From the NCBI GenBank assembly GCA_001818235.1, contig MHJY01000030.1, positions 1-37,701 of the forward strand: a stretch of 37,701 nt of DNA, given 5' to 3'. The stretch comes from Candidatus Jacksonbacteria bacterium RIFOXYB2_FULL_44_15. GTDB taxonomy: Bacteria > Patescibacteriota > Patescibacteriia > UBA9629. Positions 1 to 37,701 of this stretch are shown here, piece by piece. Below the pieces are notes generated by a model that saw only the letters and a program-made list of their open reading frames with translations, ran no database searches and was not told the origin of the DNA. Each line of letters begins with the position of its first letter. The stretch's first letter is position 1. A program made the position numbers and the translations under genes.

Positions 1-2171
1 GCCTGATACGCGGTTTCCGGATCACCTAAATAATAGCGCTTACGGTCAACGGGATTGATATACCAGGCCGCACCTTTAGCCTGCACCTGCAATAATATCC
101 GGCCGTTTAACCGCTCAATCAATTTACTGTCATAAGCATACTTGCCAACGCCTGTCGGACGGTAACCGGAAGTTACTTCGGTTCGGTCATCATAACCGTC
201 GAGGTCAGTGTCTTTTTTATTGCTGTCAGTGCCAAGGATCTTTTCCAAACTATCAGCCAAACCATCACTATCGCTATCTTTCAGATTATAAATCCGCTCC
301 TGCCAGCCGATTGGAATCTTCTCCAAATCACTGGTAGTAATCCCCAAACCAAAAGCGCGCATAATATCATAAGCGGCCTGTCCATTTCGCAAATAAAATT
401 TATTCACCGATACTGGATCAACATACCAGGCTTCACCGTTTGCCTCCACCTGCAATAAAATTTTACCTTTGACTTGTATAGCAAGCACTGTATCAATCCG
501 GGTGAGAAAATTATACTCCATTGTCATCAGATCGCTTTCAAACTGGCTAACCGGCCGGCTAATTGTAACTATCTTTCGCGCGACCGCTAAAGGCGAAAGA
601 TACCGATTGCCGTCTATTGGCAGTGCATTATTGATCACCAAAAGACTCTGATTTAAAATATTATTTTGTTCATTGCTTTCACTAATTTGATGCCCGCTGT
701 CAACTTCGAAATTAACGGTCATCGTGCCGCTCCCGGTACGCAACCATTCCAAATTATGCGTCTTCTCCAGCGTCGCGCCAGCCGCGATTTGACCGGCCGA
801 AAATTGACTGGCTAACCCGGAAGTAAAACCGATGAGGCTATAATCAAAATTTGTCAGTGGTACTTTGCTGTTATTTTTCCAAGCCACGGTTATTGTTAAT
901 GGATCGCCAGACCAAACAACATTGCCCGCGCGTTTATTATTTTTGACTTCAAATTTGATTGCTGATAAATCAGGCAGATCCGCGGTAACCGTCACTTCAG
1001 CAGTCTTGGTGGTGGAGAGCGACTGGCTGTCGGTAATGGCAAGCGTTAATTGATACTTGCCTGTTTTGGTATAAATATGGGTAAACGTTTTCTCCAAACT
1101 TGCACCGATCGGCGTGACGTCGCTTTTGTCTTTAATCGTTAAGCCATCGCCCCAGTTTAAAACGTAATCTAAGTGAACGCCATCAGGATCGCTCACTATC
1201 AAACCCCAAGTCGCCAAATCGTTGACTTTAGCAATTTGCGGCGGCCAACTTTCGGTAATCACTGGCGGACTGGTTGTCGTCTTAACATTAACAAATATTA
1301 CTGCGCTATCAGAATAATTTGTAACACTATCAACGCAGTCAATTTTGAATTCCAAAGTTTTGACGTAACCAAGGTTACTGTCCCGCGCGTATGCGGTCGC
1401 GCTCCCGCTTGGTAACGTAATTTTCGTGCCCAGCTCGCTCCAAAGACCACCGGCCTCAAGCGGTACCGGACTGCCGGATACTGTGCAATTATTATCAAAA
1501 GTACTGACCCAAGATACTACCATCCGCTCATTGTAATTAACTTCTACAATTTGATTTGCGCCGTTTACTTTAAGATCTACTTTTAGTTCAGGTACCGAAA
1601 TTATCAAAACCGTCGGTTTGGTGACTTCTACTGATTGCCGCGCGCTACCTGATCCTTCAGCCATTGTCGCTTTACTAGTAGTAACTTCAAGTTTTTTAAT
1701 TTGTGGATCTAATAAAATATATTTAATTTTACCAATCGCACCATCGGCTAAAAATGAACCTTTTTTTACGGCATGAATCAAAATTTTACTGCCTGCTGGC
1801 GCAATTATTTGCTCCTCCTCACCTTCAATTAAGGCAGTAGTTTTAGTAATATCAATTTCCCAATCAGTTGTGCTCGGCAAATATTCTAATTGAACTTGCG
1901 ATTCCTTTAATTGCATATCCTGACCGAATTCATCTTTCCCGGAAAACAGCCACCAAATTTGATACAAATTGATATCACGACTCCCGATGTTATTCACTGC
2001 TACATTAATCTCACCGCTAGTTTGCGTTTGATTAGATATGCTTTGCGTTAAGCTAATCGGGCTATCAGCCGCGCGACTGGATTTAATTTGCAGGAACACA
2101 AAAAGACCTAAACCTATAATCAAAAAAAGGCTTAAAATAATAACTTTAAACTTATGGGCAGTTTTGGGCAT
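1..2171 (-). CDS. Large secreted/surface protein, truncated by the left window edge: N-terminal signal/TM, PKD-like and CARDB-like domains, Ca-binding type-3-like repeats (DSDSDGLADSLEKILGTDSNKKDTDLDGYDD), and two copies of a 'G-LLQV-A-G-AWY-(D/N)PV---(K/R)-YYL' domain
   Basis: Reverse-strand translation from ATG at 2171 (MPKTAHKFKVIILSLFLIIGLGLFVFLQ...) is open to position 1. It is absent from the ORF track, presumably because no stop lies inside the window. Confidence 0.8.
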   Translation of the reverse strand, partial: MPKTAHKFKVIILSLFLIIGLGLFVFLQIKSSRAADSPISLTQSISNQTQTSGEINVAVNNIGSRDINLYQIWWLFSGKDEFGQDMQLKESQVQLEYLPSTTDWEIDITKTTALIEGEEEQIIAPAGSKILIHAVKKGSFLADGAIGKIKYILLDPQIKKLEVTTSKATMAEGSGSARQSVEVTKPTVLIISVPELKVDLKVNGANQIVEVNYNERMVVSWVSTFDNNCTVSGSPVPLEAGGLWSELGTKITLPSGSATAYARDSNLGYVKTLEFKIDCVDSVTNYSDSAVIFVNVKTTTSPPVITESWPPQIAKVNDLATWGLIVSDPDGVHLDYVLNWGDGLTIKDKSDVTPIGASLEKTFTHIYTKTGKYQLTLAITDSQSLSTTKTAEVTVTADLPDLSAIKFEVKNNKRAGNVVWSGDPLTITVAWKNNSKVPLTNFDYSLIGFTSGLASQFSAGQIAAGATLEKTHNLEWLRTGSGTMTVNFEVDSGHQISESNEQNNILNQSLLVINNALPIDGNRYLSPLAVARKIVTISRPVSQFESDLMTMEYNFLTRIDTVLAIQVKGKILLQVEANGEAWYVDPVSVNKFYLRNGQAAYDIMRAFGLGITTSDLEKIPIGWQERIYNLKDSDSDGLADSLEKILGTDSNKKDTDLDGYDDRTEVTSGYRPTGVGKYAYDSKLIERLNGRILLQVQAKGAAWYINPVDRKRYYLGDPETAYQ

Positions 2172-2262
2172 ACCCCGTAAATTGATGCCTAAAATTAAAG
2201 AAAAACTAAAATTATTATATCACAGCGCCAGCAAAAAACAAAACTGATTAACGCCTGAATTG

Positions 2263-2730
2263 CCATTCCGAGCGTAGCGAGGCCAGCCAGAGGCTGATCA
2301 CCCTTTGGGCGGAATCCCTGTAGTTAATTTTCAATTCTCAATTTACAAATCAATATCAAATTATTTAATGACTTAATTTTCAAACTGTTTGAAAATTTGT
2401 TCATTGTTATTGCCAGCCAGAGGCTGATCGCCCTTTGGGCGAAAAATTCAATGAACCTCCGCGCAGCAAGCTGACGAGGTATAAAATGAATTACTATCAG
2501 AATGATACGGTAACCGCGCAGCAAGCTGTCGCGGAATCAGCAAGTTGAAAATTAGTAAATTGAAAATTCTTAACGAGGGATCCCTCCACTCCTCCTCGCC
2601 GCTGCTCGGCGTCGGTCGGGATGACAACGCTTACTAACTACTTGTGTCAGTCAAAATTATGCTTTTGCTTGTCATTCCGACCGAAGGTCCGATAGCAATC
2701 GGACCGTAGTGGAGGAATCCCTCTCTTTAT
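2263..2730. repeat. Dense cluster of dispersed palindromic (REP-like) units: 'cattccgagcgtagcgag', 'gccagccagaggctgatc(a/g)ccctttgggcg', 'ccgcgcagcaagctg(a/t)cg(a/c)gg', 'ggatccctcc...gtcattccgaccgaagg'
   Basis: Unit gccagccagaggctgatcNccctttgggcg occurs at ~2282 and ~2412 and, reverse-complemented, at ~10962. The gcgcagcaagctg unit occurs twice (~2460, ~2515). Individual units are self-complementary. Confidence 0.75.
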
Positions 2731-2748
2731 GATCCAAAGCGATCCCTT

Positions 2749-3627
2749 TTAGTTTTTGTTTTTAATGTTCATCTCTTTCCACTCCCCGGCCAGCCTCAGC
2801 CAATCCTCCATCGACAATTGCTCGGCCCGCGCCAAAACAGGCAATTTTGCCGCCAAAAAAATTTCCTCCCACTGCGCCCGATTCTTTAGCAAATAATTAG
2901 TGAGGTTGCTGATCAACAGTTTCCGTTTGCTAGCAAAACCGGCTTTAAGCAAAGCGAAAAAACATTCCTCCACCGCTTGCCGCCCGGCGTCCGGCTTAAC
3001 GACAATTTTAAGCAAGGCAGAATCAACATTTGGCATCGGCCAAAAAAAACTTCGCGAAATAGTGGTGATTATTTTCGGCTCGCCGTAAAACTGCACCGCT
3101 AAAGATAATTTGGAAGTCTGCGGCGGCTGGGCGCAAATCCGCTGGGCAACTTCTTGCTGAATGATTACCACCAAACTTTCCGGCGGGTTACTTTCTGACA
3201 AAAACAGCCGCAAAATCCGCGGGGCAATGTAATAAGGCAAATTTCCAACTACCTTGTAAGTTTTAAAATTTAAAATTTGAAATTTAAAATTGAGCACGTC
3301 CTCTCCCCTAACCTCAACATTATTTGATTGTTCCGTTACTTCCTCCAAAATCGGCAGCAAGCGCGCGTCAATTTCATAAGCCACGACTGTTTTTGCCTTA
3401 GACGCCAAGGGCACTGTCAGCACACCCAAACCAGCCCCGACTTCTATCACCAAATCATTTTTTGATAAGTCAGCGGCAGAAACAACTTTGTTTACAATAT
3501 TTCGATCAATCAAAAAATTCTGCCCCAGTGATTTCTTGGGATTGATGTTCGCGGAAAGTAAAATGTTTTTTAATTTTGCTGGAGAGAGAAGGTCGGAGTG
3601 AATCATAAAATTCCAATTTAATATCAA
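2749..3627 (-). CDS. rsmA: 16S rRNA (adenine(1518)-N(6)/adenine(1519)-N(6))-dimethyltransferase
   Basis: KSLGQNFLIDRNIVNKVVSAADLSKNDLVIEVGAGLGVLT and NLPYYIAPRIL motifs. The real start may be the internal MIHSDLLS. Confidence 0.93.
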   Translation of the reverse strand: MILNWNFMIHSDLLSPAKLKNILLSANINPKKSLGQNFLIDRNIVNKVVSAADLSKNDLVIEVGAGLGVLTVPLASKAKTVVAYEIDARLLPILEEVTEQSNNVEVRGEDVLNFKFQILNFKTYKVVGNLPYYIAPRILRLFLSESNPPESLVVIIQQEVAQRICAQPPQTSKLSLAVQFYGEPKIITTISRSFFWPMPNVDSALLKIVVKPDAGRQAVEECFFALLKAGFASKRKLLISNLTNYLLKNRAQWEEIFLAAKLPVLARAEQLSMEDWLRLAGEWKEMNIKNKN

Positions 3628-3650
3628 ATTAATATCAAAAAAATTATACT

Positions 3651-3760
3651 AATTATTCTAATTAACCTAATTGTTCTAAATAAATCCCAATGTCCAATGA
3701 CTAAATTTATGAATTGGGTTTTGGTGCTTATTTAGAATAATTAGAACAATTAGAATAATT
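3651..3760. repeat. Long AT-rich imperfect palindrome (33-nt arms 3651-3683 and 3728-3760)
   Basis: AATTATTCTAATTAACCTAATTGTTCTAAATAA pairs with TTATTTAGAATAATTAGAACAATTAGAATAATT with about 4 mismatches. Inner CCCAAT/ATTGGG also pairs. Confidence 0.85.
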
Positions 3761-3772
3761 TAACAACTTTTT

Positions 3773-5947
3773 TTACTCCCTCACCCATTCAACTATCTTC
3801 CTATCCACCCCCGCAACAAATTCCGACACCTGCGGATAAATAAGCGCGCCGTACAATTGGCGCTGGCGCGTATGCGTTAAATATAACCGTTCGCGGGCGC
3901 GCGTAATGCCCACATAACACAACCGCCGCTCTTCCTCCAGTTCTGCCGGGTTAAGCGTGGCCGACGCGTGCGGCAGAAGCCCCTGTTCCAGGCCGACCAT
4001 AAAAACCGTCTCAAATTCCAAACCTTTGGCGCTGTGGATCGTCATTAAAGTTAGTGCTTGGCTTTGATCGTTTAAGCTATCAATATCAGAAACGAGCGCG
4101 ATCTCTTCCAAAAAACCGCGCAAGGCCTCTAGCCCACGTCCGGTGCTGTAACGTACAGCCGCGCTTGCCAGTTCGCGGATATTTTCTTCCCGTTCCGTAA
4201 AATTTAACTGAGTGGCTTTAAGGTGCTCAAAATAACCACTGGACTCGGCGATTTGAATAATCATTTCGGCAACCGATAATTTGTCGAGTTCCCCGGATAG
4301 CGCCGACCAAAGCGTAAAAAAAGGCAATACTTTTTTAGCCGGACCAGCCATCCCCCGGGCGACTTCACTGCCAAAAAATTGTTTTGCCCCAGCGAAATCA
4401 AAATTATTGTTCCGCAACCAAGTGGCTAAATATTGCCAAGTTTTCGGTCCGATCCCGCGCGGCGGAATGTTGATAACGCGTTCCAGACTCACTAAGTCGC
4501 GATGATTCGCCAATAGTCGCAAATACGCCAAGAGGTCTTTAATCTCCTGCCGCTCGTAAAATCGCACCCCGCCGATAATTTTGTACGGCACGTTCCAGTC
4601 CAGCAAAACCTCTTCCAAAGCCCTTGATTGAGCGTTAGTGCGATAAAGAACAACAAAAGTATTCAGGTTGATTCCGTCCAACCGCACTGGCCGAGAACGG
4701 CTGATGTTTAATCGGGCGCTTGGCCGCTCGCCGCGACGCGACGCCATCACGCGATCTAGAATTCCACCCCTGCCCGGCTTTTGACATTGCTCTTGATCCT
4801 CATACTCATATTCTAATTCCTGGGTCTGACGTTTTTCTGATTCTTCTGATTCCGTCGATTTGGACTTGCCGGTCAACTTGGCAATTTGGCTAATCACAAA
4901 TTCAGCCTCAGCCCGCTCATCTTCCACTTCCACGATTTGCGGCAGAACTCCGCGCGGATTTTCCGTCCATAATACTTTTTTGTTTTGATGCCTGTTTTTG
5001 GCGATCACGGCGTTGGCCAAATTTAAAATGCTTTGCGTGGATCGATAATTTTGTTCAAGCAAAAACGTCTTGGTCTTGGGATAATCACGAGTAAAATTTA
5101 AAATATTATCCAAATTCGCTCCTCGGAAACCGTAAATGCTTTGATAATCATCACCCACGACAAACAAGTTCTGGTGCCCGGCCGCCAAAAGCCGGCAGAA
5201 TTCGTATTGGGCATAATTCGTGTCCTGATATTCATCAACCAAAATATATTGCCAGCGATTTTGATACTTTTGCCGGATCAATGGGTAATCACGCAAAAGC
5301 AAAACCGTTTTGAATAATAAATCGCTAAAATCCAGGGCATTGACTTCGGCTAAATAATTTTGATAATGGCCGTAAATTTGCTGGACTATTTTTAAAACCG
5401 GCGGCGGCAAATCATCTTTAAACTCATCTAAAAATTGTTCCGGCTCGACTAATCGCATTTTCGCTTGATCCAATAATTTGGCGATAATACGCGGATTAAA
5501 ATCCGTCAGACTGATTTGAGCCTCGCTTAAAACTTGCTTTATGGCTTTACGAACATCGGCGCCATCAAAAATCGTATAATTACCATTCCAAAGAGCACCC
5601 AGCGCGCCAATGTCCTCCCGCAGAATCCGCGCGCAAACCGAATGAAAAGTACCGATTGCCGGTGTAGCTAGGGCAAACCCGGTAAATCGTTTAGCAACGG
5701 CCGGCAAATTTAATAGTTCCCGCGCCCGCAGAGCCATCTCACCGGCCGCTTTATTGGTAAAAGTAACCGCTAAAATTTGCTCTGGCCGCACGCCCTCTTG
5801 GGCAATTAAATAGGCCAGACGATGAGTGAGCACGCGCGTTTTTCCACTGCCAGCGCCGGCCAATACTAAAACCGGCCCTTTGACTTGGGCGACGGCTGAC
5901 TGCTGTGCTGTATTCAATTGCTTAAGAATATCTTTCACGATTGACAA
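3773..5947 (-). CDS. pcrA: UvrD/PcrA-type superfamily 1 DNA helicase
   Basis: LNTAQQSAVAQVKGPVLVLAGAGSGKTRVLTHR, VDEYQDTNYAQYEF, VVGDDYQSIYGFRGA, TLMTIHSAKGLEFETVFMVGLEQGLLPH, EEERRLCYVGITRARERLYLTH. Start is TTG 5947 or GTG 5938. Confidence 0.93.
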   Translation of the reverse strand: MSIVKDILKQLNTAQQSAVAQVKGPVLVLAGAGSGKTRVLTHRLAYLIAQEGVRPEQILAVTFTNKAAGEMALRARELLNLPAVAKRFTGFALATPAIGTFHSVCARILREDIGALGALWNGNYTIFDGADVRKAIKQVLSEAQISLTDFNPRIIAKLLDQAKMRLVEPEQFLDEFKDDLPPPVLKIVQQIYGHYQNYLAEVNALDFSDLLFKTVLLLRDYPLIRQKYQNRWQYILVDEYQDTNYAQYEFCRLLAAGHQNLFVVGDDYQSIYGFRGANLDNILNFTRDYPKTKTFLLEQNYRSTQSILNLANAVIAKNRHQNKKVLWTENPRGVLPQIVEVEDERAEAEFVISQIAKLTGKSKSTESEESEKRQTQELEYEYEDQEQCQKPGRGGILDRVMASRRGERPSARLNISRSRPVRLDGINLNTFVVLYRTNAQSRALEEVLLDWNVPYKIIGGVRFYERQEIKDLLAYLRLLANHRDLVSLERVINIPPRGIGPKTWQYLATWLRNNNFDFAGAKQFFGSEVARGMAGPAKKVLPFFTLWSALSGELDKLSVAEMIIQIAESSGYFEHLKATQLNFTEREENIRELASAAVRYSTGRGLEALRGFLEEIALVSDIDSLNDQSQALTLMTIHSAKGLEFETVFMVGLEQGLLPHASATLNPAELEEERRLCYVGITRARERLYLTHTRQRQLYGALIYPQVSEFVAGVDRKIVEWVRE

Positions 5948-5969
5948 AAGACTGGCAAAAAGTTATGAT
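5941..5969 (+). promoter_or_regulatory. Consensus sigma70-type promoter: TTGACA (5941-5946) - 17 bp - TATGAT (5964-5969)
   Basis: Read directly: ttgaca aaagactggcaaaaagt tatgat. Sits immediately upstream of the S1-protein ATG codons and overlaps the 5' end of the divergent pcrA gene. Confidence 0.7.
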
Positions 5970-5979
5970 GGAAATTACT

Positions 5980-6897
5980 ATGACTACTATGCTTAAAGAT
6001 AATCCTACTGTGGCAATTAGCGCCGCAACCACCAAACTCAACAAGCTAATAAACGATCACCTTTCCAATCTACCAAAAAACGGTGATATTGTAAAAGCCC
6101 AAATTCTTAAATCTGGGAGAAAAGAAATTTTGGTCGACATTCCAGGCTTTACCACCGGCGTAATTCGCGGCCGGGAAGTAAAAAATTTACCGCTGGAATA
6201 CCAACATCTGGAACCTGGCACAACCATTGAGGCCATGGTCACGGACACCGAAAACGAAAACGGCCAAATGGAATTATCCTTGCAAGCGGCACTGGTCGAA
6301 ACAGCCTGGCGCTTTGTGAAAGAAAAAGAAGAACGGCAAGAAGTTATCGACATCAAAATTAACGGCGCCAACAAAGGCGGGCTTCTGGCTTCCATCAAAG
6401 GAATGACGGCTTTTTTGCCGGTTTCGCAATTAATCCCGGAGCACTACCCGCATGTCGAAGGCGGCGACAAAAAAAGAATTCTTAAAAAACTCAAAGATTT
6501 TGTCGGCAAAGTTTTAACCGTCAAAATAATCAGCTCGAATCCGGAAGAAGAAAAAATCATTATTTCCGAAAAGAAAGCCTGGGAAGAAACCCAGAAATTA
6601 AAAATTCTAAACTTTAAAGTTGGCCAAATCATCACGGTCAACATAAAATCAATCACCCATTTCGGCGCTTTCGTTAAATTTGACGATAACCTGGAAGGAT
6701 TAGTTCACGTTTCACAAATCCCGCGGGCTGGGGATCCGGACAAATTAGCCGAGCCTTTGGAAATCCGACAAGAACTTCCGGCCAGAATAATTGATATAAA
6801 AGGCAGCCGAGTTTTTTTCTCGCTCAAAAATTTAACTGAACCAATCGACCAAATAACGCCCACAGAAGAAACGGCGCCCGAAATCGCCGAAGAATAG
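5980..6897 (+). CDS. rpsA: S1 RNA-binding domain protein (30S ribosomal protein S1-like), three S1 repeats
   Basis: GDIVKAQILKSGRKEILVDIPGFTTGVIRGREV; GANKGGLLASIKGMTAFLPVSQL; VGQIITVNIKSITHFGAFVKFDDNLEGLVHVSQI. The ORF track starts at 5941 (TTG), but that codon is the putative -35 box; ATG 5980 or 5989 is more plausible. Confidence 0.85.
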   Translation: MTTMLKDNPTVAISAATTKLNKLINDHLSNLPKNGDIVKAQILKSGRKEILVDIPGFTTGVIRGREVKNLPLEYQHLEPGTTIEAMVTDTENENGQMELSLQAALVETAWRFVKEKEERQEVIDIKINGANKGGLLASIKGMTAFLPVSQLIPEHYPHVEGGDKKRILKKLKDFVGKVLTVKIISSNPEEEKIIISEKKAWEETQKLKILNFKVGQIITVNIKSITHFGAFVKFDDNLEGLVHVSQIPRAGDPDKLAEPLEIRQELPARIIDIKGSRVFFSLKNLTEPIDQITPTEETAPEIAEE

Positions 6898-6915
6898 ATT
6901 GCCCACAAAAAAATA

Positions 6916-8787
6916 ATGAACAAACTGACTAAACAATTTATTGTTTTGTTTTTGACTTTTATTGTGCTGGCCGCGCTTTTGTCGCAGATCAGTTTGCCTT
7001 GGCAGGCAGAAAAACCGCAAGTCATTCCGCTCAACCAACTGGTCGCATTGATTGACGAAGGAAAAATCGCCAGCCTAAATGTTACTTTGGACGGCAAGGT
7101 TAAAGGCAAAGGCGTTGACGGCAAAATGATTGAAACCCAAACTTTAGGCACCGATTCTCTAATCACCACGCTCATTAATTACGGCGTCACTGCGGAACAG
7201 CTCAAAAAAATCAACATCGAAGCCAAAATCACCAGCGGCTGGAGCAGTGCGCTTGGCCTGATTATTCCGATCCTCCTGCCGTTTTTGCTTTTGGGCGGTC
7301 TGCTTTATCTTTTCTATAGGCAAGCGCAGGGTTTAAACAGCAAAACATGGCAATTTGGCGGCAACGCCGGCAAGCAAGTTAACCTGCAAAAAAAAGGCAG
7401 TACCGAAGAACTGCCGGTCAAAACAACTTTCAAAGACGTCGCCGGAGTCAAAGAAGCTAAAGAAGAACTGATGGAAGTTATCGAATTTTTAAAAAATCCA
7501 AAAAAATTTACCGATCTCGGCGCCCGCATCCCGCGTGGTGTTTTATTAATCGGTCCGCCCGGCTGTGGCAAAACATTGCTCGCTAAAGCGGTGGCCGGCG
7601 AAGCCGAAGTGCCGTTCTTCCATATTTCCGGCTCAGAATTTATGGAAATGTTTGTGGGCGTTGGCGCCTCAAGGGTGCGCTCGCTTTTCCAAAAAGCTAA
7701 ACGCAGCGCGCCATGCATTATTTTTATCGACGAACTGGATTCTATCGGCCGGCGTCGCGGCTCCGGCTTTGGCGGCGCGCATGACGAACGCGACCAAACG
7801 TTAAATCAAATTTTGGTGGAAATGGACGGTTTCGAAACTGACATCAATGTTATAGTTATGGCCGCCACCAACCGGCCCGATGTTTTGGACCCGGCGCTCT
7901 TGCGGCCTGGCCGGTTTGACCGGCGCGTCAGCTTAGAATTGCCTGACATTGAGGAGCGCACCGAAATTCTGCAAGTTCACGCCAAAGGCAAACCTTTGAC
8001 TAAAACGGTTAATTTACGCCGCGTCGCCGAACGGACACCTGGATTTTCCGGAGCTGATTTGGCGAATTTGATGAACGAAGCCGCTATCTTTACCGCCAAA
8101 AAAAATAAAAAACAAGTGGGCATGGAAGAAATTTTGCCGAGCATCGAAAAAGTTCTCCTGGGACCGGAACGCCGTAGCCGGGTGATTACTGATAAAGAAA
8201 AAGAAATCACCGCTTATCACGAAGCCGGGCACGCGGTCGTGTCTTACTTCTTGCCAAACGCCGATCCGGTTCATAAAATTTCCATTGTCGCCCGCGGCCA
8301 AGCCGGCGGCTACACCTTAAAAGTCCCGGAAAACGACAAGCATTTGCACAGCCGCGCCGAATTTTTTGACGAGTTAGCGGTTTCTATGGGCGGACTAGCG
8401 GCGGAACGCTTTAAATTTAACGAAATCACGACTGGCGCCAGCGCTGATCTGCAACACGCCACCCAACTGGCCCGCAAACTGGTAACTAAATTTGGCATGA
8501 GCGATAAAATCGGCCCCATTGCCTTGGAAGAAGACACCAATGGTTTCGGCGGCGGTTTGCCATGGGAAGAATCACGCCCCACCTTAAGCAACGAAACCTT
8601 AAAACAAATTGACGACGAAATTGCCGAAGTTCTAAAAAAAGCATATAATAAAGCACAGGTGATTATTACCGCCAATCAGAAAAAATTGGACACTGTCGCG
8701 CAAAAACTGCTGGAGCAGGAAAAAATCGAGAAAGAAGAATTCGAAAGCCTGATGGCCGCTGACTTGAACACCCCGGAAATCAAATAG
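6916..8787 (+). CDS. ftsH: ATP-dependent zinc metalloprotease FtsH
   Basis: [43 protein letters not shown], Walker [19 protein letters not shown] zinc motif, two N-terminal TM segments. Confidence 0.97.
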
Positions 8788-8836
8788 ACCTTCATTATTT
8801 TTTCATTTTTATTTTTAATTTTTAGTTTTTATTACT

Positions 8837-9835
8837 ATGCCCACATATCGCAAAATTTTGCATCATGCCTGGAAAATTACGTCTCGGCATAAAATTTTAT
8901 GGTTCCTCGGTTTTTGGGTAGCGCTTCTGGGAAACGGAGGTGAATACGACCTGTTAATTAACAACTTACGCGGAGTAACGCCGGCTAATTTAAGTTGGAA
9001 CAGTTTACCGGGTTTTTTTACGACTGATTTTATCACCCAACATTTTTTAATCCAGTTTAAAAATCTCATTCTGGCGCAAAATCCACTGCAAACTCTTGGA
9101 CTCCTGCTAGTATTCGGCGGCTTAATTTACTTAACCATCACCGCCCAAGGCGCGCTGATCGAAAGCATTTACTTGCGGCTCAAGAAAAAAACGAAAATCG
9201 ACGTCCGGCGTTCATGGATTGCCACCCGAGAAAAATTCTGGCTGTTGTTATTTACCAATATTATCTTTAAAGGCGTCGGGGCGATTTTGGCCTTCCTCTT
9301 GTCTTGGCCGTTCATCATTTTGTTCCAAGCCATCAGCGGCCTCAGCTTTACCGTCTCGGCCATCGTTGTTGGAGTTTTAATCTTAACCCCGCTTTTAATA
9401 ATTGCTTCTTTCTTGGTAAAACTCACCATTTTATACATCATCACGAAAAATAAAGACCCGCTCTCAGCTTTAGGCGCCGGAGTCGAACTTTTTTACCGCA
9501 ATTGGCTGTTGATCATGGAAAACGCGCTCTTGCTTTTTGTTTTGAGTTTACTTACCGGTCTGGTGACTCTCGGAGCGGTTTTGCTTATCAGTTTCCCCAT
9601 TATTTCCGCTATCTCGATGGCTGTGTACCCCATGGCTTTGCCTGATGGATACTATATTACGATAATCGCCTGGCTTCTAATTATCGTCGGACCGATTTTA
9701 GGAAGCATTTTGGCAGTTTTCCAATACGCCACCTGGACCACGCTGTTTAATAAACTGAACGGCAAGCGCGTGGTCCACGCTAAAATCGCCCGCTTGGCGG
9801 CGGCTGGTTTAGCACGGCTTATGCCTGTAAAATGA
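8837..9835 (+). CDS. Polytopic membrane protein of unknown function
   Basis: 332-aa ORF with several hydrophobic helices. ATGA overlap with downstream yidD. Confidence 0.75.
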
Positions 9836-10062
9836 CCTGGCTGATCTTAAAATTAATTCGCCTGTACCAAAAAACGATTTCTTTAGATCATGGCCCGTTA
9901 AAATTTCTGCGACCCAACGGGCAGTGCAAATTCTATCCGTCCTGTTCAAACTATTCCTGTTTGGCGATAAAAAAATATGGCATTGCCCGCGGATGTTACT
10001 TGGCGCTTAAACGGCTCGGCCGTTGCCACCCCTGGAGCATAGGGGGGGTTGACGAGGTTTAA
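9832..10062 (+). CDS. yidD: Membrane protein insertion efficiency factor YidD
   Basis: [61 protein letters not shown]. Confidence 0.93.
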
Positions 10063-10082
10063 AACTCTAAATTTTAATCTAT

Positions 10083-10868
10083 ATGTCCAATCTATTCAAC
10101 ACTATTCTTTACGAGCCGCTATTAAACGCTCTAATATTTATCTACAACATTTTCCCCATTAAAGACATGGGGATTGCCATTATAATACTCACCATTTTAC
10201 TGCGCGTTATCCTCTGGCCGCTGTCCAAACAAACAATTGAAGTCCAAAAGAAAATGAAAGCCATTCAGCCGCTTTTGGAAGAAATCAACAAAAAATACAA
10301 GGATGACCCCCAAAAACGGGCGCAAGAATTGATGCGCATTTATCGTGAGAATAAAGCCAACCCAGCCACTTCCTGTCTGCCGCTGTTAATCCAACTGCCG
10401 ATTTTATGGGCGGTGTTTAAAGTTTTCCGCAACGGCTTAAAACCCGAGGCACTGGCCGGCCTTTACAGTTTTGTAGCCAAACCTTTGGCCATCAGTCCTT
10501 TTTTCCTAGGCATTGATTATTTTGACCTTTCTAAGCCAAATATCTTCTTGGCGATTGCCACCGCCGCCGCCCAATTTTGGCAAGGTAAAATGATGTCAAC
10601 CGCCTCGCCCATGGTTCAGGGCACCGCTTCCAAAGACGAGGGTTTCCAAGCGATCATCAACAAGCAAATGCTGTATTTAATGCCGATTTTAACTTTAATA
10701 TTCGGGTTACAATTGCCAAGCGGGCTAATGCTCTATTGGCTGGTCAGCACTCTTTTGATGATCTTGCAACAATGGTGGCAGTTTAGAAACAAAAATACCG
10801 TTGCTCCTGTTTTGGCCGACACTGCGCCTATATCCCTGCCAAGCGGCGAAAACAATAAAAAAGGATAG
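10083..10868 (+). CDS. yidC: YidC/Oxa1-family membrane protein insertase
   Basis: MGIAIIILTILLRVILWPLSKQTIEVQKKMKAIQPLLEEINKKYKDDPQKRAQELMRIYRENKANPATSCLPLLIQLPILWAVFKVF; follows yidD. Confidence 0.95.
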   Translation: MSNLFNTILYEPLLNALIFIYNIFPIKDMGIAIIILTILLRVILWPLSKQTIEVQKKMKAIQPLLEEINKKYKDDPQKRAQELMRIYRENKANPATSCLPLLIQLPILWAVFKVFRNGLKPEALAGLYSFVAKPLAISPFFLGIDYFDLSKPNIFLAIATAAAQFWQGKMMSTASPMVQGTASKDEGFQAIINKQMLYLMPILTLIFGLQLPSGLMLYWLVSTLLMILQQWWQFRNKNTVAPVLADTAPISLPSGENNKKG

Positions 10869-10903
10869 GGGTCATCTCAAAAATAGCAAAAACGTCATTT
10901 TGT

Positions 10904-11014
10904 CATCCCGAGCTTGTCGAGGGATCTCTTATTTGAGCCATTGTTTATGAAAGGGATCCCACCCAAAGGGTGATCAGCCTCTGGCTGGCCTCGCTAACGC
11001 TCGGAATGACGGTT
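10904..11014. repeat. Dispersed palindromic repeat (gtcatcccgagcttgtcgagggatc ... cacccaaagggtgatcagcctctggctggcctcgctaacgctcggaatgac)
   Basis: Shares arms with units at 2263-2320, 14345-14415 and 17717-17832. Confidence 0.8.
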
Positions 11015-11045
11015 TTGAGATAACCTCTAGTAATTTCTGCATCCC

Positions 11046-11339
11046 ATGTTTCAATCTCTCAAGCACCTTCTGCCCGCAACTTTATCCAAATACAAAATCG
11101 CCTCGGCTACCGAGGCGACTTTAATATGTAACGCGGTTAATCAGAAAATAGAAGAGATTTTAAAAAATCAAGCCACTAATACTAAAGCCGTCTATTTAAA
11201 AGACGGCCAGATCGCGATTCAATCAGATTCGGCCATGTTGATTGCCGAACTGCAGACTTATCGCGACGCTATTTTAGAGGATCTGCGCCGGGACTTCCCT
11301 AAAACCCAAATCAAATCAATTCGTTTTCTAATCGCTTGA
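11046..11339 (+). CDS. DUF721/DciA-like small protein
   Basis: 97 aa with the DUF721-like layout: N-terminal helix, then YLKDGQIAIQSDSAMLIAELQTYRDAILEDLRRDFPKTQIKSIRFLI. Confidence 0.55.
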   Translation: MFQSLKHLLPATLSKYKIASATEATLICNAVNQKIEEILKNQATNTKAVYLKDGQIAIQSDSAMLIAELQTYRDAILEDLRRDFPKTQIKSIRFLIA

Positions 11340-11356
11340 TCGGAAACTCTCGCAGT

Positions 11357-12013
11357 TTATTCGTACTCCTTAATTATTTTTTCCCAAGCTTCAAGCGGTA
11401 TTACGCCCTGCACTTTGTGCCCATTAATAAAAAACGTCGGCGTCGCCAACACTTGGAGCTTGATGGCCGAATCAAAATCTTCCTGCACCTGATCACGGAA
11501 GCGGCGGCTCTTAACGCAATCGGCAAACACCGCTTCGTCCAAACCAGCTTCTTTGGCCAAGGGCTTAATCATTTCTGATTGATTAATTTGATTGGCAAAC
11601 AGGAGATCATGATATGCCCAAAACTTGCCTTGCTCGTTGGCGCACATACTCGCCTCGCTAATTTCGCGGCTACCGTTTTTGATGGGGAAATGCCGAAATT
11701 GCAGATAAATACGCGTGCCGTACTTGGCTTTGACTTGCTCTAAAATGGCCGCTTCCTCGGCCGAAAAAGGACACTGGAAATCAAAAAAACCAATGATTTT
11801 AACCCGGCTGTCCAGGTTGCCAAGCGCCGGCGCCAAAGCCGAAAAACCCAGCAAACTTTCCGCCCCGCCCGGCTCCCGGTTTGACTTATCGCGGCCCCCA
11901 GACAATAACTGCAACCGCGTCGTAATATCCGTCAAAAAAACAACGGCAAAAACAAGCCCGGTACTTAAAATAACCATCATAAAAATAAACCAAGTTTTAT
12001 GATAAAATTTCAT
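11357..12013 (-). CDS. Membrane-anchored DsbA-family thioredoxin-fold protein with a CPFS active site
   Basis: VKIIGFFDFQCPFSAEEAAILEQVKAKYGTRIYLQFRHFPI...QVLATPTFFINGHKVQGV (cis-Pro ATPTFF). N-terminal TM. Confidence 0.85.
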   Translation of the reverse strand: MKFYHKTWFIFMMVILSTGLVFAVVFLTDITTRLQLLSGGRDKSNREPGGAESLLGFSALAPALGNLDSRVKIIGFFDFQCPFSAEEAAILEQVKAKYGTRIYLQFRHFPIKNGSREISEASMCANEQGKFWAYHDLLFANQINQSEMIKPLAKEAGLDEAVFADCVKSRRFRDQVQEDFDSAIKLQVLATPTFFINGHKVQGVIPLEAWEKIIKEYE

Positions 12014-12033
12014 ATTTTTTTTTATTTTGACCC

Positions 12034-12987
12034 TTACGCCCGATAATATTCGGCGGCATCCTCCGGCGCCACCGGGTTAATCACCACGCCGGAACCAATC
12101 TCCACCCCGGCCCAAATCGAGCCGCGGGGCGTGATCTTCATGTATAAATGTTGGTCAGGATCGTTGACAATTTCGTGAAAATAAAAATTATAACTTAAGC
12201 CTAATTTAACGATCTTTGGCAAAATTTTCTTTAACGCCTGAGCCCATGCCAAGCGCTCTTCGGCGGACAGCATCGTTACATTATCAACGTGCCGCTTGGC
12301 CATTATCCAAACCTCGTAATTATACATTGAAGCATAAGGGCAAAAAACTATCAGGTAATCGTCTTCAAAAATAAGCCGCGAGCTCGCTTGTTCTTTAACT
12401 ACCACGTCGCAAAAAACGCAACTGCCGTTTAACAACTTGTACCTCTGCGTTCGCTGTGATTTGTCTATCAAGTGGGGCGGAATAAAATCCGTCGCGAAAA
12501 TTTGCGAGTGCGAATGTTCCAGGGAAGCACCGGCTCGACCACCTTGATTTTTAAAAATTATTACGTATTCAATCCGATTGTTCTTGGTGATCTGAATTGT
12601 CCGGGCGGCGTAAACTTCCAAAAGTTTGGCAATATGCTCGGCCGGCAAATCCTCCAGCTCCGGCTCGTGATCAGGAGTTTCGATGATTACTTCTTGAATC
12701 CCATAGGCTTTTGGATTGTCCAGAGTAACCGCCGGAAACTTATTCGTAACGACTTTAATTTGCCAGGGCCTGGTATTGTCCGGAAAACAATCACCTAGGT
12801 AATCTGCGCCAACGCAATAAATGCCGGCCGGGTGATCCGGATGAACCGGACAAAAAGCGCAACTGGCCGCTTTTTTGGCGACCGCTTTCGTTTCGGTAGG
12901 AACGTCATGCGGCCGGGTACCGCGTCGAGGTGCGATTACTACGTAGCGTTCCTGGATATAATCTTTACGAATCTCGGCGGTACTCAT
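12034..12987 (-). CDS. galT: Galactose-1-phosphate uridylyltransferase
   Basis: ERYVVIAPRRGTRPHD, CAFCPVHPD, NKFPAV, FKNQGGRAGASLEHSHSQIFATDFIP, YNFYFHEI. Start taken at internal MSTAEIRKDY; the ORF track extends to 13008. Confidence 0.88.
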   Translation of the reverse strand: MSTAEIRKDYIQERYVVIAPRRGTRPHDVPTETKAVAKKAASCAFCPVHPDHPAGIYCVGADYLGDCFPDNTRPWQIKVVTNKFPAVTLDNPKAYGIQEVIIETPDHEPELEDLPAEHIAKLLEVYAARTIQITKNNRIEYVIIFKNQGGRAGASLEHSHSQIFATDFIPPHLIDKSQRTQRYKLLNGSCVFCDVVVKEQASSRLIFEDDYLIVFCPYASMYNYEVWIMAKRHVDNVTMLSAEERLAWAQALKKILPKIVKLGLSYNFYFHEIVNDPDQHLYMKITPRGSIWAGVEIGSGVVINPVAPEDAAEYYRA

Positions 12988-13454
12988 AATTTTGTTTGCG
13001 CGCAACAAATGGCGGCCGCCAATCCATCAGCCGCGTCATCCGGCACCGGCAAAGCCTTGAGCCCTAAAATCGCTTGAACCATTTTTTGCATTTGATTTTT
13101 ATCGGCGCGGCCATAAGCCGTAATGGCCTGCTTAATTTGTAAAGGCGTAAACGAAACAACCGGCACCTTAGCTTTCGCCAGAGTCAGAAGAATTACCCCG
13201 CGCGCTTCGCCGACTTGGATGGCGGTCTTAACGTTTTTGCTCATAAAAAGCATCTCCACCGCGGCGCGCGACGGCCGGTAGGTTTTGATCAATTGGCTTA
13301 ATTTTTTATTCAGTAAATAAAGACGCTCACCGGGAAGCGTACCGGCCGCCGTGCGAATAACGCCGTGCGCCAAATGCACATAACCATGCCCTTCTACTTT
13401 GATTAGTCCGTAGCCAGTTATAGCTAGCCCAGGATCAATTCCCAAGATAATCAT
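12984..13454 (-). CDS. ruvC: Crossover junction endodeoxyribonuclease RuvC
   Basis: MIILGIDPGLAITGYGLI, AAVEMLFMSKNVKTAIQVGEARGVILL, AYGRADKNQMQKMV, DDAADGLAAAICC. Confidence 0.95.
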   Translation of the reverse strand: MIILGIDPGLAITGYGLIKVEGHGYVHLAHGVIRTAAGTLPGERLYLLNKKLSQLIKTYRPSRAAVEMLFMSKNVKTAIQVGEARGVILLTLAKAKVPVVSFTPLQIKQAITAYGRADKNQMQKMVQAILGLKALPVPDDAADGLAAAICCAQTKL

Positions 13455-13492
13455 TGTGACTAGATGCGCTTAATTCCTAATGATTCTGATGC

Positions 13493-14035
13493 CTATGCGG
13501 ATTTAAGATTGGTATAAACCTCCTCCACGTCATCATCCGCGTCCAGATTCTCGAGCAAACCGGTTAAACTCTCCCCTTCTGAAGGACTAATTTCTTGGGT
13601 GTTTTTAGCAGTAAAACCCTCCCCGGCGCGTTCAAAATTCCACATTACCGAACCATGCCCGGATAGCGAACCGCCGGCTTGCGTTAAAAGATGGCGCAGG
13701 GTGGCAGTGGTTCGATTGTGATTATCGGTCGATGCGACAATTAAAATCTGGAGCCCGCCTGGGCCGTAAGCTTCAAAAATCATCTCTTCAATCTGGCCCT
13801 GCCCAGGCAATAACCCGGCGCCTCTTTTGATGGCGCGCTCAATAGTATCGCCCGGCATATTTGCCGTTTTCGCCTTATCAATCGCCAATTTAAGCGGCGG
13901 ATTTGCCGTTAGGTCACTGCCCTTGCGGGCGGCGATGGAGATCCGCTTGGATAAAATACTAAAAAGTTTGCCTCGTTTCTTGTCGGCCGCGCCTTTCTGA
14001 TGTTTTATTTGTGTCCATTTAGAATGACCTGACAT
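13493..14035 (-). CDS. yebC: YebC/PmpR-family protein, short form apparently lacking domain III
   Basis: MSGHSKWTQIKHQKGAADKKRGKLFSILSKRISIAARKG...GPGGLQILIVASTDNHNRTTATLRHLLTQAGGSL...ENLDADDDVEEVYTNL. The ORF track starts at 14080, but MSGHSKW at 14035 is the conserved start. Confidence 0.9.
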   Translation of the reverse strand: MSGHSKWTQIKHQKGAADKKRGKLFSILSKRISIAARKGSDLTANPPLKLAIDKAKTANMPGDTIERAIKRGAGLLPGQGQIEEMIFEAYGPGGLQILIVASTDNHNRTTATLRHLLTQAGGSLSGHGSVMWNFERAGEGFTAKNTQEISPSEGESLTGLLENLDADDDVEEVYTNLKSA

Positions 14036-14039
14036 ATAG

Positions 14040-14224
14040 TAACGAAATAACCAAGATACAATAACCAAGTGTCCAAACAAAATTCAAATGTCAAAATCCA
14101 AATATCAAATCAAATCCAAAATCTAAATATCAAAAGAATATCTTTGAATTTTGGGTTTTGAGCTTGATTTGACATTTAAGCTTTGGATTTAGGATTTATT
14201 TACCTTGGTTATTGGTTATTTAAC
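14040..14224. repeat. Long AT-rich imperfect palindrome upstream of yebC
   Basis: Left arm aacgaaataaccaagatacaataaccaag pairs with right arm cttggttattggttatttaacg. Inner iterated words ccaaatatcaaatcaaatccaaaatctaaatatcaaa pair with ttttgggttttgagcttgatttgacatttaagctttggattt. Confidence 0.75.
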
Positions 14225-14344
14225 GTAATGATGACGACTGTATATCCATTTTTATGGAAATGACACCAATCAACTATGATTTGATTTTAGCACAACAAAT
14301 CCCAAAAAACAAATCACAGACTTGTCTGATCAGAACGTCAATTT

Positions 14345-14415
14345 GTCATCCCGAGCTTGTCGAGGGATCCCTTTGCCCGCAACAAAAGGGATTCCTCGAC
14401 TCCGCTCGGAATGAC
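14345..14415. repeat. Dispersed palindromic repeat, simple form
   Basis: gtcatcccgagcttgtcgagggatccctttgcccgcaacaaaagggattcctcgactccgctcggaatgac: self-complementary arms. Confidence 0.8.
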
Positions 14416-14448
14416 AGTACACTGAGCAATATCAAACCTAAACTAACT

Positions 14449-15045
14449 TTAAAAAAACAAAAGCCACAAAAAAATACTGACGCAAAAAATAGAAACCCCG
14501 AAAGCAATATACCTTAAACCCCGCCTCTGCATCGGCACGTAGCCGATAGCCACCCGGTAAACCATAAAACCTTTGACGGTTAAAGTCACGCCGACAAGTA
14601 ATGCAATCGCTAAAATCAAGGTTGCGGCTTTTTTCGCGAAATCAATCGCCTGATCTTCGGTCGTGGAAAAAAAATCGCCCAGCGTAAAGCTACTCCCGCC
14701 AGTTGCCACCACTACGCCACTTTCGTCGGTGGCAATATTAAAGCCAACCCCGCCTTCGTCTAAGCCAAAATTTGAGCGGCAAGTATTATCCTTGCATGTC
14801 ATCTTATCCCCGCACATATCTTCGCCCAAATTCACGGCACAACCGCGGGCATTGGGGACGGTAAATTTGCAGACGTTATAATCCCCTAGTTCCGACGGCC
14901 GGCAACCTTGCAATTCGGCGCATTCGTGGCTGTACAGGCACTTATCGCCTAAATCTAAAAGACCAATCGCTTGACTGGTTGATAGCGAAAAAATAAAGAA
15001 ATTGAAAAAAATGATTGTAGCTACGGCGTACTTTAAATGACGCAT
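14449..15045 (-). CDS. Secreted Cys-rich protein with C-terminal two-TM hairpin (divergent pilin-like paralog)
   Basis: Signal peptide MRHLKYAVATIIFFNFFIFSLSTSQA, about 8 Cys (CLYSHECAELQGC...CGDKMTCKDNTC), then two TM helices. The track's ORF begins at 15114. Confidence 0.7.
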   Translation of the reverse strand: MRHLKYAVATIIFFNFFIFSLSTSQAIGLLDLGDKCLYSHECAELQGCRPSELGDYNVCKFTVPNARGCAVNLGEDMCGDKMTCKDNTCRSNFGLDEGGVGFNIATDESGVVVATGGSSFTLGDFFSTTEDQAIDFAKKAATLILAIALLVGVTLTVKGFMVYRVAIGYVPMQRRGLRYIAFGVSIFCVSIFLWLLFF

Positions 15046-15167
15046 TCTAGATTCAGGGCGATTAAGATTGATATTTGAACTTCTTAACATAACATAAGAG
15101 ATATAATTTGACAAGACAAATAAAAAAACCCCCCTTGTCGTGAAATTTAATACGATGAGTCTCTCGT

Positions 15168-15656
15168 CTAATGTGTATTTCGATGATCTGTATCTACAGC
15201 CACAAAATAAAAATTTTCTACTATAAACCCATAAAATCTCCCACTCCCAGCAATGTCAATTTCATAAAGGTTTTCCACATCCTCATCTAAATGTTTAAAA
15301 AGTTTTCCATACTCTCCTGTGTTGTATACTAATCTAGGCTTTAAATCACATGTGGAAAATTGGTTAGATTCAAAATGACAGATGCGTGCTAACTTTTCCA
15401 ATAGACTTTTCATTTTAGAAGAGTCTGCCGTGTTAAATATACAAACGCTTGAATTAAAATAGGCAAAATTTAAAATGAGCTTTTTAGGCTCATCATTTAT
15501 GCCAAGATTTTCTGCTACCTGATCAGAAAGAAGATGTTTAGCAAAAAAATCTTGAGTCGGTACTTTTGTTAATTTTTCTAATTCAGGTGTAGTCTTATCA
15601 GCTAGATAGCCGAAAATTTTATTTTGGAGTTTCTTGAGCGGTTGCGATTTTGGCAT
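15168..15656 (-). CDS. Candidate toxin partner of the adjacent Panacea protein
   Basis: 162 aa. Start overlaps the upstream Panacea ORF by 38 nt. C-terminal SGRFYGFIVENFYFVAVDTDHRNTH. Toxin call is by position. Confidence 0.5.
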   Translation of the reverse strand: MPKSQPLKKLQNKIFGYLADKTTPELEKLTKVPTQDFFAKHLLSDQVAENLGINDEPKKLILNFAYFNSSVCIFNTADSSKMKSLLEKLARICHFESNQFSTCDLKPRLVYNTGEYGKLFKHLDEDVENLYEIDIAGSGRFYGFIVENFYFVAVDTDHRNTH

Positions 15657-16122
15657 AATATTGTCTCATATCATCCGTTGAGATTATATTTTGTGACGGC
15701 TTTGTTTCATCCATATTCCCCCTAGCTTTTTGCCACGGTAATTCATTATGAGTGAGGGTTACTAAATATGATCCGTCAAACTTTCCATATACTCTCCATA
15801 CTTCATCCATTAACTGTCGCTCTTTATCAGAAAAAATATCAAATTGTTCTTCGTTAAATTCTATATCAGGATTTTCAAAATTAAAATTCTTAAAGGCACG
15901 GTATACTTTTGGAACGGCCGGTCCCTGCACCCATGCCTCTATTTCGTCTTCAAAAAGTTTCTCTTTGTTTAAAACTAAATTCCATGCTTGTGCGTAGTAA
16001 AGCAATTTTTGTAACTTAAGTTTTCCTAATCCTGTCTCTTTCGGATCGATTTTACTTTTCCAAATAAAATATTGCGCGACTAGTATAGCTCTATCTTTAA
16101 TTGGCTTGTCTGTGAGGTTCAT
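15619..16122 (-). CDS. Panacea/DUF4065 (SocA-like) domain protein, candidate antitoxin
   Basis: ILVAQYFIWKSKIDPKETGLGKLKLQKLLYYAQAWNLVLNKEKLFEDEIEAWVQGPAVPKVYRAFKNF is characteristic of the DUF4065 family. Confidence 0.85.
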   Translation of the reverse strand: MNLTDKPIKDRAILVAQYFIWKSKIDPKETGLGKLKLQKLLYYAQAWNLVLNKEKLFEDEIEAWVQGPAVPKVYRAFKNFNFENPDIEFNEEQFDIFSDKERQLMDEVWRVYGKFDGSYLVTLTHNELPWQKARGNMDETKPSQNIISTDDMRQYYAKIATAQETPK

Positions 16123-16231
16123 ATTTTTGGAACGGTATTATAGGTAGTTTTAAATAATCAGTCAAGCGCCCCAAATAAATGCATCCACTGGCACTCCGAA
16201 TACATAATACATATTTTGATGATTGTAGCTT

Positions 16232-16852
16232 CTATCCCAGAACGCGGCCGACTTTAAGCACGTAAGACGAAATCGTCCAGGCAATGGAAATCACAATCGC
16301 GCCGATCGCGGCCCAGACCAAAATGTGCTTGCCCTTGGTAACTTTATCTTCACTGCCGCTGGAAGTTAGCCACATCGCCCCGCCGTAAATAATCATTAAA
16401 ACCACCAACACCCCCAAAAATCCCAAACCGATATTGATAAACCGCCGGACAGTGTCGCGAATGTCTGAAGCCGTACCTAAAGTACCACCTAAACTAGTAT
16501 CCCCGGTATCTATCTCGCAAGTGCTGTCAACGCAAATCGCCCCGCCCTCGCACTGCCAATCATCCATACACGGTCCGTCACCAATTCTAAGCAAGCAAAC
16601 ATTAGTTGGACAAAAATTATATTCATTGGTCGTGCAAATCATATCTACTTTGCCGGTACCACCATTCGTACTACAATAAAGCGGAACTTTACTCGCATTT
16701 GTAACACCGCAGGGTTGACCAACGTTTTTTACGTCTGGTCCGGCTGGTATATTACAATCAAACGATGCCGCCATTACTTGTCTGTTACCTGCAATTAAAG
16801 AACCGACGATAGCCGAAATAAAAATTAAAAAAAATTTTATTGTTCTATTCAT
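16232..16852 (-). CDS. T4SS-pilin/VirB2-like two-TM protein with N-terminal Cys-rich ectodomain
   Basis: Signal peptide, Cys-rich region (CLLRIGDGPCMDDWQCEGGAICVDSTCEIDTGDTSLGG), then DIRDTVRRFINIGLGFLGVLVVLMIIYGGAMWLTSSGSEDKVTKGKHILVWAAIGAIVISIAWTISSYVL. Confidence 0.8.
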   Translation of the reverse strand: MNRTIKFFLIFISAIVGSLIAGNRQVMAASFDCNIPAGPDVKNVGQPCGVTNASKVPLYCSTNGGTGKVDMICTTNEYNFCPTNVCLLRIGDGPCMDDWQCEGGAICVDSTCEIDTGDTSLGGTLGTASDIRDTVRRFINIGLGFLGVLVVLMIIYGGAMWLTSSGSEDKVTKGKHILVWAAIGAIVISIAWTISSYVLKVGRVLG

Positions 16853-16883
16853 AATGCTTATGTTATTTAGTTGTTATAAATAT

Positions 16884-17537
16884 TTAACCAATAGAGTGAC
16901 CAATCTCAAGGATGTAAGAAGAAATCGTCCAGGCAATGGAAATCACGATCGCGCCAATCGCGGCCCAGGTAATAATGCGTTTGCCTTTCTCGATTTTTTC
17001 ATCACTGCCAGCCGCGGTCAGCCACATCACACCGCCGTAAATTACCATCACCACCGTAATTATCCCCAAAAATCCCAAAGCCACGTTAATAAACCGACGA
17101 ATTGTGTTGCGAATATCGTTCGTACTGCTACCCAGCGCCCCACCTAAACTTGTTTCGCCAGTGTCGACAACGCATTGTTTCTTGTTGCGATCATACATCG
17201 CACCGCCTTCGCAAGAAACTTCTGGCGTAATTCCACTATCTGGTGTCTGCCCAATTTTATAAAGACAAATCGTAAAAGGATTGGGATTGTAATTATTAGT
17301 ACTGCAAATAAACTTAGTCGAGTCACATTTAATTTTGGTTGGCCCAGTAGTACTGGCCGTAGATGAAGTTTGCCCACAGTGGCAACCTACTTCTGTAACA
17401 ACATTAGCCACCGTCGAGCTACCACTTGTAGTTGCCGTACATTCGGGGCCTTTCCAATTATAATCTAATGCCTCAACCCCCAGCGGCAAAAGTAAGAGAA
17501 AAAAAGATGCAATTATTATAAATTTTATGTGCTTCAT
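16884..17537 (-). CDS. T4SS-pilin/VirB2-like two-TM protein with N-terminal Cys-rich ectodomain
   Basis: DIRNTIRRFINVALGFLGIITVVMVIYGGVMWLTAAGSDEKIEKGKRIITWAAIGAIVISIAWTISSYIL; paralog of its neighbour. Confidence 0.8.
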   Translation of the reverse strand: MKHIKFIIIASFFLLLLPLGVEALDYNWKGPECTATTSGSSTVANVVTEVGCHCGQTSSTASTTGPTKIKCDSTKFICSTNNYNPNPFTICLYKIGQTPDSGITPEVSCEGGAMYDRNKKQCVVDTGETSLGGALGSSTNDIRNTIRRFINVALGFLGIITVVMVIYGGVMWLTAAGSDEKIEKGKRIITWAAIGAIVISIAWTISSYILEIGHSIG

Positions 17538-17716
17538 AGTTGAATCGTTAAATTATTCTGCATTTTCTGCCTGCGTTAAGTAATGTTGATTACTTTTTCG
17601 CGCGCTTAACGCTCGACAGGAGATCATCACGGCCTGCTTTTTATCCCTCCAAGATAAAAGCCGCTTAACCTACTCTCGATCGTCAAACTTGAAACTTTGC
17701 CGGCCTCGCCACGCTG

Positions 17717-17832
17717 TCATCCCGAGCTTGCCCCGTCACTCGCGAGCGACGGGGCTTGTCGAGGGAACCCTTATTCACATAAGGGATTCCTCGACTCCCC
17801 CTCGACGCTGCTCGGGGTCGCTCGGAATGACA
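17717..17832. repeat. Dispersed palindromic repeat carrying nested secondary palindromes
   Basis: Outer arms as at 14345-14415. Inner CCCCGTCACTCGCGAGCGACGGGG at 17731-17754 is flanked by CTTG (17727-17730 and 17755-17758). Confidence 0.8.
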
Positions 17833-17865
17833 AATCATGGCCAATCTGACTAAATTTCTCAATTC

Positions 17866-18927
17866 TTAATTACCGACTCCTTGGCTGACGCTCAAAACGT
17901 AACTTACAATCGTCCAAGCGATACCAATGATGACTAATCCGATCAAACCAGAAACAATTGTCTTCTTGGCTTTTTCGACTTTCTCGTCATCACCGGCCGC
18001 GCTCATCCACAAAGCGCCGCCGTAAATCACGATAATCACGCCAGCGACGCCCAGGAAGCCCAAGGCAATGTTGATTAAACGGCGAATTTGATCGCGAATA
18101 TCTTCGGTCGTGCCGCCAACGCCCAATTCCACGGCCTGCTCAGCACCGATATCGCGCACGCACTGCCCGATATTGTTGTCGTCAAGTTCACAAACTAAAC
18201 CACGGTCACAGCGCTGTGCCCGCGCCACATCTTCAACTAATTTACCTAGATCAGGATCTTTGTTGATCGAGCTATCACTGCAGTCAATGCCACGCCCGGC
18301 ACCGACGCAAATATTCTCGTCCTTGTTACAGGTATATTGGAAATTGACTTTGCGCACATCGCAGTGGTCTACTTCCGAACACCAGGTACCAATCGCGATC
18401 CGATCACGAACGGCCACACACTTCTTTACTGCTCCGGTTTCGGAACAACGTAAAGTATCTAGAAAACAGCTACCTTGAGGCCCTGGATTAAAGCTGTCGA
18501 TAATACAGACGTCCCCAGCTAAATTGCGCACTAAGGTAATGTTGGCATCCACTGTTTTGCCAGAAATAGCATCTTTTACAGTCAGAATTACGACCGTGCC
18601 CGGAGCTACCGCACCAACGACCGGCGCGGTGTAGCTAACGGTAAAATTCGAGACATTACCGGCAAAAGGTACTATGGTCGGCAAGGGCGCTATTGCCGGT
18701 ACCGCGGTCACAGACACGTTAGCCTGAATTACTGTATCTCCGCTAACACTTACGCTAAAAATATAAGGCGTTGGGTTGCCTAAAATTACCTGGCTACTTT
18801 GTGGCGAAATATTAATACTGGCAATCGCGGCCTGGGCGCCACTGGCGTTCACCACCAAGGCCACTGCCACCGCCACTACGCCCACGAAAGTGAACATAAT
18901 GGCTTTTTGAATTAGACTTTTGGGCAT
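17866..18927 (-). CDS. Pilin-like two-TM protein with Ig-like plus Cys-rich ectodomain (paralog 1 of 3)
   Basis: IASINISPQSSQVILGNPTPYIFSVSVSGDTV...; CSEVDHCDVRKVNFQYTCNKDENICVGAGRGIDCSDSSIN; EDIRDQIRRLINIALGFLGVAGVIIVIYGGALWMSAAGDDEKVEKAKKTIV. Confidence 0.8.
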   Translation of the reverse strand: MPKSLIQKAIMFTFVGVVAVAVALVVNASGAQAAIASINISPQSSQVILGNPTPYIFSVSVSGDTVIQANVSVTAVPAIAPLPTIVPFAGNVSNFTVSYTAPVVGAVAPGTVVILTVKDAISGKTVDANITLVRNLAGDVCIIDSFNPGPQGSCFLDTLRCSETGAVKKCVAVRDRIAIGTWCSEVDHCDVRKVNFQYTCNKDENICVGAGRGIDCSDSSINKDPDLGKLVEDVARAQRCDRGLVCELDDNNIGQCVRDIGAEQAVELGVGGTTEDIRDQIRRLINIALGFLGVAGVIIVIYGGALWMSAAGDDEKVEKAKKTIVSGLIGLVIIGIAWTIVSYVLSVSQGVGN

Positions 18928-19008
18928 AAAAACCTCTTACGAAGCGAGCTAAACCTTTTTCGGAGCGAGTCTGCCCCGCCCCCCGCAAATAATTTAACTT
19001 GCTTCAAT

Positions 19009-20079
19009 TTATTTTAAACCTTGACTAACAGAAATAATGTAACTGACGATTGTCCAGGCGATCCCGATAATAACCAATCCGATCGCTCCGGCAATAATCG
19101 TCTTCTTGCCTTTCTCCACTTTATCTTCTTCTCCCATGGCTGACATCCAGAGGAAACCGCCGTAAATCACGATAATCACGCCGATTATTCCTAAGAAACC
19201 CAGCGCGATATTGATAATCCGGCGAATCTGGTCGCGGATATCCTCGGTCGAACCGCCTAACCCCAGCTCAGTGGCTTGCTCGGCGCCAATGTCGCGAACG
19301 CATTGGCCAACATTGTTGTCGTCGAGTTGGCAGACTAAACCGCGATCACAACGCTCTGGCCGCGCGATATCTTCCACTAACTTGCCTAAATTAGGATCAG
19401 TGTTGATTGCGCTGTCGCTACAATCCACTCCCCGGCCAGCGCCAACACAATAATTGTTCTTCTCATTGCAAGTGTATTGGAATTCTACTTTTTTAACATC
19501 GCAGTGATCAAATTCCGAACACCATGTGCCAATCGCCACCCGGTCGCGCGTAGGCACGCATTTCTTGGCGGCGCCAGCTTCGGCACAACGTAAAGTGTCC
19601 AGGAAACAGCTACCTTTCGGACCTGGGTTGATAGTATCAATCACGCAAACATTACCGCCTAAATTGCGAGTTAAAGTGATGTTGGCATCAACCGTTCTAC
19701 CGCTTTTTACTTCGGTCACTTTAAAAACTACTACTGTTCCCGGGGCCGCGGCCGAAACTGCTGGCGGTCTATAATAAACCTTAAAGGATGACAATCCAAC
19801 ACCGACCCAAACTTGCTTGCTAACTGTACCAAGCGCCGGTGGCACCGTACTAACATTAATATTGGCTGAACCGGTAACAGTATCACCGGAAACTGAAACG
19901 TTAAAGGTCATTGTTGTTCCCCCCAAAATACCCTGGGTACTCCTTGGCGAGATGTTGATGCTGGCAATCAGCGCCTTAGTTTCGGTAGGTTTAACCACCA
20001 GAATTACCGCCAAAACCGCTACCCCGACAAAGAGCATGGTAAGTACTCGTTGGAATTGATTCTTGATAAAGCGCTTCAT
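19009..20079 (-). CDS. Pilin-like two-TM protein with Ig-like plus Cys-rich ectodomain (paralog 2 of 3)
   Basis: Nearly colinear with 20155..21213. Start taken at MKRFIKNQFQRVLTMLFVGVAVLAV; the track ORF starts at 20139. Confidence 0.8.
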   Translation of the reverse strand: MKRFIKNQFQRVLTMLFVGVAVLAVILVVKPTETKALIASINISPRSTQGILGGTTMTFNVSVSGDTVTGSANINVSTVPPALGTVSKQVWVGVGLSSFKVYYRPPAVSAAAPGTVVVFKVTEVKSGRTVDANITLTRNLGGNVCVIDTINPGPKGSCFLDTLRCAEAGAAKKCVPTRDRVAIGTWCSEFDHCDVKKVEFQYTCNEKNNYCVGAGRGVDCSDSAINTDPNLGKLVEDIARPERCDRGLVCQLDDNNVGQCVRDIGAEQATELGLGGSTEDIRDQIRRIINIALGFLGIIGVIIVIYGGFLWMSAMGEEDKVEKGKKTIIAGAIGLVIIGIAWTIVSYIISVSQGLK

Positions 20080-20154
20080 TAATTTAGATTGAACCGCCCG
20101 GGGGCCGGGAAAAATCCGACCCCCGCAAAGGCAATTCAAGTTGTTTCTAATTAT

Positions 20155-21213
20155 TTATTTCAAGCCTTGGCTGACGGAAATGATGTAGCTGACGATCGTC
20201 CAGGCGATACCAATAATAACCAAACCGATGGCACCGGCAATAATCGTCTTCTTGCCTTTCTCTACTTTCTCGTCATCGCCCATGGCCGACATCCAGAGGA
20301 AACCGCCGTAAATCACGATAATCACGCCAATCACTCCCAAGAAACCAAGCGCAATATTGATAATCCGGCGAATCTGATCACGAATATCCTCGGTCGTGCT
20401 ACCTAAACCTAACTCAGTAGCTTGTTCGGCGCCAATGTCGCGAACGCACTGGCCGACATTGTTGTCGTCGAGTTCGCAGACTAAACCGCGGTCACAACGC
20501 TCTGCCCGCGAAACATCTTCCACTAACTTACCTAAATCAGGATCCGTATTAATCGAGCTGTCGCTACAATCCACTCCCCGGCCAGCGCCAACACAATAAT
20601 TGTTATCAACATTGCAAGTGTATTGAAACTCTACTTTTTTAACATCACAGTGATCAAACTCCGAACACCAGGTGCCAATCGCCACCCGGTCGCGCGTAGC
20701 CACGCATTTCTTGGCGGCGCCAGCTTCAGAACAACGCAGAGTGTCCAGGAAACAGCTACCTTTCGGGCCTGGGTTAATTGTATCAATCACGCAAACATCA
20801 CCGCCCAAATTGCGCGTTAAGGTAATGTTGGCATCAACAGTTCGACCGCTTTTTATTTCGGTCACTTTAAAAATTACTACTGTCCCTGGAGCAGCGGCGG
20901 CAACTGCTGGCGGTCTGTAATAAACCTGAAAGGATGACAAACCAGCACCGGCCCAAACTTGCTTGCTAACTGTACCAAGCGCCGGCACTGTACTAACAGT
21001 AATATTGGCTGAAGTGGTAACAGTATCACCGGAAACGGAGACATTAAAGGTCATTGTTGTACCTCCTAATATCCCCTGGGTGCTATTCGGCGAAATATTG
21101 ATGTCGGCGATCAGCGCTTGCGTCACGCTCGGCTTAGCCACCAATATTACTGCCAAGGCCGCCACACCCAAAAAGGTGAGCAATAAAGCCTTTTTTAGTA
21201 AATTTCTGGGCAT
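20155..21213 (-). CDS. Pilin-like two-TM protein with Ig-like plus Cys-rich ectodomain (paralog 3 of 3)
   Basis: Same architecture as 19009..20079. C-terminus EDIRDQIRRIINIALGFLGVIGVIIVIYGGFLWMSAMGDDEKVEKGKKTIIAGAIGLVIIGIAWTIVSYIISVSQGLK. Confidence 0.8.
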   Translation of the reverse strand: MPRNLLKKALLLTFLGVAALAVILVAKPSVTQALIADINISPNSTQGILGGTTMTFNVSVSGDTVTTSANITVSTVPALGTVSKQVWAGAGLSSFQVYYRPPAVAAAAPGTVVIFKVTEIKSGRTVDANITLTRNLGGDVCVIDTINPGPKGSCFLDTLRCSEAGAAKKCVATRDRVAIGTWCSEFDHCDVKKVEFQYTCNVDNNYCVGAGRGVDCSDSSINTDPDLGKLVEDVSRAERCDRGLVCELDDNNVGQCVRDIGAEQATELGLGSTTEDIRDQIRRIINIALGFLGVIGVIIVIYGGFLWMSAMGDDEKVEKGKKTIIAGAIGLVIIGIAWTIVSYIISVSQGLK

Positions 21214-21374
21214 ACTATATTGTGGGCAGGGCTAAATTCTCTGGAAAGGCAGATGACACTGCGCAGGTTGTCATCTAACGTATTCCCTAGAAAATCTAAC
21301 CTGACGTACAATTTTATTTATTTAAAACTTATTTTGATATTTTTTGATGCTTTTGATTTCTCTGAACAAATATT

Positions 21375-21824
21375 TTATCCAATCGCCCGACCAACCTGCA
21401 AAACATACGAAGTAATGGTCCAGGCAATGGAAACGATTACCGCGCCAATCGCCGCCCACACAAGCGTATGCTTGCCTTTGGTAACTTGATCTTCCCGGCC
21501 AGCCGAGGTAATCCATAACAAGCCGCCGTAAATTATCATGATAACTACAATCGTCCCTAAAAGCCCCATTGCGACGTTAATCATTACCCGAATATTAGCC
21601 CTAGGGTCGCTGACGCTGGAACCAAAGCCGCGATTGGCCGTCACCTCAGAACCGTATAAACAACGCACAGCTGGTTTTGTAGTACCATCTGTCGTGTGCC
21701 CACTGGCATCTAACATAACGTCGCCCGGGGCGCAAGTAATTGCTCGGGTCGTTTGCACTCCATAAATTGCCCCGCCTAAAATAAAGCTGGCAACTATTAA
21801 AATATAAAAACTTATTTTCATCAC
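21375..21824 (-). CDS. Pilin-like two-TM protein with short ectodomain
   Basis: DPRANIRVMINVAMGLLGTIVVIMIIYGGLLWITSAGREDQVTKGKHTLVWAAIGAVIVSIAWTITSYVLQVGRAIG. Confidence 0.8.
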   Translation of the reverse strand: MMKISFYILIVASFILGGAIYGVQTTRAITCAPGDVMLDASGHTTDGTTKPAVRCLYGSEVTANRGFGSSVSDPRANIRVMINVAMGLLGTIVVIMIIYGGLLWITSAGREDQVTKGKHTLVWAAIGAVIVSIAWTITSYVLQVGRAIG

Positions 21825-21890
21825 TTATCCACAATTTAACTGTATTATACCACTGGCGACTGTTTGGGGTCAAATAAAAATTATAATCTC

Positions 21891-22247
21891 TCAGCCAGTG
21901 GTTGAGACAGCTGACAAAATGCCGAGTAAGTAACTAATCAAGGCGTAGGCAATAAAAATGATGACTAAGCCTAACGTTGTCCAGTACAAATTATCTTTAT
22001 ACTTTTGCAGGCTGGTGGGATTCCCCCGCGAATAAATCATTCCAAAACCGGCAATGATAAAATTTAAAAGCGCTAGGGTTCCGACGATTCCTAAAATCGC
22101 CTGAATAACCCGGGCGACCAGTTCGTACGGATCAGAAACATTTAATGGATCCTGTAATTTAACCGCAAGAGCAATTTGGGGTATGAGTAAAATCAAGCCC
22201 AGGCCTGAGAGATAAATAAATTTTTTGAGACGTTGAGCAAAAAACAT
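21891..22247 (-). CDS. Minimal pilin-like two-TM protein without ectodomain
   Basis: 118 aa: signal peptide plus PYELVARVIQAILGIVGTLALLNFIIAGFGMIYSRGNPTSLQKYKDNLYWTTLGLVIIFIAYALISYLLG. Confidence 0.75.
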   Translation of the reverse strand: MFFAQRLKKFIYLSGLGLILLIPQIALAVKLQDPLNVSDPYELVARVIQAILGIVGTLALLNFIIAGFGMIYSRGNPTSLQKYKDNLYWTTLGLVIIFIAYALISYLLGILSAVSTTG

Positions 22248-22263
22248 AATATCAATTTGTCAT

Positions 22264-22390
22264 AGATTGTCTGGGAATTCTACTCCGTCTTGACGGAGGT
22301 GAAAAAGGACAATGCTTTATGGCTTATTTAAGCCTTTGTTAAATGACACCCTGTCAAGACAGGGGAGAAATGACAATTCGCGGACAGTCC
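22264..22390 (+). mobile_element. 127-bp MITE-like element, copy A
   Basis: Imperfect terminal inverted repeats AGATTGTCTGGGAATT / AATTCGCGGACAGTCC (12/16). Internal hairpins CTCCGTC-TT-GACGGAG, GGCTTA-TT-TAAGCC, CCCTGTC-AA-GACAGGG. Copy B has the same length. Confidence 0.75.
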
Positions 22391-22438
22391 TGTCTAAAAT
22401 AATATCCAATGTTGAAAATAAAACCGTTTTGATTCTCC

Positions 22439-23272
22439 CTACTTAGTAGTAGCCGGCGGTACGCACGGCGGCTTGGGGCATTTAGGCAATTTAGCCGGGC
22501 CGCAACAATATTGGCCTTCCCTACATAAAGTCTCATCTTCTAAACAATCATACTCTAACTTCGGGTTATTCGGATCAGGGCCAGCCGCTTCTTCCCGCTT
22601 GCGTTTAACGTCTGTTATCTGCACACAACTATATGCGTCTAAACCTTGGCGCTGACCTGTATTACCAAAATAATCTTGATAATCGTCATTATTAGCTAAA
22701 AAAGTACAAGCATCCTCATTAAAACACGTTCCATTTTCGTCACAATGGCCCCACAATGTGTTCGTGCCACTCGCCAACTTACACGGCGTGCCAACACCGC
22801 GGCTAAAACAAGCTAGATCAGGATCTGTTGAACCAAGAGGCGGTTCGCAAACGTAATCCCACGGATTACCAAAAATTTTAAAAGTTACTTTTTGGCCGTT
22901 GGCATTAGCCAACTCTGATGGCGATCCAGCCGCCGTACCAAGTCCGAAAAGAACAAAGTTTACCAACTGCCAAGCCGCCAGCACCACAATACCGCCGTAA
23001 ACCGCATTCCACATTAAATCTTTGCCGCGTTGGATCGATTCCGAATTGCCCCGTTTCCACATCAAGTACCAAGCGACCCCGACGATAAAAAGGCCAAAAA
23101 TCGACACCCCTAAAAAGTACAATAAAAATTCAGAAATCCGGCCGATCACATCTACTATATCACACAAGCCGCAATTACCGCCATAGACGCACGGCGGCAA
23201 AAGCGACACCTGGGCGAGGGCCGGGAGAGGGAGGAGGAGAAGAGTGAGCGTTAAAATGATAAGTACTGTCAT
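22439..23272 (-). CDS. Pilin-like two-TM protein with reversed architecture (TM hairpin first, Cys-rich C-terminal domain)
   Basis: Signal peptide, then IGRISEFLLYFLGVSIFGLFIVGVAWYLMWKRGNSESIQRGKDLMWNAVYGGIVVLAAWQLVNFVLFGLG, then Cys-rich tail ...CLEDETLCREGQYCCGPAKLPKCPKPPC. Confidence 0.7.
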   Translation of the reverse strand: MTVLIILTLTLLLLPLPALAQVSLLPPCVYGGNCGLCDIVDVIGRISEFLLYFLGVSIFGLFIVGVAWYLMWKRGNSESIQRGKDLMWNAVYGGIVVLAAWQLVNFVLFGLGTAAGSPSELANANGQKVTFKIFGNPWDYVCEPPLGSTDPDLACFSRGVGTPCKLASGTNTLWGHCDENGTCFNEDACTFLANNDDYQDYFGNTGQRQGLDAYSCVQITDVKRKREEAAGPDPNNPKLEYDCLEDETLCREGQYCCGPAKLPKCPKPPCVPPATTK

Positions 23273-23299
23273 GTCACTGTGTTATTTTAACAATGCCGG

Positions 23300-23442
23300 T
23301 TAATTTTCAATTTTCAAATACCAATTTTCAATAAATTTTCAATGACTAAATTTTCAAACAGTTAGCTTTAGTGCCGCTTTGAAAATTAAATCATTAATTC
23401 ATTGGTTATTGATTGAAAATTGTAAATTGTAAATTGAAAATT
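23300..23442. repeat. Long AT-rich imperfect palindrome built of TTTTCAA words
   Basis: ttaattttcaattttcaaataccaattttcaa...gactaaattttcaaa pairs with tttgaaaattaaatcat...attgattgaaaattgtaaattgtaaattgaaaatta. Confidence 0.75.
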
Positions 23443-24859
23443 ACTTGAGTGTCTGCGTCACCTGCTGAGCCGCTGTGTTTAAAACCGCCTCCAGCTCCCC
23501 CTTGCCCGCGGCCGCGTCGCCCATCATCGTCATTAAAGCCTCTTCGGCCTTCGGCGCGTTTGCGCCATGATACCAGCTCAAAGCTTGCGGCGCTTGGCTG
23601 GCAAAAACTTTTAGATAAGGATCAACCGCCAACGCTTGATGTTCTTTTAAAGGCGACAATCGGTTGCCGGAATTTTGCAGTTTCAACAAATTTTCCGGCC
23701 GCGACAGCCAGTTTAGGAAATGCCAGGCTTGATCTTGATATTTTGATTTTTTTGCCACTGTTTCCACCCAATAATTAGCCACCGTTAAATTGCCGACCGC
23801 TTCTTGGGGCGACGGCATAGCCGCCACGCCAAAATTTACTTTGGAATTGCGAATCTCTGCCAAGTTGTAAGCGTACCCAAAAAGATAAGCGAGCTTCCCC
23901 TGCTTAAACATTTCCAAGGCCGGACTTTGGCCAACATTCCAGGTGTAAACTTTTTTATTCGGATCAGCAAAATCAACGTAAAAACGCAGGGCTTCCAAGC
24001 CGGCGTTATATTCGTCCTCTGGCCGGATACTGCGGTTAAAAGTAGCGTAGGTATTTGCCTTATCAAACATCTGCACCCCGGTTTGCATCATCAAGGTTAT
24101 CAAAATATCCGTTGGCCTGATGACGTTTTCGGTTGTGCCCAAGGCCGCCCCAGCCACGATTACATTATTAGTCTTATCAATCTTCGTAATTTTCATCACG
24201 TCTTCCTGAAACCTCTGCCAATTAGTCGGTACATCAAAAATTTCGTTCTCTTCCAATAAACCTATATTATAGTAAAGGGCCATGTTATCCACGTAAAGCG
24301 GCAGGGCCAGCACTCCCTGCGTTTCCTGCCCCAAAGCGTGAACCGCCTCAAGATCAACCGTCGACAACACATCATCGCGCACAAAAGCGTAATAATTCCG
24401 TTTGATGTCAGCTGAGGTCAAAAGAGTAACTTCCTCGGTATAAACATTCTGCACCGAGGCCGCGAGTTCCCCAATCCCGGGCTCTCTCATAATCACCCGC
24501 TGAATTTTCGCGCTTGCCGGAGACGGCACGATAACATTGGCGTAAAGCGGCAACCAGTCGTGCGGTAGAGAAAATAGATCAGGCCCGCGATCCTCGGCCC
24601 AGGCTTTTAACAACTCCTGCTCGTACTCCTCAAACCGCAAAGACCGAAAACTAATCTGCACATTTGGGTACAATTTTGTATATTCGTCGATCAAAGGCTG
24701 CATCTCCACGGAATTATTCCAAACCTGCCAATAAGTTAAATTGATATTTTGGACATCAGCCAATTCCTGCGGCGTCGGTTTGCAACCAAAACCAGTCAAA
24801 AGCAAAAGCGCCGCCAAGACAGACATTTTTTTAATCGTTGATTTACCGGGCAGTAACAT
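23441..24859 (-). CDS. Extracellular solute-binding lipoprotein (ABC sugar-type)
   Basis: Lipobox LLLTGFGCKP; NLTYWQVWNNSVEMQPLIDEYTKLYPNVQISFRSLRFEEYEQELLKAWAEDRGPDLFSLPHDWLPLYA. Confidence 0.9.
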   Translation of the reverse strand: MLLPGKSTIKKMSVLAALLLLTGFGCKPTPQELADVQNINLTYWQVWNNSVEMQPLIDEYTKLYPNVQISFRSLRFEEYEQELLKAWAEDRGPDLFSLPHDWLPLYANVIVPSPASAKIQRVIMREPGIGELAASVQNVYTEEVTLLTSADIKRNYYAFVRDDVLSTVDLEAVHALGQETQGVLALPLYVDNMALYYNIGLLEENEIFDVPTNWQRFQEDVMKITKIDKTNNVIVAGAALGTTENVIRPTDILITLMMQTGVQMFDKANTYATFNRSIRPEDEYNAGLEALRFYVDFADPNKKVYTWNVGQSPALEMFKQGKLAYLFGYAYNLAEIRNSKVNFGVAAMPSPQEAVGNLTVANYWVETVAKKSKYQDQAWHFLNWLSRPENLLKLQNSGNRLSPLKEHQALAVDPYLKVFASQAPQALSWYHGANAPKAEEALMTMMGDAAAGKGELEAVLNTAAQQVTQTLK

Positions 24860-24881
24860 AATTTTTTTGATTGAAATTGAA

Positions 24882-25751
24882 TCAGTCTGGTTTAAATTCC
24901 GCCAAATACTTTTTTAAATCTCGGCCAATTTCCTTATCCTTTAAACCCATGGCGATGTTGGCCTGTATCCAGCCGAGTTTGCTTCCGCAGTCAAACCGTT
25001 GGCCGGAAAAACGATAGGCGTAAACCGGAGTTTTAACTAAAGCGTCGCGCAGGGCGTGGGAGAATCTGATCTCGCCGTCCGGCGCCGGCTCCTGTTCGAT
25101 TAAGGCGTCGACGACTTCTGAGGTCATAATGTAATGCCCCACGATTCCCAGTTTGGAAGGTGCTTCCTCCAGTTTAGGTTTTTCGATGATATGCGAAATG
25201 TGATACAAATTTGGCGCCACTTTCTTTCCGGCGATCACCCCGTATTTTTCGATGGCCGGCCCGGTGATTTCTTCCACCGCCACAATCGGCGCTTGATATT
25301 TTTCCCAAAGCTTAATCATTTGCTTGATTACCGGGGCCCCGATAATCACGTCGTCACCCCACATCACGACGCAGGCCTCGTCCGGCGCGAGCAATCGCCG
25401 CGCGCGCAAAATAGCGTCGCCGTCACCTCGCGGCTCGCCCTGGCGGACAAAATAATAATTAGCCCAAGTTGTCATTTCGCGCACCAGCTCCAGTTGTGAC
25501 TTCTTGCCTTTTTTCACCAGTGCAGATTCCAGTTCGCAATTTACGTCAAAATAATCTTCCAATGACCGCTTGGTCGAAGAGGTAACAAAAATAATGTCGC
25601 GAATGCCGCTTTCGACCGCCTCCTTTACTATATAATGGATAACCGGCCGATCAACAATCGGAAACATTTCTTTGGGAATAGTTTTAGAGGCTGGCAAAAT
25701 TCGGGTGCCGAGTCCGGCCACCGGAATGATGGCTTTGGTGATTTTCTTCAT
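24882..25751 (-). CDS. galU: UTP--glucose-1-phosphate uridylyltransferase
   Basis: MKKITKAIIPVAGLGTRILPASKTIPKEMFPIVDRPVIHYIVKEAVESGIRDIIFVT...RFDCGSKLGWIQANI. Confidence 0.96.
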   Translation of the reverse strand: MKKITKAIIPVAGLGTRILPASKTIPKEMFPIVDRPVIHYIVKEAVESGIRDIIFVTSSTKRSLEDYFDVNCELESALVKKGKKSQLELVREMTTWANYYFVRQGEPRGDGDAILRARRLLAPDEACVVMWGDDVIIGAPVIKQMIKLWEKYQAPIVAVEEITGPAIEKYGVIAGKKVAPNLYHISHIIEKPKLEEAPSKLGIVGHYIMTSEVVDALIEQEPAPDGEIRFSHALRDALVKTPVYAYRFSGQRFDCGSKLGWIQANIAMGLKDKEIGRDLKKYLAEFKPD

Positions 25752-25818
25752 AGAATCAATTCTTATTATCTATAGTGTAGAAACAATTGCGGCTACTGTC
25801 AACGCGAGCACGAAGCAG

Positions 25819-25945
25819 AGACTGTCCGAAAATCGGCATTTCTACCCTGTCTTGACAGGGTGTCATTTAACAAAGGCTTAAATAAGCCATAAAGCATCGT
25901 CCTTTTTCACCTCCGTCAAGACGGAGTAGAATTCTCAAACAGCCT
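25819..25945 (-). mobile_element. 127-bp MITE-like element, copy B (inverted relative to copy A)
   Basis: The reverse complement matches 22264-22390 at about 116/127 positions by hand count. Same TIRs and three hairpins. Confidence 0.75.
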
Positions 25946-25947
25946 GA

Positions 25948-26169
25948 TCAAAGATACACAATAAAAGCCAGCACCGCATGAGTGACTGCGACGACAAGTG
26001 TGGCAAACGCCAATTTTTTGTGCCAACGAAAAGGAATCAACCTTATCCCCTTTTGATTCAGAAGCGGCACCGAAATCGTCAAGAGCATGAGCAACAAAGT
26101 AACTATACCCAAATCAAAAAACAATGGCCTGCCTAAAATTGGATAACTGGCGATGTTTTGGATAGTCAT
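25948..26169 (-). CDS. Small two-TM membrane protein
   Basis: 73-aa hydrophobic ORF with WHKKLAFATLVVAVTHAVLAFIVYL. Confidence 0.6.
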   Translation of the reverse strand: MTIQNIASYPILGRPLFFDLGIVTLLLMLLTISVPLLNQKGIRLIPFRWHKKLAFATLVVAVTHAVLAFIVYL

Positions 26170-26204
26170 AAAAGATTATATAATTCTGATGGTGGTTGTA
26201 ACCG

Positions 26205-27014
26205 CTATCGGCCAGTCCGGTTAACCGCCAAAGCAATTAAAAATAAAATGAAATTGAGAATGACAATCGCGGCGCCGGCCGGTAAATCCAGATAGTAAGA
26301 AATCGTGATGCCCAAAATTACCGAAAACACCGCGCCACCAGCCGCCATCAACAAGGCAAATTTTAAACTCTTGGCCAACTGTAATGATGTAACCGCCGGC
26401 AAAATTAACAGCGCCGAAACCAACATAATGCCAACCACCCGCACCGCCAGGACAACCGTCACCGCAGTCAACAAAACCAGCATCGTGTTCAGCCGGCCGG
26501 TGGCGATGCCGCTCACTTTAGCCTGTTCTTCATCAAAGGTGGCAGAGAATAAATCATGATAAAACATAATCACCACAATAATGACAATAATGGATAAAGT
26601 GATGGCCGCTATAGTCTCCGGCCCGCTGATGGCCAAAATATTGCCGAAAAGATAACCGAGCAAATCAACGTTAAAGCCATGCGCCATCGTGGCCAAAATT
26701 ACGCCGCCGGCGATGCCGACTGCCGAAACAATGCCAATAGCCGCGTCCCCGTAAACCTTGGCCCGCTCGGTCAGCTTTAAAATAAAATACGAACCCAGTG
26801 CCACCACCGGCAAAGCCACAAACAAAGGATAAATTCCGGTAAACAAACCAAGCGCCACCGCGCCAAAAGCAACGTGCGACAGCCCATCGCCGATCATCGA
26901 CATCCGCCGCAAAACCAAAAACAATCCCAGCAACGCGCAAAGAAGCGCGATAAACGAGCCGGCCAGAAACGCCCGCTGGATAAAAATAAAATGTAAAAAA
27001 TCAAAATTAATCAT
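26205..27014 (-). CDS. Metal ABC transporter permease (ZnuB/MntB family)
   Basis: LVLRRMSMIGDGLSHVAFGAVALGLFTGIYP; polytopic; overlaps the ATPase gene. Confidence 0.9.
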   Translation of the reverse strand: MINFDFLHFIFIQRAFLAGSFIALLCALLGLFLVLRRMSMIGDGLSHVAFGAVALGLFTGIYPLFVALPVVALGSYFILKLTERAKVYGDAAIGIVSAVGIAGGVILATMAHGFNVDLLGYLFGNILAISGPETIAAITLSIIVIIVVIMFYHDLFSATFDEEQAKVSGIATGRLNTMLVLLTAVTVVLAVRVVGIMLVSALLILPAVTSLQLAKSLKFALLMAAGGAVFSVILGITISYYLDLPAGAAIVILNFILFLIALAVNRTGR

Positions 27015-27780
27015 GCTGATGGCAAATTAAATGTTGCGAGTAATCGCCAAAATATTTGCTCATATCCCCAGATTCGCAAAAATCGCTAAATTTCCCGTAG
27101 AAAATGACTGTCTTATCCAGATACAACAAACGGCTGGCGTAACGGCCAACCTGGCCGACATCGTGCGTGATTAAAATAATAGTCACCTTGGACTCGCTGT
27201 TTAATTTTTTAAGCAAATCAAAAAAATTATTCCGAGTCTGCGGATCCAGGGCAGTTGAAGGCTCATCTAAAATCAAAAGTTCCGGGCCAGCGACTATCGA
27301 CCGAGCCAGAAAAACGCGCTGTTGCTGACCGCCCGAAAGTTTTCCGACCGGCCGGCCGGCTAAATCAGAAATTTCCAAAAGCTCAAGAGTTTGTTTTATC
27401 TTTTCACGATCAGCCGAAGTGAGCCGTTTGGGAAATTTTTTCTCCGCTATCAGTCCCAGCCCTACGACCTCACTCACCGTCGCCGGAAAAAGCGGATTAA
27501 AAGCCGCGGCCCGCTGTGGCAAATAACCGATCTTGCCCCAAGCGTTAAACCCTTGCCGATCTTCCCCTAAAATACTGATCGTTCCGGTTTGATAAGGCAA
27601 GAGCCCGAGTAGCGCTTTAACCAGCGTGGTTTTGCCCGCGCCATTGGGGCCCACTAAAGCCAAGTAATCACCGACCGCCACTTCGAAATTTACGGCCTCA
27701 AGCACTAAATATGCTCCATAATTGACGCTTAGATTTTGAACAGAAATTATTTTGGGCATTGGCATTGAATCGAAATTCAA
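27007..27780 (-). CDS. Metal ABC transporter ATP-binding protein (ZnuC-like)
   Basis: GPNGAGKTTLVKALLGLL, LSGGQQQRVFLARSIVAGPELLILDEPSTALDP, LITHDVGQVG. Confidence 0.93.
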   Translation of the reverse strand: MNFDSMPMPKIISVQNLSVNYGAYLVLEAVNFEVAVGDYLALVGPNGAGKTTLVKALLGLLPYQTGTISILGEDRQGFNAWGKIGYLPQRAAAFNPLFPATVSEVVGLGLIAEKKFPKRLTSADREKIKQTLELLEISDLAGRPVGKLSGGQQQRVFLARSIVAGPELLILDEPSTALDPQTRNNFFDLLKKLNSESKVTIILITHDVGQVGRYASRLLYLDKTVIFYGKFSDFCESGDMSKYFGDYSQHLICHQHD

Positions 27781-28289
27781 ACAATCGGCGACTGTTGATT
27801 AGGCGCAGTTTCGGTGAATTTTTGAAGTTGCTTTTTAAGTTCAATCATTTTTAACTCCCGGCCAACCGTCAAGTTATAAAAACGCTCGAGTTCAGCGTTG
27901 CGCTTTTTAAGCTCCCGACTCGTTTTTATAGCGCTATTTTTGGCTTTTTCCAATTGGGCGGAGCGGCTTTCCGCCAAATTTTTGGCTTGCTCCAATTCGT
28001 GCGTCCGGTCAGTTACTTCCTGCTCTAAAATCCCTTTGCGCTCTGCGTCATGCAAAATACTTTTAATCAGCAAGTAGCCAAAAAAACAATACAGCGCGAA
28101 AACCATGCTCGTCAACGCAACTAACTTCCAGCCCTGAACAAGAAAAGGCAGTATTAAAAGCACTACTCCAATCGCCGCGACTAAAATCTCGGTTAAAATT
28201 ACCCTCAGCCCAAACAAATGATGGCGACTTTGGCTGATTTTCACCGGTGTTTTTGAAATTGATTTTTTTATTTGTGTTTTAATGGCCAT
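27777..28289 (-). CDS. Membrane protein with two TM helices and a C-terminal coiled coil
   Basis: Hydrophobic segments then DRTHELEQAKNLAESRSAQLEKAKNSAIKTSRELKKRNAELERF. ATGA overlap with the ATPase gene. Confidence 0.7.
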   Translation of the reverse strand: MAIKTQIKKSISKTPVKISQSRHHLFGLRVILTEILVAAIGVVLLILPFLVQGWKLVALTSMVFALYCFFGYLLIKSILHDAERKGILEQEVTDRTHELEQAKNLAESRSAQLEKAKNSAIKTSRELKKRNAELERFYNLTVGRELKMIELKKQLQKFTETAPNQQSPIV

Positions 28290-28359
28290 TCAAAATAATC
28301 AAGCGTCAATTGAATTATAATAAAAAACAGCCGTGCTGTCGAATTGATGGATTCCGCCT

Positions 28360-29829
28360 TCATATTTTTGCTAAGGCAAAATTTTGATCGACTTTTTTTG
28401 CAACACCGGCATCGCCATCAATCATCACATAATCGCCGTCTTTAAAAATGACTGTGGCTGACTCGGTGCCCACTACCGCCGGAATTCCCAATTCCCGGCT
28501 GACGATGGCGGCATGGCACAGCGCTCCTCCTTTATCGGTAACCACCCCGCTCGCCAAAGCCAAAAGTGGAGCAAATGAAGGATTTGTTGACTCAACAACT
28601 AAAATCTCACCGGACTGGAATTTGTAAAAATCAGCTTGCGAAATGATGATCCGTGCTCTGCCAACGCGTTTCCCTTTACTCGCGCCGATGCCGGAGATTT
28701 CGGTTTTTTCATTAACGGAAAAATTTTTTGATGGAAATTCACCCAAAAACGGCTCTTTGATGTTTGCCGGCGGGATTTGATCTTTTTGACTTTGACGTAA
28801 ACTTTTACGCTCGAAGACAATACTTTTGGAAAAAAGCTCTTTTTGATCTGCTAAATCTGATATTTCCTCGCGCGTTAAAAAAAAGATATCTGCGGCACTG
28901 TCTAATTTTTCATCTCGCACCAGGCGCGTTCCGAATTCCAGTAAAATTTTACGCGCCACGGCCTGGCCTTGATAATAAAATGGCCGGTCCTCGCGGATAC
29001 TCACGTAAGATTGCAAAACCCGCAATAATTTAAAAAATATCTTTCTGCCGAACGGAATCCATTTTCTGATATTTGCTAAAACTTGTTCTTCTGTTTCCTG
29101 CCGGCGTTGCGCTGTTGCGGCAAACTTTTCCTCAGGATTTTCTGAATTTTGCTGGAGTTGATGCTTTAAGCTGACTGCTGCCTCCGGGGCGTCTTGCAAT
29201 GTCGGCAAATAAACATCAAGATCTTGCACTTGGTGGCCATAAGTTGCCAACCACGCGTTAATATCAATTGATTTCCACAATTCGACATTAGCTTCGATTG
29301 ATTTATTATAAAACCCGGTCAGTAAATCTTTGTAATCAACACCCCGACACTTTTTGACAAATATCGGTAAAAGCCAGCGCAACGCGTATTCAAATCCGAA
29401 ACAATAAATCCCGACGTATAAATTCAAAGCGACATACTCAGCTTCTTTTTGAAACACCGTATTGCATAATTCAAACAGCTCGTGGAGTGATAAATTTTTG
29501 AGATCCGCTTTTTTTGACTCAGCGACATCTTTGGCATGTTCAAGCGCCTTTTGCGACCACTCGGATTTCGCAGTTTTGATTCCTTTACAAATCCCGAAAA
29601 TGGTTTTAATCAATCCCAAAGGGAAAAATATCGACCAATAATTCGCCGTAATATAAACGTACCCATTAAAAATTTTGGTTATTTTAGCCGCCCTGATGCC
29701 GAGTTTAATCTGGAACAAATCTTTGACTGCAGATTCTGTAAACGGCACCTGCCAAGTTTCAGCGACCGGCGACATTGGCCCTCGCCACCATTCGGAAAAA
29801 ATTTTCAGCCGGTTCCATTTTTGGCTCAT
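28360..29829 (-). CDS. Protein with C-terminal PEP-utilizing-enzyme mobile (phosphohistidine swivel) domain and no recognisable ATP-grasp domain
   Basis: FAPLLALASGVVTDKGGALCHAAIVSRELGIPAVVGTESATVIFKDGDYVMIDGDAGVA. Confidence 0.85.
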   Translation of the reverse strand: MSQKWNRLKIFSEWWRGPMSPVAETWQVPFTESAVKDLFQIKLGIRAAKITKIFNGYVYITANYWSIFFPLGLIKTIFGICKGIKTAKSEWSQKALEHAKDVAESKKADLKNLSLHELFELCNTVFQKEAEYVALNLYVGIYCFGFEYALRWLLPIFVKKCRGVDYKDLLTGFYNKSIEANVELWKSIDINAWLATYGHQVQDLDVYLPTLQDAPEAAVSLKHQLQQNSENPEEKFAATAQRRQETEEQVLANIRKWIPFGRKIFFKLLRVLQSYVSIREDRPFYYQGQAVARKILLEFGTRLVRDEKLDSAADIFFLTREEISDLADQKELFSKSIVFERKSLRQSQKDQIPPANIKEPFLGEFPSKNFSVNEKTEISGIGASKGKRVGRARIIISQADFYKFQSGEILVVESTNPSFAPLLALASGVVTDKGGALCHAAIVSRELGIPAVVGTESATVIFKDGDYVMIDGDAGVAKKVDQNFALAKI

Positions 29830-29847
29830 GATTAAATAATAATCTTT

Positions 29848-30456
29848 TTACGTCCACGTTACCCGATACAACTCGTAGTCCACTTTAGCCTTAAAAGAGC
29901 ACTGGATTTCGCGAACCTTTGCCAATGAGCCGGCCGGACGAGTAAATTGGATAACTGTTTCGGTATAGCCTTCGACATAACGGCAAAGCGCTGGATGAAA
30001 GTGGCAGTCAAGATATTTTATAAGCATCTCTTTTTTTTCATGATCTATGGAAACCACCTCGACACTGCCCACCGTATAATGCTTGCGCCAAAAACCAGGT
30101 ATTTGCTGGGCGAGTTTATCAATGTCATGAAAAAGTTTAAAAACTATCTTAACGATCAAAGAAACCTTCGGCGCATTCTGCCCCATCTCTCTGATTTCCC
30201 TCATCTCCCAGCCAAAAACCTCCATCGAAGCCAGGGTAAACAAAGCGCCCCAACCTATTGGATACCAAGCCATGTGTTTGATTTCCTGATAGCGAAAATT
30301 GGCGACGCCCCAAGCTCTCATTTTTGCCTCGATCTGCTCTAAACCATCAGCGCCTTTTTTCTTCAAAATATAATCAGCCACACCCTGAAAAGCCACGCCT
30401 CGCACGTCGCCTTCAAGCTCAAGCAAATTTTCAACTTCTTGCTCCGTAAAAATCAT
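29848..30456 (-). CDS. Conserved-looking protein of unknown function
   Basis: 202-aa ORF: YPIGWGALFTLASMEVFGWEMREIREMGQNAPKVSLIVKIVFKLFHDIDKLAQQIPGFWRKHYTVG. Confidence 0.7.
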   Translation of the reverse strand: MIFTEQEVENLLELEGDVRGVAFQGVADYILKKKGADGLEQIEAKMRAWGVANFRYQEIKHMAWYPIGWGALFTLASMEVFGWEMREIREMGQNAPKVSLIVKIVFKLFHDIDKLAQQIPGFWRKHYTVGSVEVVSIDHEKKEMLIKYLDCHFHPALCRYVEGYTETVIQFTRPAGSLAKVREIQCSFKAKVDYELYRVTWT

Positions 30457-30474
30457 AAAAAATTAAACAAAATT

Positions 30475-31257
30475 TTACGATAAATATTTATTAAACCAAG
30501 CAACGGCCAAGTCAATCATTTCTTGCCGCTCGGCTGGTTCATAAAAACCATGGTCAGCGTTTTTGATAATTTTGAGTTCTTTCGGCTCATTGGCGTTGTC
30601 AAAAAAAAGTCGCGCGCTCTCCACGCCGACTTTGGAGTCTTTCTCGCCGTGAATAAAAAGAATTGGCGTTTGAATATTTTTGATGTTGTTCGGCAAATTA
30701 TAACTATCAAAATCTTTCCAAAAATCGCCGTGCATTTCTATTCTTTTGCCTTCTGAGGTGATTCGAACTGATACCCCGTCCGGATGATAGCCTGTTCCAA
30801 AAAGTCTTTTGAGTGTCTTGCGCGGTTCAGCCACTGAACCCAAATACACAATCGCCTGCACGTTTTTTGGCTGCCATGCACTTATGGCCGCAGTCCCCAG
30901 CGACATCCCAACCAGACCGAAATGAGATTGATCAGTCGTTGATTGTGTTTTGACGTAATTTAAAATGGCATCTAAATCTTCTGCTTGCTTAGTCAAAGTC
31001 GTATCTGCATAATCTCCCCCGCTTTCGCCCAGGCCGGCAAAATCAAATCTGAATATTTGATAACCGCTTGCTGTTAAGCGCCCTGCCAAATCGTCAAACA
31101 TCCCGGATTCTGTTTTATCCGCCCCAAAACCATGAACTAAAATAACTGTCGGATATTTATCTTTTTTGATGTTTGATAAATCCCGCAATCCCGCCAGCCG
31201 TTCGCCGCGTTTATTTTTGATGGAGACTTTTTCGATTTGGTGGTTGTTAGCAGACAT
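30475..31257 (-). CDS. Alpha/beta hydrolase
   Basis: VILVHGFGADKTESGMFDDLA, FRFDFAGLGESGGDY, GLVGMSLGTAAIS, ILFIHGEKDSKVGVESARLFFDNANEPKELKIIKNADHGF. Confidence 0.9.
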   Translation of the reverse strand: MSANNHQIEKVSIKNKRGERLAGLRDLSNIKKDKYPTVILVHGFGADKTESGMFDDLAGRLTASGYQIFRFDFAGLGESGGDYADTTLTKQAEDLDAILNYVKTQSTTDQSHFGLVGMSLGTAAISAWQPKNVQAIVYLGSVAEPRKTLKRLFGTGYHPDGVSVRITSEGKRIEMHGDFWKDFDSYNLPNNIKNIQTPILFIHGEKDSKVGVESARLFFDNANEPKELKIIKNADHGFYEPAERQEMIDLAVAWFNKYLS

Positions 31258-33569
31258 TATTGCATTCTAACTTTGTAGCTCACGCTCCCCGATCCGCCAA
31301 CCGGCACAAAAGGGATTATCCAAGTTAAAGTATTATCGATGAATGTTGGATCGCCAACGGCAGAACCATCAACATAAATAGTCCCCGCAGGAATAGTTTC
31401 AGTGATGACCAGATGGTCAACTTGGGCTTCACCGGTATTTTCGTAAGTTAAAGTGTGGGTAACGACAACCGCGGATGATGCTGAAACTTCAAAAGTTTTT
31501 GTTGCTGTATCACTGGCAGGATAAGCAAAGCTTATTTTGCCTGAGCTGTCAGCCATTAAATTATAGGCAGTCGCGCCGTCAATTTTTACCTGGTAATTTT
31601 TTCCGGACATTAAATCACCGACTATATGACTAGTTGTGATGTTGGGCATTGTGGCCGATTCTGTCCATTTTTTCGAATAAGTACCAGTGGTATTCCAATC
31701 ACTGACGGAAACAACAACAGCACCGGCTGAAGGGGTAATTATAAGATTACTTAATTCAGTGTTTGTTGTTTGCGGCCAAACATTATGGGTATAAACCCCA
31801 TTGGAATTAATTGTATTGATCAGCTCTTTATAAATTTTAGCCGGCTCGCGGATAATAACCTCGGAAAGGCTCGGGCTGGCAGAACCGGCAGTGGAAAACA
31901 TAATGGCCCGGTATCTGATGAATCTTTTGTTGGCTGAAGTAATTTGCGAGCCAGCGCTTGTACCATAACTGATCTTTTGCATTCCTTCGGCAACAGTAAC
32001 AACCTCAGCGCCGGAAGAAGCAACATACGGAACGAAAGCGCTTAAAAATGAATCGTTTGGATTAACAAAATGATCGGTAAAAATAACCCATTGTTTATTT
32101 GCCACTGCATTATCCACCATGCTTTTGTCCAGTGTCAAATCGCCATCATACGTCCATAATAAATTCATCGGGCCGTAATTTGGATATCCGGAATTGGCGC
32201 TGCCGACGGTTTTGTACCCTCCTCCGCCTCTAACGTATGAATAATAATCGTCAAGAATAGGTTCGCTAAAAGAGTTAGGATGAATCCCGTAAGGCGTTGC
32301 CATGCCGCTAATCTTAAAACCTTGGTTTCTTAAATAAATGGCACATCCATCACCAAATTTAGTTCTAATTTGCGACTCAGTCAAAGTATTTAAAGCAGAA
32401 TGATCGGTGCTATGCCCGCCTATTTCCCAGCCGGCATTTTCTAAAGTGTGTAAATCGTTCAAAGAAAGATAGTTCGAGCTCATGCCGATATAATCCGTAA
32501 TAACGTAAACAGTCGCTTTAAAACCATACTGATCAAAAATCGGCTTCGCATATAAATACGGCGCTTTTAAACCATCGTCATACGTAAAAGAAACCATGCC
32601 TTTTCGCAACCACCCGTCCCACGTGGAATTATTATCAGAAACATCGGTCTGGATATACACCGGCGTGCCATTGCCTACGCCGCTCGCCTGCCAAACGATA
32701 TTTCCCCACACTGGATTTGTCACTCCAGTATCAAAAGCAACGCTTTGCAAAACTCCGGTCAGATTATAACCGTTTGGGTATTTAAAACTTGGCGAATACG
32801 GCTTATTGGTGATTCGCAACTCATCAAAAGCAACATTAATCTGCGTATTACCTTTCCCGGCAAAATATCCCAAGAAAAAATTACCGCTCAGGGTTGACAT
32901 TGCCGGAGCTCCGGCGGTAAAAAAAACGGTTGACGTGTTGCCGTCTACGGAGGACGACATCACCCCAGCCTGGGCATCCCAAGAAAAAATAAATTGGTGC
33001 CAAGCGGAAGTTGATGACGGAACGATGTTGTGCACCACCAGGATTTTTCCGCCAATTGTAATAAAAAATCTAGTGGTGATGCCGTTAGAGTTGGCGGTTA
33101 GATCATAAAAACTATTCCCGACAGAAAATAGATAGACATCTCCGCTCCAATTTGAGGATTTAGCCCAAAAAGAAACGCTGCCTTTTTGAGCATCAATGTT
33201 GCCATTTTTAGGAAAATAAAGCGTGGGCGAAGGAGTGGCTGTCAATTGAGCGCCATTTCCGCTTTGGCCAGCAACATAAGTAATGCCTATCCCAGTGCCG
33301 CCAACGCCGATTGCCGGATTGGCAATGTCGCTGTTTGAATCCATGTGAGACATCAACAATGTATCACTGTCGGACAATGTCGTTTCGAAAATTGGTAAAC
33401 TAGACATCTGAGAGGCAGTCGAAACATTTATCCCGGTAAGTGAGCCGATATTTTTAGTTGAGGCAAAATCCTCGGAAAATTCTGCCTCTGCAGTGTAGGC
33501 AAAAGAAAACGACAAAATGCCGAACAAAAAACTAAACAAGAGGATTTTAAAACTGGTTTTCATGGGCAA
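31257..33569 (-). CDS. Secreted multidomain protein: LamG-like domain, NodB polysaccharide deacetylase domain, C-terminal DUF11-like domain
   Basis: GMVSFTYDDGLKAPYLYAKPIFDQYGFKATVYVITDYIG...WEIGGHSTDHSAL (NodB); LYFPKNGNIDAQKGSVSFWAKSSNW (LamG); VTHTLTYENTGEAQVDHLVITETIPAGTIYVDGS (DUF11). Confidence 0.85.
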   Translation of the reverse strand: MPMKTSFKILLFSFLFGILSFSFAYTAEAEFSEDFASTKNIGSLTGINVSTASQMSSLPIFETTLSDSDTLLMSHMDSNSDIANPAIGVGGTGIGITYVAGQSGNGAQLTATPSPTLYFPKNGNIDAQKGSVSFWAKSSNWSGDVYLFSVGNSFYDLTANSNGITTRFFITIGGKILVVHNIVPSSTSAWHQFIFSWDAQAGVMSSSVDGNTSTVFFTAGAPAMSTLSGNFFLGYFAGKGNTQINVAFDELRITNKPYSPSFKYPNGYNLTGVLQSVAFDTGVTNPVWGNIVWQASGVGNGTPVYIQTDVSDNNSTWDGWLRKGMVSFTYDDGLKAPYLYAKPIFDQYGFKATVYVITDYIGMSSNYLSLNDLHTLENAGWEIGGHSTDHSALNTLTESQIRTKFGDGCAIYLRNQGFKISGMATPYGIHPNSFSEPILDDYYSYVRGGGGYKTVGSANSGYPNYGPMNLLWTYDGDLTLDKSMVDNAVANKQWVIFTDHFVNPNDSFLSAFVPYVASSGAEVVTVAEGMQKISYGTSAGSQITSANKRFIRYRAIMFSTAGSASPSLSEVIIREPAKIYKELINTINSNGVYTHNVWPQTTNTELSNLIITPSAGAVVVSVSDWNTTGTYSKKWTESATMPNITTSHIVGDLMSGKNYQVKIDGATAYNLMADSSGKISFAYPASDTATKTFEVSASSAVVVTHTLTYENTGEAQVDHLVITETIPAGTIYVDGSAVGDPTFIDNTLTWIIPFVPVGGSGSVSYKVRMQ

Positions 33570-33667
33570 TTTTTGAATGTCTAACGCAGGATAATCGGCG
33601 CCAAGCGACGAAAATTCTACGTTAGAAATTCATAAGAAAACGTTTCACTGTCCTCCTTATTTATTTA

Positions 33668-33907
33668 TCACGATTCTGGCAAATCTTTTTTCTTGGAAAT
33701 GCAATAACCCTGATCCTGCACCAGGGAAACAACAACGTCAATCCCTTCTTTGGAAAGTAGGTCGATAATCCCTGAGCTCAAATCTTTCGAAGTTGCTGTC
33801 TTTAAAAACACGCTCTCCCCCTGATTTTGAAGCAAAGTGATGACTTCAGCAATTGTATATACCGCCTTTTGCGAACTCTCTTGTTCTGAAGTAAATTTTT
33901 CTAACAT
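33668..33907 (-). CDS. Hypothetical small protein
   Basis: 79-aa ORF with helical, non-low-complexity composition. Confidence 0.5.
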   Translation of the reverse strand: MLEKFTSEQESSQKAVYTIAEVITLLQNQGESVFLKTATSKDLSSGIIDLLSKEGIDVVVSLVQDQGYCISKKKDLPES

Positions 33908-33978
33908 ATTTTGTATTTTTAACTAAATTTTAGTTTTAAAACTATCGCCGAAATATCGACCTCGCTGTTAGCTGATGT

Positions 33979-34527
33979 TTATTTCTGACAAATTAGGGCA
34001 ACCAACCTCCTTGGATCCGGATCAAAAATGACTTTGGCGCCGGTTTTTTTGTCCGCGTCTTCCAACAAAATTTTGATCGCCCGCTCAGTAATGCCGCCAG
34101 TGCCCGCTAGAACACCAATAGTTTTTCCGAGATCGTAAGCGATGGTAAATTCGTTCATCGTGCCAATGCGGCCGCTGATTATAATAGCCGCGTCAACACA
34201 GGCGACGGATGATACATTGCGATATTTTTTACAAACTGCCTCATTAGCCGCGTACTCGTAATCTTGGGGGACGAAAATAAAATCGGAAAAACCGAGTGTC
34301 GGGTAATTCGCTTGTTTGTGCCCGGCCAAATCAATTGCCGACGAAAAAGCAACGCATCGACCATTTTTTTCGCTGGCTCCTAATACCGCTTCATACGGTA
34401 AACCTGGGCAACCTCCAGTCACTAAAATCGCCTTGTTTTCCGCAATAGTTCGGCCAATTAATCGCGCCTTTTCTTTGATCTCATCGTCCATCACCTCGAT
34501 GGCCGAACCATAAACTCCGATTTTCAT
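33979..34527 (-). CDS. SLOG/LOG-family (TIGR00725-like) nucleotide-binding protein
   Basis: KIGVYGSAIEVMDDEIKEKARLIGRTIAENKAILVTGGCPGLPYEAVLGASEKNG...IISGRIGTMNEFTIAYDLGKTIGVLAGTGG. Confidence 0.85.
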   Translation of the reverse strand: MKIGVYGSAIEVMDDEIKEKARLIGRTIAENKAILVTGGCPGLPYEAVLGASEKNGRCVAFSSAIDLAGHKQANYPTLGFSDFIFVPQDYEYAANEAVCKKYRNVSSVACVDAAIIISGRIGTMNEFTIAYDLGKTIGVLAGTGGITERAIKILLEDADKKTGAKVIFDPDPRRLVALICQK

Positions 34528-34600
34528 ATTTATGTCGTCGCTCTTTATTATCTGCATAGGCTAATATCTAATTTTGCCGTCTCTAGCTACTAATTTCAAC

Positions 34601-34630
34601 TGTCCGATTTTTTCGGACACTTCAAAATAT
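34601..34630. repeat. Short hairpin TGTCCGA-TTTTT-TCGGACA within an imperfect palindrome
   Basis: 7-bp perfect stem. Sequence resembles the MITE-like TIR core ACTGTCCGA. Confidence 0.5.
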
Positions 34631-34676
34631 CCCTCCTCCCCAAGTAATTATGGTAATTTATAGTGCTACTTTCTTT

Positions 34677-35036
34677 TTAATTACACTTGCTCGCGCAATC
34701 AAATAATTTGATATTATCAGCTTTGTTGGCGTCGACGCATATTTGGATGCATAATTTACACTGGGTGAATTGTGAATTCTCTATTTGTCGGCATTGGCCA
34801 TTTTGAACCCCGCATTTTGCGTATTGCAAGCACCTGTCGCCAACCATGTAGCTTTCTGTACAAACCTGCGGCGGATTGGGACCGCATTTAATATCCAATC
34901 CGTGACAATTTTCCAGTGAACAGACGCCTGGGGAATCTAGTGTGGAATTTTTAGCCCCTTTAAAATACCAATAACCAACACCTAAGCCAAATAGGGCAAT
35001 CAGCGTTATTATTATAATTAGTGGTTTGTTTTGCAT
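34677..35036 (-). CDS. Small secreted/anchored Cys-rich protein (eight-cysteine-cluster-like)
   Basis: N-terminal TM, then CSLENCHGLDIKCGPNPPQVCTESYMVGDRCLQYAKCGVQNGQCRQIENSQFTQCKLCIQIC. Confidence 0.7.
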   Translation of the reverse strand: MQNKPLIIIITLIALFGLGVGYWYFKGAKNSTLDSPGVCSLENCHGLDIKCGPNPPQVCTESYMVGDRCLQYAKCGVQNGQCRQIENSQFTQCKLCIQICVDANKADNIKLFDCASKCN

Positions 35037-35073
35037 GAAAGGTTTGTGCGGTGCGGCGGAAATAATTTTTAAT

Positions 35074-35229
35074 CTATTTTTGTTTCAATAAATTACCTAT
35101 TCTCTCAAAACAATCAAGTAAATCTTTATATGTATTTTTGCCGCCAAGAAAATCCCAAAACTCGTCTGCTACTTTAAGCTCATTGTCTAAGTCAAGCATC
35201 CCACGCATAGTCCAACGATCATAAAACAT
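35074..35229 (-). CDS. 51-aa ORF coupled (TAATG) to the upstream small gene
   Basis: MFYDRWTMRGMLDLDNELKVADEFWDFLGGKNTYKDLLDCFERIGNLLKQK*. Below the track's length cut-off. Confidence 0.6.
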   Translation of the reverse strand: MFYDRWTMRGMLDLDNELKVADEFWDFLGGKNTYKDLLDCFERIGNLLKQK

Positions 35230-35441
35230 TAGTTATGATGCTTGGCTGTTTTTTCAACAGCCGCCTCAATCGCAGATCTTAAAGTAATATCCATTACACA
35301 TGACAACCCCGACTCAACACATTTTTCTGCAATATATAATTCATCATCAGTCAATTTTCTACCAATTCGTTTGATAGCGTCATTTTGTAAATCACCAATG
35401 GTTATTGGATAGATTACTTTCGTGTTTTGTTTGATTTCCAT
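35229..35441 (-). CDS. 70-aa small protein of unknown function downstream of the R-M genes
   Basis: MEIKQNTKVIYPITIGDLQNDAIKRIGRKLTDDELYIAEKCVESGL... Stop overlaps the next start. Confidence 0.65.
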   Translation of the reverse strand: MEIKQNTKVIYPITIGDLQNDAIKRIGRKLTDDELYIAEKCVESGLSCVMDITLRSAIEAAVEKTAKHHN

Positions 35442-35445
35442 ATTT

Positions 35446-36192
35446 TTATTTTTTGATTATTTTTTCAAAACCAGAATTATACACAACTAATTTTTCCCAA
35501 TTGATTTTTCCATCATCACAAAACTTTTGCGAAAACTCCAACGTGAGTTTATTTATTATTTGGGCGTAATTTTCAACAAATTCTTCGTTTTTCTCCTTTG
35601 CTTTGTAACCAATCGGCTCGACGATGTCTATATATAATTTTTCATTTCCAGAAATAAATTCCCAAAATCGTTGTCCGCACAATTTCAAATAACCGCCCTT
35701 ATCCGGCTTATTGTCTTTGCCGAAACAACAGCCGTTGACTGCTAAAACTTTTTTGCCGGTTCGCGAGCTTAGTATTTTTTTTGCTTTCTCAAAATTAGTT
35801 CGCAGTTGTTTGATTTGGCTTGAATTACCCCAATTCCAACCGGCTTTAATTTCCACAACATAAATTGTGTTGTCTTTTTCAAATTCTAAATCAATGCCGG
35901 TTAATTCAGATTTTTTTGCGCCATAACTTTTATCACATATGAAAATTGCCAAGCCCTCAATAAAATCTCCAAAAAAAGTTTCTTCTTGCGATTGCAAAAA
36001 AGCGTCAAGAAATCCCTTAATTAAATCTTGTGCGGTAAGCACGTTTTTAGCCTTAAAAAGATAGGGATTTTTCTGTTTCAGAATTTTCATCAGCTTAATC
36101 TTGTTACGCATGCAATCTAATCTTTTTTGATGAAAAACAGAAATGTATTTTTCTACATATTCAAAAACTTGTTTTAAATTGATTTTTTTCAT
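35446..36192 (-). CDS. PmeII-family type II restriction endonuclease
   Basis: KQKNPYLFKAKNVLTAQDLIKGFLDAFLQSQEETFFGDFIEGLAIFICDKSYGAKKSELTGIDLEFEKDNTIYVVEIKAGWNWGNSSQIKQL; adjacent methyltransferase with ATGA overlap. Confidence 0.8.
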   Translation of the reverse strand: MKKINLKQVFEYVEKYISVFHQKRLDCMRNKIKLMKILKQKNPYLFKAKNVLTAQDLIKGFLDAFLQSQEETFFGDFIEGLAIFICDKSYGAKKSELTGIDLEFEKDNTIYVVEIKAGWNWGNSSQIKQLRTNFEKAKKILSSRTGKKVLAVNGCCFGKDNKPDKGGYLKLCGQRFWEFISGNEKLYIDIVEPIGYKAKEKNEEFVENYAQIINKLTLEFSQKFCDDGKINWEKLVVYNSGFEKIIKK

Positions 36193-37085
36193 ACCATTAT
36201 CTTTATCTTATTAATTTTATTAGTAAATAAGGATGGCGTATATTCATTTTTTTTTATTTTTTCTTTTGCTAAATTCACATATTCAGGTATTATCTCGATA
36301 CCTACAGAATTGCGTCCCATTTTTTGCGCTACCTCCGATGTCGTGCCGGAGCCTAAAAAGGGATCTAAAACCCAGTCATATTTATTCGTAAATAATTTAA
36401 TAAACCACTCTGGCAATTCTTTTGGAAAAGGCGCACTGTGATTTTTATTATTACAAACAGTAGCAAATTGCACGACATTAGTTGGATATACCTTGCTCCT
36501 ACCAAGCCAATTAGATACATTTTTCCCAAACCCGCTACCACTTTTTGAATTATCACGAATTTTGTCAGTTTGGCTCAAATTCTTCAATCTACCATTCGCC
36601 CAGTCGCCAATTTGCACCATTACATTTTCCTGGTACATCTTAAAATCACGTGTTTTATTGAATTGTAAAAGCCTTTCCCACGCATCGCGAAAACGATTAG
36701 GCCATTTACCCGGATAACAATTTTTTTTATGCCAAATAAATTCTTCAGTCCAAATCCAGCCCTGTTTCCGTAAAGCTAAAATAAGCTCTAGTACATAAGC
36801 ATTGCGTTCACCTTTATCAGCCTTTTCTTTGATATTTAAAATAAATGTCCCCGTTGGTTTAAGAACCCGTAATAATTCGGCGCTTATTGGCAAAAACCAC
36901 TCGACATATTTTTCTGGAGATATCCCGCCATAAGTATTCTTTCTTCTATCTGCATATGGAGGCGAAGTCACAACTAGATCAATAAAATCGTCTTCTATTT
37001 CTTTAAGTATATCTTTTGAATCGCCAAGTAGTATTTTTGTTATTATATCGTACATAATTATATTTTTACCAAAGCTTATGTTCAT
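36189..37085 (-). CDS. Site-specific DNA methyltransferase, beta-type order (TSPPY ... DPFLGSGTT), probable m4C
   Basis: DLVVTSPPYADRR (motif IV) N-terminal; YDWVLDPFLGSGTTSEVAQKMGRNSVGIEI (motif I) C-terminal. Confidence 0.9.
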   Translation of the reverse strand: MNISFGKNIIMYDIITKILLGDSKDILKEIEDDFIDLVVTSPPYADRRKNTYGGISPEKYVEWFLPISAELLRVLKPTGTFILNIKEKADKGERNAYVLELILALRKQGWIWTEEFIWHKKNCYPGKWPNRFRDAWERLLQFNKTRDFKMYQENVMVQIGDWANGRLKNLSQTDKIRDNSKSGSGFGKNVSNWLGRSKVYPTNVVQFATVCNNKNHSAPFPKELPEWFIKLFTNKYDWVLDPFLGSGTTSEVAQKMGRNSVGIEIIPEYVNLAKEKIKKNEYTPSLFTNKINKIKIMV

Positions 37086-37219
37086 TAATAAAATACTGTT
37101 CGAACTTTACCATATTGGACAAGGTAAGAAATATTGGACTCATTAATTTCGCGCTTCAGAAAATCACTTGCCCAAACGCTCGCTTCTTTTATTGTTAGCT
37201 GTTGTTTTGTTTGTTGCAT
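37085..37219 (-). CDS. 44-aa HTH-like micro-ORF resembling the detached N-terminus of methyltransferases
   Basis: MQQTKQQLTIKEASVWASDFLKREINESNISYLVQYGKVRTVFY*. TAATG overlap with the methyltransferase start. Below the track's length cut-off. Confidence 0.6.
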   Translation of the reverse strand: MQQTKQQLTIKEASVWASDFLKREINESNISYLVQYGKVRTVFY

Positions 37220-37357
37220 AGCTTAAAAAATAGCCGGCTTTATGTGGATAATCTGTAATTAGGGAGCAAAATTTGCTGGCTTGCCTAGCCGTAGCTTTCT
37301 TGATCCTCCAAAATTTTAATGGTTGCGATTTCTGTCTCTGGCTATTTATTAAAAAAA

Positions 37358-37655
37358 TCAAAAAATTACAGTGACTTTCTCGTAAAGCATCGGCAAATAA
37401 TCCTGCCTCATTCTGAATTTCGTGCCATGATTATGACCTGTTCGCGCGTCAAAGTCAACAAGGATCTTTCCCTCTTCAAGTGCTTTCAAAAATCTCTCAA
37501 AACTGAATTTCTGTAACATCATTACTTTTATGTAGTGGTAAAATTCTTTTTTCCGTCTAATCTCTACTTCCGCTTGCACATAAAAAGTATTAAGCAGTTT
37601 TGTTCCGGCCTTATAGACATCACATTTCAAAAAGCTATTAAGATTTAGCGCGAAA
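37358..37655 (-). pseudogene. C-terminal fragment of an MvaI/BcnI-like restriction endonuclease
   Basis: FLKALEEGKILVDFDARTGHNHGTKFRMRQDYLPMLYEKV resembles the MvaI/BcnI C-terminus. The frame is closed by an upstream TAG near 37653-37655 and only about 90 aa remain. Confidence 0.5.
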
Positions 37656-37701
37656 GCCTAATAGCTCGTAAGGGAACGTAGTATGGTTAAGATAATTTAC
37701 A

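Follow-up and report, generated by a model that had tools for sequence, protein, structure and literature searches.

Two inverted copies of a 127-bp palindromic element in a Jacksonbacteria genome, with a shared outer terminus and REP arms matching those beside a RAYT gene

In a contig of Candidatus Jacksonbacteria bacterium RIFOXYB2_FULL_44_15 (37,701 nucleotides, all of it analysed and here called the window), two inverted repeats lie on either side of about 3.4 kb that includes galU. Are they mobile elements, as an earlier note made from the sequence alone proposed, do they bound an invertible segment, as it also suggested, and how did two copies arise? Alignment of copy 1 (22264..22390, +) with the reverse complement of copy 2 (25819..25945, -, inverted relative to copy 1) gave 11 mismatches over 127 bp, or 91.3% identity, and no strong inverted repeat in the window was longer than this pair (122 nt, 93%). 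Because the 30 bases outside the copies matched at only 6/30 and 3/30 positions, the boundaries could be set at 22264/22390 and 25819/25945, and a terminus profile from other elements, described below, gave the same ends. The equal length and roughly 91% identity counted by hand in the note were thus borne out, as was the point at which the similarity stops.

Taken entire, each copy folded as a single long, imperfect palindrome, with energies of -52.4 and -54.5 kcal/mol and z-scores of -6.2 and -6.7 against dinucleotide shuffles. The imperfect terminal inverted repeats of ~16 bp and the three small internal hairpins described earlier were present in both. The element has no coding capacity (127 bp, no ORF of at least 90 aa), and both copies are intergenic, copy 1 ending 48 bp from the stop of a pilin-like gene and copy 2 starting 67 bp from the galU start. 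No target-site duplication was found for the pair, in agreement with the note, nor in 10 elements of the genome. The differences between the copies fell mainly at the ends, again as noted, at 9/38 positions of the outer part (the shell) versus 2/89 of the core (Fisher p = 0.0003, a somewhat optimistic value, as the core boundary was chosen from the arm motifs after inspection of the alignment). This suggests that core and shell had separate histories. Copying of the whole unit would not by itself explain so uneven a spread, which points to a core that was exchanged or converted.

Outer termini and their relatives in the genome

A search of the 1.25-Mb draft genome with copy 1 returned two near-complete copies only, the other matches being short pieces. 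Some of these pieces were the outer terminus, GACTGTCCGAGAATT, bounding elements with a different interior. The shell common to the pair and its genomic relatives has termini of ~16 bp, AGACTGTCCGAGAATT. A pattern search of the genome allowing up to 3 mismatches found 62 sites, against 20 for a reversed control, and convergent terminus pairs enclosed elements of ~125-180 bp on contigs C3, C10, C14, C16, C25, C34, C49 and C54. By alignment, the interior of these eight elements is a dimer of TGTCATYCCGAGC hairpins, which agree with the CGTC/TGTC class of REPs described by Di Nocera et al. (PMC3733652).

The terminus profile was built from both ends of all eight elements, 16 in total, with the window pair left out. 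Over the whole window, the four ends of the pair ranked 1-4, at exactly the coordinates given in the note. In copy 1, the end without a TGTC remnant (22264..22279, +) scored 16.9 bits, among the window's best four sites, and the short end (22375..22390, -) scored 17.1 bits and, by alignment, has the family's TGTCATT on its inner side. In copy 2, the short end (25819..25834, +) scored 21.4 bits and the other end (25930..25945, -) 16.9 bits. As proper terminus pairs they reached 38.3 and 34.0 bits, whereas 40 windows simulated with a first-order model gave a top pair score of 23.7. A central motif, CTTATTTAAGCC, is also shared: it lies at 22323..22334 (+) in copy 1, at offset 60 in the element, and at 25875..25886 (-) in copy 2, and several family members carry it at offset 59-60. 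A full-length family HMM matched copy 1 weakly (E = 0.0084) and copy 2 in fragments only, as expected if the inner arms of the pair differ from those of the family.

A covariance model gave 79 matches over both genome strands, which correspond to some tens of distinct REP-dimer loci, many of them without a recognisable shell. The window itself holds a TGTC/CGTC REP dimer of the genome-wide family with other outer ends (10869..11026, +; model R1, 104.6 bits), a related dimer with a decayed shell (14323..14421, +; model R1, 67 bits) and a further related, decayed one (17715..17847, +; family HMM, 53.8 bits). In the genomes compared, the genus was represented by this one alone, and its single companion from the taxonomic family had no match. 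The proposal of a non-autonomous mobile element family is supported by ends that match those of eight or more further loci of the genome and of a widespread class in other phyla. As for the 127-bp unit as such, its ends recur at those eight or more loci, but the near-complete element is confined to the two copies.

Inner arms and the RAYT link

The pair departs from its relatives in the inner arms, which are CTAC-type REPs where the relatives have TGTC/CGTC-type REP hairpins. Both copies contain two inverted REPs and a spacer. Pattern search placed the arms of copy 1 at 22280..22298 (+; CTACTCCGTCTTGACGGAG, two mismatches to the REP flanking a RAYT gene of the same genome) and 22349..22367 (-; CTCCCCTGTCTTGACAGGG, one mismatch). 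In copy 2, the arm at 25842..25860 (+; CTACCCTGTCTTGACAGGG) is identical to REPs beside that RAYT (G000:C23), and pattern search placed the other, CTACTCCGTCTTGACGGAG, at 25911..25929 (-). The gene in question is an ORF with a Y1_Tnp domain (G000:C23:2999-3595), which is flanked by CTACYCYGTCTTGACRGRG, the inner hairpin that made up others of the short pieces matched by copy 1. Its homologues (E <= 1e-8) occur in 28/381 genomes of the class, the host genome included. The closest, in G136, is 56% identical; upstream of it, CTACCCTGTCTTGACAGGG or a variant differing by one base occurs twice, and downstream lies an inverted pair of REPs. Hairpins with the same tag and other stems occur at two further homologue loci. 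Since matching REPs flank both the C23 gene and its G136 homologue, the window arms can be assigned to the REPs of a C23-type RAYT system. A second Y1_Tnp gene of the genome (G000:C45:17068-17406) has its own, different flanking hairpins, of AACCAGGTTA type.

The TGTCATT remnant in copy 1, at the short end, points to replacement of TGTC arms by CTAC arms, and the inner arms of the pair were probably exchanged within a MITE/REPIN-like composite. CTAC arms occur in only two copies in the genome, and movement of the CTAC sub-type therefore rests on a single duplication.

REPINs, or REP dimers moved by RAYTs, were reportedly described by Bertels and Rainey in 2011. In E. coli REPs the tag lies 5' of the stem, whereas in the window REPs, on the strand that reads GTAG, it lies 3' of the stem. 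The pair resembles REPIN/RAYT systems (PMC3733652) in its inverted pair of tagged REP hairpins with a spacer and in arms that match RAYT-flanking REPs, and differs in being enclosed by a further terminal repeat common to elements with another REP type. The TGTC-AT-stem hairpins of the other shell-family members fit the class of CGTC-tagged REPs, for which a dedicated transposase is reported to be lacking (PMC3733652); the window pair differs in its CTAC arms, with TGTCATT left over only in copy 1, at one end. In A. variabilis and H. neapolitanus, REP dimers likewise lie nested inside outer palindromes, and empty palindromes were not found (PMC3733652). One REP type per palindrome was described there, whereas here one shell holds two types in one genome and recurs in many phyla. 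With bacterial MITEs the elements share small size, lack of coding sequence, terminal inverted repeats, sharp ends and several related copies at unrelated sites; unlike them, they have no parent transposon among the pairs examined and no target-site duplication in the genome.

Movement of the shell and its contents

Exact paired termini 90-120 bp apart were found in 55 stretches of a collection of bacterial and archaeal genomes, among them Spirochaetes, Ignavibacteria, Flavobacterium, Lachnospiraceae, Peptococcaceae, several CPR groups and others. Their interiors vary, also inside one genome; 39/55 fold better than shuffles (z below -2), and a TGTC/CGTC REP arm occurs in 13/55, versus 0.2 expected. 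Direct repeats outside the termini are the trace that a cut-and-paste transposon would leave, and such repeats, 4 bp long, flanked a minority of the shell elements in other genomes, with one genome supplying several of the cases. Viral contigs yielded no CTAC REP and one shell pair. Literature searches gave nothing relevant on the shell, nor on REPs or MITEs in CPR/Patescibacteria.

The note had looked to a transposon with matching terminal repeats. No transposase bounded by the shell turned up among the exact pairs and the subset of near-exact pairs examined, in assemblies that are fragmented. Termini 0.3-3.5 kb apart in the loci inspected were mostly two-mismatch pairs. Two candidate shell transposons were rejected, the ORF enclosed at G004:C69:281-2249 resembling by eye an FAD oxidoreductase and that in G005:C334 a permease, neither a transposase. 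The complete chromosome of Flavobacterium covae showed no exact terminus pair 0.7-2.5 kb apart, and the 17 shell sites inspected there were mostly short, mutually related repeats. In a Falkowbacteria genome (G007), three shell ends (L200, L212, L215) adjoin Y1 genes, one of them directly before a RAYT-like ORF; at L212, a truncated Y1 gene continues directly into TTTTCGGACAGTCTGG. A Y1 transposase as the partner of the shell was nevertheless not adopted, as the C23-type RAYT loci examined elsewhere have no exact shell terminus; two of them have a lone one-mismatch shell site each.

On balance, we favour the reading that both members of the pair are copies of one mobile element, short, palindromic, non-coding and built in two layers, of which the whole unit was moved or copied while the core was exchanged separately. 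Its outer layer would consist of the two ~16-bp termini, AGACTGTCCGAGAATT, which recur in further elements of the genome and in the class seen across many phyla. Inside these would lie two REP hairpins with a short spacer, usually of TGTC/CGTC type and here of CTAC type, the latter belonging to the RAYT (HUH, Y1) transposase whose gene lies elsewhere in the genome. The whole 127-bp unit was most likely moved or copied by a presumed transposase acting in trans on the shell. The REP core would have been gained or swapped independently, with RAYT activity or hairpin recombination as possible routes. Sharp ends and a common shell and spacer are what movement as a whole unit would produce. The excess of differences in the shell counts against simple one-time copying of the whole unit.

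That excess is also an argument for mobility of the 89-bp REP core only, a REPIN moved by the C23 RAYT that entered two pre-existing shells of separate origin. A near-identical core within diverged shells (2/89 vs 9/38, p = 0.0003) is what this would predict, REP dimers nested in outer palindromes are known from other bacteria (PMC3733652), and many genomic REP dimers have no recognisable shell. However, the core itself contains the family's central spacer motif, at a matching offset, which insertion of a foreign core would not give. Moreover, neither the pattern search nor the convergent pairs revealed any empty shell in the genome, so that the shell as a pre-existing target was set aside, and the genome search with copy 1 found no core copies outside a shell. 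We consider this account unlikely.

Less probable again is homogenisation of the core through gene conversion, which the inverted orientation of two older copies would have helped and for which recent movement would be unneeded. The copies are just 3.4 kb apart and their differences are unevenly spread, but the origin of two copies with unusual arms would be left unexplained. There is slight reason, too, to suppose that the elements are kept as RNA hairpins of the surrounding genes, in 3' end protection or attenuation. Their folds are strong (z about -6.5), they lie close to the pilin-like stop and the galU start, and an action of REPs at the RNA level has been proposed (PMC3733652). Against this, the nearest relative has no match anywhere, an Rfam scan of the window gave nothing at the gathering threshold, and the palindrome is equally explained by mobility.

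A shell that mostly encloses CGTC-type REPs, encloses RAYT-linked REPs here and occurs in many phyla offers a sequence handle on the question of how such hairpins spread. A bolder extension, which we put forward tentatively and with some doubt, is that the ACTGTCC-RARAA shell is a cross-phylum carrier with an exchangeable interior, enclosing whichever hairpins its host has (TGTC/CGTC REPs, RAYT-linked CTAC REPs or other palindromes). Were this true, it would link a terminal-repeat mobile unit to REP systems, including the CGTC REPs, which are reported to lack a transposase of their own.

The segment between the copies

Domain matches confirmed the gene content given in the note: a T4SS_pilin-like gene (slightly below the Pfam cut-off), a solute-binding protein (SBP_bac_1) and a GalU-type nucleotidyltransferase. 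Genes inside and outside the segment are all on the - strand, and the pilin-like gene adjoins co-oriented pilin genes outside the repeat. The nearest relative, G001, has galU, the solute-binding protein and the pilin-like gene in identical order, all on one strand and adjoining pilin genes; there, overlap between the ORFs of the last two junction genes leaves no space for an element. More distant relatives with visible neighbours keep the order and strand of galU and the solute-binding protein, and of pilin genes where these are visible; in G029, a galU match was absent from the stretch inspected. As order and strand are kept in relatives, the block is ancestral, and the 3.4 kb between the copies is most likely neither cargo nor switch. 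Inversion is accordingly hardly credible: 127-bp inverted repeats of 91% identity could in principle recombine, but the order and strand are those of the nearest relative, no relative examined has the block inverted, the genes on both sides of the repeats share the - strand and no recombinase was noted beside them. Mobile-element material, rather than a switch around galU, is the most likely identity of the pair.

Copy 2 lies at a break in gene order (window 25751-26205), with an ABC-3 permease upstream of galU here and a glycosyltransferase in G001. A run of T4SS_pilin genes on the - strand occupies window 16212-23272 and includes three tandem copies (17866, 19009, 20155), ~1.14 kb apart and 69-87% identical over 300 nt. 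AT-rich repeats of TTTTCAATTTTCAA type form an inverted pair at window 23301-23443 and occur again at 2323-2400.
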